From IMG/VR virus record IMGVR_UViG_3300012685_000003, positions 1 to 52,708 of that record: a stretch of DNA of 52,708 nt; one strand, 5' to 3'. Below the pieces are notes generated by a model. The model had not been told where the DNA came from. It ran no database searches and was given only the letters and a program-made list of their open reading frames with translations. Of this stretch, positions 1 through 52,708 are shown piece by piece. The position numbers and the translations under genes are program-made. The stretch is from a virus. Each line of letters begins with the position of its first letter. Positions within the stretch are counted from its first letter, which is position 1.

Positions 1-123
1 ACGATTAGTTTCGAGCCTTACGATTGGTCAGTAACTAGTTAACAACTAGCTAACGCGCGCGAATGTGGCGCTAGAGCCTCGCAAGGCTCCGTTAGCCATT
101 CGGTTGGGACAACGGAAAACGCT
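1..123. repeat. 123-bp terminal direct repeat, left copy
   Basis: Bases 1-123 are identical to 52586-52708. This is either the overlap left when a circular (or circularly permuted) genome is assembled as a linear contig, or a genuine short terminal redundancy. The gene at 52478-52627 reads through the right-hand copy, which favours circular closure. The repeat contains a perfect 6-bp hairpin GAGCCT-CGCA-AGGCTC at 74-89. Confidence 0.95.
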
Positions 124-148
124 AGAGCTGTAAGGGTTTTTAGAGGGT

Positions 149-163
149 GTGTCCAATTGACAC
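149..163. promoter_or_regulatory. Operator-like inverted repeat GTGTC-N5-GACAC
   Basis: GTGTC CAATT GACAC is a perfect 5-bp inverted repeat, one of six similar sites in the genome. It lies just upstream of the -35 of the promoter at 168-196, where a repressor or activator would be placed. I infer that a dimeric regulator binds; none is identifiable. Confidence 0.6.
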
Positions 164-167
164 AGGC

Positions 168-196
168 TTGCTATTCATTAGAGCAAGTGTTATATT
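168..196 (+). promoter_or_regulatory. Sigma70-type promoter ahead of the first left-arm gene
   Basis: TTGCTA at 168-173 is separated by exactly 17 nt from TATATT at 191-196. The layout (GACAC half-site, CTTG of the -35, 17-bp spacer, TATATT) matches the promoter at 1578-1606. The spacer also holds an inverted repeat, CTTGCT with AGCAAG. It would drive the gene starting at 256. Confidence 0.55.
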
Positions 197-255
197 TGGG
201 AAGATGGGGCGACATTCCGTCGCTAGCTCTTTCACAATCGTTTAGGGAGTGTGTT

Positions 256-660
256 ATGCGTTATCTTCGCTTCACGAAGCCAGTAGTTGGTAAGGTTGAG
301 GAACTTGGCGAGTTGTCCACGGAAGCCGAATATCCACAGTTTGATAGCGTAGCGGAGCTAATCGCTAGCGCGGGAGATGAGCCTAAATTCTTGGCTTATG
401 CTAACTCACGTATTCGTGCTAGCGTTAAGCAAGCAGTAACTAACGCTATCAATTCCGGCGACAAGGCACTCGGTAAGGATAAGATTCTCGCTGATGCTCG
501 CGCGGCGGGTCATGACTGGACTATCGCATCTGCACGTCAGCGCGGTCAAGGCGTTACCGCTAAGGCTCAGGTATTCGACGACATTATGGCGCGCGTTAGG
601 CGCGGCGAACAGGTTAGTCAAGAGGAACTCGCTACACTTGCTAGCCAGTTTGGAGCCTAG
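256..660 (+). CDS. Unknown 134-aa early protein
   Basis: I do not recognise this protein. The reading frame is open from 157, but the ATG at 256 has a good Shine-Dalgarno sequence (AGGGAG, about 7 nt upstream), giving 134 residues, and the promoter at 168-196 lies inside the upstream open part. The protein is soluble and helical looking: an acidic N-terminal third, then an Ala/Arg-rich segment from about residue 45 with alternating basic and hydrophobic positions that could bind nucleic acid. Its GC content is higher than in the helicase region. As the first gene after the leading promoter and operator it is a candidate early host-takeover or regulatory protein, by position only. Confidence 0.65.
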   Translation: MRYLRFTKPVVGKVEELGELSTEAEYPQFDSVAELIASAGDEPKFLAYANSRIRASVKQAVTNAINSGDKALGKDKILADARAAGHDWTIASARQRGQGVTAKAQVFDDIMARVRRGEQVSQEELATLASQFGA

Positions 661-713
661 TAGAACACTAGCTAAGGTAGCTAGTTGGTAGTGTAGTGTG
701 AAGCACATAGATA

Positions 714-741
714 GCCCCTAGTGCTAGTATAGGCTAGGGGC
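714..741 (+). terminator. Terminator-like hairpin after the first gene
   Basis: GCCCCTAG at 714-721 pairs with CTAGGGGC at 734-741 around a 12-nt loop, 53 nt beyond the stop codon at 660. The following sequence is only moderately T-rich (ATTTATGTT), so termination strength is uncertain. Confidence 0.55.
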
Positions 742-812
742 ATTTATGTTACTAACGAGTTAACGATTAGTCATTCCAATTATTCCCAATTCTTCCAACC
801 AACTCAATTAAT

Positions 813-828
813 CCAACCAATTGGTTGG
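813..828. repeat. 16-bp perfect palindrome, copy 1
   Basis: CCAACCAATTGGTTGG is self-complementary over 16 bp and recurs exactly at 1076-1091. Further CCAA/TTGG fragments surround both copies. It abuts the G8 tract at 830-837. It may be a protein binding site. Confidence 0.8.
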
Positions 829-851
829 AGGGGGGGGCCTCCCCCCGTCCC

Positions 852-867
852 GTGTCCGGTGGGACAC
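852..867. promoter_or_regulatory. Operator-like inverted repeat GTGTC-N6-GACAC
   Basis: GTGTCC GGTG GGACAC is a perfect 6-bp inverted repeat. A second site (GTGTC-N5-GACAC) follows at 873-887, so the two dyads are tandem and centred about 20 bp apart, close to two helical turns. Confidence 0.6.
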
Positions 868-872
868 AAGGT

Positions 873-887
873 GTGTCATAAGGACAC
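873..887. promoter_or_regulatory. Operator-like inverted repeat GTGTC-N5-GACAC
   Basis: GTGTC ATAAG GACAC is the second of a tandem pair with 852-867. It matches the sites at 149, 1510, 1546 and 11411. Confidence 0.6.
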
Positions 888-1047
888 GAAAATGCAAGAA
901 CTAGCAGCGTTCCATGAGTAAACGCATAACGTGTCCAGTGGGCTTAAGACATTAAAAAAAAATATATATAATAACTATACACCTAGCTTTGACGCTGTAA
1001 TAATCCTGTCATGGAACCTTCGGGAAAGACCCGAAAAGGGTCAAAAA

Positions 1048-1072
1048 GGGAAAGGGAGGGAGGAGGGGGGGG
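1048..1072 (+). other. Potential G-quadruplex run
   Basis: Three GGG triplets separated by AAA and A, followed by AGGA and an eight-G run, fit the G3+N1-7 pattern for an intramolecular quadruplex on the + strand. The genome is otherwise AT-rich, so this stands out. Confidence 0.6.
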
Positions 1073-1075
1073 TGT

Positions 1076-1091
1076 CCAACCAATTGGTTGG
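1076..1091. repeat. 16-bp perfect palindrome, copy 2
   Basis: This exact copy of the palindrome at 813-828 directly follows a G-rich run and a GTGTCC half-site at 1072-1077. Confidence 0.8.
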
Positions 1092-1146
1092 TGGAGTTGG
1101 TTGGCGTTGGAAAATCTATTTGTTTACTCATTAAGAGAGGGGTAAC

Positions 1147-1377
1147 ATGAAATACGGCGAGCCACTACCTAACTATAGCAGGATATATCCTGACAGAGCA
1201 AGATACTACCAATGGCAATCAAAGAAACACATTATTAAGGATGGCGTCGTTGAACTAACAGAGTCATGTAGCCCAAAACTAGGTTGTCCCTATTATTCAC
1301 ACAACCCTGGTCGATTTCATGGAGTCTATTGGGCATGGGACAGAAGTTTAGGTGCTTGGGTGCATTATGCACGCTAA
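1147..1377 (+). CDS. Unknown 76-aa protein
   Basis: The family is not recognised. The ATG follows a good ribosome-binding site (GAGAGGGG). The 76 residues are rich in Tyr and Trp, with two Cys in the middle (SCSPKLGC) and many charged residues, and there is no membrane segment. It overlaps the next small gene by 11 nt, suggesting translational coupling. It is the first gene after the repeat-rich leader. Confidence 0.65.
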   Translation: MKYGEPLPNYSRIYPDRARYYQWQSKKHIIKDGVVELTESCSPKLGCPYYSHNPGRFHGVYWAWDRSLGAWVHYAR

Positions 1378-1504
1378 TATACAAATATCTGGAAATGACT
1401 TAAGGCTAATGTATTATTATCTTACACATCCAGAAGAAATCGCTAATAGTTTAGTAGAACTTCCTAATCTACTCGACAGAATTGAAAGGAAGCTAAACGA
1501 GTAA
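1367..1504 (+). CDS. Small 45-aa protein
   Basis: This frame begins inside the end of the 76-aa gene (11-nt overlap) and encodes 45 residues with a helical, charged C-terminus (leucine-rich, ending RKLNE). It has no membrane segment or known motif. The overlapping start and sensible composition suggest a coupled real gene, although the ribosome-binding site is weak. Confidence 0.5.
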   Translation: MHANIQISGNDLRLMYYYLTHPEEIANSLVELPNLLDRIERKLNE

Positions 1505-1509
1505 TAACC

Positions 1510-1524
1510 GTGTCGAAAGGACAC
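1510..1524. promoter_or_regulatory. Operator-like inverted repeat GTGTC-N5-GACAC
   Basis: GTGTC GAAAG GACAC is a perfect dyad, 36 bp upstream of a second one at 1546-1561, both just ahead of the promoter at 1578. Confidence 0.6.
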
Positions 1525-1545
1525 ATATTATAACTCATTAGTAAT

Positions 1546-1561
1546 GTGTCCAAATGGACAC
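1546..1561. promoter_or_regulatory. Operator-like inverted repeat GTGTC-N6-GACAC
   Basis: GTGTC CAAATG GACAC lies 16 bp upstream of the -35 box at 1578. An extra GACAC half-site (1571-1575) almost touches the -35. This is consistent with a regulator acting on that promoter. Confidence 0.65.
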
Positions 1562-1577
1562 TGACAAAATGACACAC

Positions 1578-1606
1578 TTGACTTCCAATTGGGAAAGTGG
1601 TATATT
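1578..1606 (+). promoter_or_regulatory. Strong sigma70-type promoter
   Basis: TTGACT (1578-1583), a 17-nt spacer and TATATT (1601-1606) make a near-consensus promoter; transcription would start near 1613. Upstream are two GTGTC/GACAC dyads and a half-site. The transcript would carry a two-codon minigene, a 10-bp hairpin, a tRNA-like element, a second structured element and then the gene at 1904. Confidence 0.75.
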
Positions 1607-1643
1607 AGCAGGTTCACATTCTGTCCAACAATTGGAGGGAGCT

Positions 1644-1652
1644 ATGCGGTAA
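1644..1652 (+). other. Two-codon minigene (ATG CGG TAA) with strong ribosome-binding site
   Basis: GGAGGG at 1634-1639 stands at ideal spacing before ATG-CGG-TAA. The stop codon opens the 10-bp hairpin 1650-1679. Such start-sense-stop minigenes are known from phage lambda bar RNA, where they jam translation by releasing peptidyl-tRNA. Whether this one is translated is inferred. Confidence 0.45.
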
Positions 1653-1679
1653 ACTACTAACTTTTAATGTAGTAGTTTA
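1650..1679 (+). other. Perfect 10-bp RNA hairpin in the 1613 leader
   Basis: TAAACTACTA (1650-1659) pairs completely with TAGTAGTTTA (1670-1679) around a 10-nt loop. It overlaps the stop codon of the minigene and has no T-run behind it, so it looks like a leader structure, not a terminator. Confidence 0.65.
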
Positions 1680-1709
1680 ATTGTGTAGTCAATTGTGTAG
1701 CGAACAAGG

Positions 1710-1795
1710 TGCCTAGGCTATTCTAGATAGCTGAGCCAGTAGGCTAACCAATGCTTTTGCCTCACTGGTCATAGGTGCAAATCCTATCTAGGCAA
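1710..1795 (+). ncRNA. tRNA-like element 1, abnormal anticodon arm
   Basis: The acceptor stem TGCCTAG/CTAGGCA (1710-1716/1788-1794) is a perfect 7 bp, and a T-arm ATAGG-TGCAAAT-CCTAT (1771-1787) joins it correctly. The rest is not a normal tRNA. A 5-bp hairpin GCTAT/ATAGC stands where the D-arm should be, without GG in the loop. The anticodon-position stem GCCAGT/ACTGGT encloses 23 nt instead of 7. The T-loop has G where pseudouridine 55 is expected. It is probably not a decoding tRNA. Confidence 0.55.
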
Positions 1796-1797
1796 TT

Positions 1798-1875
1798 AGG
1801 TTAGCTAGAGTGATAGGGTAGGCTGCGCGTTATGAGAATGGCTATAACGTTAGATGCCAAACCGCTAGCTAACCT
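1798..1875 (+). ncRNA. Structured RNA element closed by an 11-bp stem
   Basis: AGGTTAGCTAG (1798-1808) pairs perfectly with CTAGCTAACCT (1865-1875). Inside, CGTTAT pairs with ATAACG around gagaatggct. A T-rich stretch follows (1876-1885), then the ribosome-binding site of the gene at 1904. It lies 2 nt after tRNA-like element 1. It could be a cis-acting leader, an attenuator or a processing signal. Confidence 0.5.
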
Positions 1876-1903
1876 TTCATTTTTCAATGGAGGTTAACGC
1901 AAA

Positions 1904-2113
1904 ATGACAATTTGGCGCAGAACATGCCAAGAATGTGGACACAAGCAATACGATAATGACCCTACAGGAATGAATGCAACTAGCTTCGGACGATTTCAAG
2001 ATAGAAAATGCAAAAAGTGTAAGAGTGAAGCACTAGACTATGGAACAGAGGAGATAACAGATAAACAGAAAGATGAAAACGCTAGATTAGAGTTAGAGGA
2101 GCTAGAACAATGA
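1904..2113 (+). CDS. Small zinc-ribbon protein, 69 aa
   Basis: Two Cys pairs, CQEC at residues 8-11 and CKKC at about 36-39, make a probable four-Cys zinc ribbon; the C-terminal third is a charged helix ending in Glu/Leu repeats. The start has a strong GGAGG site 10 nt upstream. The stop overlaps the next start (ATGA), so the two genes are probably co-translated. Zinc ribbons of this size often bind DNA, RNA or protein partners; the partner is unknown. Confidence 0.7.
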   Translation: MTIWRRTCQECGHKQYDNDPTGMNATSFGRFQDRKCKKCKSEALDYGTEEITDKQKDENARLELEELEQ

Positions 2114-2712
2114 ACGAAGTTACTTACAAGATGATTGATGATGTAACTCAACGTATAGCTTATAAATTGGGTAAGGAATACGGGCTAATTGACAGAGATT
2201 TCGTTATCAAGTTCTGGCCCGTTAGAAAATTCGACTACGTTATCAAGTCTGGCGGAGTTATTCGAGTGTATTTCACTCACACTCCAAAGTTTGTAGAATA
2301 TGAGACAATGTTAAGGCGCTGCTTACAACAAGTAGCCCTTATCAAGAAAAATAAGAAAACAGGAATCATCGTTTATGGTTCAGATAAGTTAATGAACGAT
2401 GAATTGCACAAGTTAGCACCAGAATGGGAACAGTTACCAGTTCTATTACCATTTGACCAGTTGAGATTTACAACAGAATATAAAGTTAGCATGACTCATC
2501 GTAAAACTGGTCTCACTGTTGTGAAAGAGGGACACATTGGGAAGAACGGTAAAACTATCCCAAGGTTAATGATAGACGCAAGATTAGAGCTAAGTGACCT
2601 AGTAAGTGCATTAGAGAAGGCTAGAGCTGAGGTAGAAAAAGATAAAGTGTTAGAATTAGATAGTGAGAGATTGAAATTAGCCAACTATGGTGACAGTGAG
2701 AGTGAACACTAA
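2110..2712 (+). CDS. Unknown 200-aa protein
   Basis: I do not recognise it. It has a mixed alpha/beta N-terminal part (residues 1-140) with many aromatic and basic residues, and an acidic, helical, probably coiled-coil C-terminus (about 160-200, many Glu/Leu/Lys). There are no cysteine clusters, Walker motifs or membrane segments. It starts inside the stop of the zinc-ribbon gene (ATGA), which suggests a functional pair. Confidence 0.7.
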   Translation: MNEVTYKMIDDVTQRIAYKLGKEYGLIDRDFVIKFWPVRKFDYVIKSGGVIRVYFTHTPKFVEYETMLRRCLQQVALIKKNKKTGIIVYGSDKLMNDELHKLAPEWEQLPVLLPFDQLRFTTEYKVSMTHRKTGLTVVKEGHIGKNGKTIPRLMIDARLELSDLVSALEKARAEVEKDKVLELDSERLKLANYGDSESEH

Positions 2713-2742
2713 ACGCGAGAAAGGAATTAGTGGTTAGTTAGT

Positions 2743-2952
2743 ATGTTGAACATTAACGATAGTGTTTATGCTTTTGCTAGTAGGGAAAGTAGCGACGTTT
2801 ACGACGGGCGTCCGTGTTCTGTTCCTGTAGATAGAGGATACGTAACTCGCTTGCACGATGATTACATAGAAATGTTTAGTTTAATTAACAAGCGTAAAGA
2901 ATGGTACAAGAGAGATAGAGTAGTAAGTGCTAAGAAGTTAAATACAGTTTAA
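2743..2952 (+). CDS. Unknown 69-aa protein
   Basis: This is a short basic protein with alternating hydrophobic and charged residues (predicted beta-rich, possibly SH3-like), from its pattern only. The nearest Shine-Dalgarno-like sequence (AAGGA) lies about 17 nt upstream, so the start is not certain. It is the last gene before the hairpin and two tRNA-like elements at 2961-3166. Confidence 0.55.
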   Translation: MLNINDSVYAFASRESSDVYDGRPCSVPVDRGYVTRLHDDYIEMFSLINKRKEWYKRDRVVSAKKLNTV

Positions 2953-2960
2953 GTCAGGTT

Positions 2961-2991
2961 CTCACTTAGTTCCTGTGAAGTAAAAAGTGAG
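2961..2991 (+). other. 7-bp hairpin before tRNA-like element 2
   Basis: CTCACTT (2961-2967) pairs with AAGTGAG (2985-2991) around 17 nt. It sits 4 nt ahead of the tRNA-like element at 2996, in the gap after the gene ending at 2952. It could be a processing or pausing signal. Confidence 0.4.
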
Positions 2992-2995
2992 TGAT

Positions 2996-3088
2996 TAGCT
3001 AGCCTCGTACGAGGCAATTGGACCTAACCGGCTACCCACTCTACGTGGCCCGTTGTTAGGGTGTAAGGTTCGAGTCCTTACTAGCTAA
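2996..3088 (+). ncRNA. tRNA-like element 2, abnormal anticodon arm
   Basis: The acceptor stem is a perfect 7 bp (TAGCTAG 2996-3002 with CTAGCTA 3081-3087). A standard T-arm, TAAGG-TTCGAGT-CCTTA (3064-3080), is correctly placed. Where the D-arm should start there is a palindromic hairpin CCTC-GTAC-GAGG (3003-3014), then CAATTGGA. The next stem CCTAAC/GTTAGG (3023-3028/3055-3060) closes a 26-nt loop with an inner CCAC/GTGG hairpin. No proper 7-nt anticodon loop can be drawn. Confidence 0.6.
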
Positions 3089-3090
3089 CT

Positions 3091-3166
3091 ATAGCGTCGC
3101 TGGCACGGTTGCCTACTTGTCTTATTAGACTAAGTAGCTTAATGGGTTCGAGTCCCTGACGCTATA
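3091..3166 (+). ncRNA. tRNA-like element 3, abnormal anticodon arm
   Basis: It begins 2 nt after element 2. The acceptor is ATAGCGT/ACGCTAT (7 bp), the T-loop TTCGAGT has only a 3-bp GGG/CCC stem, and GGC-ACGGTT-GCC resembles a short D-arm. The anticodon-position hairpin CTACTT/AAGTAG closes a 13-nt loop which itself folds as GTC-TTATTA-GAC, giving a long rod without a 7-nt loop. Total length is 76 nt, as for a normal tRNA. Confidence 0.6.
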
Positions 3167-3209
3167 ATCGTTTTATTGTAAAGTAACCTTAACATTATCG
3201 TAAGGGGAT

Positions 3210-5351
3210 ATGTCACAAGATGAGATAGAGAAGATACGAGCGAGAGAGGAGTTTATAACTCGCGAGCTAGCACAGTTAAAGTTAAATAGAGAAGCGTTAG
3301 AGTTAAAGTTAAAGAGTGAATTAAATGTAGTGATAACCGCAAACTCAGTTTCAGAGGGTGCGGTTATTTTGGCTATTAGTGATGTTAGAGATGACATTCT
3401 GGATATTCTAAGGAAAACGCCCGGCAGATTTTTCCGTTACCAGAACAATTTACCCGTTAATGAGATTCCTTTAGAGAGCTGGAAGAACTTTCATAGTGAG
3501 CTAATAAAGCTCCCAAAAATCGACTTCGCATTTAAAGATGGAACTAAAGAGAAGATAGATAGCGTGCTAAACGCTCCACGTTGGACCATTGCTATATCAG
3601 AAAACAAAAAATGGTTAGATGTAAAGCTAGGATATAAAGTTAGTCCTAATCCGTTAAGCTATAACACAGTAGGAACAACTTTTCACAATGCTAGCCAAAC
3701 CTACCGTGTTCAACTCACGGAAGGTGTTAAGTTATGGCGGGCATTAGAGAAAGAAGAACAAGTAATTTGGAGTGACGAAGCTAAGGATATGATACTATCT
3801 GATATTGAACGTAGAGAGAGGTTAGATAGTATCGCACTCAAGACAGATTCACCTAGTTATGGTAGTTTGATTAACTTTAAAGATGAAAAGGTTAAGTTAA
3901 GAGGATTCCAAGAAGTTGGCGTAGAATTCGCTGAAGCAGCTAACGACAGCTTGATACTAGCTGACCAAATGGGACTAGGTAAAACTATTCAGAAGATAGC
4001 TAGTTTCATGTTACTAGATGCAAAGTTAAATGGTAACGCTCGAATGGCCGTAATTTGTCCAGCTAGCGTCAAGATTAACTGGATGAGAGAAATAGAAAGG
4101 TTAACTGGAATAGTGCCCGGCGTATTCTCAGGGAGTGAGCCAGGAGTACGTGATTTAGAGAGATTAGTAGTTAGTAAGTCAGACAAGATTTGCATATTTA
4201 ACTATGACATACTAGCAAGAGTTAAGGATACATTCAAGAGTGTTAAGGATGAACACGGTAATGAGTTTAGACAAGATGTTGTCAAGCGTTATCTATGGGT
4301 GGATTTGATTAACGCAAGTAACTTCGATACAATTGCAGTTGACGAAGCACACTATATAAAGAATACCGATAGTCAGCGTTCGGTAGCAGTAAGAATGTTA
4401 AAGTGTCCTAGGATAACATTTATGACGGGCACTCCCGTATTGAACAGACCCGGTGAACTCTGGCCAATGCTTACGATGTTAGCGCCAGATTTGTTTCCAA
4501 GTGAGGAGAGATTCCTAAGTAGATATACCTTTAACAACAAAGAAGCTAGAAACGTGGAAGAACTAAGGGGATTAGTTAAGCCTTATCTATTGCGCCGTAG
4601 GAAGAAAGATGTAATGAAAGATTTACCGGCTATTGAGCGTATTACAGACTACCATGAAATGAGTCCCAAAGCTTGGAAGTTATACGAGAAGATATTACAA
4701 GGTGTCTATATAGCGTTAGACGCATGGAATCCGGGTCAAGCTGGCGCCGAACAACGTGTGCCTAACATCTTAGCTCAAATAATGAGATTGAAGCAAGTTT
4801 GCGCAATTGATAAACTTGATAGAGTAGCTGAACTCGCTACAGAGTTATACGACACACATGAGAACGGAGGAGCTAGTAAGGTAATAGTGTTCTCTCAATT
4901 CAAGCCAATTGCACATGGTATTCACAAGAGACTAGGTAATGAGAGTGTTGTATTAACTGGTGATGTTAGCGGTGAAGGTGAGAGGCAGAAAATTGTAGAT
5001 GAATTTCAAAATAACCCAAATGTTCATTTCCTTTGTGGAACATGGCAAGTAATGGGGGAGGGCCGTAATTTAACAGCAGCGGGCTACGTGATATTTAGTG
5101 ACCTATTCTGGACCCCAGCTAACCACCAACAGTGTGAGGAGAGATGCTACGGTAGAGTTGGAGATATGCATGGTGCTACATCATATTATGTAGTGGTAAA
5201 GGATACGATTGAAGATTGGATTCAAGACATACTAGCGCGTAAGTTGAGAGTAATTGAACAAGTTGTAGAGGGATATGATAGTGATAGAACAGTTAGTATC
5301 GCAAGCGAATTGTTAAGTAAGATGAAAAATGAAATGAGAAAGGGAAGATAA
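3210..5351 (+). CDS. SNF2-family DNA helicase/translocase
   Basis: This 713-residue superfamily 2 ATPase of the SWI2/SNF2 type would translocate on DNA for replication, repair or recombination. Motif I is DQMGLGKT (about 252-259), motif II is DEAH (about 377-380), motif III is TGTP, and the C-terminal lobe ends with the SNF2-like motif VI region QQCEERCYGRVG (about 641-652). The first 35 residues form a charged coiled coil. The layout recalls SMARCAL1-like annealing helicases, but I see no accessory HARP domain. The start follows AAGGGG with good spacing. It heads the replication operon; its stop overlaps the next ATG by one base. Confidence 0.93.
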   Translation: MSQDEIEKIRAREEFITRELAQLKLNREALELKLKSELNVVITANSVSEGAVILAISDVRDDILDILRKTPGRFFRYQNNLPVNEIPLESWKNFHSELIKLPKIDFAFKDGTKEKIDSVLNAPRWTIAISENKKWLDVKLGYKVSPNPLSYNTVGTTFHNASQTYRVQLTEGVKLWRALEKEEQVIWSDEAKDMILSDIERRERLDSIALKTDSPSYGSLINFKDEKVKLRGFQEVGVEFAEAANDSLILADQMGLGKTIQKIASFMLLDAKLNGNARMAVICPASVKINWMREIERLTGIVPGVFSGSEPGVRDLERLVVSKSDKICIFNYDILARVKDTFKSVKDEHGNEFRQDVVKRYLWVDLINASNFDTIAVDEAHYIKNTDSQRSVAVRMLKCPRITFMTGTPVLNRPGELWPMLTMLAPDLFPSEERFLSRYTFNNKEARNVEELRGLVKPYLLRRRKKDVMKDLPAIERITDYHEMSPKAWKLYEKILQGVYIALDAWNPGQAGAEQRVPNILAQIMRLKQVCAIDKLDRVAELATELYDTHENGGASKVIVFSQFKPIAHGIHKRLGNESVVLTGDVSGEGERQKIVDEFQNNPNVHFLCGTWQVMGEGRNLTAAGYVIFSDLFWTPANHQQCEERCYGRVGDMHGATSYYVVVKDTIEDWIQDILARKLRVIEQVVEGYDSDRTVSIASELLSKMKNEMRKGR

Positions 5352-5512
5352 TGCCAGAACAAAAAGATTTATCAACACCTAGTGACTGGTCCGACGAAGA
5401 ATTAGTTAGAAAGATGCGAAGAATTAGAGATGATTTCTTTATGAGAGGTGAGGATGAAGATAAGGTAATGGTAGAAGCAATGGATAGAATTATTGCTAGG
5501 AGTAAACAGTGA
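5351..5512 (+). CDS. Small 53-aa helical protein
   Basis: It starts on the last base of the helicase stop (TAATG) and stops inside the next start (GTGA), so it is translationally coupled on both sides. The 53 residues are highly charged (Asp/Glu/Arg) and helical, with no known motif. Its place directly after the helicase suggests a helicase-associated role, by position only. Confidence 0.6.
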   Translation: MPEQKDLSTPSDWSDEELVRKMRRIRDDFFMRGEDEDKVMVEAMDRIIARSKQ

Positions 5513-5796
5513 CAAGTAACAACACTCAAGCTGTATTAGGATTAGCTAAGTTAGAGTCCAAACTTGGTGAATACGCCACAGTTAAGATAGCACGCAAAAC
5601 TGGATTAATATTCCTAGCATGGCAACATGGCTTCTGGTCACAATGGCACATTGCATTAAGAAACGATCTATCTAAGTTAAAGTGTAAAGATGTGCCCGGT
5701 AAGAAAGACCTCGTACAAACCAGTGATAGAGTTAAATTCGCAGATATTTGTAACAATTGTTTAATGAACTTGGGAAGGGAATTGGTTAGCAAGTGA
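5509..5796 (+). CDS. Unknown 95-aa protein
   Basis: A GTG start overlaps the upstream stop (GTGA). The protein is basic and contains a Cys-x2-Cys pair near the C-terminus (CNNC, about 83-86) and another Cys at about 64, so a small metal site is possible. The central segment is rich in Trp/His. No family is recognised. Confidence 0.65.
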   Translation: MTSNNTQAVLGLAKLESKLGEYATVKIARKTGLIFLAWQHGFWSQWHIALRNDLSKLKCKDVPGKKDLVQTSDRVKFADICNNCLMNLGRELVSK

Positions 5797-5798
5797 AA

Positions 5799-5972
5799 AT
5801 GACTAACAAAAAAGAATACCTAGGTGATGGTGTCTATGCTGAAAATGATGATTATCACATTATCCTTAGCACAGATCGTGAAGGGCGAACAGAGAGAATT
5901 TATTTAGATGATTATGTTTATGAGGCGCTTATTGCATTTGTTAATAGAGAGAAAGGAAATATAAAAAGATGA
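5799..5972 (+). CDS. Small phage protein of the DGVYAE type, 57 aa
   Basis: The N-terminal pattern YLGDGVYAEND-YHIILST resembles a widespread small phage protein that begins GDGVYAEFDG and ends in a short helix (here LDDYVYEALIAFV). That family has no known function. It could also start at the GTG at 5793. It overlaps its downstream neighbour by ATGA. Confidence 0.7.
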   Translation: MTNKKEYLGDGVYAENDDYHIILSTDREGRTERIYLDDYVYEALIAFVNREKGNIKR

Positions 5973-6148
5973 ACAACGACCACACACCGAAAGCTAAAGA
6001 ACCTTGGGAGTTAGGTACTAAGATAAGTGGAGTAGATTTTGCATTCCAACCAACTCCACCCAATATCTTAACTAGAGATAAACGACGTGAAAAGAGAAAG
6101 TTAACTAAGCTAGAAACAATGAGGAAAAGAGGATTGTTACAAGAATGA
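5969..6148 (+). CDS. Small basic protein, 59 aa
   Basis: Both ends overlap their neighbours by ATGA. The first half is polar with PTPP; the second half is a strongly basic helix (Lys/Arg-rich, about 36-56), suggesting nucleic-acid binding. Function is unknown. Confidence 0.6.
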   Translation: MNNDHTPKAKEPWELGTKISGVDFAFQPTPPNILTRDKRREKRKLTKLETMRKRGLLQE

Positions 6149-6258
6149 AAAATATTTATTACGCTATTAAAGGATTTTGGATTCAGTTCAGAAATAGTTT
6201 TAAATACTTATTCAAAGAGTGGATAGAAGTAGGAAAACGTGGTTACGATGATAGATAA
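6145..6258 (+). CDS. Small 37-aa peptide
   Basis: It starts at an ATGA overlap. It is rich in aromatic and basic residues (Phe, Tyr, Trp, Lys) in an amphipathic pattern that could associate with membranes. It overlaps the next frame. It may be functional or only a coupling device. Confidence 0.45.
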   Translation: MKNIYYAIKGFWIQFRNSFKYLFKEWIEVGKRGYDDR

Positions 6259-6448
6259 AATGGCCTCATCTCATCGTCGCATGTTGTTAAAACAAGCTGC
6301 AAGCGGTGAACGTGAGCTAGCAAGCGATGTAATAGCGAGAATAGCACTTGACGAGATTGCTGAGTTAGACGATCAAATTACAATACTGAAAACTGAACAA
6401 GCCGCTTCACTCAAGTTGTATAGATCAACAACTACAATGAAAGGTTAA
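6239..6448 (+). CDS. Small 69-aa helical protein
   Basis: The GTG at 6239 has AGGA 5 nt upstream; ATG codons at 6248 and 6260 are alternatives. The protein is helical: a heptad-like hydrophobic pattern from about residue 20 to 58 suggests a short coiled coil. The family is not recognised. Confidence 0.55.
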   Translation: MVTMIDKMASSHRRMLLKQAASGERELASDVIARIALDEIAELDDQITILKTEQAASLKLYRSTTTMKG

Positions 6449-6460
6449 GGTGTTAACAAG

Positions 6461-6790
6461 ATGCCTCGTCAAGATGTAACGAAACTCCTATCTAGCACCA
6501 TAAAAGAATTCGCAACATTTAAGGATGAAGATGTTAGAGATGGTCTACTCAATGTGCTAGAAGCATTAGATACAGATTTAGAAGCTATTGAGTATGGACA
6601 AAGTGACGAAGTTAATGATAAGATGGCGTTGTTATTTGCAGCTAATGGAGATGCTAGAGAGAATGAAGATATTGAAGAACAGCCCGCCGTAGCTAAGAAG
6701 AACGTTAAAGAGGAAGATGAAGATGAGGAACCAGAGTTAGATGATGAGGAAGATGAGGATGAACCAGAAGATAAGGATGAAGAAGAATAA
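6461..6790 (+). CDS. Protein with long acidic C-terminal tail, 109 aa
   Basis: The N-terminal about 70 residues are helical (LLSSTIKEFATF..., LLNVLEALDTDLEAIEYG). The last about 35 residues are almost entirely Glu and Asp. Acidic tails of this kind occur in phage ssDNA-binding proteins, where they recruit partners, and in DNA mimics; no OB-fold is evident here. The opposite strand gives a serine-rich open frame that is only its shadow. It is followed by a tRNA-like element. Confidence 0.65.
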   Translation: MPRQDVTKLLSSTIKEFATFKDEDVRDGLLNVLEALDTDLEAIEYGQSDEVNDKMALLFAANGDARENEDIEEQPAVAKKNVKEEDEDEEPELDDEEDEDEPEDKDEEE

Positions 6791-6807
6791 TATCTAAGCA
6801 GTAAGGT

Positions 6808-6898
6808 AGCCCGTCGTTTAATTGGCAAGACTTACACAACGCTGGAGAGCCTTTAAATCCGATTGTGTGAATCTAAGGTTCGAACCCTTAGCGGGCAA
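6808..6898 (+). ncRNA. tRNA-like element 4, enlarged anticodon loop
   Basis: GCCCGT (6809-6814) pairs with GCGGGC (6891-6896), including one G-U. The D-arm GTTT-AATTGGCA-AGAC and T-arm TAAGG-TTCGAAC-CCTTA are good. The anticodon stem TTACACAA/TTGTGTGA (6832-6839/6863-6870) is 8 bp and closes a 23-nt loop with an internal GCT-GGAG-AGC hairpin. The variable region has only 3 nt, so a class II arm does not explain the extra bases. The loop would need about 16-22 nt removed to be normal. Confidence 0.65.
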
Positions 6899-6900
6899 TT

Positions 6901-7059
6901 ATGATAACACCGATAGATATTGAACTACCAAATGGTGAAACAGTTCGTATTGAGCAATTACAAGGAATGGATGAAAATACACTTGCCATTCATTCGTATG
7001 CAAATATTACAATAACTCCACACGCATTCAATTTTATCTCAATAAAGGTTGAAAGATAA
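6901..7059 (+). CDS. Small 52-aa beta-rich protein
   Basis: The ATG lies 2 nt after the discriminator base of tRNA-like element 4 and has no Shine-Dalgarno sequence. If the element is cut by RNase Z, the mRNA would be nearly leaderless. The residues alternate hydrophobic and polar (beta strands), with no known motif. Its stop overlaps the next ATG (TAATG). Confidence 0.6.
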   Translation: MITPIDIELPNGETVRIEQLQGMDENTLAIHSYANITITPHAFNFISIKVER

Positions 7060-7463
7060 TGGCCCTAATTAATCAAGACGAACCAGAAGTATTAAAAAGT
7101 TCCACCGTAAAAGCGTCAACTCCTGATGGTTCCATGTTCTTTACTATTATAGAGAATAATGGTAAACCAGTTGGAGTCGATATTCTTATAGGGAAGGGTG
7201 GTTCTTCTGTCCAAGCATGGGCACAATCACTCTCGCGTGTAATCACGCTTGCCCTCCGTAACGGAGTAGATATTTCTACGGTTGCAGAGGAAATATCAAA
7301 CATAACTAGTGATAGATTAGCATTCAATGGTGATCGTGCAGTTCGATCAGTACCAGACGCAATTGCACAATCAATCTTAATCTATCTAGCTAGTAAAATT
7401 CCTACTATTGACAGAAGGCGACGTAGAAAAGGACCAACCGTGTTCGGGGAGGAAGTTGGTTAA
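7059..7463 (+). CDS. TSCPD-domain-like protein (class II ribonucleotide reductase C-terminal type)
   Basis: Residues about 24-115 match the TSCPD pattern of class II (B12-dependent) ribonucleotide reductases: FFTIIENNGKPVGVDILIGKGGSS, then Ser/Leu-rich helices, then SVPDAIAQSIL. Stand-alone copies are known in phages and are often annotated as ribonucleotide reductase fragments. The characteristic Cys is absent, and there is no catalytic barrel in the genome, so this is not an enzyme by itself. It may modulate host nucleotide metabolism. A basic stretch RRRRRK precedes the C-terminus. I infer the family from pattern only. Confidence 0.65.
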   Translation: MALINQDEPEVLKSSTVKASTPDGSMFFTIIENNGKPVGVDILIGKGGSSVQAWAQSLSRVITLALRNGVDISTVAEEISNITSDRLAFNGDRAVRSVPDAIAQSILIYLASKIPTIDRRRRRKGPTVFGEEVG

Positions 7464-7645
7464 TGTGGACATATGAGTTATTAAATAGATCAGGTAACGT
7501 ATTATTTGTTATCTATCACGACAACGAAACAATTGGTTCTTTACAATTTCCCGAAGATAACAAGGAGTATATAGAGTTATGGAAACTAGCGATAGATCAG
7601 ATGAACCGCCCGCCAGAGAAATTAGACCCGAACCAGAGAAGTTGA
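7463..7645 (+). CDS. Small 60-aa protein
   Basis: It starts on the last base of the TSCPD-like gene stop (TAATG). The 60 residues are predicted beta-alpha (WTYELLNRSGNVLFVIYH, then an acidic helix). The last 67 nt overlap the next frame. Function is unknown. Confidence 0.55.
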   Translation: MWTYELLNRSGNVLFVIYHDNETIGSLQFPEDNKEYIELWKLAIDQMNRPPEKLDPNQRS

Positions 7646-7911
7646 ATGATGCCGATTTACAAGCTCATGTAAGAGAGATAGATAGCAAGTGTAAGAATCC
7701 AGAACTAAGAACACTAGAAGTGTATGAATATCTCAAGAAAAGTAACTTCACAACTTGGGACATTTGTTGCTTCTGTGTAAACTGGCTCGGTACTATGTCC
7801 ATTGTATGGCCTTGGTTACTTGAACCAACAAAAGTTCTCAGCGGGCTAGTTTATAGGGCACACTATTTCTTCAATGATAAAATTTTAGGCGAAGAAAGTA
7901 AATTGTCATAA
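7579..7911 (+). CDS. Putative membrane-associated protein, 110 aa
   Basis: A polar, Pro/Glu-rich N-terminus (1-50) is followed by a hydrophobic, aromatic stretch (about 58-95, with three Cys and many Trp/Leu/Val) that could be one or two membrane segments. The start overlaps the upstream gene by 67 nt; GGAG lies 11 nt upstream. The family is not recognised. Confidence 0.5.
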   Translation: METSDRSDEPPAREIRPEPEKLNDADLQAHVREIDSKCKNPELRTLEVYEYLKKSNFTTWDICCFCVNWLGTMSIVWPWLLEPTKVLSGLVYRAHYFFNDKILGEESKLS

Positions 7912-8390
7912 TGGGAGACTTCCACAAGTGGCAACAACAAGTAAGAGAGTGGGAACGCGATGAAAGCAAGAAACGTGAAGGTTGGTGGAATGTTCATTCT
8001 AGTGGTAGCACTGGTAGGACTTACAATCTTACAAACGTTAAGATTAGAGTCTGCGCTAAATGCGGAACAAGAGATGGAAGAATACATAGACACCACAAGG
8101 GTCACGAATACTTGTGGGCAAGACTATTACCATCCAGATATGCCGCTCGTTACATTACTTTTAACAAAGATGATGTAGTATTCCTATGTGACAAGAATAA
8201 ATGTCACTTGAAAATTCACAAGTTATACGGCCCAAGGTTAAAAGAACTATGGCCACTACTAGAGAAACAAAACGGTGGAATTACATTTGAACAAGCTGAG
8301 AGGTTTAGATTAAAACTTGTGAGATGTTGTAATAACTGGCTAAAGAGAAAGAAGAATGTTAAGAGAGTATACAGGAGGAAAGCTAGTTGA
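7911..8390 (+). CDS. HNH endonuclease
   Basis: The zinc/HNH core is visible: CAKC (about 48-51), HRHHKGH (about 58-64), then CDKNKCHLKIH (about 93-103). This is the betabetaalpha-metal nuclease arrangement (Cys-x2-Cys, HH, Cys...CH-x2-IH). Substrate could be host DNA, packaging intermediates or homing sites. The N-terminus is Trp-rich and charged; the C-terminus is very basic (KRKKNVKRVYRRK), suiting DNA contact. It starts one base into the upstream stop (TAATG). Confidence 0.8.
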   Translation: MGDFHKWQQQVREWERDESKKREGWWNVHSSGSTGRTYNLTNVKIRVCAKCGTRDGRIHRHHKGHEYLWARLLPSRYAARYITFNKDDVVFLCDKNKCHLKIHKLYGPRLKELWPLLEKQNGGITFEQAERFRLKLVRCCNNWLKRKKNVKRVYRRKAS

Positions 8391-8920
8391 GTTACGCCCG
8401 CTCTAAAAGAGCAGTAATTAAAGTAGAGATGATATTAAAACAATTACTTGAGGCTAAGGACGATCTTATATTTCAATCACTTGAACCTCAGAAGCTGGCT
8501 TATCATATCCACGAAGGAATGAGATCAGTAGCATTCTATCCAGAGTATTCACTTTACACAGAGTTGAGAGATAAGTTTGTTATTAGAGTCCGTTCGAATA
8601 AAGTTGTAGCGGAGCTTCGTAATAAGACAATAGTAGCATTAGCAACAGTGAGTGAACAACTAGGTAAAATGACAATAGTTGATGTAGATAATGTAATGAG
8701 TGTAATTGGAGCTTGTGTTAAGCATAAGGCAGGAGAGATGTATTTTCCAGCAGCTCAATTTAACGATACAATGCTAAGTGAGCTATATCAATGGAGTGAA
8801 CCTGCTGGATACTTTATCATTAATCATGGTGTTATGGGTATAACGTTAACCAGAGTTCATCCAGGAGAGATAAATTTCGTACCTAAAGTAAAAGAGAATG
8901 GTAATGTCCAAAACAGTTGA
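8387..8920 (+). CDS. Unknown 177-aa protein
   Basis: A TTG start overlaps the HNH stop (TTGA) and has an excellent AGGAGG site, so TTG is well supported. The protein is mixed helical (1-60, 95-125) and beta (125-175). There are no metal clusters or nucleotide motifs. Being coupled to the nuclease, it may cooperate with it. Confidence 0.7.
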   Translation: MSYARSKRAVIKVEMILKQLLEAKDDLIFQSLEPQKLAYHIHEGMRSVAFYPEYSLYTELRDKFVIRVRSNKVVAELRNKTIVALATVSEQLGKMTIVDVDNVMSVIGACVKHKAGEMYFPAAQFNDTMLSELYQWSEPAGYFIINHGVMGITLTRVHPGEINFVPKVKENGNVQNS

Positions 8921-9107
8921 CAGACACGTCTCAATAGACGCAGATGATGCCAACTGGTTTAATGAGACATATCCCAAAGGTACATTTGGATGGTTGTTCT
9001 CTATGTTATTAAAAGAGTTTAGGAGAGCACATACAATGACTCCACAAGATTATGGTGCAATTGGAGCTAGAGAGTTAAAGAAAAAACTAGAGGAGAATGG
9101 AACATGA
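8898..9107 (+). CDS. Small phage protein, ribbon-helix-helix-like, 69 aa
   Basis: The sequence VDRHVSIDADDANWFNETYPKGTFGWLFSMLL resembles a common small phage family (strand, then WF-x-E-x-YP-x-G, then a long helix) that may be a ribbon-helix-helix DNA binder. The start could be 8898 or the ATG at 8904. It overlaps both neighbours, the downstream one by ATGA. Confidence 0.65.
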   Translation: MVMSKTVDRHVSIDADDANWFNETYPKGTFGWLFSMLLKEFRRAHTMTPQDYGAIGARELKKKLEENGT

Positions 9108-9313
9108 TTAATTCTAATATACACGTAACTAATGCTACTGTATATGATTATAAAGAGTCATTGAAAATTGCAGCTAATGATTATCAATTTGCTGCTCTAA
9201 TTATGGCAGCAATGAGGAAAGCTGACAGTTGGAACCTAGCTAAGTTGAAAGTTGAGTGGCCAGAAATCTGGGAAAAACTACAAGAATTATATAACACACC
9301 TGGGATACTATGA
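9104..9313 (+). CDS. Small 69-aa helical protein
   Basis: It starts and ends in ATGA overlaps. Residues 15-65 are helical with an amphipathic pattern (DYKESLKIAANDYQFAALIM). There is no membrane segment and no recognised family. Confidence 0.6.
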   Translation: MINSNIHVTNATVYDYKESLKIAANDYQFAALIMAAMRKADSWNLAKLKVEWPEIWEKLQELYNTPGIL

Positions 9314-9453
9314 TAACAGTCAAAGAACTCATCAATCGACTACAAAAATTCGATCAAGAAGCCATGTGTTATGCTTATGAGGGAGAGGCAACAGGCATTG
9401 TAATAGTTGACGAAGAAGGACATTCAATTGATTTTATTGAGGCAAAAGAATGA
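9310..9453 (+). CDS. Small phage protein of the TVKELINRLQKFD type, 47 aa
   Basis: The N-terminal TVKELINRLQKFDQEA is a frequent opening of small phage proteins (TVKELIEKLQKFDPDA), followed by a beta hairpin (IVIVDEEGHSIDF). Function is unknown. It overlaps both neighbours by ATGA. Confidence 0.65.
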   Translation: MITVKELINRLQKFDQEAMCYAYEGEATGIVIVDEEGHSIDFIEAKE

Positions 9454-9761
9454 CCTTTACACTTAACTCCATCGAACGAGTAGAAATAGAAGAAGCATTC
9501 TCCAAAATGTTATGGTTAGATAAAGCTATCATAGAGTTGAAATATATTATCTCGCAAGAGCCAGATGTTAATATGAAGAAGATGTTAGAGATAGCTCAAG
9601 CTAGACTCCACAGAGAAATGAATGATGGATGGCTTCATCTTTGTAGAGTTGTTAAGAAGTATACGGAGCCTCCTTATGTAGAAATAAAGAATGTAAATGT
9701 TAATACAAGTGATGTTCCAACTATTGATCTATACACAGCTCAATATGAAAGTGGTAAATAA
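9450..9761 (+). CDS. Unknown 103-aa protein
   Basis: The first 70 residues are helical and charged; the last 30 are beta-like (PPYVEIKNVNVNTSDVPTIDLY). There is no recognised motif. It is coupled to the previous gene (ATGA) and followed directly by the Cas4-like nuclease. Confidence 0.6.
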   Translation: MTFTLNSIERVEIEEAFSKMLWLDKAIIELKYIISQEPDVNMKKMLEIAQARLHREMNDGWLHLCRVVKKYTEPPYVEIKNVNVNTSDVPTIDLYTAQYESGK

Positions 9762-10676
9762 GTGGAAATAATCCAAGCACCCATTAAAAAGTTCATGACT
9801 AAATATGAGCGTTATGAGCCTCGCATACGTGACCATACAGCCCTAATAACAGCTAAAACTTGTTTAAGAAAATATTTCCTGAGTATAGTGTTAGGGTTCC
9901 GCCCGAAGAAAACTAAACAATACTTTGCGTTCGGTGCAGCTTATCATCATTTCAGGGAGATATTACAAAAGAGTAATGGTGATGTTCAAGTTGCACTAGG
10001 AAGTGTAATCAAGTATTGGGCTAAGAATGGAACTGAACCACAGCCCGGTACCCAGTACGACTTCTTAACTGGTGGTAGACTACTAGCAAGTTGTAATGTT
10101 GCCTACCAACACATAAAAAAGATCGAATTAACTGGCCAAATTCAAATACTCCAAGCGGAACAAGTGTTCCAGGTAATGTTATCTGATGGAAAAACAGCAA
10201 TCGGTGGTCGTGCAGATCAAATTGTTAGATGGAATGGTAAGTTGTGGGGAGTTGATTTCAAAACTTCGTCAAAGATGGGACAATTCTACGAGCGTACACT
10301 CGAACCAAATAATCAGTTTACTCTCTACACTCTTGCAGAATCAAAACTTCATGGTGAGCGTGTTCTTGGACAACGAGTTGAGGTATTGTATAACACTAAA
10401 AAAGAAGGACCAAAGATAGTTACGTTAATGACTCAACGTACAGAAGATCAATTGCTACGTTGGGAACAAGAAACAATTTGGTTTGAGAATAATATATTAA
10501 GTAAATGTAGGGATGAAGATATGTATCCAATGGAAGAATCACAATGTCCATTTTGTCCATTCCACAGTGTATGTAAGCAACCTACCGAAGGTGCAATGAT
10601 GGCTCAGTTGGAAACTCATTTCACACAGGTTCCTTGGGATTATTCACAACCAAGTGGAGAGGAGGTTAGTGAATGA
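9762..10676 (+). CDS. Cas4/RecB-like PD-(D/E)XK exonuclease with Fe-S cluster
   Basis: 304 residues. Nuclease motifs are visible: GGRADQIV (motif II Asp, about 147-154), GVDFKTSS (motif III D-x-K, about 163-170) and a QxxxY-like NQFTLY. One Cys at 34 (AKTCLRKYF) and three at about 262-271 (CPFCPFHSVC) match the four-Cys iron-sulfur staple of Cas4 and AddB nucleases. It probably resects DNA ends for recombination with the Sak4-like ATPase encoded nearby. The GTG start is weakly supported; the Met at residue 12 is an alternative. There is no CRISPR context, so it is not an adaptation enzyme here. Confidence 0.88.
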   Translation: MEIIQAPIKKFMTKYERYEPRIRDHTALITAKTCLRKYFLSIVLGFRPKKTKQYFAFGAAYHHFREILQKSNGDVQVALGSVIKYWAKNGTEPQPGTQYDFLTGGRLLASCNVAYQHIKKIELTGQIQILQAEQVFQVMLSDGKTAIGGRADQIVRWNGKLWGVDFKTSSKMGQFYERTLEPNNQFTLYTLAESKLHGERVLGQRVEVLYNTKKEGPKIVTLMTQRTEDQLLRWEQETIWFENNILSKCRDEDMYPMEESQCPFCPFHSVCKQPTEGAMMAQLETHFTQVPWDYSQPSGEEVSE

Positions 10677-11011
10677 GCTTTAGATTACGTCCCATTAGCG
10701 ATAAAATTGTAATAGAACAATTTAGCGCAGAAGATGTTTCAAAAGGTGGTATTATTATTCCTGACACGAATAAGGATAAACCACTTGTAGGAAAAGTGTT
10801 AGCAGTTGGTCCTGGTAGATACTCAGAAGTATTAACAGAAGGCGATAATTTTATACCAATGGTAGTTAAAGAAGGTGAGATAGTATTCTTTGGCAGATTC
10901 GCAGGTGTTCATATTGAGTTAGATGGTAAAGAATATTTAGTAGTCCGTCAGGACGACGTGTTAGTAATCGACGATAACTATGGAGGAAAAAGTGGACTCA
11001 AAGCCAAATGA
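10673..11011 (+). CDS. GroES-type co-chaperonin
   Basis: 112 residues with clear GroES features: LRPISDKIVIEQF at the N-terminus, the mobile loop KGGIIIPDT (about 23-31), the AVGPGRY turn (about 45-51), and FFGRFAGVHIELDGKEYLVVRQDDVLVI at the C-terminus. It would cap host GroEL, probably to fold the capsid or another phage protein, as T4 gp31 does. It is about 15 residues longer than E. coli GroES through the TEGDNFIPMV insertion and a C-terminal tail. It overlaps the nuclease stop by ATGA. Confidence 0.95.
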   Translation: MSFRLRPISDKIVIEQFSAEDVSKGGIIIPDTNKDKPLVGKVLAVGPGRYSEVLTEGDNFIPMVVKEGEIVFFGRFAGVHIELDGKEYLVVRQDDVLVIDDNYGGKSGLKAK

Positions 11012-11411
11012 TGATTTAATACATAACAAGGAGAAAGTTAGTACATCTATTGATCCCGCTGCTCTTAAAGCCGATCCTAGACCAATTGTAGAAGTCCCTA
11101 AAGGTCACGAACAACCTAAGTGTCAACTTCAAATAATGTGTGAACATGGTGTTGGCTTTCAGACACGTACTCCACTATCAGCAGATCAAATTATAGCTGA
11201 GATTGAAACAAATGGTGGAGTTGGTAGAATTGGTTTTGCTCTCATTCCAACACAACCAAAACCAGATCAAGTTGCTGAGTTGTTAAGAGTTAATAGACAG
11301 AAAATTATAGGTTATTTGATTACGGTACTTGGAGAAGGTGGTAACTCACGTGTTCCACTAATTCACTCACCTAGTGATGAAGCAGTTATGAAGTTAGGAA
11401 CTAAGAGGTAG
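10992..11411 (+). CDS. Unknown 139-aa protein
   Basis: The frame has an ATG at 10980, but the GTG at 10992 has a perfect GGAGG at spacing 5 (inside the end of GroES), so I prefer the GTG. A polar, disordered-looking N-terminus (1-45) is followed by a globular part with strands and helices (CQLQIMCEHGVGF, DQIIAEIETNGG, KIIGYLITVLGEGG). The family is not recognised. It stands between GroES and the Sak4-like ATPase in the recombination cluster. Confidence 0.65.
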   Translation: MDSKPNDDLIHNKEKVSTSIDPAALKADPRPIVEVPKGHEQPKCQLQIMCEHGVGFQTRTPLSADQIIAEIETNGGVGRIGFALIPTQPKPDQVAELLRVNRQKIIGYLITVLGEGGNSRVPLIHSPSDEAVMKLGTKR

Positions 11412-11425
11412 TGTCAAAGTGACAC
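11411..11425. promoter_or_regulatory. Operator-like inverted repeat GTGTC-N5-GACAC inside the operon
   Basis: GTGTC AAAGT GACAC spans the stop of the upstream gene and the GTG start (11419) of the Sak4-like gene. It is the only dyad of this family outside the leader, so it may be a distant auxiliary operator or a chance match. Confidence 0.4.
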
Positions 11426-12324
11426 ACGTTGTAACTCCCGTTAGCAACTTACCAGCACCTGCTCCATTTAATCGTTTAGCTGAGTTAAAGTCAGGTGAAA
11501 GTATAATTGGTATGATTTATGGTGGTGCAGGTAATGGTAAGACGTGGTTCCTAGGAACTGGTGGAGATAGAAACTTAATTATCGACACTGGTGATACAGG
11601 AATGGAAACACTTAAGAGTAAGTTATTCAAAGAGAAAGTTGGATTTAACCCAATTATAGTTAGTGTTGGTGAGAAGCTAGACGCCCGTGGTAACGTAGAT
11701 ATATCTACTGCGTTTGATGCTGTATGTGACATTATTGATTGGGCCATAGCTAACAAGCGTTCTGAGTTTGATATCATATCTATCAATGATGTGACTCAGT
11801 TACGTCAGTTTGCTATGAACAAGGGACTAGAAGCTAATGCTAAGTTAGGTAAGTCCCAAAGTAAGAAACGCTCAATAGAAGTAGACGCAGTAGATTATGC
11901 TGTTCAGGATTATGGAATGGAAATGAGTTTGATTGACAAGTTTGTAGCAGGTACTAAATCTCTATGTATCAAACATAATATCCATTTTATAATGGCAGCA
12001 CATGAACGTATTACGTTCAAACAACCTCGTGACGCACAAGGTAGAATTATCATTGGGGATCAACCTGTTATTGTAGATGTTCGTCCAGGGTTTAGAGGAA
12101 GAACATTCCCCGATGACATATCAATGTATTTTGATTTGATATGGCATTGTGAAGCGGTTGGAAGTGGTGACGTAATAACTTATCGTGCTCGTACTTCAGG
12201 AGGGGAGGATATTACCGCACGTACTAACTTCGGGGGTCTCTTTCCAACTATTATAAAGAATCCCCACTTATTACAGACAATCGAATTAATTCAAAACTCA
12301 CGTAAACATCCAGATAAGAAGTAA
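11419..12324 (+). CDS. Sak4-like AAA ATPase (single-strand annealing/recombinase accessory)
   Basis: 301 residues, RecA-like core of the phage AAA_24/Sak4 type: Walker A GGAGNGKT (about 35-42), IIDTGDTG (about 52-59), a Walker B-like DIISIND (about 116-122), and sensor-like FIMAAHERI (about 193-201). Sak4 proteins bind ssDNA and promote annealing. It lies beside a Cas4-like nuclease and a probable ssDNA-binding protein, the usual company of Sak4. The start is a GTG inside an inverted repeat. Confidence 0.85.
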   Translation: MTHVVTPVSNLPAPAPFNRLAELKSGESIIGMIYGGAGNGKTWFLGTGGDRNLIIDTGDTGMETLKSKLFKEKVGFNPIIVSVGEKLDARGNVDISTAFDAVCDIIDWAIANKRSEFDIISINDVTQLRQFAMNKGLEANAKLGKSQSKKRSIEVDAVDYAVQDYGMEMSLIDKFVAGTKSLCIKHNIHFIMAAHERITFKQPRDAQGRIIIGDQPVIVDVRPGFRGRTFPDDISMYFDLIWHCEAVGSGDVITYRARTSGGEDITARTNFGGLFPTIIKNPHLLQTIELIQNSRKHPDKK

Positions 12325-12349
12325 TTCGATAACTCAAAAGGAGCCTAAA

Positions 12350-12820
12350 GTGCCTAGGTATGACGCGGACCCGACTTCCCTGACAGCAGTTATCGCGGTA
12401 CTGGACAAGGGAGAATATGAGTTGTTAATTGGAGAACCAAAGGGATTCGAGAAAGCAAAGAAGAACGCTGCACCTGGTGATCCTCTTACTGCTGGTGTCC
12501 GTTATCCACAGACTGTTGCAGAAGGCCCTGAAAAGGGAGCACGCACGTTTTACACTTGTTACATTCACACTCCTGACGCATTAGCTTTCGCCAAACAATA
12601 CGTAATGACAGCGCTTGGTTTTCATCTAACTAAAGAGGACGAGAAAAGGTTTAACGATCAATACCGTGGTAGCGATTGGAGTGTTGATCCTGAGTCTGGT
12701 GGTGTTGGTGACGTTTGGCGTGAAGTTACTGGTAAGCGTGTTATTGCAGTTGTTGATACCACACTTGCTGACGATGGAGTTACCTTGCAACAGAAATGGA
12801 TTAAGTTTCGTCCCGTATAG
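12350..12820 (+). CDS. Probable ssDNA-binding protein (DUF669-like)
   Basis: 156 residues; GTG start after AAAGGAG. The position directly after Sak4 and the pattern GEYELLIGEPKGFEKAKK... with an inserted Tyr/Trp-rich middle (RTFYTCYIHT, YRGSDWSV) and a final strand pair (RVIAVVDTT ... KWIKFRPV) resemble OB-fold partners of Sak4. It would coat ssDNA during replication or annealing. Assignment rests on context and general pattern, not on a conserved catalytic residue. Confidence 0.65.
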   Translation: MPRYDADPTSLTAVIAVLDKGEYELLIGEPKGFEKAKKNAAPGDPLTAGVRYPQTVAEGPEKGARTFYTCYIHTPDALAFAKQYVMTALGFHLTKEDEKRFNDQYRGSDWSVDPESGGVGDVWREVTGKRVIAVVDTTLADDGVTLQQKWIKFRPV

Positions 12821-12876
12821 TAAACTACACTCAGAGTTCTTACATTACTATTCTGAGGAAATAGATTATTAGCAAT

Positions 12877-12968
12877 GTGGCCTAGTGTGACATTCTAGCT
12901 TCCCTCTTGAATCGAGTTGAATGCTAGATGTTATGGAGGTTCCGGTGAACATAACTTCACTAGGTCAC
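12877..12968 (+). ncRNA. Structured RNA element with 11-bp closing stem
   Basis: GTGGCCTAGTG (12877-12887) pairs with CACTAGGTCAC (12958-12968) with one mismatch. Inside are an 8-bp stem CAT(T)CTAGC/GCTAGATG with a 23-nt loop containing CTC-TTGAATC-GAG, and a hairpin GTTATG/CATAAC. The overall layout (closing stem, arm with a 23-nt loop, 3' arm) recalls the tRNA-like elements but lacks a TTCGA T-loop. It fills the gap after 12820 and precedes the gene at 12992. Confidence 0.5.
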
Positions 12969-12991
12969 TTTAAATTTAACTAAGAGGAATT

Positions 12992-13111
12992 ATGAAATAC
13001 CGAATCATTAAAACGTTAATTATCTTGATGGTTATAGCGGGCTTCCTCATAGAAGCTAAACTATTCCTAGTTGTATGTAACTGGATGGGAACAGAGAGTG
13101 GTAGTTGCTAA
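12992..13111 (+). CDS. Small membrane peptide, 39 aa
   Basis: An AGAGGA ribosome-binding site precedes the ATG. Basic N-terminus KYRIIK, then one hydrophobic segment of about 20 residues (LIILMVIAGFLIEAKLFLVVC), then a short polar tail: a single-pass membrane peptide. It overlaps the next start by one base (TAATG). Function is unknown. Confidence 0.65.
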   Translation: MKYRIIKTLIILMVIAGFLIEAKLFLVVCNWMGTESGSC

Positions 13112-13290
13112 TGACTGATAAAACATTTTTCAATTGGATTTACAAATATGCGGAAGCTGTTATGGAACTAAGTTGGGTAGGTAGTATTGGCAACGCAAGT
13201 ATGGAAGTAGAAGTAAAAGCGCATTGGCTTAAACAAAAGAGAAATGCACTCAAGCACATTAAACAAGCTCTCGATGATTTGGTGAGTTAA
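13111..13290 (+). CDS. Small 59-aa helical protein
   Basis: The ATG at 13111 overlaps the upstream stop. The protein is helical and amphipathic with three Trp in the first two thirds, and a basic region (KAHWLKQKRNALKHIKQ). No family is recognised. Confidence 0.6.
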   Translation: MTDKTFFNWIYKYAEAVMELSWVGSIGNASMEVEVKAHWLKQKRNALKHIKQALDDLVS

Positions 13291-13292
13291 CT

Positions 13293-13532
13293 ATGCGCCG
13301 TAGACTTAAATGGATTCAAATTGCTCATAACGATTATCGTCTTATGCAAACTGCTCGTGGAGTTAAGATCAAACGTGATCTTCCTACAGGTACAACAGTG
13401 TATTTAGGGTCTCGCGGTAGCATTAAACCAATGCCAAAACCTTTCGGAGTAGTAGCAACAAAAGAAATAGCTGCTGCTCTTAACAAGAGTATGTATAAAA
13501 AATACGGACCTAGTTGGAGGGAGCGATGCTAA
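13293..13532 (+). CDS. Small basic protein, 79 aa
   Basis: Very basic (starts MRRRLKWIQIAHNDYRL), beta-rich centre, helix near the end. It might bind nucleic acid. It lies in a tight run between 13290 and 13533. The family is not recognised. Confidence 0.6.
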   Translation: MRRRLKWIQIAHNDYRLMQTARGVKIKRDLPTGTTVYLGSRGSIKPMPKPFGVVATKEIAAALNKSMYKKYGPSWRERC

Positions 13533-13865
13533 ATGACTAAAGACCAAGTATCACAGTTAATGGGATTAATGTATGATGAAGAAAGTGAAACAAGAGAAGC
13601 CGGCCAGAAAGAATACGCACATGGTGATGATAATGCTTTTAGTAATTTCGAACGATTAGCCGCTCAACTTAAAGTTGATCGTAAGTTAATATTATGGGTT
13701 TACTTACAGAAACATTTAGATGGTATTTTAGCTTACATAAATGGCCACGTAAGCCAACGTGAACCAGTACAAGGTAGGATTAAAGATGTACGTGTATATC
13801 TCACACTACTACGTGGTATGATAGATGAAGAAGAGAATAAGGTAGGTTATGTACTACGCACCTGA
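13533..13865 (+). CDS. Conserved phage protein of unknown function, 110 aa
   Basis: The central part, AFSNFERLAAQLKVDRKLILWVYLQKHLDGILAYINGHVSQREPVQGRIKDVRVYLTLL (about residues 33-95), matches a widespread phage protein type (DDAFANFERLA ... KHIDGI-AYINGH-SQRE-v-GRI-D-R-YL-LL), known from siphophage and podophage early regions. It is helical and soluble. Function is unknown. It overlaps the next gene by 17 nt. Confidence 0.75.
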   Translation: MTKDQVSQLMGLMYDEESETREAGQKEYAHGDDNAFSNFERLAAQLKVDRKLILWVYLQKHLDGILAYINGHVSQREPVQGRIKDVRVYLTLLRGMIDEEENKVGYVLRT

Positions 13866-14121
13866 ACATCCCATTGATGATCCTTACTTTGGTAAAGATA
13901 GTTATGATGGTGTTGATATTCGCAAAGCTAGAATTTATCATCCTGATGAATTACCATTCTGGCTAGCAATTGGTCCAATTTGCTGGCGGGCTACTTATCG
14001 TAAAGGTTATAGATACTTTCCTAAAATGGTAATAGATGTGCAACCGGGACCGATTTTTCCAGGGAAACTATCTTATCTTAAAGAAGCAACAGGTGAATTC
14101 ACCGAATATCCAAGTGAATAA
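13849..14121 (+). CDS. Unknown 90-aa protein
   Basis: Tyr-, Pro- and Trp-rich, predicted beta. The start overlaps the upstream gene by 17 nt. There are no recognised motifs. It ends 4 nt before the Leu tRNA. Confidence 0.55.
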   Translation: MYYAPEHPIDDPYFGKDSYDGVDIRKARIYHPDELPFWLAIGPICWRATYRKGYRYFPKMVIDVQPGPIFPGKLSYLKEATGEFTEYPSE

Positions 14122-14125
14122 AATA

Positions 14126-14207
14126 GCCCTCATGGTGAAACTGGCAAACACATGGCGCTTAAGACGCCACGGCGAAAGCCTTGGAGGTTCGAGTCCTCTT
14201 GAGGGCA
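14126..14207 (+). tRNA. tRNA-Leu (UAA anticodon)
   Basis: This is a complete class II cloverleaf of 82 nt: acceptor GCCCTCA/TGAGGGC, D-arm GTG-AAACTGGCAAA-CAC, anticodon stem TGGCG/CGCCA with loop CTTAAGA (anticodon TAA), a long variable arm CGGCGAAAGCC and T-loop TTCGAGT. The discriminator is A, as expected for Leu. No encoded CCA. In an AT-rich genome UUA Leu codons are frequent, so it can supplement the host pool. The next gene starts 2 nt after it. Confidence 0.95.
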
Positions 14208-14208
14208 T

Positions 14209-14544
14209 ATGAGTAAATCGACAACTTGGATTCATCCTTCTGGAAGTAAACTTACTATCACTTACGCGGAGCCACAAATGCCAAGAGAAAAGAGATTAAA
14301 GAGTAAGCCCTCTATAAAAGTTAACAAGACTTATGCTGATCCGAAGATAGTAGAAGATTTAAGAGTTCCAGCACCAATGTCACCACCTCCAGTTAACACA
14401 TTCGGAGTTGAGCCAACTAACTATCACGCCCGTCGTATAGTTTCACTTGGAGCAGCCAGGTTAATTGAAGCAGCAGAGGAATATGAAACATTAGCAAGAT
14501 TATTAAGGAATACTGCTAACACTTTAAATAGAGTTCATGAGTAA
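14209..14544 (+). CDS. Unknown 111-aa protein
   Basis: The ATG lies 1 nt after the discriminator of tRNA-Leu; the only SD-like bases (GAGGG) are inside the acceptor stem. Processing of the tRNA would leave an almost leaderless mRNA. The protein is polar with a Pro-rich centre (PAPMSPPPVN) and a C-terminal helix. The family is not recognised. Confidence 0.6.
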   Translation: MSKSTTWIHPSGSKLTITYAEPQMPREKRLKSKPSIKVNKTYADPKIVEDLRVPAPMSPPPVNTFGVEPTNYHARRIVSLGAARLIEAAEEYETLARLLRNTANTLNRVHE

Positions 14545-15051
14545 ATGTTAAGATTACCTCCCAAGAAAATAGCAGTAACTCAAGAAATACTAAATAGATT
14601 TTGGGCTAAAGTCAACAAAACAGAGACTTGTTGGTTATGGACTGGCTCTAAAGGCAGAAATTCGTCTGGTCTTTATTATGGCTACTTTAGATTATTCGGT
14701 TACGTCGAAAGAGCCCATAGAGTTTCGTTTTTTATAACTTATGGCGATTTTGACTTTACACTTTGTATTTTACATAGGTGTGATACCACATTATGTGTAA
14801 GACCAGAGCATCTATTTTTAGGTACAGAGAAGGATAATTCAGACGATATGATAAGTAAAGGTCGCAGAGGATATAGAAGTTTGGAACTAACATCAACGCA
14901 GATTGATGAAATAATAACTAGACATAACAATGGTGAGCCAATAAGAGAATTAGCTTTCAAACTAAAACTTGGTTATGGTACGGTTTGGTCGATAGCTCAT
15001 GGTAAATGGAATCCAAAAAGAAAGACTAAATTGATTGGTGAACAACTATGA
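14545..15051 (+). CDS. HNH homing-type endonuclease
   Basis: 168 residues. HNH-3-like core: CWLWTGSKGRNSSGLYYGYF (about 30-50), AHRVSFF (about 60-66), ILHRCDTTLCVRPEHLFLGT (about 77-96), then NSDDM, typical of phage homing nucleases. The C-terminal part has a helix-turn-helix-like segment (IRELAFKLKLGYGTVWSIAHG). Its first 12 residues closely resemble those of the downstream gene, as if the nuclease gene had captured that gene's start when it inserted. It overlaps the downstream start by 4 nt. Confidence 0.9.
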   Translation: MLRLPPKKIAVTQEILNRFWAKVNKTETCWLWTGSKGRNSSGLYYGYFRLFGYVERAHRVSFFITYGDFDFTLCILHRCDTTLCVRPEHLFLGTEKDNSDDMISKGRRGYRSLELTSTQIDEIITRHNNGEPIRELAFKLKLGYGTVWSIAHGKWNPKRKTKLIGEQL

Positions 15052-15521
15052 TAAGGTTGCCTCCTAGAAAGGTCGCTTGCACGCCACTTTTCGACACACT
15101 TAAATATGGTTCATTACATATTCCAGAAACAGCTAGAGAAAGAGTCGATCAAGGAATTATCAAATATCAAGGTGTAAATTGTAAATGGACAGGAATAGGA
15201 GACCATGTTACCTTCTCAGGATACACTGGAACTTTATTGTCCCTTGAGGGAGAAGGATTACTTATCGTATTACCTGAAGAATTTGTTGTCGGAGTTATCG
15301 AATATGACTCAACTGATGTTGCGAGAATTGAAATCCCCGGATTGTTTTTTAAAGGAACAGATGGAGAAACATTTAGTGCTACATATGAAATGGCCGTTAA
15401 TCTATTGGCTAAAGGAATAGAAGATAGCACAGTATGGAGTAAGTTAACTGGTGATAAGCATAGGAAGTGGAAAATCCACGAACAGAGACCAAAGGTTAGC
15501 GATTATGATAGGTTACGATAG
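15048..15521 (+). CDS. Divergent GroES-like protein with C-terminal extension
   Basis: 157 residues. Residues about 12-85 follow the GroES pattern: PLFDTLKYGSLHIPETARERVDQGIIKYQGV, then GIGDHVTFSGYTGTLLSLEGEGLLIVLPEEFVVGVIE, which parallels [33 protein letters not shown] in order and spacing. The mobile-loop hydrophobics are SLHI in place of GIVL. A C-terminal extension of about 70 residues (100-157) is not GroES-like. It may form a mixed ring with the GroES at 10673 or have a separate client. The polymerase gene starts on its last base (TAGTG). Confidence 0.65.
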   Translation: MIRLPPRKVACTPLFDTLKYGSLHIPETARERVDQGIIKYQGVNCKWTGIGDHVTFSGYTGTLLSLEGEGLLIVLPEEFVVGVIEYDSTDVARIEIPGLFFKGTDGETFSATYEMAVNLLAKGIEDSTVWSKLTGDKHRKWKIHEQRPKVSDYDRLR

Positions 15522-17284
15522 TGACGACAAATATCTCTACTAAATTTGTACCTTCCGAGGGTGACCCATCTCGTAATATATGGTTTATTGGAGAAGCCCC
15601 CGGAGCAGATGAGGAGACAGGAACATTAAATCATCCTGCTCCTGGTCCATTTATAGGTGAAAGTGGGTCAGTAATATTTACACCATGTTTATTACGTAAC
15701 GGTCTCCCACGACCTGACAGTGTATTCGTTACTAATCTATCTCATCATAGACCTAAAGATAACAAGTTTGAATATCTAATTGGAAGTAAAGAGTTAGCAG
15801 ATGGTATCAATGAAATTAAAGAGTTAATTATTAAAAACAAGCCCGTTGTAATCTGTACGTTAGGTAATTGGCCAATGTATTTCATTACAGGTAAGAAAGG
15901 TAAGAAGCCAGGTTCAGGTATATTAAATTGGCGTGGTTCCATATTACAACATGAAAGTGGTATAAAGGTAATTCCAACAATCCACCCCGCAGCAGTCTAC
16001 CGTGATCGTAAACTCTATCCAATCTTTGACCAGGACATTAAACGTGTTGTATTCGATTCGTCGTTTAGGGACCTTAAGTTACCAGAACGTAAATTCACAA
16101 TCGCCCCTGTGGGTGATGAACTTGAGCATTACACTCAGGTTCTCCTCAAAAGTGATAAGCTGGCAGTTGACATTGAGACCTTTGGCCCAAATATTGGTTG
16201 TGTTGGTTTTAGTAATGATCCTTCTATGGGCGTTTGTATTGTAAATGATAACACTCCTCAATTTAGGGATAGTGTAGATAGATTACTATTGAGTGATATT
16301 CCTAAGATACTACACTTTGGTGTGTTCGATAAAGCCATTCTTAAGTTACATGGCTTCAGTGTTAATAACTATTGGTGGGACAACCAAGTAGCTCAATGTG
16401 TGATGTGGCCAGAGTTACCGCGAGCTCATAAATATTTAGTGAGTACGTATACCCGCGAGCCATATTACAAGAATGAAGCAAAAGAAGGTGGCGGAGATAA
16501 AAAGAGTTGGGGGAAACGTACAGACAGAACTAAACTATGGATATATAATTGTAAGGATGATGCTACAGAGTATGAAGTTCAAGAGTGCCAAGAAAAAGAA
16601 ATGAATGAAGGTCCACCTAACTGGAAGAAATTTTTCAATTTCTCTATGGAAATGTTAGAAGTAGCTGAGCACATATCAGAGTCAGGTATGTTGGTGGATC
16701 AAGATAGGAGAGGGTTATTGGAGCTTGCAGTAACATATAAATATGCTAAGAATCAAGACTTATTAGAAAGATTAACTCACGTTGGTTTCAATGATAACTC
16801 TCATCCACAAGTTCATAAGATGTTATATGAAACTCTTAAACTTCCAGTCCACAAAACTCGTCAGAGTAAAGTTACTGCCGATGAAGATGCATTAATAGCT
16901 CTGATTGCGCTTTGTAAAGAGAAAATTGGAACTATCAGACGAGAGAAAGAACTAGCTGAATGGCAAACTAAATTTCTAATTGTCAAGATGATAATGTTAA
17001 TTAGAGGTCATAGAAAGCTATTATCTAGCTATTTGAGAGCTAAGATAAGTGCTGACGGGCGAATTAGGAGCACGTATAAAGTGCCCGCCACTGAAACTGG
17101 AAGATGGAGCGCAGAAAAGTATGTAGATGGTACAGGTGTTAATGGCCAAACATTCCCTAGAGACTATGTGGAGCTACCACCAGAGAGTGAGCTAAAGGAG
17201 TTTCGGGCTATAACACTTGATATTGCTAACGAAAGTGAAAGTGATAAAGAGGAAGAAGATGATGAGCAAGAGGAAGTAGCATAA
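15521..17284 (+). CDS. DNA polymerase family A, N-terminal half, fused to uracil-DNA glycosylase and 3'-5' exonuclease domains
   Basis: 587 residues. Residues 1-185 are a family 4/5 uracil-DNA glycosylase-like domain (GEAPG 24-28, TNLSHHRP 71-78, HPAA 155-158). Residues about 205-370 are a DnaQ-type proofreading exonuclease (DIET 217-220, HFGVFD 265-270, YNCKDD 342-347). The remainder is the pol I thumb/palm start, up to TETGRWS and VNGQTFPRD (about 524-545). The catalytic palm is missing; it is encoded separately at 18186. After the break point comes a foreign-looking, acidic tail (DKEEEDDEQEE). GTG start overlapping the upstream stop. The two halves must associate to make an active enzyme. 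Confidence 0.9.
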   Translation: MTTNISTKFVPSEGDPSRNIWFIGEAPGADEETGTLNHPAPGPFIGESGSVIFTPCLLRNGLPRPDSVFVTNLSHHRPKDNKFEYLIGSKELADGINEIKELIIKNKPVVICTLGNWPMYFITGKKGKKPGSGILNWRGSILQHESGIKVIPTIHPAAVYRDRKLYPIFDQDIKRVVFDSSFRDLKLPERKFTIAPVGDELEHYTQVLLKSDKLAVDIETFGPNIGCVGFSNDPSMGVCIVNDNTPQFRDSVDRLLLSDIPKILHFGVFDKAILKLHGFSVNNYWWDNQVAQCVMWPELPRAHKYLVSTYTREPYYKNEAKEGGGDKKSWGKRTDRTKLWIYNCKDDATEYEVQECQEKEMNEGPPNWKKFFNFSMEMLEVAEHISESGMLVDQDRRGLLELAVTYKYAKNQDLLERLTHVGFNDNSHPQVHKMLYETLKLPVHKTRQSKVTADEDALIALIALCKEKIGTIRREKELAEWQTKFLIVKMIMLIRGHRKLLSSYLRAKISADGRIRSTYKVPATETGRWSAEKYVDGTGVNGQTFPRDYVELPPESELKEFRAITLDIANESESDKEEEDDEQEEVA

Positions 17285-17302
17285 CTTAAACAAGGATAAT
17301 AT

Positions 17303-18091
17303 ATGTACGATTATGTTCTTTATCATGATAATTGTTATGATGGATTTGGTTCAGCCCTAGTTGCCTGGTTAAAATTAGGTGATAACGCTAAGTATATTCC
17401 AGTCAATTATGGACAATATCCTCCAGACTTACCAAAAGGAAGCAAGGTTTTAATTTGTGATTTCTCATATCCACGTGAACAGCTACTTAATTTTGCATTA
17501 GACCACGAGGTTCAAGTATTAGATCATCATAAGACAGCACAAGCAGCACTAGAAGGAATTCCATACGCAACGTTTGACATGAATCACTCTGGAGCATACT
17601 TAACGTGGAAACATTTTTATCCAGAGTCTGATGTTCCTGAATTTATTTTATATTTAGAAGATCGTGATTTATGGACATTTAGACTTCCAGGTAGTCGTGG
17701 TGTGTCTCAAGCTTTGCGGGCTTATCCGTTTGATTTTAATGTATGGAATTCGTTGATGTATGATGTAGAACAGTTACGCCAAGAAGGTCCAGTTATAGAA
17801 CGCTTTACACAGCAAATGGTTAACTTGATGTGTGATAACTCTTTTGAGAAAGTTATAGGTGGACACTTAGTTCCAGTAGCAAATGCAACAGTTTTCTTTT
17901 CAGAAGTAGGTGAAGAACTATGTATTCGTAATCCAAATGCTCCATTTGCTGCTTACTATTTAGATAGAAAAGATGGTAAACGTCAGTGGGGATTACGCTC
18001 AAGAGGAGGATTTGATTGCTCAGAAGTTGCTAAGAAACTAGGTGGTGGAGGCCATCCAGGTGCAGCAGGATTCGTTGAAGAATTAAAATGA
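17303..18091 (+). CDS. DHH/DHHA1 phosphoesterase (NrnB-like)
   Basis: 262 residues. DHH superfamily motifs: HDNCYDGFGSA (about 9-19), CDFSYP (about 51-56), DHH (about 77-79) and the DHHA1 signature GGGGHPGAAGF (about 247-257). Such enzymes (RecJ, NrnA/NrnB) degrade short oligonucleotides or cyclic dinucleotides using two metal ions. At this size it resembles oligoribonuclease/NrnB types, not RecJ. It lies between the two halves of the DNA polymerase, with its own AAGGAT ribosome-binding site, so it could process primers or nanoRNAs, or counter cyclic-oligonucleotide defence signalling (inference). Confidence 0.9.
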   Translation: MYDYVLYHDNCYDGFGSALVAWLKLGDNAKYIPVNYGQYPPDLPKGSKVLICDFSYPREQLLNFALDHEVQVLDHHKTAQAALEGIPYATFDMNHSGAYLTWKHFYPESDVPEFILYLEDRDLWTFRLPGSRGVSQALRAYPFDFNVWNSLMYDVEQLRQEGPVIERFTQQMVNLMCDNSFEKVIGGHLVPVANATVFFSEVGEELCIRNPNAPFAAYYLDRKDGKRQWGLRSRGGFDCSEVAKKLGGGGHPGAAGFVEELK

Positions 18092-18204
18092 AACTTCGGA
18101 TGAAAGTAAGCACAATGTTACTAATTTGTGCTATCATCATAACCGAGATTTATAACGAAATGTTCATTAAACTTGTGAGACACTTGTGGCAATTGATCAA
18201 TTAA
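18088..18204 (+). CDS. Small membrane peptide, 38 aa, between the polymerase halves
   Basis: It starts at an ATGA overlap with the DHH gene. Basic start (KLRMKVS), one hydrophobic stretch (TMLLICAIIITEI), then basic/aromatic. It ends 19 nt inside the polymerase C-half frame, so its translation may couple the phosphoesterase to the GTG start at 18186. Confidence 0.5.
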   Translation: MKLRMKVSTMLLICAIIITEIYNEMFIKLVRHLWQLIN

Positions 18205-18992
18205 AGATTAGAAGTATGATAGTAGCTCCAAAAGGTAAATTACTCATTAGTATTGATCTAGCTCAAGCCGAAGCCTGGGTGGTAGCGTTCTTAGCCAATG
18301 AACCCACTATGAAGAACTCTTTGTTACATGGAGATATTCACAGAGACACAGCAGCATACTTAGACAACTGTAAACCCGAAGATGTTACGCCCACTGGCAG
18401 ATATACAGGTAAGAGATGTAATCACGCCCTAAATTATAGAATGAGTTATCTCCGCCTAGTTCAAGTTGTCAATAAGGAGTCAGATAAACCACCATATGTT
18501 GTACTGTCATATCCACAAGGTAAGAGATTGTTTGAGCGATGGCATCAACTATATAATCTAAAGAACTGGTGGAGTCAAATTGAATACGAACTTGGACAAA
18601 ACGCACGTACATTAACTACGCCATATGGTCGAATTAGAACTTTCTTTGCTGGTTGGGGAAGTGAGCTTTTCAAAGAAGCAACTGCTTATGTCCCACAATC
18701 AACTGTTGCAGACCATCTTAATGGTGCAGTCCAACCTGAACTCGGAATTGAAGGAGGACTACTTGGCGTCTATCGTACTTTTGTTCGAGAACGTCAAGTC
18801 ATCAGAATCATTAATCAATCGCATGATAGTTTTATTTGTGAGTTGGATAAGCAACTTGTTGATGAGATAGCACCACAATTAGTAAATTTAATAAAGCGCC
18901 CGTTAATAGTGAATGGTGAACAATTTACTATCCCCGTTGATTGTGAGATAGGCGAGAGATGGGGACAACTTGATAAATTGAAAGTGAGTTAA
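18186..18992 (+). CDS. DNA polymerase family A, C-terminal catalytic palm/fingers
   Basis: 268 residues. Starts LKIRSMIVAPKGK, exactly where pol I sequences continue after the N-P region. Motif A is SIDLAQAEAW (22-31), motif B GKRCNHALNYRMSY (75-88), motif C QSHDSFICE (211-219). The catalytic Asp residues of A and C are present, but motif C reads HDS instead of the usual HDE. The start is GTG without a strong SD, consistent with coupling to the small overlapping frame upstream. Together with 15521-17284 it makes one complete polymerase. Confidence 0.92.
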   Translation: MAIDQLKIRSMIVAPKGKLLISIDLAQAEAWVVAFLANEPTMKNSLLHGDIHRDTAAYLDNCKPEDVTPTGRYTGKRCNHALNYRMSYLRLVQVVNKESDKPPYVVLSYPQGKRLFERWHQLYNLKNWWSQIEYELGQNARTLTTPYGRIRTFFAGWGSELFKEATAYVPQSTVADHLNGAVQPELGIEGGLLGVYRTFVRERQVIRIINQSHDSFICELDKQLVDEIAPQLVNLIKRPLIVNGEQFTIPVDCEIGERWGQLDKLKVS

Positions 18993-18995
18993 AGA

Positions 18996-19277
18996 ATGAG
19001 CCTCAAAACTTGGCTTCGTGATTGGTTAGATATAACTAATCTAGATGAAGATACTGATGCAGGTCTAAGAAGGCTAGAGAATAATATGATTGAACTTAAT
19101 GGAAAACTCAACACATTAGATGCTCACATGAGAAAGATAGATGAACTCCTAAAAATGCCAATTGACTTCCGCTTGGCTCAAGCTGCTAACTCACTCAAAT
19201 TGCTAGCTGATTTTATTAATGAGATTCAACAAGATCAAATAAGCTTGGAGCAAAAGTATGCACATAAGAATCTTTAG
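18996..19277 (+). CDS. Unknown 93-aa helical/coiled-coil protein
   Basis: Predicted almost entirely helical with heptad-like hydrophobics (about residues 22-85), so probably an oligomeric coiled coil. It lies 3 nt after the polymerase C-half. It could be a small accessory or bridging subunit; nothing in the sequence proves this. Confidence 0.6.
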   Translation: MSLKTWLRDWLDITNLDEDTDAGLRRLENNMIELNGKLNTLDAHMRKIDELLKMPIDFRLAQAANSLKLLADFINEIQQDQISLEQKYAHKNL

Positions 19278-19716
19278 AAACATACCAACTCCATCATATA
19301 TGTATAATAGAATTAATACAGCGCATAACACACCATTAAAAATTGAGTTAGGTAAGCATTGGGAAATATTTGTTACCAGAGAAATGACAGAATCAATATA
19401 TGATATTACAGACCAAATACCAGCAAAAATTAAATTCAGTCCAAATATATTTATAAATAAACTTTTTCTTAAGAAGATAATGGAAGCAGAAATAATTCCA
19501 TTTTGGTATGGTTATGCTTATTACCATTTTGATTCCGATGTATCGGTCTATATGCCCGTTCCACTTAACTTCGCAGCAGCAGGGCTTAGGTGGTTAAGGT
19601 ATAAGTGGTTTGGATTCAAACAAATCCCGAGAGGACTTAACTCTACTCAAGAAGCCTACGGTCGTGGTTATAAAGCAGGTTATGAAGAAGGATTTAACGA
19701 AGCCTCTAGTAAATAA
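19258..19716 (+). CDS. Unknown 152-aa protein
   Basis: Starts 20 nt inside the previous gene. Basic, aromatic-rich, with a hydrophobic middle (AEIIPFWYGYAYYHFDSDVSVYMP) and a Gly/Tyr-rich C-terminus (RGYKAGYEEGFNEA). No recognised family. No clear signal peptide. Confidence 0.6.
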   Translation: MHIRIFRNIPTPSYMYNRINTAHNTPLKIELGKHWEIFVTREMTESIYDITDQIPAKIKFSPNIFINKLFLKKIMEAEIIPFWYGYAYYHFDSDVSVYMPVPLNFAAAGLRWLRYKWFGFKQIPRGLNSTQEAYGRGYKAGYEEGFNEASSK

Positions 19717-19733
19717 TTAACAAAGGATAATTC

Positions 19734-20054
19734 ATGAGCAAGTTTCGCAAGAAGCCTGTTATTATTGAAGCATTTCAGTTTAATGGAACGATCTCCAGCG
19801 CCGATGCCATCATTGCATGGGCGGGAATGGAACCGCGCCCCAATGAGCAGAATCTCGACTACTCGGTCACTGACAACGAGGGAACATTTCGAGATAGAAT
19901 CGAGCGTCCTCATCAGTTTGGTCCTCTGCTGATTCATTCACTTGAAGGCGACATGACTGCACAAAAAGGCGATTGGATTATTAAAGGAGTTAAGGGCGAG
20001 TTCTATCCTTGCAAGCCAGACATTTTTGAAGCTACATACGAACCAGTAGATTAA
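19734..20054 (+). CDS. Conserved phage protein of the GDWIIKGVKGEFYPCKPDIF type, 106 aa
   Basis: The N-terminus KFRKKPVIIEAFQF and C-terminal GDWIIKGVKGEFYPCKPDIFEATYEPV are the signature of one of the most common small phage/prophage proteins, of unknown function. The first two thirds have clearly higher GC than the genes on either side, suggesting recent acquisition from another phage. It has its own AAAGGAT ribosome-binding site and abuts the next gene by TAATG. Confidence 0.9.
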   Translation: MSKFRKKPVIIEAFQFNGTISSADAIIAWAGMEPRPNEQNLDYSVTDNEGTFRDRIERPHQFGPLLIHSLEGDMTAQKGDWIIKGVKGEFYPCKPDIFEATYEPVD

Positions 20055-21232
20055 TGACAGAACGTGCTTGTGAGAATTGGTTAGAATCATACAAAGATTG
20101 GATTTATCCACGTAGTGAAGCCCCCGAAACATACATATTATGGTCGGGGGTTTTCGCGCTGTCGTCAGTATTAAAGCGAAAGGTTTGGATTCCTAAGAAT
20201 AAATTGTTAGGAAGCTGGGAATGTTATCCACATATGTATGTGTGGTTCGTAGGACCACCAGCTACTCGTAAAACCAGCACAATGGATTTCGCTGATAACT
20301 TACTTTCGCAGATTCCAAGTGTAACAGAAGCAGCGGACTCAATGACTCAGCAAGTATTAGCCAAACGTATTAGTGATACGGGTGATTGCTCAATATCAAT
20401 ACGCTCAGGTGAATTAGGAACATTTATTAATCCAAGTGGTTCTGTAATGATTGACTTTCTTTGCTCATTATGGGATGGTAAACGTAAGTTTAATACGGAC
20501 ACACTCTCACGTGGAGTTGAGTTTGCTCAGTCTCCATGTGCTAATATGATAGCAGCAACAACGCCCGTTTGGATTGCTAACAATCTTAGCGAGCTTATGG
20601 TGGGTGGTGGGCTAACATCTCGTGCGATTATTATCTATGAAGAAGAAATGAGGCGGCGTCAACTATTTTACGAATCCCTTGATTATGAATACTTGGAGAA
20701 ACAACATAGAAGTTTAGTATCAGACTTACTACACATATCTAACCTAGCGGGCGAATTCTCCTTTACGGATGAAGCGAAGGATTTTGCGGAGGAGTGGTAT
20801 AGGAATTTAAAGATGCCAGATGATTATAGATTAACTGGATACTTTGGTAGGAAGCACGTTCATATGTTTAAGTTAGCTATGTTATTAAGGATAGCTTATT
20901 CAGATAGTTTATTAATAACAATAGCTGATTTAAAGTTAGCGTTGAAAATGTTAGGTATAGTTGAGAAGAAATTAGCTATGGCTTATCACAGTGTAGGTAA
21001 GAATCCATATACGATGGAGATGGATACATTGTTGGAGTTTGTAATGAAACGCAAAAGAGTATCGAGAATTGAATTAATATCTACATTTTATCCAATAGCA
21101 GCTCCAAGTGTGATATTAGAATTATTGGGAGCACTGATGACAATGGGTAAAATTGCTATTGATCCAACTAATGGAGATTATATATTTACGGAGAAGAAGA
21201 AAGTTATTATTCCTCCTACTACTGTTGGATAG
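20054..21232 (+). CDS. DUF3987-type ATPase/primase-helicase-like protein
   Basis: 392 residues. A P-loop-like GPPATRKTS at 67-75 replaces the usual GxxGxGKS with RKT. Later, MIAATTPVWIANNL resembles the sensor region, and the C-terminal 150 residues are helical with a winged-helix-like end. This matches phage proteins annotated as DUF3987 helicases, which stand in for a replicative primase-helicase. No separate DnaB or DnaG gene is visible in the window, so this or the SNF2 protein may serve replication. Its last 14 bases overlap the convergent 1895-aa gene. Confidence 0.75.
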   Translation: MTERACENWLESYKDWIYPRSEAPETYILWSGVFALSSVLKRKVWIPKNKLLGSWECYPHMYVWFVGPPATRKTSTMDFADNLLSQIPSVTEAADSMTQQVLAKRISDTGDCSISIRSGELGTFINPSGSVMIDFLCSLWDGKRKFNTDTLSRGVEFAQSPCANMIAATTPVWIANNLSELMVGGGLTSRAIIIYEEEMRRRQLFYESLDYEYLEKQHRSLVSDLLHISNLAGEFSFTDEAKDFAEEWYRNLKMPDDYRLTGYFGRKHVHMFKLAMLLRIAYSDSLLITIADLKLALKMLGIVEKKLAMAYHSVGKNPYTMEMDTLLEFVMKRKRVSRIELISTFYPIAAPSVILELLGALMTMGKIAIDPTNGDYIFTEKKKVIIPPTTVG

Positions 21233-24200
21233 TCGTATTGTAGTTATACTGATGTAATCCTAACCTCTCCAAGTAATCATCAATCCAACTCTTATGTTTA
21301 ATAGTTGGTATCCCTATCGCACGTCCCGCTACTTGTGGTATAGTATACCTGCCCCAAGGGTCCTTAGCTTCCTGAATAGCTTGCATCCAATCACCTGCTG
21401 CATAAGTGCCCGGCGCAAACATACTACGTGGATCAACAGTCATTGGGTTAAAGTCCCAATTGAACCTTTTCTCACCAAATTCAGTAGTTACCTTTAAGAA
21501 TGGTACTAACTTATATAACCTATCTTGAGCTAACTTTTGTTCTATTCCATTCCCATTTAGCGCCGTAAGCGTCGTTTGTAGTAATTGATACTGAGGAGAA
21601 CCACTCCAGAAATAAGAGTGAGCTACTGTAGACCCAAGTAAATCTAATCCTATTGACCTGCCCGCTAACCATATAGCTCCTTGTGCCATTGCAAACCTAG
21701 CCATGTAATTAACACGGTGTCTCAGAGAACCTCGTGTAACCATATTATTAACTAATTCAGTAGCGTGTAATGGCCACGTACCAAACATAGTTAAGAAACG
21801 GCCCTGTGGAGAATTCCAACCACGTGGAGCGTTAGCGCGTTGATAATCAAAAATCGTTTCTTTAGCAGCTCTTTTTGCAATCAAGCTAGCCGCTTCGCTC
21901 ATCTTGCCAGCATATACTAATTGGTCGAACTCTAATCTAAATGAAGGAGCAAAACTATCTAGTGCTAAGTTGTCATAAGCCATAATCTTAGCTTTGACAG
22001 GATCAGGACCAAATTTACCGCTTGCCAGTTTACCTAAATTGTCTAAAGCTAACTTCTCCATCCCCAGGTATACAGCACTATAAGTGTGCTCGTAAATAGT
22101 AGGTAATAGAGTAACAGCATGACCTACCTTAGCGAACGCTTCATAAGCCCTCCAAGCACTTCCACCATGTTTCACCAGTAAGCTAGTAGCTGCTTCCTCT
22201 GGCGTAACCAATGACATATAATCAAGTCCAGATAACACTCCTGTGTTCTTTAACCCCTCAATTGCGCCGGGCTTCTCCGCAAGTTTTAATCCTTCATGCA
22301 TAGCATCAAACCCAAATCTAACTCCTGCGAATAACTCAAATTGACCTAAGTGTCTTAATCCAAGATAAGGTCTGAATGCTATCAATGCAGAACTCATAAC
22401 ACCCATTATAGTATTGGTAATACTCTCAACTATAGTGGGCGATAATATATTCCTACCTAAATGTTCATTTAGTTGAGTAATACCAGCTCTAATTTGAGAG
22501 TGAGCAGGAGAAGGAAATCCTCTTATGTCAGATAGATACCTCTTAACACGCTCGGTCATACTACTAACAATCCACTTGCCAGTTTGATTCTTAGCTAGCG
22601 TTCCTAACTCTATATCATAATCTTTAAGTGCCTGAGTATAAACAGGAACGAAATCTCTAGCTTTAAACATTGTGTCAATATATCTTAAAGCGGCTGTATA
22701 TGGGTTAAGATCAATTGCGCTCATTTCCCCTGTACGTGTGAACTCGTTAATAAACGTATGCATCATTGACCCACCAAGTCCCTTTTGGAACAATATACTA
22801 GCTTCTGGACTCGGTAAATCACGTCCAATCTGTGATCTAATATGAGCCATGTATCCAGATATTTCACGATACGGAGGTAATCCCGCTATTTTGAATAGTT
22901 TATCATACATGGCTTCAAATCTTTTAGCTATTAATATCTCCTTCGGAGACATATTAGATAGCTTAGCAAATTCAGTTTGTGTTGGAGAATCCCACATTAG
23001 TGCATCAGCTAGCCGAGCTATTTCAGCAATTGGAACAACATTAATATCACGTTTAGCTAGACCAGAGAAGATGCCCGCTGCAATTACTCCATTCTGATCC
23101 ATTTTCATTGCACTTATCAATTTAGAAATTTCTAAGTTAATCTCATCTTGTGGTCGTCCCTTTAAATCATCCTTAATAGCATCAACCTTACGTGCAAACT
23201 CTGTAGCTCTAGACGTGTCTGTTCGCAAGTCAGCTAACCCTCTAGCTATATCTACAGCTTCATTCCTACCCTTGCTTAACATCTCCGCTATTTGTTCTCC
23301 TGCTGACATTGCTTCGTTATATCTAAATATATTAAGGAATTGTTCCTTCTTCAATCCCTTTAACATTTTACCAATTGGATCAAGATGCTCGTGAGCAAAC
23401 GCCGAAGTATTAGCATCAGACAAACCTTTAGCCTTTTCTACTCTACGTTGAATGCTAGCAAACTTAGTTCCATGTAAAGTATCAACACTTTCAAAGCTAG
23501 CCTCACGACCAGTAGCGTGATCTAACCAAGCTCTGCCAACGTTTATCAAGTGTCCAAAGAATCCACGATCGAAAGCTGACTTATCAGTGTGATCGAACTC
23601 AGCTTGTAATCCGTCGTTAGGTCCATAAGTAGTAGGAGGTTTAGCTCCACTCGGTGGCATTGCTGCGCCAGCTACTTGATCGGGGATGTTAGTATCCACA
23701 CTTAATTTAGGAGTTACTTGTTGCCCACTTTGATTAATAAACTCTCTAGCTGATTCAGTTGTTCTAAACCTTAGCGGTTTGGGAACAATTTCACCAGCTT
23801 TATTTAACGATATATCACCATTAGGCTCCCAACGAACTGTATAACCATTCGTAGCAGCTTCCATAGCTAATGGTAATTGATCCATTGCATATACAACTTC
23901 TAACGAGCTAACATCTTTCCCTTGCTCAACCTCCATCCTACCTTTTATTCTGTTAAAATTATCTAACTCGTCAGCGGGCATATAAACTTCACGTAACTCC
24001 TTAGCCCACCGTGATCCAATGAAATTTTTAAATCCTTCAATATCAACTCTTTGGATTCCACGTAAGTCTGCAAAGTGTGCTACTTGCAAATCAAACGATT
24101 GTAATAGCGAAAATTTCTCTGCTACATTAGCATAATTTTCGACCTGTTGCTGAACCTCTGGAGTTACTAAGTCCTCTAATTTATGTTCCTGAACATCTCT

Positions 24201-26906
24201 CATGAACTCAGCTAATATTTCTTCTTTAGTAAAATATCTCTTAGCAAGATATATGGAGTTACCTAATGGACCTCTAGTCAAGTTAGACATATCTGGAAAC
24301 TGTAAATTACCAGAAATTGAAGATTCCCAAATGTGTGGCATTGACATAATTGACTGATGAAACGCTTTGAAATCTGTATAAATATCGTTAAGAGTAGCTC
24401 GCTTCAACTCAGTCTGATAAAGCTGAAACATCTCCTTTAAGGGAGTAACTGGATACCTGTGAGATAACTCCTCAGTAATAGCTTCCTTTAATATGGCATC
24501 ATGACCGCCATAAATATCTCTGCCTTCTTTGATAGCGTTGTCAATGAATTGGACATATTTAGCTGTTTCAGGATTAACTAAATCAAGGTTATTATCTCTT
24601 GCAGCTTGCAATATTCTCTCAGCCATTGGTCTATTAAACTCAATAACTCTATCACCAAAAGCATGAGCTACTTCATGCGATAATATACTTTCATATGGAC
24701 GTGTTCCACTTGATATACTTTTAAGAGCCTCAGCAGACCTCATTATAATTTGGTTCAAATCAGGTAAATACGCTCCCAAAACTGGTAACCCACCCTTATA
24801 TGGATCACCACCTATTCCTTTATAATATTCATCAAATAAATCATTGGTACGGAAAGTTGTTACTTTGGCTGGTTGATGAACTTCACCAGCAAACTCTCTC
24901 CAGTGACTAGGAGGTTGGTCTAAATGATTCTTTAATTCACGTAAATTATTTAAAGCAAACTCAAATTGCCATCTACCAAAGTTAGAAGCAGCATCACGAG
25001 CTAATTGTTGTGCTGCATTAAATACTGGTAAGTTTTCATGGGCTTCTGCATAGTCAGTGCTTAATCCACGTAATATAGTTTCAGTTGATGCTTCTGGAGC
25101 GAAGTTAGGATTCCTACCGATGTTAGCTGGCTCATTATAAAACTTGCGGTTACTATCTATTTGATCTGTTACTTCCCTCATAAATCCATATTTATGTTCT
25201 AATGTTCTGATAGCAATTTCAACTTTATCTAGAGTTTCAGAGTAACTCCATTCAAATATTCCTTTCTTACCAAACCCTTGTGACATTCTATTAATAATAT
25301 CACCAATCTTCTCAGCAGCAAATCCATATAGCTGAGAGATTTGAGCTTTCTGAATAGCTAACATAGCTTCTTCAGGAGCACCACGTTGAGCTTCTACTAA
25401 CACATCAAACGGGTCCCTAGGTTTATGGCCCACTGTAACTTCAGTTTTAACTATACCACTACGTGTGTAGGGAGGTCTACGTAGGTCACCATTACCAACT
25501 TCTAAACTTTCTCCTGAGTTCAAATCCTTAACATTTACAAATAGGCCACCAGACTTAGGAGTAATACCTTCATAACTAACTGGCCTCCCCTTATACATAG
25601 CTTCTTGTCCAAAGAACCAACCTTCCCTTTCAAACTGTTTACGGTAATCTGGCTCAATAGCTAATGGACTATCTTTACCATACATAGCCACATCATATCC
25701 ATTGCCATCTAACCTTCTGTGCGTAATTATATTATCACTACTAATTCCACTTCTCTTTAATTGATCCATTACTAGCGGTACTCTCTGGACTCCTGGAATT
25801 ATCGTTATATCTTCTGGACGTAAATTGCGATGAACGTTAGCTAGTGTTGATACAATGGCACCACGTTCCTCGCCTATTAATCTATTCTTGATTCCAGCTA
25901 ATTCAGGATTTTCAACTCCGCTCATTCTATTAATAGAGTATTGCCAAGTATCCAACGCACTAACTTGGTTAGCAGTCTCTCTTACAGCGGAATTAATTTC
26001 AGCATTAGATTGACCAATAACATTTCTACGTAGAGTACGAGTAATGTTATTAGCAATAGCAGCTTCTGTTGGATGTAATGATTTTTCAGCGATCCCATAG
26101 TATTCAGCAATTCTAGTAGTAGCTTCTCTAGCCCCACCCCAAACCATTAGCGCCTGAAATCCAGCACTACTTATAGCCTTGCCAAACTCCTGAATTTTGG
26201 TTGACGCATTACCTGAACCAGTTAATGTGGCGGGCGCATCAAGTATTCTAGATGCTGCACCATATATCATACTACCAACAGCATAAGGTGGAATAGCTAC
26301 CATTGCTATATCAGTATTAGTTAACTCTCTACCTTGAGCACGAGCAATAACAGCTTGATGAATTAATCTAGCTAAGTTCTCTTTGGAACCATAAGTGGAT
26401 TGAGGAGTAACTCCAAAAGATACTTCGCCCTCTGGACCTTGATAGATAGGAGCTTGATTTAGCTCGTCCCAGTTGGCATAATCAGAACGTAATTTTTCGA
26501 CAGATTGTAATGGTGCTGCGTTATCAGCAAATTTACCAAAGAAAGATATAGCACCATGACCAACCTCAGCTCCTCCTCTACCAAAACTAGTAAAAACATC
26601 TCTAACACTTCTAGGAAGAACACTAAAAAGTGGATGTGCGTCAAGCATCTTTTGATCTAACCGCTCAGCCTCAGCATCTTGTGGACTAACTCCATGACGT
26701 TGAATAGCTAATATACGTTCAACATCAGCTTGACTTGCTCCCCTTGATAATAGATCCTTAACATCATTATCAGTTAAAACGGGAATATCACGCTGACCCA
26801 CCACCGAGACAGGAGAAGCAAATGGATTACCAGGTAAGTTGCTATTAAGCGGTTGTGTTCCTGGCTTTTGAGCAAATGGATTATTTGGTAAATTCGGCCC
26901 CGTCAT
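21219..26906 (-). CDS. Giant internal virion protein with HEVAH metalloprotease-like motif
   Basis: 1895 residues, the longest gene. N-terminal Pro/Asn-rich NPFA repeats (about 1-50) precede a mostly helical body. ILSHEVAHAFGDR (about 738-750) matches the HExxH zinc site, and KEAITEELSHRY about 50 residues on could supply the third ligand, as in zincins. The last 500 residues contain hydrophobic helices and NAPRGWNSPQGRFLTMFGTWPLH, similar to the membrane-directed ends of large podovirus injection proteins. It would be ejected with the DNA to cross the envelope, perhaps cutting itself, the scaffold or host proteins. It is last in the late operon. Function is inferred from size, position and motif. 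Confidence 0.8.
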   Translation of the reverse strand: MTGPNLPNNPFAQKPGTQPLNSNLPGNPFASPVSVVGQRDIPVLTDNDVKDLLSRGASQADVERILAIQRHGVSPQDAEAERLDQKMLDAHPLFSVLPRSVRDVFTSFGRGGAEVGHGAISFFGKFADNAAPLQSVEKLRSDYANWDELNQAPIYQGPEGEVSFGVTPQSTYGSKENLARLIHQAVIARAQGRELTNTDIAMVAIPPYAVGSMIYGAASRILDAPATLTGSGNASTKIQEFGKAISSAGFQALMVWGGAREATTRIAEYYGIAEKSLHPTEAAIANNITRTLRRNVIGQSNAEINSAVRETANQVSALDTWQYSINRMSGVENPELAGIKNRLIGEERGAIVSTLANVHRNLRPEDITIIPGVQRVPLVMDQLKRSGISSDNIITHRRLDGNGYDVAMYGKDSPLAIEPDYRKQFEREGWFFGQEAMYKGRPVSYEGITPKSGGLFVNVKDLNSGESLEVGNGDLRRPPYTRSGIVKTEVTVGHKPRDPFDVLVEAQRGAPEEAMLAIQKAQISQLYGFAAEKIGDIINRMSQGFGKKGIFEWSYSETLDKVEIAIRTLEHKYGFMREVTDQIDSNRKFYNEPANIGRNPNFAPEASTETILRGLSTDYAEAHENLPVFNAAQQLARDAASNFGRWQFEFALNNLRELKNHLDQPPSHWREFAGEVHQPAKVTTFRTNDLFDEYYKGIGGDPYKGGLPVLGAYLPDLNQIIMRSAEALKSISSGTRPYESILSHEVAHAFGDRVIEFNRPMAERILQAARDNNLDLVNPETAKYVQFIDNAIKEGRDIYGGHDAILKEAITEELSHRYPVTPLKEMFQLYQTELKRATLNDIYTDFKAFHQSIMSMPHIWESSISGNLQFPDMSNLTRGPLGNSIYLAKRYFTKEEILAEFMRDVQEHKLEDLVTPEVQQQVENYANVAEKFSLLQSFDLQVAHFADLRGIQRVDIEGFKNFIGSRWAKELREVYMPADELDNFNRIKGRMEVEQGKDVSSLEVVYAMDQLPLAMEAATNGYTVRWEPNGDISLNKAGEIVPKPLRFRTTESAREFINQSGQQVTPKLSVDTNIPDQVAGAAMPPSGAKPPTTYGPNDGLQAEFDHTDKSAFDRGFFGHLINVGRAWLDHATGREASFESVDTLHGTKFASIQRRVEKAKGLSDANTSAFAHEHLDPIGKMLKGLKKEQFLNIFRYNEAMSAGEQIAEMLSKGRNEAVDIARGLADLRTDTSRATEFARKVDAIKDDLKGRPQDEINLEISKLISAMKMDQNGVIAAGIFSGLAKRDINVVPIAEIARLADALMWDSPTQTEFAKLSNMSPKEILIAKRFEAMYDKLFKIAGLPPYREISGYMAHIRSQIGRDLPSPEASILFQKGLGGSMMHTFINEFTRTGEMSAIDLNPYTAALRYIDTMFKARDFVPVYTQALKDYDIELGTLAKNQTGKWIVSSMTERVKRYLSDIRGFPSPAHSQIRAGITQLNEHLGRNILSPTIVESITNTIMGVMSSALIAFRPYLGLRHLGQFELFAGVRFGFDAMHEGLKLAEKPGAIEGLKNTGVLSGLDYMSLVTPEEAATSLLVKHGGSAWRAYEAFAKVGHAVTLLPTIYEHTYSAVYLGMEKLALDNLGKLASGKFGPDPVKAKIMAYDNLALDSFAPSFRLEFDQLVYAGKMSEAASLIAKRAAKETIFDYQRANAPRGWNSPQGRFLTMFGTWPLHATELVNNMVTRGSLRHRVNYMARFAMAQGAIWLAGRSIGLDLLGSTVAHSYFWSGSPQYQLLQTTLTALNGNGIEQKLAQDRLYKLVPFLKVTTEFGEKRFNWDFNPMTVDPRSMFAPGTYAAGDWMQAIQEAKDPWGRYTIPQVAGRAIGIPTIKHKSWIDDYLERLGLHQYNYNTTIQQ

Positions 26907-28327
26907 GGTAAGTTAAACCTAGCTTTAACACGGTTAGTAATAACACTGTCAGGAACACTAGCTGGACTCATTAACCTGAGCTGATTCCACAAACCAGTAG
27001 CAGTTGTAGTATCAGTGTTAATTTTACTTGTATCTGGTGCAGTATGTGTAACTGTTGCAGGTGGCTTAGGTGTTGGAGCAGCAGCACCAGGTCTAGCGGG
27101 TTGATTAACTTGTATGTTACTTCCACTAAACGTCTTATCAGCTTGTTGCATAGCTTGTTGCAATTGTTCTGGAGGAACTTCAACTTGTTTGTGATAACGT
27201 AATCTAAATCTTAATTTAGTCTTTGTATCAGAGCCATCTGCTGATTGCCCCCAAAAGGCTTCAATCGGTACGCCCTCTCTAGTGAGTTCAATATTAAGAC
27301 CAGCAAGATCACTAGGACGACGACTCTCATCATCAGGCATGATATGCTTACCAGCATTACCATTGATTGCATCTAATAGCTTATCACGTTGGACAATGCT
27401 CTGTGTATAGAAAGCACGTTCAGCATTAGCTCCATTGCTCTCTCTATAATTTTGCATTCTTAATAAAGTTGCATCATCTGAGTTCTTTGGTCCAGTTGAT
27501 CTAATCTCCTGTATCTTCTGTTGAGCTTTAGGATCATACAACAAATATCTCCATAACTCTGGTGATCCCATACCACCACTCTTATTAACCCAATAGTTAG
27601 ATTCATGTTCAGCGATTGCATCTAACTGATCTTGATGACGCAATCTCATAAACATGAGTCTATCATCAATCGTCATCCTAAAGTGTTCGTCTCTCAGCAA
27701 ATCATACTGTTCTGCTGCTGCTCTTTGATAGTAATTAGTAGGATGCCCCGCTGCTGCATTCTCTGCATCCTTTTGTTGTAGATCATCTAAATAACCTTGT
27801 GCCGCAGGAGCTAAAGTTGCTTTCAATCTATCAGCAGCTTCACTTCCTGCACTTAACCCACTAATAGCTCTCTGTGCACCAGCTCTTGCTAATGAAGTTG
27901 GAACAGTACCTGGAGGTTGACCAGCCATCTCTGGAACTAATGGTGCAGTTTCTAACTGAACAGCAGCAGTAGTTGGTGATTCTCCAAGTAAGAATCCTCG
28001 TCCTGCTGATACATTTTGTTCTGGAGTTAACCCACGAGAAGCTCTAATCGCTAATCTAGTTCTAATGGCCTCAGGAGATGGATCATTAACAAGTATGCTA
28101 TCTAACAAATCTCTAGGAATATATTTAGTAATCTCTGGAGGTAACCCACCATTTATATGTGCATAATCGGTTAAATGCTGAGCTAAGTCAGGATTAGTGG
28201 TAACAGCTTCACTAAATCTTTTCTTAAACTCTCGCTCAGGATCAGCAGCGTGTCTAATACCTTGAGCTAATGTTCCTAACGCTTGACCTAATCCAGGTCC
28301 CCAATCTGGCAACACAGTAACACCCAT
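26903..28327 (-). CDS. Internal virion protein (probable ejection protein)
   Basis: 474 residues from the ATG at 28327; the frame is open to 28387, but the upstream Met would overlap the previous gene and lacks a ribosome-binding site. Highly helical, Ala/Gln/Arg-rich, with a Pro/Thr-rich linker near 420-445. No membrane segment. It is encoded between a 170-aa Gly/Ala-rich protein and the giant protein, the usual place for podovirus ejection proteins. Its stop overlaps the next start (ATGA). Confidence 0.65.
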   Translation of the reverse strand: MGVTVLPDWGPGLGQALGTLAQGIRHAADPEREFKKRFSEAVTTNPDLAQHLTDYAHINGGLPPEITKYIPRDLLDSILVNDPSPEAIRTRLAIRASRGLTPEQNVSAGRGFLLGESPTTAAVQLETAPLVPEMAGQPPGTVPTSLARAGAQRAISGLSAGSEAADRLKATLAPAAQGYLDDLQQKDAENAAAGHPTNYYQRAAAEQYDLLRDEHFRMTIDDRLMFMRLRHQDQLDAIAEHESNYWVNKSGGMGSPELWRYLLYDPKAQQKIQEIRSTGPKNSDDATLLRMQNYRESNGANAERAFYTQSIVQRDKLLDAINGNAGKHIMPDDESRRPSDLAGLNIELTREGVPIEAFWGQSADGSDTKTKLRFRLRYHKQVEVPPEQLQQAMQQADKTFSGSNIQVNQPARPGAAAPTPKPPATVTHTAPDTSKINTDTTTATGLWNQLRLMSPASVPDSVITNRVKARFNLP

Positions 28328-28334
28328 TTTTATC

Positions 28335-28847
28335 TCACTTTCCACTAAGGGCCATACCAGCCCCACTAGCAAGAGCTTCAAATCCACTTAACCAAGGATT
28401 CGTGCTAACAACTGATTCCGCTTGTGGAATACCCTTACCACTTAAGCCGGCAATTAATTGTAACAATGGCTGTAACGCGCTGAGTTGTAACCCACCAATT
28501 GCAGTAGCAGCTTCTGGTCCTTGTTTAGCTCGTAACTGAGCTTCGGCATAAGCAGCCGGAGTACCAAATGCCATACCACCACTTGCTCCAAACCTAGCTC
28601 TTAAGTCACCAATATCAGCTTCTTGCTTACTCTGGATTAATTGATTAAGTGACCCACCAACCTTACCAGCTCCACCAGCTAGTATATCGTTTAATACTCC
28701 ACTTAATCCCGCTGTCTGTCCAGTAGGATTGCCAGAACTAGCAGTTCCAAATGAGCCAGTATTTAGCGCTTTATCTAGCCAATCAGTAAAATCCTTAGCT
28801 AGTCCAGTCGCAGGACCGCCACCTACATTACTTACTGGTGGAGCCAT
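28335..28847 (-). CDS. Gly/Ala-rich virion protein (probable ejection protein)
   Basis: 170 residues, low complexity, Gly/Ala/Ser/Leu-rich with GGMAFGTPAAYAEAQLRAKQG and hydrophobic Gly-rich ends. Such proteins resemble the small internal/ejection proteins of podoviruses (P22 gp7-like in position). AGAGGAAG precedes the start. It overlaps the GNAT-like gene by 16 nt. Confidence 0.6.
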   Translation of the reverse strand: MAPPVSNVGGGPATGLAKDFTDWLDKALNTGSFGTASSGNPTGQTAGLSGVLNDILAGGAGKVGGSLNQLIQSKQEADIGDLRARFGASGGMAFGTPAAYAEAQLRAKQGPEAATAIGGLQLSALQPLLQLIAGLSGKGIPQAESVVSTNPWLSGFEALASGAGMALSGK

Positions 28848-29428
28848 TTCTCGGCTTCCTCTCTTAAGAGGCCATACATATTTACATCAAACCATTTTTG
28901 GTCGAAGCGTCTAGCGAGTCTCCTACGGCCCTCTTTAACAAATCCAATTTCCTCAGCGAATAACATTGCTGAAGGTTTAAAGAACAATGGAGCCTCAGCA
29001 CTTAGTCTGTGAAAGTTATATGTAGTCATTACATGAGCTAACATAGCTCGTATTAAATTAACTCTACCATGCTGTCTGCCATCAAAAAACACATAATGAG
29101 CCTTAGCGTCAATAGTTGGTTCAATATCTGTTAGATATAGTATTCCTACAAAATTATCTACTACCCAAAATAGCCCTCTAGACTCAATACCATTCACACC
29201 TTCTCTAAGAAATACCTGCATAAACTTATGAAAATCACCGCGAATCTCCTCATTAAATATCGTAGCAAATCTATGTGACTTACATCTTTCCCAGAACGTA
29301 CGCAAGTTACGTGGTGTTAAATACATGGGATAAACGTGTCTTATAATTTTACGTTCTGGTTCGTCACACTCAATAGATAGAATGGGAGCCTCTTGCTCAA
29401 TAGGCTTAACTTGTACCGAGACTGTCAT
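28832..29428 (-). CDS. GNAT-fold acetyltransferase-like protein
   Basis: 198 residues. The order of elements (FWVVDNFVGILYLTDIEP, AHYVFFD, RVNLIRAMLAHVMTTYNFHRLSAEAPLFFKPSAMLFAEEIGFVKEGRRR) is that of the GNAT fold: central strands, then the long helix, then the GF-x-x-E-G end. The acetyl-CoA loop Q/RxxGxG/A is degenerate (GRQHGRVN). Similar proteins lie next to tail genes in other podoviruses. It may modify a virion or host protein. It overlaps the upstream nozzle gene by ATGA. Confidence 0.7.
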   Translation of the reverse strand: MTVSVQVKPIEQEAPILSIECDEPERKIIRHVYPMYLTPRNLRTFWERCKSHRFATIFNEEIRGDFHKFMQVFLREGVNGIESRGLFWVVDNFVGILYLTDIEPTIDAKAHYVFFDGRQHGRVNLIRAMLAHVMTTYNFHRLSAEAPLFFKPSAMLFAEEIGFVKEGRRRLARRFDQKWFDVNMYGLLREEAEKWLHQ

Positions 29429-31029
29429 TCTATCTCCTTAGCTGTACCAGAAGGACTCACATGAATACTATATTCAACTAAGTCAAATAATCCACTTGTA
29501 GATGTAATTCTCCAACGTAATCTATCAGCTTTTACAACTCTAACGTGTTCGATTGACTTATTATCAGCAGCACCAAATGATCTAACCTTTGATACTTTCC
29601 AAGTGGCACCTTTATCTTTAGAATAACTAAGTGTTAACTGGCCCGCTTTACGTGATTGATACTTTATCTTGATACGTGAGAAATATACATCAATGCCAGC
29701 TTGGTGAAAATCTTTACTTTGAATATCAGTAGTGTAACTAACTCCTACATCTGTATCGGCAGATTTATCTTCTGCATAAACTTCACCGTTAGTGTATCCA
29801 TAATATCTATTGGGCTTGCTTGTGGTAGTAATACCCCAAGTATCAAATGTACCAATTGCTTGATCGAATGTACCAACTAATTCATCAAAACTTGTAAAGG
29901 AAGCAAATGGACTATCAATGTCCCCTATACATGAGAGTAGGTCTATCTCATCATAAACCCATGCTTTAGTACGAAAACTATATATCCAAACTCTGATTAT
30001 TGTTGTTCCAGCAATTGGGATACAAATAGAATATTCACGCTCAAGAGTATCATAACCACTAAATATCTTAAGTGGATCATCTACTGCTGCAATAATATCT
30101 TTAAATACTCCACTACCTATTTCATCTGGATAAGCTCCTACTTGCCACGCATATACTTGACCAGTACGAAAATCAAAAAAGGTTAATCCACCAGGAGTTC
30201 TTTGAATACTTCTAGGGCTGTCTGATCCTATTCCAACCTGAGTGTTAGAAAAATTAAATGGAGCACTACCAGATGGTTGCTTAGTTGCTACCCATAGAGA
30301 CTTCTCTCTAGCTAGGATTAAATAAGAAGGCCCGCCAAATATTCCTGTAATAAAATCAGCGTAGTCGCTTGGACTCTCTATAATAGGTGATTGTCCAGTT
30401 GTAACATCTGGTGGAGCATCATTAGGCCATTTAGTTGTATCAGCATCAGCACACCAAACAACAGTAACAGGACCATCTGGTTCTGTTCCTTCTACTCTAT
30501 ATGCTCCTACTATTCTATTAAAAAATCCAGTGATAAATTTAACTTTAGGAGAATTAGGACCAGCTTCCTTATAAGTTACAGCAGCGGTATCTAAACGCTG
30601 GATTTTATCAACACCATTAGCATAAAATAACTTGTTCTGGACGACACAAGTCGAGAAATAATCGTTATCTGTTCCTGTTAATGCACCATTAGTTCCTGCT
30701 GTAAATGCTGTCCACGTACCAGAACGTTTATGTATAGAACTCTTAGTAAATCTTAAAAATGTGATAGCTCCACTATTCTCTTTTAGAACATATATCCCTA
30801 AAACTTTATTAGAGTTGGGTTTAGTTGGAGCTTCATTTATTACACCAAAACGCCTATTTGTTTTATCTAATCTAATACGAGTGTTCAATGCATTTGTTAA
30901 TGCACCATTAGGAATATCAACACTATCTATAGATGTAATCATCCCACCATTTAGCCTAGCTTCTGCTAAGAGCTGCTCAGGAGCTGATTTATAATTAGGT
31001 GCAGCAAGAGATAATCTCTTAGTGTTCAT
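29425..31029 (-). CDS. Tail nozzle/DNA-stabilising protein (P22 gp10/T7 gp12-like)
   Basis: 534 residues, strongly beta-rich with repeated GS/GT turns and strands as in a beta-propeller (KLFYANGVDKIQRL, IVGAYRVEG, SLWVATKQPSG, GLTFFDFRTGQVYAW, EREYSICIPIAG). The N-terminus NGGMITSIDSVDIPNGALTNALN is typical of podovirus tail-tube gate proteins that describe parameters along the tail. It probably plugs the short tail below the adaptor. No catalytic motifs. Confidence 0.75.
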   Translation of the reverse strand: MNTKRLSLAAPNYKSAPEQLLAEARLNGGMITSIDSVDIPNGALTNALNTRIRLDKTNRRFGVINEAPTKPNSNKVLGIYVLKENSGAITFLRFTKSSIHKRSGTWTAFTAGTNGALTGTDNDYFSTCVVQNKLFYANGVDKIQRLDTAAVTYKEAGPNSPKVKFITGFFNRIVGAYRVEGTEPDGPVTVVWCADADTTKWPNDAPPDVTTGQSPIIESPSDYADFITGIFGGPSYLILAREKSLWVATKQPSGSAPFNFSNTQVGIGSDSPRSIQRTPGGLTFFDFRTGQVYAWQVGAYPDEIGSGVFKDIIAAVDDPLKIFSGYDTLEREYSICIPIAGTTIIRVWIYSFRTKAWVYDEIDLLSCIGDIDSPFASFTSFDELVGTFDQAIGTFDTWGITTTSKPNRYYGYTNGEVYAEDKSADTDVGVSYTTDIQSKDFHQAGIDVYFSRIKIKYQSRKAGQLTLSYSKDKGATWKVSKVRSFGAADNKSIEHVRVVKADRLRWRITSTSGLFDLVEYSIHVSPSGTAKEIE

Positions 31030-31031
31030 AA

Positions 31032-31616
31032 TTATAAAGTGTTACGGCAATCTGGTGTGTTATAAGTAACACGAACACCATGAAATGTTGCTAGACTTCT
31101 TACAAATGCTTCCAGCGCATATAACTTTGTAGCATCAATAACTTCTGTTAGTGCAACTGAGTTAAATAGTCCTGACTGACCAGTAGTTACTGTAACAGTA
31201 TCTAAAGTAGTAACTGTCAAGGTTGTGTCAAATACCTTACGCTGCAGTTTTAATGTTGACGAACCACTAGCAGCACCATTATTAATAAGATAACTAAACT
31301 GTGTAACAGTAACTCCCATCGGTAAAATTAATCCATAGTACATTGTTGTATCAGCGCCAACAGTTAAATGTAATGGTCCACTGGGAACAGGAATAAACAA
31401 ACTAGCAGGTATAATCAAAGTTTTACCTGTAACATTACCAAGAATAGCTGGTCTAGCAACAATTGGATCAGTTGGTGCGGCCGTGTCCCAACCAGTTACC
31501 AGCGTTGTCATGCGTTCTTCTGTATCTTGACGTAAATTCCTAAGCTCATCGTCAGCGGTATTAGCTGCTTGACTACCAGGTGGATTATTCTTGGTCCAAG
31601 GTCTTGTGTAAGCCAT
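31032..31616 (-). CDS. Tail-associated protein, 194 aa
   Basis: The N-terminus AYTRPWTKNNPPGSQAANTADDELRNLRQDTEERM is a common opening of phage tail spike/fibre adaptor segments; the remainder is Thr/Leu/Val-rich beta (LTVGADTTMYYGLI, TTLTVTTLDTVTVTTGQSG). It may be a small fibre or a tail needle component. GAGGA precedes its start. Confidence 0.6.
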   Translation of the reverse strand: MAYTRPWTKNNPPGSQAANTADDELRNLRQDTEERMTTLVTGWDTAAPTDPIVARPAILGNVTGKTLIIPASLFIPVPSGPLHLTVGADTTMYYGLILPMGVTVTQFSYLINNGAASGSSTLKLQRKVFDTTLTVTTLDTVTVTTGQSGLFNSVALTEVIDATKLYALEAFVRSLATFHGVRVTYNTPDCRNTL

Positions 31617-31624
31617 TTAGTCCT

Positions 31625-31942
31625 CTATTTAGGATCAAACTCAATGTGAATATGATCTATTTCTATAATTACTTGGTACGGTCGATTAATGAGAACACTA
31701 CCATTAAGTTTTAACTTAAGAGCTTTAGCTAACTCGGTGACTAGCTCAGGGTCTATGTCACGTGTACGAATATCTATAGCTAATCCCTTAGGATGTAATG
31801 AACCATCCATGTGCGTTGAGTCATTAGCACTAGTAATAACAGCTTCATGAGTATCCATTTCCTCATGAACTTGATCTATTAATGGTAATATTCTAGCAAT
31901 TTCAGGTTGTACATTTAGTACAACATTATCTTTGAATATCAT
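31625..31942 (-). CDS. M15-type peptidase, probable endolysin
   Basis: 105 residues. SLHPKGLAIDIRT (His and Asp zinc ligands, about 49-61) and EIDHIHIEFD (Glu/His, about 93-102) are the zinc site of D-Ala-D-Ala carboxypeptidase/VanY-type (M15) peptidases, which cut peptidoglycan cross-links. It is small, lacks a signal peptide and needs a holin for export, or it may be a virion-associated lysin because it lies among tail genes. It overlaps the upstream gene by ATGA. Confidence 0.85.
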   Translation of the reverse strand: MIFKDNVVLNVQPEIARILPLIDQVHEEMDTHEAVITSANDSTHMDGSLHPKGLAIDIRTRDIDPELVTELAKALKLKLNGSVLINRPYQVIIEIDHIHIEFDPK

Positions 31943-32331
31943 GTTATAGAATCCTCAACCCACACCTTGTTAGCACCAATAGTGTAACGAGTGAAGCGAT
32001 AAGTTTTAAGAGTAGCAAGTAGCTTATTTGCCGCCGTGTTAGTTGCAATTTTGGTAATATCATGTACGATTGTAGTGAAGCCATCTCCTAATATTGATAT
32101 TTCTTGACCATCGAAGCCATCATCAAAATAGGTAACATTGTTAGCTCCAACATTGCCCGCTGTAAATTTCGTTAAATTTATCACACTAGGCGTAGCATCA
32201 GCAGCCCTAAATACTCCTACAAACTCCCTATCAGCAACTAACTTAGTTGTAGGAGCTTGTTGAACAATCTCTACTCGTCTTATCTCTGGTAAATTTCCAC
32301 TACCACTTTGATTATTCATTGCAACCATCAC
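31939..32331 (-). CDS. Unknown 130-aa virion protein
   Basis: Beta-rich, Thr/Asn-rich (VIHDITKIATNTAANKLLATLKTYRFTRYTIGANKVWVEDS). This C-terminal pattern resembles short receptor-contacting or fibre-tip proteins. The start is ambiguous (32331, 32328 or 32319). It follows the two repeat proteins and overlaps the 245-aa one. Confidence 0.55.
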   Translation of the reverse strand: MMVAMNNQSGSGNLPEIRRVEIVQQAPTTKLVADREFVGVFRAADATPSVINLTKFTAGNVGANNVTYFDDGFDGQEISILGDGFTTIVHDITKIATNTAANKLLATLKTYRFTRYTIGANKVWVEDSIT

Positions 32332-33049
32332 ATCCTAATTCAGTAGCATTTTCTTTTGTCATTGTTGCGTCGCTTACTCCATCTAATGTGAATACTGCTA
32401 CAACTGGTGATTGTAAGGTTAATGTTTCTGTATCAGGTGAATCAAAACAAAATGCTTGCTCGGATTCCCAATTAAATATGTAAGTAGTTGTTATTAAACC
32501 AGCAGATTCATAGTTACAATCAATTGAGCCAATCAATACTGAGCTAGACTCCCACTGACCATCCGAGCTAGATAATAAACCAACTATAGCTTCCCAATTT
32601 CCAACAATAGTTACACTTAGTGAGGTGATAGCTTCATAATTGCCCTGGTCTAATTTAGCTATACCTTGAAGTAACTCTTGTCTTACTATTACACTTGTTG
32701 TAGTTGAAACTAATGCTTCGTAATTATCTACATCTGTTTGTTGTATGCCAGTCAGACCTTCCCAATTATCTATAGCAACAACCGACAATCCGCCTTGTGC
32801 TTCGTAAGGTTCTATATCATTCTTAGCTATACCTTGTAATAACTCATCTTGAACAATCTGAGAAGCTGTAGTATTAACTAGCCCATACTGTAAATTGAGA
32901 TATGTAGAGCCACGTGATTCTGCAATACCAACTGGCATTGCTCTAAATGACTGAACATTTACACCTTCTGTTGGCCACTGTCTACTAGGAGTTTGTGTAA
33001 CTCCTGCTCGTTGCCATCTTGGTGAAGATACCGCATAGCTATATGGCAT
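32312..33049 (-). CDS. Fibre-like protein with 14-residue W-E repeats, shorter paralogue
   Basis: 245 residues. After about 75 residues it has two x-DELLQGI anchors followed by 14-residue units (DNWEGLTGIQQT, DNYEALVSTTT, GNWEAIVGLLS). N-terminus MPYSYAVSSPRWQRAGVTQT and C-terminus CFDSPDTETLTLQSP-VAVFT correspond to those of the 512-aa neighbour, so this is a tandem paralogue with fewer repeats. The C-terminal CDGC is a possible disulphide or metal site. Probably an elongated virion fibre or a repeated-scaffold protein. Confidence 0.7.
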   Translation of the reverse strand: MPYSYAVSSPRWQRAGVTQTPSRQWPTEGVNVQSFRAMPVGIAESRGSTYLNLQYGLVNTTASQIVQDELLQGIAKNDIEPYEAQGGLSVVAIDNWEGLTGIQQTDVDNYEALVSTTTSVIVRQELLQGIAKLDQGNYEAITSLSVTIVGNWEAIVGLLSSSDGQWESSSVLIGSIDCNYESAGLITTTYIFNWESEQAFCFDSPDTETLTLQSPVVAVFTLDGVSDATMTKENATELGCDGCNE

Positions 33050-34587
33050 CAGTTACACGGCTTTGTTACGATAGTTTTAACAGGGGTATCCTTGGTAACT
33101 TGGATACCTACTGAACTCTCATTTGTTACAACTTCTGGTGTCGGGCTGTCATTAACCTTAGTTGTTGGACTAACTAACTCAATAACATAATTGGTTGATA
33201 AAGCTAATTGAGTTGTAACTTGGTCACTAACAGCACTCTCTTTAGTTAGAACTATAACAGCAGGACTATCAATTAATTCTATCTCGTTAACTGGTAACTG
33301 GAAACAAATTGGTTTACATGATTCCCAATTCTCTATGTCCTGACTCTGTAGCCCAACTAATGATTCCCAATTAATTATACTTGTTGTAGTTAATTGTCCT
33401 GTAGCTTCCCAATTACTATCTGATACAACTATTACACCCTGTTGAGATTCCCAATTTATAACTATTGTTAGTGTTACGCCCTGCAAGCCTTCCCAATTAT
33501 CTACGTCTAATGTAACTATTCCCTTAAGTAATTCATCTCTAATTACTATATTCTGAGTTAGAAGTGCAATAGCTTCATAGAAATCAATACTGGCTTGAGT
33601 TAGTCCTTGTTGGCTATCCCAATTTTCAATATCTGACTTAGTTAGTCCCTGTAAAGCTTCCCAATTGTCTACGTCACTAGCTTGAATTCCTTGTAATAAC
33701 TCATCTCTAATTACTTGACTCTTAATAAGTGTTGTTAAAGCTTCCCATATTGTAATACTAACCTGAGCTAATCCTAGTAATGCTTCCCAATTGTCTTGAT
33801 CTGTTACAGTGAGTCCTTGTAAGCTCTCCCAATTATCTATATCATTTGCGCGTATACCTTGTAATAACTCGTCACGCACAACCTGAGATATAACGAGTGT
33901 TATTAGCGATTCCCATATACTTAAACTAGTTTGAGTTAATCCTTGTAACGCCTCCCAATTATCAACATCTGTTACGGATAATCCTTGTAAAGCTTCCCAA
34001 TTATCACTGTCAAGTGCTCTTATTCCCTGTATCAACTCATCAAGTATAACTTGTGTTTTCGCGAGTATAGTAAGCGCTTCCCAAATTGATACACTTGTTA
34101 CTGTTAGTCCTAATTGAGCTTCCCAATTGTCTACATCAGTTTGAGATGCTACTCCAAGTGCTTCGTAATTATCTACATCAAGAGTTCTAATACCTTGCAA
34201 GAGTTCATCAAATATAACTTGTATTTTAGCAATATTACCTTTTATAGCTTCCCAAATTTCTATATCACTAACTGTAAGTAAGCTAAGTGACTCATAATTT
34301 TCTACATCTGTAACTGTTAAAACACCAGCAGCTTCCCAATTTTCGTCAGTTTGTTTAGCTACACCTTGTAATAGCTCGTCTCTATGAACTTGAGTAGTTG
34401 TAGTGAACGATACATCAAATTGTGATATACGCTGAGAACGAGTCCAATATCTATCACTTATGTTAACTAATGGTGTGTAATATAAGTTCTGAGTTGTTCC
34501 ATCGCCTAAGTTAGGAGTTAGATAACTCTGTTGAGTTGAGTATGGTTTTGCCCAATTGGGACTAACCTGTGAATAAAGAGCTGGCAC
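33049..34587 (-). CDS. Fibre-like protein built of 14-residue repeats, long paralogue
   Basis: 512 residues. Residues about 65-420 are six super-repeats of 56 residues (the first 57), each four 14-residue units of the form D-N-W-E-A-L-Q-G-L-T-x-T-x-x; in one unit of four W is replaced by D (DELLQGI). This regularity suggests a solenoid or triple-stranded shaft. A 70-residue N-terminal domain and an 80-residue Val/Thr-rich C-terminal domain flank the repeats. It is probably a trimeric fibre for host contact. The underlying DNA repeats every 168 bp, so unequal recombination could change the length. I do not recognise the family. Confidence 0.75.
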   Translation of the reverse strand: MPALYSQVSPNWAKPYSTQQSYLTPNLGDGTTQNLYYTPLVNISDRYWTRSQRISQFDVSFTTTTQVHRDELLQGVAKQTDENWEAAGVLTVTDVENYESLSLLTVSDIEIWEAIKGNIAKIQVIFDELLQGIRTLDVDNYEALGVASQTDVDNWEAQLGLTVTSVSIWEALTILAKTQVILDELIQGIRALDSDNWEALQGLSVTDVDNWEALQGLTQTSLSIWESLITLVISQVVRDELLQGIRANDIDNWESLQGLTVTDQDNWEALLGLAQVSITIWEALTTLIKSQVIRDELLQGIQASDVDNWEALQGLTKSDIENWDSQQGLTQASIDFYEAIALLTQNIVIRDELLKGIVTLDVDNWEGLQGVTLTIVINWESQQGVIVVSDSNWEATGQLTTTSIINWESLVGLQSQDIENWESCKPICFQLPVNEIELIDSPAVIVLTKESAVSDQVTTQLALSTNYVIELVSPTTKVNDSPTPEVVTNESSVGIQVTKDTPVKTIVTKPCN

Positions 34588-35019
34588 TTATTCATCTACG
34601 ACAACGTGATTATCCACGGCAGCGGAGTTAGTTGTTATATTCCAGAATACAATTGAGTTAGATACGGCGATACAAAGTCCTCTTGGAAATGCCCAGATAA
34701 CTCCTGTACCAATTGTAGCGGGCAATGAAATTCTACGGAAGAAATCAACAGGAACAGTAGGTCCAGTTCCCCAAGCTAATGCAGTAGTTACCGTACCTGC
34801 TGGTAATGCTGGGTCCTCAGCTAATACAGTAACTGGAGAAGTTGGGGTAATCCCAATAGCAGCAGGACGCCCGATACCATAAACAGATGCAGTAGCAGCA
34901 GCTAAGAATATTCCAGTCTCCAGAATATATGCTCTATCTGATGCAGCCGTGCGTACTTCTTCATTAGCTGCGCCAGTTGTAGTTACTGTCGAGCGTCGAG
35001 CTAGAGAGTAAATAGCCAT
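34588..35019 (-). CDS. Small beta-rich virion protein, 143 aa
   Basis: Ala/Thr/Val/Ile-rich, typical of small capsid-decoration or tail-appendage proteins (ILETGIFLAAATASVYGIGRP, GVIWAFPRGLCIAVSNSIVFWNIT). It directly precedes the repeat protein. No catalytic motifs. Function is inferred from composition and position only. Confidence 0.55.
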   Translation of the reverse strand: MAIYSLARRSTVTTTGAANEEVRTAASDRAYILETGIFLAAATASVYGIGRPAAIGITPTSPVTVLAEDPALPAGTVTTALAWGTGPTVPVDFFRRISLPATIGTGVIWAFPRGLCIAVSNSIVFWNITTNSAAVDNHVVVDE

Positions 35020-35283
35020 TTATGGCCGTCCTTTATACTGATCTGGAACATCAGTAGCAGCACCACAAGTTGGACAAAGTATGATGCGTTGGCACTCGTC
35101 AAACGTAGCTATAAATTTGTGTTTATCAGCATCACCAGTTATACCTGGACATTGAAGTTGAATACTAACGTGGCGCTTAACTGGCACTTTGTAAGCAACT
35201 TGCTCTGATAACGGACGAGTTGCATCATCTTGTGGTAGCGGAATTACTACAACTGGTAATTGAGGATCGGTAGGTAGCGTCAT
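35020..35283 (-). CDS. Small protein with Cys pair, 87 aa
   Basis: Pro-rich N-terminus, then a beta region, and a C-terminal CPTC (about 74-77) with another Cys at about 69: a possible small zinc site. It overlaps the next gene's stop by ATGA. It belongs to a group of four zinc-ribbon-like small proteins in the late arm. Confidence 0.55.
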   Translation of the reverse strand: MTLPTDPQLPVVVIPLPQDDATRPLSEQVAYKVPVKRHVSIQLQCPGITGDADKHKFIATFDECQRIILCPTCGAATDVPDQYKGRP

Positions 35284-35501
35284 TTTCTTAGCCCATTTAA
35301 GAAGATAGGAACACTTGGAGCTACTAAATGTTCATACATTACGAAAGTTCCAGTTCCATCGCAATCAGTGCAAACTAACCAATCACCATTATGAATACTA
35401 ACCTTTTCTCTATTAGAAATAGCTTCTCTAGCTCGCTCATTAAGTGGCAAATATCCAGTTCCTAAGCAAGTAACACAAGGTGTCTCTTTACGCTCACTCA
35501 T
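35280..35501 (-). CDS. DnaJ-type zinc-ribbon protein, 73 aa
   Basis: CVTCLGTGYLPL (about 9-20) and CTDCDGTGTF (about 43-52) are two CxxCxGxG repeats, the DnaJ cysteine-rich pattern. It is too short to be a DnaJ; it may be a chaperone-like or assembly factor. It overlaps neighbours on both sides by 4 nt. Confidence 0.7.
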   Translation of the reverse strand: MSERKETPCVTCLGTGYLPLNERAREAISNREKVSIHNGDWLVCTDCDGTGTFVMYEHLVAPSVPIFLNGLRK

Positions 35502-36265
35502 ATACTTGCCACCGTAATTTGAGAAGTAAATTGGCTATTAGCAGTAGTAACTGGTCCAGCTCCTGCCGTAGCTGTTTGCTGCCACCAAACACCTTGAACA
35601 TCACTAGTAGCCAAATCAGAACCAACTTGGTCAATATTATCATCTACGAACGTTATGCCACCAGGAACAGCTAATCTATTAGCTATGGTAACGGTATCAT
35701 TCTTAGAGGTATGAATACCTTGTTGAATAATTGCTGCTGGATCAGCCGACAGTCGGTAAGTTGGTCCAAGTGCTGTAAGTGCATCAGCGTTGAGCCAGAA
35801 TGTCTTATCGTAGCGAGTTGTCGTAACTACTGCGTCTGAGTATGCATTTGGGAAGACTCTTGACCATCTACGGCTTGTTGCTGTTATCGGGTTTAGGCTG
35901 ATATAGACAGTGAATGGTGTGGCATCTTTTGCTATAGTAATTGGATCGCCGTCAGTAGCAGCACTAAATGACACACTCAAAATACGTTCGGGCGCATTAA
36001 GACCATTTAATGAAATCGGAGATGGACCAACAGCTTTTGTGTCAGTATCTATCTTACCTGTATTCTGGCTTCGTGCTTTAACTGTTACGTTCACTCCTGT
36101 ATCTAGTCCTGTTCCTCCACTAACACGCACAGAAAAACCACCTGGATCACCTTGCCAAGCAACTAGTGGCGAAGCTGAATCTATAGCTCCACCTACCGTA
36201 GAAGTATCATTCTGCGGAACATTAACTGTGTTCCATGCAGTAAGATTAGCAGCAGAGATTGACAC
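35498..36265 (-). CDS. Virion beta protein, paralogue of 37037-37774
   Basis: 255 residues, Thr/Ala/Asp-rich, predicted beta. The segments RLSADP, HTSKNDTVTIANRLAVPGG and FVDDNIDQ recur in the 245-aa protein at 37037-37774 in the same order, so the two genes derive from one ancestor. GTG start overlapping the upstream stop (TAGTG). Probably a virion component, by location. Confidence 0.65.
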   Translation of the reverse strand: MSISAANLTAWNTVNVPQNDTSTVGGAIDSASPLVAWQGDPGGFSVRVSGGTGLDTGVNVTVKARSQNTGKIDTDTKAVGPSPISLNGLNAPERILSVSFSAATDGDPITIAKDATPFTVYISLNPITATSRRWSRVFPNAYSDAVVTTTRYDKTFWLNADALTALGPTYRLSADPAAIIQQGIHTSKNDTVTIANRLAVPGGITFVDDNIDQVGSDLATSDVQGVWWQQTATAGAGPVTTANSQFTSQITVASI

Positions 36266-36645
36266 TAATCACTCAAATTGAAATAAGGTGAACGAAAGCT
36301 AATTTTCATTCCACACTTTGGACAAGGTACACTCTTATCTGGTCCACCAATAGCTGTTAAATCAGAATGATCTTCTCCATTAAATGGATATTTAACGATA
36401 ATATCGTTAAAGTTATATCCACAACCTTCACGCAAGATGCTATCCATAAATTGTAGCGCATAACCTTTATCTTCACCACCAACATAGCCAACTACATCTC
36501 TCATCTTAGCGTACTCTTTTTCAGCTCCTTCTTTCTTAGGACCTTTACAAGTACGCTGAACTGATCTAACTACTGCCATTGCTTCTTCTAACGTTACTTT
36601 CTCTCCCTTATCTACACGTTGACCAATCAATTCAATCTCGTTCAT
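36265..36645 (-). CDS. Small zinc-binding protein, 126 aa
   Basis: The N-terminal 100 residues are helical and charged; the C-terminal CPKCGMKISFRSPYFNL gives one Cys pair, with other Cys at about 32 and 74. The overall look is a soluble assembly or regulatory protein. It stands between the two beta paralogues. The family is not recognised. Confidence 0.55.
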   Translation of the reverse strand: MNEIELIGQRVDKGEKVTLEEAMAVVRSVQRTCKGPKKEGAEKEYAKMRDVVGYVGGEDKGYALQFMDSILREGCGYNFNDIIVKYPFNGEDHSDLTAIGGPDKSVPCPKCGMKISFRSPYFNLSD

Positions 36646-37037
36646 CTTTTTCTCCTATCATCAAGTCGTAATTCAATCCTGTTCATTCTATCAGTTAGAC
36701 GAAGTTCAGATTCACCTATTAATGCTGCTACATCAGAACTTATTTTATGCCACGGTCTAGCAGCAAATTCTGCTCTGAGTTGATCTATAGCTTCACCATG
36801 AATCTTTGTTCTCTCAGAAATACGACCTTCAAACTCAGAGAGACGATTATTTAAATCACCTATTTCAGCTACAAGATAGCTATTACCTTGACTAGAACCA
36901 CCATTTTTCTTAGCATCCTTCTTTTCTATTACTTTTAGAGCACCCCAAGTAATCACACCAACAAATCCAGCTAACGAAAACAAAAGTTGTGCAATAGCAC
37001 CAATATCACCTGATGGAGGTCCGCCTGGAATCTGCAT
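36642..37037 (-). CDS. Membrane protein with coiled coil, holin or spanin candidate
   Basis: 131 residues. One membrane segment (about 12-32, IAQLLFSLAGFVGVITWGALKVI) is followed by a charged linker (KKDAKKNGG) and a long coiled coil (about 50-128). Such single-span proteins with a coiled coil occur in phage lysis systems and as superinfection proteins. It overlaps upstream and downstream genes by 1-4 nt. Function is inferred from topology. Confidence 0.6.
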   Translation of the reverse strand: MQIPGGPPSGDIGAIAQLLFSLAGFVGVITWGALKVIEKKDAKKNGGSSQGNSYLVAEIGDLNNRLSEFEGRISERTKIHGEAIDQLRAEFAARPWHKISSDVAALIGESELRLTDRMNRIELRLDDRRKR

Positions 37038-37774
37038 TATACAGTTGCACCACTTAACTGTGTGGTTAATGTTGTACGATGTGCAGGATCACTGGCCGGT
37101 AAGTTTTCTTCGATCCATAATCCAATATCCGTTAATGCTTCTAAAGTTGTACCAGGAACATCTTGATCTATATTATCATCAACAAATGTTATCCCGCCTG
37201 GAGCTGTTAATCTATTAGCTATCGTCGTACTATCACCTTTTGATGTATGAACTCCTACACGTATACGTGCATCAGGGTCTGCTGATAAACGAGTTTTAGC
37301 TACAGTAAGTGTTAGCGTAGCATGAGCATTGCGCCAAAAGACTTTATCATATCTAATTAGAATTCCACTAGAAGAAGCCGATCGTTTGAATAATGCAGAA
37401 GTTCCCTTTTCAGAAGCTGGAATAACATAGATAGTAGCACCACTAGGTTGACGTCTAAATGTAACAGTTCCAACTGCGTCAGCAACCATCGCCATATCAA
37501 GTATTCGTTCAAATACTTGCGTTCCCGTTTTGATCGTAGTACCTGTTAACGTTAGTGTTTCAGCTACTGTAGCTCCTGTTGAAGAACGACCATTAGCAGT
37601 AGCGTTACCAGTATCGCTAGCACTGGTTGACACATATTCAGTATCGTCATTGGCTGCTAATTGTGTAAATGCTGGTCTAATATCAATATCTCGACCACCG
37701 CCACCAGTAGTTGTATCATCCGTTGGTCGGTTGGCAGCGTTGTAACAAACTAAATCTGTTGCTACAATTGACAT
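37037..37774 (-). CDS. Virion beta protein, paralogue of 35498-36265
   Basis: 245 residues, Thr/Val/Ala-rich beta protein. RLSADPDARIRVGVHTSKGD, TTIANRLTAPGG and FVDDNIDQ match the 255-aa paralogue. The two N-terminal halves have diverged more than the C-terminal halves. It lies directly upstream (in transcription) of the membrane protein. Probably a virion subunit. Confidence 0.65.
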   Translation of the reverse strand: MSIVATDLVCYNAANRPTDDTTTGGGGRDIDIRPAFTQLAANDDTEYVSTSASDTGNATANGRSSTGATVAETLTLTGTTIKTGTQVFERILDMAMVADAVGTVTFRRQPSGATIYVIPASEKGTSALFKRSASSSGILIRYDKVFWRNAHATLTLTVAKTRLSADPDARIRVGVHTSKGDSTTIANRLTAPGGITFVDDNIDQDVPGTTLEALTDIGLWIEENLPASDPAHRTTLTTQLSGATV

Positions 37775-37777
37775 AGA

Positions 37778-37873
37778 TCAACCTACTTTCTTCTGATTCT
37801 TACCGATGATCCAACCGATGAATATACCGAATGAAAAGGTAATGAGATATGAAATAAAACTTAAGCTGTCCAT
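37778..37873 (-). CDS. Small membrane peptide, 31 aa
   Basis: MDSLSFISYLITFSFGIFIG followed by WIIGKNQKKVG: one membrane segment of about 20 residues and a basic tail. AAGGG precedes the start. It could be a lysis-accessory or antiholin-like peptide. It fills the gap 37775-37897. Confidence 0.6.
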   Translation of the reverse strand: MDSLSFISYLITFSFGIFIGWIIGKNQKKVG

Positions 37874-37897
37874 TTATATAGCCCTTGTTAGGGTTCA

Positions 37898-39241
37898 CTA
37901 TGGCCTATGCCAGATAACAATGTTATCCCACCATTGGCTTTGAGCTTGTGGCGCACCGCCGTTGAGCACACTTGGAAATTGAATTGGTGAGCCAAAATCA
38001 TTAGTCCGTGTCCAAGTCTGGTGATACGAAGCACTAGCGAGATCAGCTCCATTATAGTCAATTACTAATATTCCATCTATCCATAACTGTATTATACCAT
38101 CACCTACATCAATTCCACTCTCTTTTACATAATGCATAGTGAAGCGATGTAACAAACCATCTGCAATCGCATTAGGATCTTTAATACCTAAAGCCAAATG
38201 TTGTTTGATAATCTGACTAAACCCTGGCTTTACAGAACCAGTTTGCATATCAATAGTAACATTCCAGCCCAACGATCCTAATGCTCCATAGATCGGTGGA
38301 TTAGCTGATTCTACATTCGCCAATAGTGAAATCCGACCACCAGTAACATTGTTACCATCACGGAAGATGATAAGTTCTTTTGAGGCGTTCCCTCTAGAAC
38401 AGCCGCCCGCGGACCACCAGAACTTATAACCTGGTTGAAAAGCAGCTTCGAAGCTTACAAACCATTCTCGTCCAGTCCATGATCCTCCAACAATTGGACG
38501 TTCTAATAATATATCAGCGTCATACGCACCTAAACAACCGTCATAGTTATAATGGAACTCAACGACCTTACGTCCTGTAAATTGAGTTGTATTTAGTATG
38601 ATAGTCCCATGTGACTGTTTATTTACATAAGCCGCAAGTAAACTCGCGGTATCAACGTAACTCTCAAACGAGTCTATGTAGGCAATTATATCACCAGGTA
38701 ACACTTTTGGTTCACTACTCAATACTGGTGGTGGTCCCAACATAGTAGTCGTAGCACTTACTACATTTGACAGCCCACCAAACATAGCAGAGACATTAAG
38801 GACACCGCGATATGATACTAGCTGGAATTGATAACTAGTAACAGGCACTAATCCGGTAACAACAATTGTTCTCTTTGCGCCGATAGTAGTTCCAACTAGT
38901 GAAGGAATAGCAGTTCCAGTTGACCACGATAACGTTCCAGCAGCGTAGCGTATCTCATAACTAGCAGGCTTACCAGAACCATCATCTACTTCAGTAAACG
39001 CTAGAGTTATCGTATTAGGAGTTACACTAGCGACTGTAAGATCATTAACCGTTAAAGGAGCTGTAACTACTATGGGAGGAGGAGGAGGTGGTGGCGGAAG
39101 AACTACTATAGGCATTTCCAACTTTAAGATACGAGCAGTAAGATCATCAACCCGTTTAGTAATGGCATCACTGAACGTATCAAACTCCATCTTATCTGGG
39201 ACAGTAACGAACGGGCTTTGCGTCGGAACTGTAGCACTCAT
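37898..39241 (-). CDS. Adhesin-like protein with FN3 domain and lectin-like C-terminus
   Basis: 447 residues from the ATG at 39241 (a TTG at 39268 is possible). N-terminal coiled segment (about 12-45), then a proline run of eight, then a fibronectin type III domain (about 65-165; TVASVTPNTITLAFTEVDDG, SYEIRYAAG, GLVPVTSYQFQLVSY). From about 190 the sequence resembles concanavalin/LamG-type sandwiches (FESYVDTASLLAAYVN ... RFTMHYVKESGIDVGDGIIQLWIDG). It probably binds surface sugars as a fibre or decoration protein. Confidence 0.75.
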   Translation of the reverse strand: MSATVPTQSPFVTVPDKMEFDTFSDAITKRVDDLTARILKLEMPIVVLPPPPPPPPIVVTAPLTVNDLTVASVTPNTITLAFTEVDDGSGKPASYEIRYAAGTLSWSTGTAIPSLVGTTIGAKRTIVVTGLVPVTSYQFQLVSYRGVLNVSAMFGGLSNVVSATTTMLGPPPVLSSEPKVLPGDIIAYIDSFESYVDTASLLAAYVNKQSHGTIILNTTQFTGRKVVEFHYNYDGCLGAYDADILLERPIVGGSWTGREWFVSFEAAFQPGYKFWWSAGGCSRGNASKELIIFRDGNNVTGGRISLLANVESANPPIYGALGSLGWNVTIDMQTGSVKPGFSQIIKQHLALGIKDPNAIADGLLHRFTMHYVKESGIDVGDGIIQLWIDGILVIDYNGADLASASYHQTWTRTNDFGSPIQFPSVLNGGAPQAQSQWWDNIVIWHRP

Positions 39242-39245
39242 GTTG

Positions 39246-39929
39246 TTATAGTTCTCCGTCGAGGCCAATTACCTCTAAACCAGCACGGTGGCTATCTTCC
39301 TGTTCTTTAACGTCAGTTGTTGATAAGCCATCTATTAATGAACCTTGAAATGAACGAGTTATTCTAGCTCCATCATAATCTCTATTAACACCTACTTGTG
39401 CCCGCCACACTCCACCAAGCATAATCACTTCATGCCACTCATGCGGAACAGGAGGAGTAGTGTTATTATTATCTAAATCAGCTAATGTTGCTCTATATTT
39501 AATTGTCAAGGTATAAGTATTGTCAGGGGTTCTCCACACTCTTATACCATTACTCTCTCTAAAGTATAATTCAGGCTTACTTTGAGAATCAACTCTATTT
39601 TCATATTTCTGGCTGAATACATCTCTATCTATTCTATCTAGCGGCTTGTGAGAGAAATCTGTTAAATCTTCAATATCAATATTTTTAATTGCGTCGAACA
39701 GTGTAGGAATTTGATAAAAATTGGTTCCTTGAACAGTTGGAAACGATCCAATTACCTCTTGTTCACGGAAACCAAACTTAGCACATATTTCCCAAAACGA
39801 TCTATTAAGGAAAGTATCTGCACCAGTTTTATCATTAGTATCTTGGTCAGGAATTTCATCTTGAGAATCACCAATCATTCCTAAGTGTTCGCGCAATTGA
39901 CGACGCAAACCTGCAATATCAATAGGCAC
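39246..39929 (-). CDS. Head-tail adaptor (P22 gp4/T7 gp11-like)
   Basis: 227 residues. An N-terminal helical part and the pattern FLNRSFWEICAKFGFREQEV ... NFYQIPTLFDAIKNIDIED ... ELYFRESNGIRVWRTPDNTYTLTIKYRA ... PPVPHEWHEVIMLGGVWRA are typical of podovirus connector/tail tubular protein A families that dock below the portal. GGAG precedes the GTG start, which overlaps the upstream stop. Confidence 0.75.
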   Translation of the reverse strand: MPIDIAGLRRQLREHLGMIGDSQDEIPDQDTNDKTGADTFLNRSFWEICAKFGFREQEVIGSFPTVQGTNFYQIPTLFDAIKNIDIEDLTDFSHKPLDRIDRDVFSQKYENRVDSQSKPELYFRESNGIRVWRTPDNTYTLTIKYRATLADLDNNNTTPPVPHEWHEVIMLGGVWRAQVGVNRDYDGARITRSFQGSLIDGLSTTDVKEQEDSHRAGLEVIGLDGEL

Positions 39930-40204
39930 TATTTACACTCCGCGTATATGTCTAATGAGTCCTCTGAACCAACTTTATTAATGACAACTTGAACACGGCA
40001 GCGACCATAAACAACTATTGGAACTCCATTAATAGGATGAGAAACTGGTACATTAGTATCCGCTCCCGTGCACTCGATAAGGATTTGCGAGTCCTTATGA
40101 TTGCTACTAATGTACCAGTTTCCCTCTCCTAACGGAACCAGCGGGCCTTTTCCACCTACTAAGTTCCGTGCTCTTGCACCGATCAATAACGGTAACCGAA
40201 CCAT
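39929..40204 (-). CDS. Small virion protein, 91 aa
   Basis: Beta-rich (ILIECTGADTNVPVSHPINGVPIVVYGRCRVQVVINKVG) with three Cys. AAGGAG lies 10 nt before the ATG at 40204 (a TTG two codons earlier is possible). It stands between the decoration-like protein and the adaptor. Probably a head-completion or stabilising protein, by position. Confidence 0.55.
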   Translation of the reverse strand: MVRLPLLIGARARNLVGGKGPLVPLGEGNWYISSNHKDSQILIECTGADTNVPVSHPINGVPIVVYGRCRVQVVINKVGSEDSLDIYAECK

Positions 40205-40226
40205 TTTCAATAATCTCCTTAGCTAT

Positions 40227-40766
40227 TTAGTAACTTACCAACACCCTAGCTTTATCACCGTTGGCTGCTGTTGCATCAACCATCGTAGCAACAACACCCA
40301 TTGCATCGGTTACGGCGGCTGTTGCACTAGCTACTAACCTTCCAGCGGTTGTAGCAGAGAAAGTAACTTGTGTTCCTGCTGCAATAGCACTATCACCAAT
40401 ACCGATGCAAATACCACGATAACAAACTAGGACAATATCATTAGCATTACCAGCAACTTCACCTACATCAAGTGGAGTTTGTAGAGCCTCTAAAATGTAA
40501 TCTGCAATAGCCCTAGGAACTCCACCAACTACAATTCCTGCTCTTTTTAACCTATCGCCAGCGGTAGTGGACTTATTAACTGTGAACGCTGCTGACCAGA
40601 ATACAGCATCCCCAATAAGTAGAGTAGCCGCTGCTTTGGCTACTAAGCAAAGTCCACCGTTAGCATAAGCACCACCATCTAATCCATCATCATCATTCGT
40701 TAAGATAAATGGAAAGACAGTAGGTTTCTTACCACTTACTGCGACAGGGCCAGGTACCCACACCAT
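40227..40766 (-). CDS. Capsid decoration/stabilising-like protein, 179 aa
   Basis: Ala/Val/Gly-rich beta protein (AKAAATLLIGDAVFWSAAFTVNKSTTAGDRLKRAGIVVGG ... GICIGIGDSAIAAGTQVTFSATTAGRLV), resembling small beta-tulip/OB-like head decoration proteins. It directly follows the major capsid gene with a strong AAAGGAG site. Confidence 0.6.
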   Translation of the reverse strand: MVWVPGPVAVSGKKPTVFPFILTNDDDGLDGGAYANGGLCLVAKAAATLLIGDAVFWSAAFTVNKSTTAGDRLKRAGIVVGGVPRAIADYILEALQTPLDVGEVAGNANDIVLVCYRGICIGIGDSAIAAGTQVTFSATTAGRLVASATAAVTDAMGVVATMVDATAANGDKARVLVSY

Positions 40767-40786
40767 AAATTAGGCTCCTTTCGCAG

Positions 40787-41698
40787 TTATGTGGGAAATG
40801 CGCCAGCGTGGCCATGAAAATCCACTACGAAAACGAGAAAGCGCGTTGTGCATTTATATAAAGCTACGTCCGTATTGAAATCGAAACTATCATCGAACTC
40901 AACAGGACGGCGCACAACGTACTGAGCATCGTTCATAGTGCTGTCAATCAACCCGTACGATTCAGTTAAACTCTTGAAATATGAACGTACGTGTTTAATT
41001 CCAGGTAAACGCTTCTTAACTGCGTTATCCTGGTTTTCTGCTGTAAACGGTTCCTTATCGGAACCGAAAATTTGGAGAGCCTTGCTCCACTTTTGCGGAC
41101 TGTACCAAACAGTATCCGGGTTAGTGGGAGCAGGATCACCATTCCAATCCTTACTTAACTGGTGCAGATCGAGTAACGCGGTAACGCCCGTCACACTTAA
41201 TCCAATATCCTGTGAAGGACGTGTAGCCATCGTTACACCAACGTTACTTCCAAACAACGTGTGAGCTGTATTAAATAACGATAAGCCATCAATACATTTA
41301 AATGTTGCTCCTGCGGCTCCATCATCAAGTAACGCAGCACCACGATATTCAGAAGTCATACGTGCAGCGTGAGCTAACCACTTAGCTGCTTGATTAGCTT
41401 TCTTATACTTATCATCTTCAACAGTACGACGTGTAATCATGAACCCAAGCGCAAACTCCTTATCTACTCCAACAACCTTCGGACCTAACTTGGGGTCTTC
41501 GTAACGAATTGGCTCACCATCACCACGTTCAAGCAATAATCTCATACCCGTGATAATGGTAGCTTCAATCTCGGGGCCATCCATAGTACCCACTTTTAAA
41601 TAACCTGGATACTGTGGCTCCATATCTTTCCACTCATCGCGGAAATCCTTACGCAAACCAGCGCGATAGAGTTGGTTAAATGATCCTTGGGTTTTCAT
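40787..41698 (-). CDS. Major capsid protein (HK97 fold, Mu gpT-like)
   Basis: 303 residues. Signatures of Mu gpT-type major head proteins: an N-terminal arm, FALGFMITRRTVEDDKY (about 82-98), AAKWLAHAARMTSEYRGAALL, then LFNTAH (about 142-147) and the C-terminal VRRPVEFDDSFDFNTDVALYKCTTRF. The capsid gene has a strong AAAGGAG site and lies after the scaffold, as expected. The protein may be a client of the phage GroES. Confidence 0.85.
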   Translation of the reverse strand: MKTQGSFNQLYRAGLRKDFRDEWKDMEPQYPGYLKVGTMDGPEIEATIITGMRLLLERGDGEPIRYEDPKLGPKVVGVDKEFALGFMITRRTVEDDKYKKANQAAKWLAHAARMTSEYRGAALLDDGAAGATFKCIDGLSLFNTAHTLFGSNVGVTMATRPSQDIGLSVTGVTALLDLHQLSKDWNGDPAPTNPDTVWYSPQKWSKALQIFGSDKEPFTAENQDNAVKKRLPGIKHVRSYFKSLTESYGLIDSTMNDAQYVVRRPVEFDDSFDFNTDVALYKCTTRFLVFVVDFHGHAGAFPT

Positions 41699-41715
41699 CC
41701 AAACTCCTTTCGCGC

Positions 41716-42222
41716 TTAGGCGGTTAAGACAAGGACAGCTTCAAGGAACTTCCAGAACACGATCTTGTTGTCAATATCAATATCTTCGATAATGACAGCA
41801 ACAGTTGTAACGTCAGCTTGATTAACTCCCCACTCACCAGCAGCAGTTCTAATTAAACCATACTTCTTGTGCATATCTGCTTGAACTGGTGTAACAGGGT
41901 CAGTACCACCGTTAATCATTCTGCTTGAGAATACTGTTAATCTATCAGCCATTGCTACGCTGACTTCTTGTACCTGACCAGTTCTAGCTACAACTAATGA
42001 ATCAAAGTTTAAGCTAGCACCCGGTTTCGAGCCTGCATCTTCAAGTGCAACGCCGATAATTGTTACAGCGGCAGATGCACCTTCGATAACTCGGCCCGTT
42101 GCAGCATCTGGAATCAGTACGGCACCGTTTTTAAATGTCTGTCCAGTAGTAAAGAACTTACTCCCTACAACTGGAACGCCGTTGCCACCTGGAGCCGATG
42201 CTGGCGTAATAATGCGGCCCAT
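41716..42222 (-). CDS. Capsid-associated beta protein, 168 aa
   Basis: Beta-rich, Val/Ala/Gly/Asp-rich with KNGAVLIPDAATGRVIEGASAAVTIIGVALEDAG: this 'input, conversion, value' pattern is common in head decoration proteins encoded beside the major capsid (DUF2190-like in style). It is likely a capsid spike or stabiliser. GGAG before the start. Confidence 0.6.
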   Translation of the reverse strand: MGRIITPASAPGGNGVPVVGSKFFTTGQTFKNGAVLIPDAATGRVIEGASAAVTIIGVALEDAGSKPGASLNFDSLVVARTGQVQEVSVAMADRLTVFSSRMINGGTDPVTPVQADMHKKYGLIRTAAGEWGVNQADVTTVAVIIEDIDIDNKIVFWKFLEAVLVLTA

Positions 42223-42246
42223 TCAGTTCTCCAGTTAATGAGGAAA

Positions 42247-42810
42247 TTACGTGTTTGTTACTTGCTCACCTGTACCTTGTAAGGCCGCAACAAGTTCGTC
42301 CTTACGTGCTGTCTTAAACGTGCTTTCCTCAATAATAGGAACGTCAGCTTGTTCTGCTTGAGCCTTAAATTCTTTTTCTTCTTTCACTCCATCAATATCA
42401 AAACCAAGCGATTTCTTTTGAGCTGCTGTACCATGCATTCTAATATATTGCTCATAACGAACTTCATCAATAATCTCTTTATCTTCTTTTAAACATACCA
42501 TGTAAATAGTATCACCTACAATAGACATATCAGTACCATCAGAATGGAGAGCGCGCTTAGGTGCATACTCTTTATCAATCCAGAAACCAAGAGCACGTTT
42601 ACGTTCAATAGCTAAAGAATCACGCTCAACCCATTCACCATGCAAGTGAGGAGGTAAATTCTCAACGGTTGTACGATCAGCAACAATACCTCGCTCTAAG
42701 ATACGAACTGCTCTAGCTTTACGATCTTCCCTACTCATTGATTTACGGACTTCTTCTTCTGTTAATGTAGCTATTCCAGTACCAGTATTTACTTCGCGTT
42801 CCTCAGACAT
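42247..42810 (-). CDS. Unknown 187-aa protein in head cluster
   Basis: Charged, helical N-terminus (1-45) and C-terminus, with a beta centre (GTDMSIVGDTIYMVCLKEDKEI). AGGAGG lies before the start; it abuts the scaffold gene. It might be a head assembly or scaffolding-related protein. The family is not recognised. Confidence 0.55.
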   Translation of the reverse strand: MSEEREVNTGTGIATLTEEEVRKSMSREDRKARAVRILERGIVADRTTVENLPPHLHGEWVERDSLAIERKRALGFWIDKEYAPKRALHSDGTDMSIVGDTIYMVCLKEDKEIIDEVRYEQYIRMHGTAAQKKSLGFDIDGVKEEKEFKAQAEQADVPIIEESTFKTARKDELVAALQGTGEQVTNT

Positions 42811-43620
42811 TTACTTTTCCTCCTTCTTAGAACGCTCTGCTTCTGATTTCCAACCAACTACATCAGCAGGAGCAACTTCATCAGTTAATTCAATATATTC
42901 ACGCTTAGTTAACTTATTCTCAAGTCTTAAACGTTCCTCTGTTTCAGATAACTCACGCAGAGGAGTTTCCTTATTATCGCCCGATGGACTCGGAGCAGAA
43001 CTTGGGCGAAGATGCGGAGGAATATCGGTTCTCACTTTACCATCCTTGTTTGTGTCAGAGGGCTTTTCGCTCTTATTTTTATCTCCGTCTTCTTCTTTCT
43101 TTTCTTCTTTCTTATCATAACCCTCTGGCTTTGGTACAAGACCTAATTCAATACCTCCACGAAGCCCCAAGACTGAACCTAAGTACGCATCACGAGTTTT
43201 ATCATTCTTTTCCATTAATTTATCGAGTTGAGACTCGACACCTGGTTTAGCTAAGAAGTCTTTAAACCTAGGATCATTCTTAAACTCACCCTTAATTCTA
43301 TCATAATCAGTACCAGCCTTGAATTCATCTCTAAACTCAATCAAAGGCTGGACAGTTTTCTGAATTAACTTCTCTAACTCCTGTGCTGGATTATTCCAAA
43401 AGAGCTTATTCTTTTCATCAAGAGTTGGTGCTCCAGCTTTATCAGCAGCAGCTTTTTGTTCCTCTAACTTGCGATCTGTTTCACGCTGACGTGTATCAAT
43501 CTCACGAAGTTTCTCTATAATAGCTTGATTTTGTAAGCTACTAGTTACCTTAGTTCCACTATCTTCTTCTTTCTTCTCAGTAACCCCAATCTCGTCTTTC
43601 TTCTCCGTTTCCGTGTCCAT
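42811..43620 (-). CDS. Scaffolding protein
   Basis: 269 residues, extremely charged (Glu/Lys/Asp), helical, with a KKEEKKEEDGDKNKSEK stretch (about 170-190) and coiled-coil regions, the standard composition of phage scaffolds. It lies between the portal and the capsid genes, as scaffolds do. It would be lost or cut when the head matures; no protease gene of the classic U9/S49 type is visible. Confidence 0.75.
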   Translation of the reverse strand: MDTETEKKDEIGVTEKKEEDSGTKVTSSLQNQAIIEKLREIDTRQRETDRKLEEQKAAADKAGAPTLDEKNKLFWNNPAQELEKLIQKTVQPLIEFRDEFKAGTDYDRIKGEFKNDPRFKDFLAKPGVESQLDKLMEKNDKTRDAYLGSVLGLRGGIELGLVPKPEGYDKKEEKKEEDGDKNKSEKPSDTNKDGKVRTDIPPHLRPSSAPSPSGDNKETPLRELSETEERLRLENKLTKREYIELTDEVAPADVVGWKSEAERSKKEEK

Positions 43621-43927
43621 TTCCTGCTCCCGATAAAGTGGTTAATTCATCAATAGGTGCTTCTTGTTTAATCTCACTACCAAGTTTAGTTACATTATAT
43701 AAACATTCAACTATTTCTCGTGTTAATGAGATAGCATTAGCATAACCCCTACGTTGAAAAGCATCGTTACTATCTTTGAACAACTGGAGCTGCTTGAGAG
43801 CCTCCGTTTCCAAACATCTGTGCAATTTTAGTAAGTACGTCCATCCTTGGCTCTTGGCCATTTCCCGGAGATAAATTATTTCCTCCGGCTGGAGGTACTG
43901 CTCCAGTTGGATTAGGCTGATTGGCAC
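43577..43927 (-). CDS. Small protein overlapping portal and scaffold genes, 116 aa
   Basis: The frame begins inside the portal 3' end (GTG at 43927; the Met at 43858 is also possible) and ends 44 nt inside the scaffold. The gap between those genes (43621-43769) has no other explanation, so the non-overlapping part (residues 53-102) supports a real gene. It is helical, with a polar Gly/Asn/Glu tail. The extent of overlap makes the start uncertain. Confidence 0.5.
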   Translation of the reverse strand: MPISLIQLEQYLQPEEIIYLREMAKSQGWTYLLKLHRCLETEALKQLQLFKDSNDAFQRRGYANAISLTREIVECLYNVTKLGSEIKQEAPIDELTTLSGAGNGHGNGEERRDWGY

Positions 43928-45686
43928 CTTGCATCATCCTTTCTATTTCTTCGACAATAATGCGCTCTTTGTTTTTAACATCGAATGTATCCAATATTTG
44001 ACGCATAGCTTCGGTGGCTGCAATCATTCCCTTTTGTAATACAATTTGTTGTAATTGAGGCTGACCTTGAGTTAACAATAACAGTGCTTGGTAATACTGT
44101 GTAATCAATTGTGAAATCTGCATCCAGTTCTGTCTATCTAAAATTCTGTTACTTTGCTGACCTGCTGCAACTACATCAAAAATTAAACTTTGTCTGATTA
44201 AACTAACGGGCATTGTGAGTATATTCTTAAGTAACTCACCACCATCAGCATAATCAAAGTAAGCAATGTTCTTAGGACCAAATTGAACAATATTACAGAA
44301 TATATCTAATATTACATCATTCAAGAACATCTTGACATTCTTCATTATGAAATCAAACTTCTTATTTCCTTCTTGAATTCTAGCTAAATCGCTGGTAGCT
44401 GTTCCAGGTGTACCAACTGCTGGCATTCCTAGTGTGGCTTCATTAACACCTGTACGTTGCTGAGAGTATACTAATGTTCCACTTTCATTAGCAAAGGCTG
44501 AGTTATATACTTCTGATAACTTAAATGGCTCAACGTGAGTCATATCATCTAAGAACCACATCTTACCAGGGAATATTGGTTCTTTGGGGCCATAACCAGA
44601 CATTCTATGAATTTTCAACATTCCCATATTCGCTAATGTTCCAGCATCTAATCTCTGACGGTGCATTGTGGTGATAGCACGCTGGAATGCTTCATTCTGT
44701 TTACATATGCCAATACCTCTCCAGCGACCCTCTAAGTTCATATAAACACCAGTACGATATTCTCTATGCAAATCATCGTACCAGTTATATCTAACGGACA
44801 ACAGTGTATTGCTATCTAAGTGATAATGAACGATAATTTCTTCTAACTCATTATCCTCATCTATATCGAATGAGAGCTGAATCTCTTGCCAGTAAACTTT
44901 ATGAGGTAAATGGCTCCTTCTCTTTTCCAACTCCTCTTGTTTTAACTCATAAGAACGAGCCGTGCCAGCCGTACTACCTTGCGAAAACTGAGTACCTAAA
45001 GAGTAAGGGAGTAATTTCTCGTAACTCCCCTTACGGAATAACCCTGCATCTTCTAAGAGTTTAACTCTATATGGATGCTCACCATGAACTTCACCAGCCC
45101 AAGGGTCTAATTGAGTATCTTTAAACGAATGTGGAAATAAGAAGTTAGCTTGAGGAACATAATCTAGAGTTGCACCGTCCTTAATTAAAACAGGGAACTC
45201 TTGGTTACCACTCTCACTCTTTCTAACTCCCTTCTTAACTATTTTTTCATATCCACTTTTTAGGATGCCAGTTCCGAACTTCTCCAGTTCCATAATGGCA
45301 TCATTAACTGGCTTGAAAATCTTAATATTATTATGAAGTTCATATTCGAGCCAATTTTCTAGTGGCTTCTCAGCTTGGTCAAATTCAACTCCACCATGAG
45401 ATTTTACAGAAAGAAATGGCTTACTAGCCCATAGCGTTGTCATTGTTCTAGCATGAATAGTCTCAAACGCTATAGCTGTTAATGGAATGATAATATTAGC
45501 TGCACCAGTAAATGGGAACGTCTTCCTGTCGGAGACTGGCTTTGCCCAATAGTCATTCTGCCACATCTTGAGTTCATCAATCATCTGAGGACGCTCAAAG
45601 TCATGTCTCATTAGTTCTTCTGAGAGATATGACTTCAATTTTAACTCTACTTCATCTGATAATATTAACTCTTTAGGATAAGTCAC
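43770..45686 (-). CDS. Portal protein
   Basis: 638 residues. Opening helices, WAKPVSDRKTFPFTGAANIIIPLTAIAFETIHARTM, a central wing and stem, and a helical C-terminus with an Asn/Gly/Pro-rich end. The pattern and the position between terminase and scaffold identify the 12-subunit portal through which DNA is packed; it resembles podovirus-type connectors. A GTG start without a strong ribosome-binding site, coupled to the upstream frame. Confidence 0.85.
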   Translation of the reverse strand: MTYPKELILSDEVELKLKSYLSEELMRHDFERPQMIDELKMWQNDYWAKPVSDRKTFPFTGAANIIIPLTAIAFETIHARTMTTLWASKPFLSVKSHGGVEFDQAEKPLENWLEYELHNNIKIFKPVNDAIMELEKFGTGILKSGYEKIVKKGVRKSESGNQEFPVLIKDGATLDYVPQANFLFPHSFKDTQLDPWAGEVHGEHPYRVKLLEDAGLFRKGSYEKLLPYSLGTQFSQGSTAGTARSYELKQEELEKRRSHLPHKVYWQEIQLSFDIDEDNELEEIIVHYHLDSNTLLSVRYNWYDDLHREYRTGVYMNLEGRWRGIGICKQNEAFQRAITTMHRQRLDAGTLANMGMLKIHRMSGYGPKEPIFPGKMWFLDDMTHVEPFKLSEVYNSAFANESGTLVYSQQRTGVNEATLGMPAVGTPGTATSDLARIQEGNKKFDFIMKNVKMFLNDVILDIFCNIVQFGPKNIAYFDYADGGELLKNILTMPVSLIRQSLIFDVVAAGQQSNRILDRQNWMQISQLITQYYQALLLLTQGQPQLQQIVLQKGMIAATEAMRQILDTFDVKNKERIIVEEIERMMQGANQPNPTGAVPPAGGNNLSPGNGQEPRMDVLTKIAQMFGNGGSQAAPVVQR

Positions 45687-45688
45687 TG

Positions 45689-46198
45689 TTAACGCTTAAC
45701 CAAGTTAGAGATTGAGCATAGGCCGTATCCAAGTGTACCGTAAAATAACTTTGTGAGAGTGCTAGTGTGATTAACAGGATAAATACCAAATGTCATATGT
45801 GGAGTAGGTATAGAATCAATAAGAAGGTTATTTAAAGGCCCTGGAGTATAAATCGTACTAGTTGCTCCATTACCAGAGCGTAAACTAAATGTACGCACAT
45901 TGGCACTGTCCCTATTAATAACTCTGAACGATACAACGGGCCACAAGTTAGGTCTATTATCGGTAACATTTATAACAACCGTATCATGAATAGTTTGATG
46001 AACGACTAAATTAAATGTATCAGTTGTAAAGTGATTAACTCTAACTGTATCATGCCAAGTTGTTTTAATAGTATCATATTTAGTTATAATAGTGGGAATA
46101 TTGCGACCAATTTCAACTTTTCTTGGAAAAAATACTCGTCCTAAAATAACGCCAGCTATCAATATTAGGATAATTAGTAAATTAGATGATAATTTCAC
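45689..46198 (-). CDS. Membrane-anchored protein, spanin-like candidate, 169 aa
   Basis: One N-terminal membrane anchor (about 5-26, NLLIILILIAGVILGRVFF) followed by an extracytoplasmic, beta-rich part with Thr/His-rich strands (TTWHDTVRVNHFTTDTFNLVVHQTIHDTVVINVTD). No lipobox is present. Anchor plus a periplasmic domain fits a spanin or an immunity-like role; sequence does not decide. It starts in an ATGA overlap with the upstream holin-like gene. Confidence 0.55.
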   Translation of the reverse strand: MKLSSNLLIILILIAGVILGRVFFPRKVEIGRNIPTIITKYDTIKTTWHDTVRVNHFTTDTFNLVVHQTIHDTVVINVTDNRPNLWPVVSFRVINRDSANVRTFSLRSGNGATSTIYTPGPLNNLLIDSIPTPHMTFGIYPVNHTSTLTKLFYGTLGYGLCSISNLVKR

Positions 46199-46524
46199 TG
46201 TTTTTTCCTAACTGTGTCAAGAATACCACCAAGAATACCAGTAATTACCTTAAGTGGCGTAATAACGAGTTGAGAAGACCAAATTGTTGCTCCTAAAACC
46301 ACTAAAAATGTCCCTCCACCAAGCAACCAAAGTGATAATTTAGCTAAATCCTTACTTTCATAGATTAATTTTACTTGCAGAGCTATCAATCCTACACCTA
46401 ATAACACAAAAATTGTCCCAATTAGCGTTCTAACTATCATTTTTGATAGTTTTTCCTTAGGAACTGCTTGTAAATGCTCTAAAGTGCTTAATCTTGCTGC
46501 TGTATTTTCAATTATTGGGTTCAA
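46195..46524 (-). CDS. Two-span membrane protein, holin candidate
   Basis: 109 residues. Two clear membrane segments (about 31-53 and 63-88) with a short charged link, a helical N-terminus and a basic C-terminus (TVRKKQ), the layout of a class II holin. Position between terminase and portal is unusual for a holin but lysis genes are scattered here. Overlaps both neighbours by ATGA. Confidence 0.6.
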   Translation of the reverse strand: MNPIIENTAARLSTLEHLQAVPKEKLSKMIVRTLIGTIFVLLGVGLIALQVKLIYESKDLAKLSLWLLGGGTFLVVLGATIWSSQLVITPLKVITGILGGILDTVRKKQ

Positions 46525-46709
46525 ACTAGCTCCTGTTTACGTGAGTTTAACATAAATCCGTAGTATTTCATCATTGCGCGAGCCATTTCTGGAGTAAGCT
46601 TATGTTCAAGTTGACATTTAGCTGAGCAGAAAAATATATTGAGATACATTCTCTTACCACAAGCTAAGCAAGTGCGATAATTTAATAACTTAGTTGTCAT
46701 ATTAAACAT
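46521..46709 (-). CDS. Small zinc-ribbon protein, 62 aa
   Basis: CLACGKR (about 14-20) and FFCSAKC (about 27-33) make a treble-clef-like four-Cys site, close to the N-terminus of restriction/HNH-type or FCS fingers. It directly follows TerL (stop/start overlap TAATG). It might assist packaging. Confidence 0.65.
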   Translation of the reverse strand: MFNMTTKLLNYRTCLACGKRMYLNIFFCSAKCQLEHKLTPEMARAMMKYYGFMLNSRKQELV

Positions 46710-48334
46710 TAAGCAGAATACCCTGTCATAACATCTCTATCAAGTAAAATTTCTTCTTCAATTTTATGATATTTTTCCATTTGTTCTCTAGAAGTACCAT
46801 GACGCCAATAATCTGGACCATAAGCTAGTGCGTCTAACAAGTGGTAATCATCAGTAGCGCCAAAGTTATCAAATTCTTCTATTAGTTCATGCTGACCTTC
46901 ATTGAAATAAATCTGGCCCGCTGAAAACCACTGTGAAAGAGCCCTTACCCTACCCAACTTAGACTTATCTAAAGTTGTAGAAATCTTCTTTGGTTCGGCT
47001 TCAATAATATTGAATCGTAAGTTTCGGAGTCTCATCTCAGCTTCAAACCAAACTTTATATAGAGCTGAGAATATAACTTTCTCTATTACTACTGCCCTTG
47101 GCCACCATCTTTGAACAAGTTTAAATATTTCACCTGCTTGTTCTTCTACTTTAATTGGCTTCTTTATGGTATCTAGAACGAAAATTCTACCTTTAGTGTC
47201 ACAACCAATAACAATGATTCCTCTTGGTCCTGTAGTGGCGGGATCAACAAGAATCAATATATCTAAATCTCTTACATTTACACTAGTTGGAGCTAAAGTT
47301 GTGTCACCAGTGAAAACATTAATTTTATCTCTAGAAGCCCAATAGTAAAAGCGTTTCCACGATGGGTTGAACTCTGATAGTCCTTCACGGGGATCATTAA
47401 CGTACTGAGCTTGCCAGACCTTCAAGTTTTTACGTAGGATTTCTACAGCACGATCATTGAATTCCTCTGAAAATATATATTTCAACACTCCATTTGAATC
47501 TTTCTCTTGAATTCTCCTAATATACTTAATCATCCTATCACCATATTGCTTGATGGCATGACCATATACATCATCTAGCGAATATCGCGTTCCTAATAGA
47601 TCAATGTGGTCCAGCGTAAGACGAACTAAGAACGCTTGAATGTTATCAAACCATTGAATTAGTGTAGCACGCTCAACAGCACTATCTCTAGCTTTGTCAC
47701 CAAATATATCATCTAGTTTAATTAAGTTATAATGGCGTCCTTGTGAGTGACCTCCAACGCCAATTGTATCAAAAGTTGGTTCACCCCAATGTTCAGTTCT
47801 TGGTAACTCTAATTCAGTTTTGTTCATTCTCTGAACACGAGGATTTGGTACTAACTCTGGAAACAGCCCCATTAACCTTGGGTTATTGGTAAAATGACGA
47901 GTTGTTTCGTATAAGAATCTTGTGGCTCCTTCGTGCGATTCATGCCCAAATAAAATACGACAATTTGATCCAATACACCTAGGCCAAGCAGCATCGGGAT
48001 TAGGAAGAACACACTGAATACTATCTGTAATAGTAACTGTAGTAGTTTTAAAGTGTCCGCGAGGCATTAATACCATTCTATACTGTTCACTCTGAGTTCT
48101 ACCTAACCAAGCACATACATTACCATGTAAATCTGGAGACATTCTAGTATAACCTAATATTCCATATCCTAGAAAGAATCCATCAGTAACACATCTATTC
48201 TTAAGATAGTTTATTTCATCACTAGCTAATTTCTCATATTTCTTCTCTGAAGCTTTACGAGCTGCATTGATACTAGTTTGATCTATTAACTTAGCCCAAT
48301 CTTCATCAGAGCGTTCTGGTAAGCTATTTCCCAT
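46709..48334 (-). CDS. terL: Terminase large subunit
   Basis: 541 residues from the ATG at 48334; the frame extends to 48382 but that Met lacks a ribosome-binding site and the overlap would be larger. Walker A-like LMPRGHFKTT (about 89-98 in this numbering), Walker B LIKLDDIFGD, and RNase H-type nuclease residues DILILVDPATTG, VVIEKV and DYHLLDALAYG. It is the packaging motor and cuts the concatemer. It overlaps the end of the small subunit by 11 nt. Confidence 0.95.
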   Translation of the reverse strand: MGNSLPERSDEDWAKLIDQTSINAARKASEKKYEKLASDEINYLKNRCVTDGFFLGYGILGYTRMSPDLHGNVCAWLGRTQSEQYRMVLMPRGHFKTTTVTITDSIQCVLPNPDAAWPRCIGSNCRILFGHESHEGATRFLYETTRHFTNNPRLMGLFPELVPNPRVQRMNKTELELPRTEHWGEPTFDTIGVGGHSQGRHYNLIKLDDIFGDKARDSAVERATLIQWFDNIQAFLVRLTLDHIDLLGTRYSLDDVYGHAIKQYGDRMIKYIRRIQEKDSNGVLKYIFSEEFNDRAVEILRKNLKVWQAQYVNDPREGLSEFNPSWKRFYYWASRDKINVFTGDTTLAPTSVNVRDLDILILVDPATTGPRGIIVIGCDTKGRIFVLDTIKKPIKVEEQAGEIFKLVQRWWPRAVVIEKVIFSALYKVWFEAEMRLRNLRFNIIEAEPKKISTTLDKSKLGRVRALSQWFSAGQIYFNEGQHELIEEFDNFGATDDYHLLDALAYGPDYWRHGTSREQMEKYHKIEEEILLDRDVMTGYSA

Positions 48335-48941
48335 TTTTACTCGTGTTAGCAGGAAGTAACTTGCCCGTCGTAATAATTTCATCTGTTACGTTTAATAACT
48401 TTGCCTTGTCCGCCATTCTCATTCCTTCAATAATTCCTCTTGCTAGCTCAGGAGCTAAGAACACAGCATTCTTAGCATTAATTCCACCAACACCTTGATC
48501 TGACTTGAGAACTCCAGTTCCCTTTAAAATAGCAACTGAACGATCAAACATAGCAAATGGTTGGCCTGCTGCTAAATCATCATTATCAATAACAGCAGCC
48601 ATTCTTGAAAGAGCTTTATCTTGGAGATGAGCTATTCTTTCCTCAGTTTTTAACTCTATACTTTTACGTAGGTTATCATGTAATTGACGCCTGAGTAACT
48701 TAGCTTGAGGAGTATTTAATACAGCACTTACGTGTTGTTTAGTGTAATGATACTTCTCAGCTATGTCTACATTTGACGCACCTAGAACGCTACGTAGAAC
48801 CCACTCGTCGAAAAGAGATTCCCACTTCTTAGGAACCCACTTCTTAGAGTTACTAACAGCAGGTGCTCTTACACGCTCTAATTCATTTCCCTTATGATCG
48901 GTAACAGGAGCAAACTCAAGTTTTAGGTTCGGAGCTGCCAT
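48324..48941 (-). CDS. terS: Terminase small subunit
   Basis: 205 residues from the ATG at 48941 (GGAGAGGAC ribosome-binding site; an upstream ATG at 48959 is possible). N-terminal helix-turn-helix (ASNVDIAEKYHYTKQHVSAVLNTPQA), then a helical oligomerisation region. It recognises phage DNA for packaging with TerL, encoded next. Start overlaps the previous gene. Confidence 0.8.
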   Translation of the reverse strand: MAAPNLKLEFAPVTDHKGNELERVRAPAVSNSKKWVPKKWESLFDEWVLRSVLGASNVDIAEKYHYTKQHVSAVLNTPQAKLLRRQLHDNLRKSIELKTEERIAHLQDKALSRMAAVIDNDDLAAGQPFAMFDRSVAILKGTGVLKSDQGVGGINAKNAVFLAPELARGIIEGMRMADKAKLLNVTDEIITTGKLLPANTSKNGK

Positions 48942-49155
48942 TGTCCTCTCCACTGTCAACTATTGGAATACCGTCAGTTAAGATTTCATTTAATGAGTTA
49001 TTAACTTTATTAAGAAACCAAACTTGTAGTGCTGTATCTTGAGAGAAACCTTGTTTAAGAAAAACAGGTAATACTTGTTCCTTGAAATCACCTAAGTATT
49101 CCATCCAACCTTCTTCAACAACTTCTGGAAAATATAACTCACGTTCACGGGGCAT
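48916..49155 (-). CDS. Small 79-aa protein before terminase
   Basis: AGGAGG precedes the start. Acidic and helical (GWMEYLGDFKEQVLPVFLKQGFS ... ALQVWFLNKVNNSLNE). The stop overlaps the TerS start region. It could be a terminase partner. No family is recognised. Confidence 0.6.
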   Translation of the reverse strand: MPRERELYFPEVVEEGWMEYLGDFKEQVLPVFLKQGFSQDTALQVWFLNKVNNSLNEILTDGIPIVDSGEDNGSSEPKT

Positions 49156-49166
49156 CTTACCTCCTA

Positions 49167-49325
49167 CTATTGCTTAACTCCCTTTGAATAAATAACTCCT
49201 AAGAACCTCTTCTGTTTAGGAGTCAGTGGTTTACCATGAGCAGTACCATCTCTAAGCATCTCACCGGCTTTAGTGGGCGTTATCTTACTACTTTCACTTG
49301 GTAATTTCTTCTTTTTGGATGCCAT
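49167..49325 (-). CDS. Small basic phage protein of the G-x-PLTPKQKRFLG type, 52 aa
   Basis: Starts MASKKKKLPSES and ends AGEMLRDGTAHGKPLTPKQKRFLGVIYSK. The segment ML-DGT-HGKPLT-KQ-RFLG is a recurrent pattern of very small phage proteins encoded near packaging or head genes, of unknown role. The start site is about 10 nt after a weak ribosome-binding site. Confidence 0.7.
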   Translation of the reverse strand: MASKKKKLPSESSKITPTKAGEMLRDGTAHGKPLTPKQKRFLGVIYSKGVKQ

Positions 49326-49345
49326 AAGTAGTCCCTAGTGACTAG

Positions 49346-49681
49346 TTACGCTTTAGGAAAGAACTGACCAGGACCACGAACCTTAGTCAGTAAGTTATCT
49401 ACAACTGAACTTGGATTGGTAAACATTTCAACAAACTTTGCTATCTTATCCTTAAAACCATCTTGATAGTCTGTTGGACTATCTACTGGACGATCAGGCC
49501 AATGAATTATCAAAGCTAACTCAACATTGTTATTATGAGCTTTGAAATCCTTAACAAACTCTCTAACACGACAGTCAGGACAGTTTAAGTTACTACAACC
49601 GAAAACTTCTTTGCCTTCACCTAATTGTCGTTCACAACCATGACCACCAACTGCATCAATGATAATTCTAAACCTACCCAT
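49346..49681 (-). CDS. Small Cys-containing phage protein, 111 aa
   Basis: GHGCERQ (about 14-20) and CSNLNCPDC (about 29-37) give four Cys in a compact pattern, perhaps a small zinc site. The middle (ELALIIHWPDRP) is a hydrophobic strand and the rest helical. AGAGGAG precedes the start. Similar proteins occur in other phages before terminase genes. Confidence 0.65.
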   Translation of the reverse strand: MGRFRIIIDAVGGHGCERQLGEGKEVFGCSNLNCPDCRVREFVKDFKAHNNNVELALIIHWPDRPVDSPTDYQDGFKDKIAKFVEMFTNPSSVVDNLLTKVRGPGQFFPKA

Positions 49682-49735
49682 AGTAATACTCCTCTCTACT
49701 AGGTTCTACTTGGTTATACTAGGGACTACTTATAG

Positions 49736-49921
49736 CTATGATAAAGGCCCAAATGGAGGTCTATCATGTCCAACATTTAAACTTACATAGTGTTCCACAA
49801 ACAATCCAATTGATAGAATTATAATTCCTAATACATTACCTCTATTAGCATAATATAACCAACCAACCATTGTAACAACCTCAATAGCTGTAAACAGAAA
49901 TGTTCCAAATAGTCGGTTCAT
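49736..49921 (-). CDS. Small two-span membrane protein, 61 aa
   Basis: Two hydrophobic segments (about 5-25 and 29-48) with a short NRGN link: a membrane hairpin. It could be a holin-like or superinfection-exclusion protein. It is coupled to the previous gene at its start. Confidence 0.6.
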   Translation of the reverse strand: MNRLFGTFLFTAIEVVTMVGWLYYANRGNVLGIIILSIGLFVEHYVSLNVGHDRPPFGPLS

Positions 49922-50034
49922 TATTTTGGCACCTTCAATTTGTAAGGTTTAAGTAATCTTTTCATATCAACAGAAACTTTTTTCTCATTATAAGTTTTCT
50001 TAGGAGGAGCTATTCTTTTAACAATATGTTTCAT
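49921..50034 (-). CDS. Small basic peptide, 37 aa
   Basis: The Met at 50034 (MKHIVKRIAPPKKTYNEKK) lies 1 nt after the stop of the upstream OB-like gene. Strongly basic throughout (Lys/Arg). It may be a nucleic-acid-binding virion peptide. The longer frame reaching 50169 is mostly shadow of the upstream gene. Confidence 0.5.
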   Translation of the reverse strand: MKHIVKRIAPPKKTYNEKKVSVDMKRLLKPYKLKVPK

Positions 50035-50035
50035 A

Positions 50036-50374
50036 TTATGGTAATAGTTCTTCGACAGGATGTACCTCGTACCAGCGATGCTCAGGATCGTAACGTGAAA
50101 TTCCACGAACGGTAATCGTATCTCCGCTTTTAGGATGGCGGCAAGGTAACTTAGGAATACACTCAGCAATTATAAATCTATTAAGAGTATCTGGATATAT
50201 TGATAGTAACTTAATATGAGTATCGCCATCAGTCTCAGCTACCGTATAAGCAACAATTCCTCTTACCTCTACGTGAGTATGATGAAACGACCCGCTAGAT
50301 AAAACCACTACACTAACGGGCCAATAGTATCTAGCTAGTAACAATGTTACAAATATTACGTATAACGTTCTCAC
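50036..50374 (-). CDS. Exported OB-fold-like protein, 112 aa
   Basis: An N-terminal hydrophobic segment (about 3-27) looks like a signal peptide or anchor. The rest (HVEVRGIVAYTVAETDGDTHIKL ... GDTITVRGISRYDPEHRWYEVHPVEEL) has the strand order of an OB-fold like those in small secreted nuclease-like proteins; the catalytic residues of micrococcal nuclease are not visible. It probably acts outside the cytoplasm, perhaps at infection or lysis. Confidence 0.6.
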   Translation of the reverse strand: MRTLYVIFVTLLLARYYWPVSVVVLSSGSFHHTHVEVRGIVAYTVAETDGDTHIKLLSIYPDTLNRFIIAECIPKLPCRHPKSGDTITVRGISRYDPEHRWYEVHPVEELLP

Positions 50375-50608
50375 TTAACCTTTAACTTTCTTAAGATTGG
50401 GATTAGCTTTCTTAGCTGCTGGACTTGCTTTACGAGCAGCATTAGCTACAATCGCTCCTGCTACTGCTGGAGAATAACCTTCTCCTTCTACTTTACTCTC
50501 TACAGCTTTAAAACCTGGGTGCCCGCCAGCAGCTTTTGAGTGAGTACCGTAAACAGTATGATGAGCTTCTGCTGTTTTACCTTTGATTGATTCATGTTTG
50601 AAAGCCAT
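50375..50608 (-). CDS. Small virion-associated protein, 77 aa
   Basis: Contains HPGFKAVESKVEGEGYSPAVAGAIVANAARKASPAAKKANPNLKKV: the pattern 'F-x2-V-x2-KI... AxAIxAxxGR' of small phage structural proteins. Basic, Ala/Lys-rich C-terminus. Its start overlaps the upstream stop. Confidence 0.6.
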   Translation of the reverse strand: MAFKHESIKGKTAEAHHTVYGTHSKAAGGHPGFKAVESKVEGEGYSPAVAGAIVANAARKASPAAKKANPNLKKVKG

Positions 50609-50925
50609 TATGGTTTCTTCTTTCCATATCTACGTACAGCTTCTTGCTGTTGTCTTTCTAGTGCGCTATTCGCAACATCAGCTTTTTGTTGTGCAACTCG
50701 ACGAGCGGCTCTATTAGTTGAAGAATAACTTGATATTACATCTGCTGGGTTAAGAGTATTCATACCTGTAGCATCAGCCACATCAAACTTCTCTGTATTA
50801 GCCTCACTAGCTTGCTGCTGACGTTTAGCTAAACCAGGAGTAACAAATGGTTTTATTGGCTCTTGTGTAGGCTCTCCTGTAGGAGCACCCTTAATAGAAT
50901 GTTTAGCCCAAAACGCTTTGCTCAT
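50608..50925 (-). CDS. Virion-associated protein with FWAKHSIK motif, 105 aa
   Basis: MSKAFWAKHSIKGAPTGE closely matches the N-terminus of the next gene upstream (MTDKFWKAHSIKQVPTS), so the two share an N-terminal motif. The rest is polar with a helical, Gln/Ala/Arg-rich C-terminus (coiled coil). AGGAG before the start. Probably a small structural or assembly protein. Confidence 0.6.
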   Translation of the reverse strand: MSKAFWAKHSIKGAPTGEPTQEPIKPFVTPGLAKRQQQASEANTEKFDVADATGMNTLNPADVISSYSSTNRAARRVAQQKADVANSALERQQQEAVRRYGKKKP

Positions 50926-51245
50926 GGCTTTCTCCTAGCTACCCTAGTAGCGTCAGGTGGAGTTACAGCAGTATCGGCTAAATTAAAATTGGTAGGATCA
51001 GTTGGTTGAGGATTATCAAATTCACTTTGAGTTGGTCTGATAGCAGGAAGCCCACTAGCTTCTCTAATGTTACGAAGCAACTTAGCTTCATTGGACATAT
51101 GAGTAGCTAGCTCTGGCTGACTCATTTTACTAACATCCACTCTACCTTCTCTGAGCGTTCTGATTAATGCGGAGGGCGTTTTCTTTCCACTATTACTAGT
51201 TGGAACTTGCTTAATAGAATGAGCTTTCCAAAATTTATCTGTCAT
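50922..51245 (-). CDS. Virion-associated protein with FWKAHSIK motif, 107 aa
   Basis: The ATG at 51245 has AGGGA upstream; the frame continues to a TTG at 51266, less likely. MTDKFWKAHSIKQVPT parallels the 105-aa neighbour. Polar body, helical centre (ELATHMSNEAKLLRNIREASG), basic end (RVARRKP). It overlaps its downstream neighbour by ATGA. Confidence 0.6.
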   Translation of the reverse strand: MTDKFWKAHSIKQVPTSNSGKKTPSALIRTLREGRVDVSKMSQPELATHMSNEAKLLRNIREASGLPAIRPTQSEFDNPQPTDPTNFNLADTAVTPPDATRVARRKP

Positions 51246-51268
51246 TTTTATTATCCCTATTACCAAAA

Positions 51269-51643
51269 TTAATTTCCATATTGTTTGCTTAATCTTACTG
51301 TCCTGGCAGCACTAACAGCTACAAGAGCTTTAATCCTAATTCCAGTAGAAGCTGCTAATCCCCAAGGTAATAGATAACTTTTTGTGGCATTATTAGGAAT
51401 AACGAAATCAGCTAGTGCAGCACCATTTAATATTTGAAATGTTCTGAATACAGCAGTTGCTGCTAATGGATCAGCGTCACTAGTAGTCTCTAATGTGAAA
51501 GTAGTAGCGTCAGCCATATCAATATTCTCTGCTATGATATTTTCAGCGTCCTCATATCCACCAGCAGCAGCAATTACATTACTTACACTCTGTCCATTTG
51601 GGACTACTAAATCTCCTATTTTAGCTACCGCTGTCACGCCCAT
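51269..51643 (-). CDS. First late-arm gene, small beta virion-like protein, 124 aa
   Basis: Ala/Val/Thr-rich, beta-like (VAKIGDLVVPNGQSVSNVIAAAGGYEDAENIIAEN ... AASTGIRIKALVAVSAARTVRLSKQ). Similar small proteins occur as minor capsid or tail proteins. AAGGGG ribosome-binding site; it is the first gene behind the late promoter at 51719-51747. Confidence 0.65.
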   Translation of the reverse strand: MGVTAVAKIGDLVVPNGQSVSNVIAAAGGYEDAENIIAENIDMADATTFTLETTSDADPLAATAVFRTFQILNGAALADFVIPNNATKSYLLPWGLAASTGIRIKALVAVSAARTVRLSKQYGN

Positions 51644-51675
51644 TGTAATATCCCCTTATCATTATACTCTTAAGT

Positions 51676-51694
51676 GGACGGAACACACCCGTCC
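51676..51694 (-). promoter_or_regulatory. Leader hairpin in late transcript
   Basis: GGACGG at 51676-51681 pairs with CCGTCC at 51689-51694 around a 7-nt loop. In the leftward transcript it lies near the 5' end, before the first gene's ribosome-binding site, and could stabilise the mRNA or bind an antiterminator. Confidence 0.5.
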
Positions 51695-51718
51695 TGACAG
51701 ATTTCTTACTCTGCCCTG

Positions 51719-51747
51719 AATATACCACTATCGCGTTAACCTGTCAA
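51719..51747 (-). promoter_or_regulatory. Consensus sigma70 promoter for the late arm
   Basis: On the - strand TTGACA (51747-51742), a 17-nt spacer and TATATT (51724-51719) match the consensus almost completely. It points to the 124-aa gene and the entire structural arm. No RNA polymerase gene is seen, so host polymerase should transcribe the genome. Confidence 0.8.
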
Positions 51748-51829
51748 CTATTCCCACATTCCAATTGTCCAATTGGAATTCCAACTCGTCCAACTAGCAG
51801 TTCCCGCTGACGACACATTATTCATATCT

Positions 51830-51861
51830 ACAAGTTAGCTCATTCACAAGTTAGCTCACTC
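51830..51861. repeat. Tandem 16-bp direct repeat
   Basis: ACAAGTTAGCTCATTC (51830-51845) is followed at once by ACAAGTTAGCTCACTC (51846-51861), with one difference. This could be a pair of iteron-like or regulator sites. Confidence 0.6.
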
Positions 51862-51976
51862 ATGAGTAATCCCTTTACTAAATAGTGTCTAAATTTATTA
51901 GAGATTTTGTTACAGGTAGATGAGAAAAGTCGCCCCGCGGTTTTTCGGGGTACCGGGGTTAGCTCCATAGTAATGG

Positions 51977-52050
51977 CAGTGTCATTACACTGTAACAGCG
52001 CGAGCCGTGGGGCGCCAGTGTCTAGACAGTGACTCACTGTAACGACAGTG
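51977..52050. promoter_or_regulatory. Cluster of CAGTGT/ACACTG-type inverted repeats
   Basis: CAGTGT-CATT-ACACTG (51977-51992), ACAGTGA-C-TCACTGT (52026-52040) and CACTGT-AACG-ACAGTG (52035-52050) are perfect dyads of a common CAGTG core; more ACAGTGAT copies follow up to 52080. They differ from the GTGTC/GACAC family of the other leader. They may be operators or part of an origin. Confidence 0.6.
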
Positions 52051-52155
52051 ATAAGTTAAGCGACAGTGATTAGACACTATCACAACGGGCGTGGAGCAGC
52101 CCGCCACGTAGGAAAAGACTGACAAACAATTACCGAAGGATAGATAACAACACTG

Positions 52156-52174
52156 TAATGTGATTGTTACATTA
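52156..52174. promoter_or_regulatory. Inverted repeat before the rightward promoter
   Basis: TAATGT (52156-52161) and ACATTA (52169-52174) form a perfect 6-bp dyad with a 7-nt spacer, ending 5 nt before the -35 box at 52180. A regulator site is likely. Confidence 0.5.
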
Positions 52175-52179
52175 GCTAG

Positions 52180-52208
52180 TTGACTTGAGCTAGCGGGCTA
52201 GTTAGATT
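52180..52208 (+). promoter_or_regulatory. Sigma70-type promoter for the small-gene cluster at the junction
   Basis: TTGACT (52180-52185), 17 nt, TAGATT (52203-52208). It lies 52 nt before the 20-codon gene at 52261, whose ribosome-binding site AAGGAGG is the best in the genome. Confidence 0.6.
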
Positions 52209-52260
52209 TCCCTTTAGCTCGAAGTAGGCTCTTTGACAGGTAACTCACTAAGGAGGCAAT

Positions 52261-52323
52261 ATGCGTAACGGGTGGAAGATCGTAACGCGGAACGGGCGTA
52301 AGGTGATTGTGTGGACACTATAG
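52261..52323 (+). CDS. 20-residue micro-protein or leader peptide
   Basis: ATG with the near-perfect AAGGAGG at 5-6 nt spacing, then MRNGWKIVTRNGRKVIVWTL and stop. It is basic and amphipathic. It overlaps the next frame (GTG at 52311) by 13 nt. Such a strong site before so short a frame suggests either translational coupling for the following gene or a functional peptide. Confidence 0.5.
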   Translation: MRNGWKIVTRNGRKVIVWTL

Positions 52324-52481
52324 CCCGTAGGGTGTTACTCGACAGGCTAGAGGAAATGTCTAGCGCAATCAACGTAGCTAGAGCCTGTATCGAAGAAGAC
52401 AGGGAATACGTTCTAGTTGGTAGCTGTATGGCGTTTGTTGCTGATCGAGCGCAACAGATTGCTACACGAGTTGTAAAATGA
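52311..52481 (+). CDS. Small 56-aa protein
   Basis: GTG start inside the 20-codon frame; helical with AARRVLLDRLEEMSSAINVAR-like periodicity (VDTIARRVLLDRLEEM, INVARACIEED). It overlaps the next gene by ATGA. It may be an early regulator. No family is recognised. Confidence 0.55.
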   Translation: MDTIARRVLLDRLEEMSSAINVARACIEEDREYVLVGSCMAFVADRAQQIATRVVK

Positions 52482-52627
52482 CAACTCACCCAGCCTACGG
52501 GCTAACCCACGCTTACCTAGTTAATGGACAAGCCTATGATACACTCGCTAAGGCTCTAAGAGCCTGTGCTGAGTTTGGAGCCTTAACGATTAGTTTCGAG
52601 CCTTACGATTGGTCAGTAACTAGTTAA
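52478..52627 (+). CDS. Small 49-aa protein crossing the circle junction
   Basis: Starts by ATGA overlap and ends 42 nt inside the terminal repeat, so it also appears truncated as bases 1-42 of the window. MTTHPAYGLTHAYLVNG ... FEPYDWSVTS, a short mixed-structure protein. Its uninterrupted frame across the join supports circular closure. The operon would continue into the leader and the gene at 256. Confidence 0.6.
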   Translation: MTTHPAYGLTHAYLVNGQAYDTLAKALRACAEFGALTISFEPYDWSVTS

Positions 52628-52708
52628 CAACTAGCTAACGCGCGCGAATGTGGCGCTAGAGCCTCGCAAGGCTCCGTTAGCCATTCGGTTGGGACAACGG
52701 AAAACGCT
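52586..52708. repeat. 123-bp terminal direct repeat, right copy
   Basis: This is the exact second copy of bases 1-123. It carries the last 42 bases of the small gene starting at 52478. With one copy removed, the unique genome length is 52,585 bp. Confidence 0.95.

Follow-up and report, generated by a model that had tools for sequence, protein, structure and literature searches.

tRNA-like elements with replaced anticodon arms as candidate processing signals in the early operons of a phage family

The phage sequence analyzed here, an IMG/VR virus record of 52,708 nucleotides (hereafter the window, taken as a whole), contains four elements that keep the acceptor end and T-arm of a tRNA and carry another hairpin at the anticodon position. 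On balance, we favor the view that these and similar elements are non-decoding elements for the processing of polycistronic early transcripts in one phage family. This reading is based on their structure, the covariation of their stems, their orientation, their interchange with tRNAs at syntenic positions and the adjacency of some of them to start codons. From these features we infer a probable cleavage by host RNase P and RNase Z, leaderless translation of some genes, and a payload role for certain hairpins. The features of the window used below are the following.

1578..1606, plus strand, promoter-like TTGACT-17-TATATT upstream of element 1, within a 38-nt block 92% conserved in the relative G066
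1710..1795, plus strand, tRNA-like element 1 (el1), with anticodon-position arm 1735-1769, T-arm 1771-1787 and discriminator A1795
1798..1875, plus strand, closed element beside el1, without T-loop, with an 11-bp stem AGGTTAGCTAG/CTAGCTAACCT
2996..3088, plus strand, tRNA-like element 2 (el2), with arm 3023-3060 and T-arm 3064-3080
3090..3166, plus strand, tRNA-like element 3 (el3), with arm 3113-3137 and T-hairpin 3144-3156, the helicase gene lying 44 nt downstream
3210..5351, plus strand, helicase gene, downstream of el2 and el3, the anchor for finding relatives
6809..6897, plus strand, tRNA-like element 4 (el4), with canonical D-arm, arm 6832-6870 and T-arm 6873-6891
6901..7059, plus strand, 52-aa ORF, its ATG 3 nt past el4, without Shine-Dalgarno match
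14126..14207, plus strand, canonical tRNA-Leu(TAA), followed after 1 nt by the ATG of another ORF
14209..14544, plus strand, ORF past tRNA-Leu, with a Shine-Dalgarno-like GAGG inside the acceptor strand

Sequence and folds bear out the original prediction that four elements with enlarged arms at the anticodon position occur at these places. The arrangement of a tRNA, a 7-bp acceptor on a 5-bp T-stem with a TTCRANY-type loop, is complete in el2 (acceptor TAGCTAG/CTAGCTA at 2996-3087 plus A3088; T-arm TAAGG-TTCGAGT-CCTTA), which also has a displaced D-type linker, AATTGG. It is found in el1 with a T-loop TGCAAAT (acceptor TGCCTAG/CTAGGCA, spanning 1710-1794 and followed by A1795; T-arm ATAGG-TGCAAAT-CCTAT), and in el3 as a 9-bp outer stem (TATAGCGTC/GACGCTATA) plus a 3-bp T-stem, the split being 9+3 and not 7+5, a small correction. 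In el4, the acceptor has 5-6 pairs only, the D-arm is canonical with GG and the T-loop is TTCGAAC. The window's four arms are all different, and none shows the 5-bp stem and 7-nt loop of a tRNA anticodon arm. The stems are of 6 bp in el1 (GCCAGT/ACTGGT, closing 23 nt), el2 (CCTAAC/GTTAGG, closing 26 nt) and el3 (CTACTT/AAGTAG, closing 13 nt), and of 8 bp with one G-U in el4 (TTACACAA/TTGTGTGA, closing 23 nt).

One tRNA in the window was recognized by both ARAGORN and Rfam, namely tRNA-Leu(TAA), so the phage does carry an ordinary tRNA gene, as had been proposed; other genomes of the family likewise mix tRNAs and elements. None of el1-el4 was called by ARAGORN, and with the Rfam tRNA model (RF00005) only el4 scored among them (20.2 bits for a gathering threshold of 29), in a match that includes the anticodon-loop insert. 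Thus, ordinary isotype calls for all four elements were not obtained. Rfam families other than tRNA gave nothing above threshold in the window, only chance-level matches, and neither program detected a tmRNA there, a tag frame and a tmRNA fold both being absent. Sub-threshold tRNA-Sec matches in relatives were dropped, as they coincide with tRNA-Tyr genes. A strict descriptor with a score of at least 17 recovers el1, el2 and tRNA-Leu, a level reached on average 0.05 times in a shuffled window. Taken singly, el3 and el4 are weaker (descriptor pair scores of 11.5 and 9.5 of 12), el4 being further supported by its sub-threshold Rfam match and by a positional counterpart in G066. Since standard tRNA finders miss such elements, others may be unannotated.

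Searches of IMG/VR with the helicase, terminase, capsid and nuclease yielded about 60 related contigs with syntenic gene order, mostly fragments, in which ORFs were called mechanically. There were no matches in a near-identity search of 50,697 phage records or in a distant search with window positions 1560-3210 as query. The DNA polymerase, used as query against viral_contigs, detected no relatives, and the capsid detected no prophage or host among GTDB genomes. A DNA-level match to annotated phages was not found in the searches run. Among the relatives, el1 and el3 have no sequence orthologs.

A descriptor requiring a 12-bp stack of acceptor and T-stem, a T-loop and a pair score of at least 11 of 12 was applied to 1.19 Mb of family sequence. 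Of its matches, 22 overlap ARAGORN tRNAs and 20 do not, and 14 of these 20 have a complete T-loop; shuffled family sequence gave 0-3 matches. Applied to unrelated phage loci (2.29 Mb), it found 5 tRNAs and 11 others, only one of the latter with a complete T-loop, and these non-tRNA matches come mostly from one homologous locus where the T-loop is incomplete. No element was detected in the family genomes G002, G005 and G007. Three weak candidates (G003 15545, G055 12683 and G012 45203) are probably due to chance and were not relied on, and pattern matches outside the family (L365, L370, L378 and others) were ordinary tRNAs or chance.

Across the family, the elements are about 63-113 nt long, and none of those catalogued encodes CCA. 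The stack, whose length was fixed at 12 in the earlier descriptor and left to vary in a later measurement, is mostly of 12 or 13 bp, as in tRNAs. Stems at the anticodon position have 4-15 bp and close loops of 4-26 nt whose sequences are unrelated; the 4-nt loops are GNRA and were seen in two ambiguous elements (G012 44127 and G031 14668). The D-arm is canonical with GG in el4 and in the elements of G004, G065 and G066; an extra hairpin followed by a GG-bearing linker is found in el2 and in those of G001, G011, G012, G031, G060 and G064. A pseudoknot between a CCC loop and a GGG linker in G060 and G064 was considered and rejected on geometry, since it would require a 1-nt loop to span 7 bp.

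All tRNAs and tRNA-like elements in the catalog share the strand of the helicase, that is the early-gene strand, wherever both could be located. The elements are mostly outside ORFs, and the tRNA-shaped units stand between co-oriented genes, as punctuation would. Also, elements and tRNAs exchange places. The gap between the homolog of the window ORF at 2743 and the helicase is occupied by a canonical tRNA(CAT) in the colinear relative G066, by el2 and el3 in the window, and by one element in G001. Similarly, upstream of the homolog of ORF 7059, G066 has an element (8285-8359) where the window has el4. As elements swap with real tRNAs in fixed slots, we argue that the function they share is excision and not decoding.

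The original prediction called for compensatory changes in the enlarged stems of relatives, and these were found. Four ortholog pairs of elements show 25 two-sided compensatory changes for 2 broken pairs, counted on hand-anchored pairs and not with a covariance model, with the alignment register anchored manually on loops or on the ends of stems. In L002, a relative with a helicase 86% identical to that of the window, the el2 ortholog (814-888) lies in the same gap and has an identical acceptor; one T-stem pair is G-C where el2 has A-T, and a new 6-bp stem at the anticodon position closes 12 nt versus 26 in el2; this anticodon-stem count is the least secure because the loop lengths differ. The element that G060 and G064 share ahead of a DUF4031 gene has 11 two-sided changes and one break, and keeps its CGGCCA loop.

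Start codons close to the 3' ends form another line of evidence. An ORF-opening ATG lies 0-5 nt behind 9 of 22 tRNAs (counted by eye; p = 1e-7, background 4%), in some cases overlapping the last base, and behind 4 of 22 elements (p = 0.013, same background; the weak G003 15545 is among the 22). In G060 and G064, the DUF4031 gene starts 1 nt past the element without a Shine-Dalgarno match, and this start is secure, given that the two proteins are DUF4031 members that align from their first residue. Behind el1 and el3, a normal leader with a Shine-Dalgarno sequence follows. The limited share of elements with a start codon directly behind them, only four of 22, counts against the processing model.

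RNase P recognizes the acceptor/T stack irrespective of the remainder of the molecule (PMC4919913), and host enzymes should therefore excise the elements from early mRNA. The elements retain what tRNA-maturation enzymes measure, mostly a 12-13-bp stack, the T-loop and usually the elbow GG; RNase P would cut on the 5' side and RNase Z on the 3' side, where no CCA is encoded. Excision would split the early mRNA and sometimes leave new 5' ends 1-3 nt ahead of a start codon. With other hairpins in place of the anticodon arm, the elements cannot decode, and since decoding is not required of them, this arm would be free to vary and to be exchanged. Of the roles first suggested, RNase P/Z sites that split the mRNA remain the best reading in view of co-orientation, mostly intergenic position, tRNA slots and adjacent starts, with the cleavage itself presumed.

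In one sub-class the loop is conserved, which points to a second role, in protein binding, pairing or stability. This CGGCCA(U) loop is found on a covarying stem, together with U73, in G011 (as TGGCCA), G012, G031, G060 and G064, and as a variant, TGGCGAT, in a sixth phage, G065; the proteins of these phages are roughly 40-60% identical. A pattern search of the whole collection found the loop in its fold in this family only. Processing alone leaves this loop unexplained. The two elements G012 44127 and G031 14668 overlap a promoter-like TTGACA-17/18-TATTAT and were kept as ambiguous, since part of their conservation may be that of a promoter. The idea of a new RNA family is thus partly supported: the set is heterogeneous, yet a conserved loop unites one sub-class seen in five to six phages.

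Such a loop speaks for the alternative that the elements are natural tRNA-scaffold small RNAs, in which the tRNA part serves only maturation and stability and selection acts on the displayed hairpin, which would work in trans by pairing or protein binding. We regard this as a serious though less probable explanation. The loop is kept while its stem covaries, element interiors exceed dinucleotide shuffles in stability (Fisher p = 4e-6, n = 23), a point also in favor of the processing reading, and the design is that of the engineered tRNA scaffold (PMC3753655). However, the loop sequence is not common to most elements, and the four of the window have different arms. In G012 and G031, the CGGCCA(U)-type loop and a conserved leader, GATGGCCGT, located upstream in the same operon, show 9 nt of complementarity, but this candidate target lies in a stretch predicted to be base-paired, and the two phages have homologous leaders. 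Both ideas might be combined in a modular device derived from tRNA genes, an interchangeable acceptor/T-arm unit that the host's RNase P and RNase Z remove and that punctuates operons into near-leaderless messages, as in mitochondria, and also displays selected trans-acting hairpins (such as the CGGCCAU loop); we put this forward as a rather speculative proposal.

Several elements lie just past conserved promoters in operon leaders, beside other closed structures, which would suit cis-regulatory leaders or antitermination signals of early operons, either as tRNA mimics read by a protein or as put-like RNA acting on the polymerase. For promoter-proximal elements such a leader reading is possible. 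As a general explanation it seems improbable, because many elements are found deep within operons (el2-el4, G060 and G064), the genes that follow them are unrelated, and they are interchanged with real tRNAs.

The elements could also be tRNA genes at various stages of decay, as they share slots with real tRNAs, and el4 and the elements of G065 and G066 look canonical except for one arm. We find this quite unlikely. Acceptor and T pairs are intact and change on both sides, the anticodon-position stems are mostly perfect helices of at least 6 bp, and the sub-class loop is conserved between phages as distant as those above. Canonical tRNAs also coexist with elements in the same genomes, in agreement with the earlier view of non-decoding elements rather than general decay.

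Phage tRNAs can evade anticodon nucleases through changes in the anticodon loop (PMC11455837), and decoys for such nucleases or for tRNA-modifying enzymes had been considered. The anticodon-nuclease version is not supported, as there is no conserved anticodon loop to recognize, the loops being absent or of 4-26 nt with unrelated sequences. This argument does not extend to enzymes that act on the T-loop or acceptor, and decoys as a whole appear very unlikely. Finally, that the elements decode as ordinary tRNAs, with introns or with unusual folds, as their tRNA size and intact acceptor and T-arm might suggest, is hardly credible: removing any loop insert leaves a stem of 6-11 bp and not 5 bp with 7 nt, isotype calls are absent save marginal ones in G066 and G065, and the inserts are too short for the known self-splicing introns.

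A search of the open literature for a phage with tRNA-like elements arranged like these found no report, although this does not prove their absence. Several known RNAs bear comparison. Phage T4 makes, together with its tRNAs, the small stable RNAs C and D (species 1 and 2), of unknown function, which are said to contain tRNA-like parts. The tRNA-like domain of tmRNA keeps the elbow and acceptor, with a long helix for the anticodon arm and a reduced D-arm, whereas the phage elements are far shorter and without a tag reading frame. The pseudo-tRNA of Bacillus cereus (tRNAOther) and the bacterial Y RNA (YrlA) are also tRNA-like and non-decoding, but differ from the elements in architecture or setting. 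In the engineered tRNA scaffold, the acceptor, T- and D-arms are kept and the anticodon arm is replaced by a hairpin (PMC3753655); the phage elements, in contrast, are natural, carry many different inserts and lie within mRNA operons. In mitochondria, RNase P and RNase Z excise tRNAs and so define mRNA ends (PMC4394434). As there, tRNA-shaped units lie on one strand with start codons near some 3' ends; here, however, the setting is a phage, many units are non-decoding, most genes have normal leaders and processing is deduced. If our reading is correct, the engineered scaffold has a natural equivalent in these elements and mitochondrial tRNA punctuation has a parallel in phages, and phages would have a further reason to carry tRNA genes, as processing signals and not as decoders.

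Besides the tRNA-like elements, a second type of closed structured RNA was present, with a closing stem of 9-15 bp and a length of about 70-95 nt, and devoid of a T-loop. These RNAs adjoin tRNA-like elements or sit in operon leaders, in the window and in related contigs of the same uncultivated phage family (L002 and those designated G):

Window 1798-1875, closed structured RNA without T-loop
L002 719-809, closed structured RNA without T-loop
Leaders of G012, G031, G060, G064 and G066, closed structured RNAs without T-loop

A leader, GATGGCCGT, was conserved at G012 46799 and G031 17866, and presented a 9-nt complementarity to the conserved tRNA-like loop located downstream in the same operon. 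An early promoter-like sequence, TTGAC(A/T)-17-TATATT, was found at window 1578-1606 and is kept in several family members (G011, G012, G031, G066).

The late region of the window contained a perfect inverted repeat of 18 bp (40041-40122). In L002 (1-98 and 3′ end), a 28-bp terminal inverted repeat was observed, as well as a GC-rich, foreign-looking 3′ end; both are probably assembly artefacts.

The window also encodes a phage GroES (Cpn10) homolog (10673-11011) and, at 15521-18992, two ORFs which together constitute a split family-A DNA polymerase, the first carrying a uracil-DNA-glycosylase domain and the two being separated by a DHH/DHHA1 phosphoesterase gene. As for the tRNA-Tyr(GTA) genes of G011, G031 and G060, their scores under the tRNA-Sec model exceeded those under the tRNA model and lay below the tRNA-Sec threshold.
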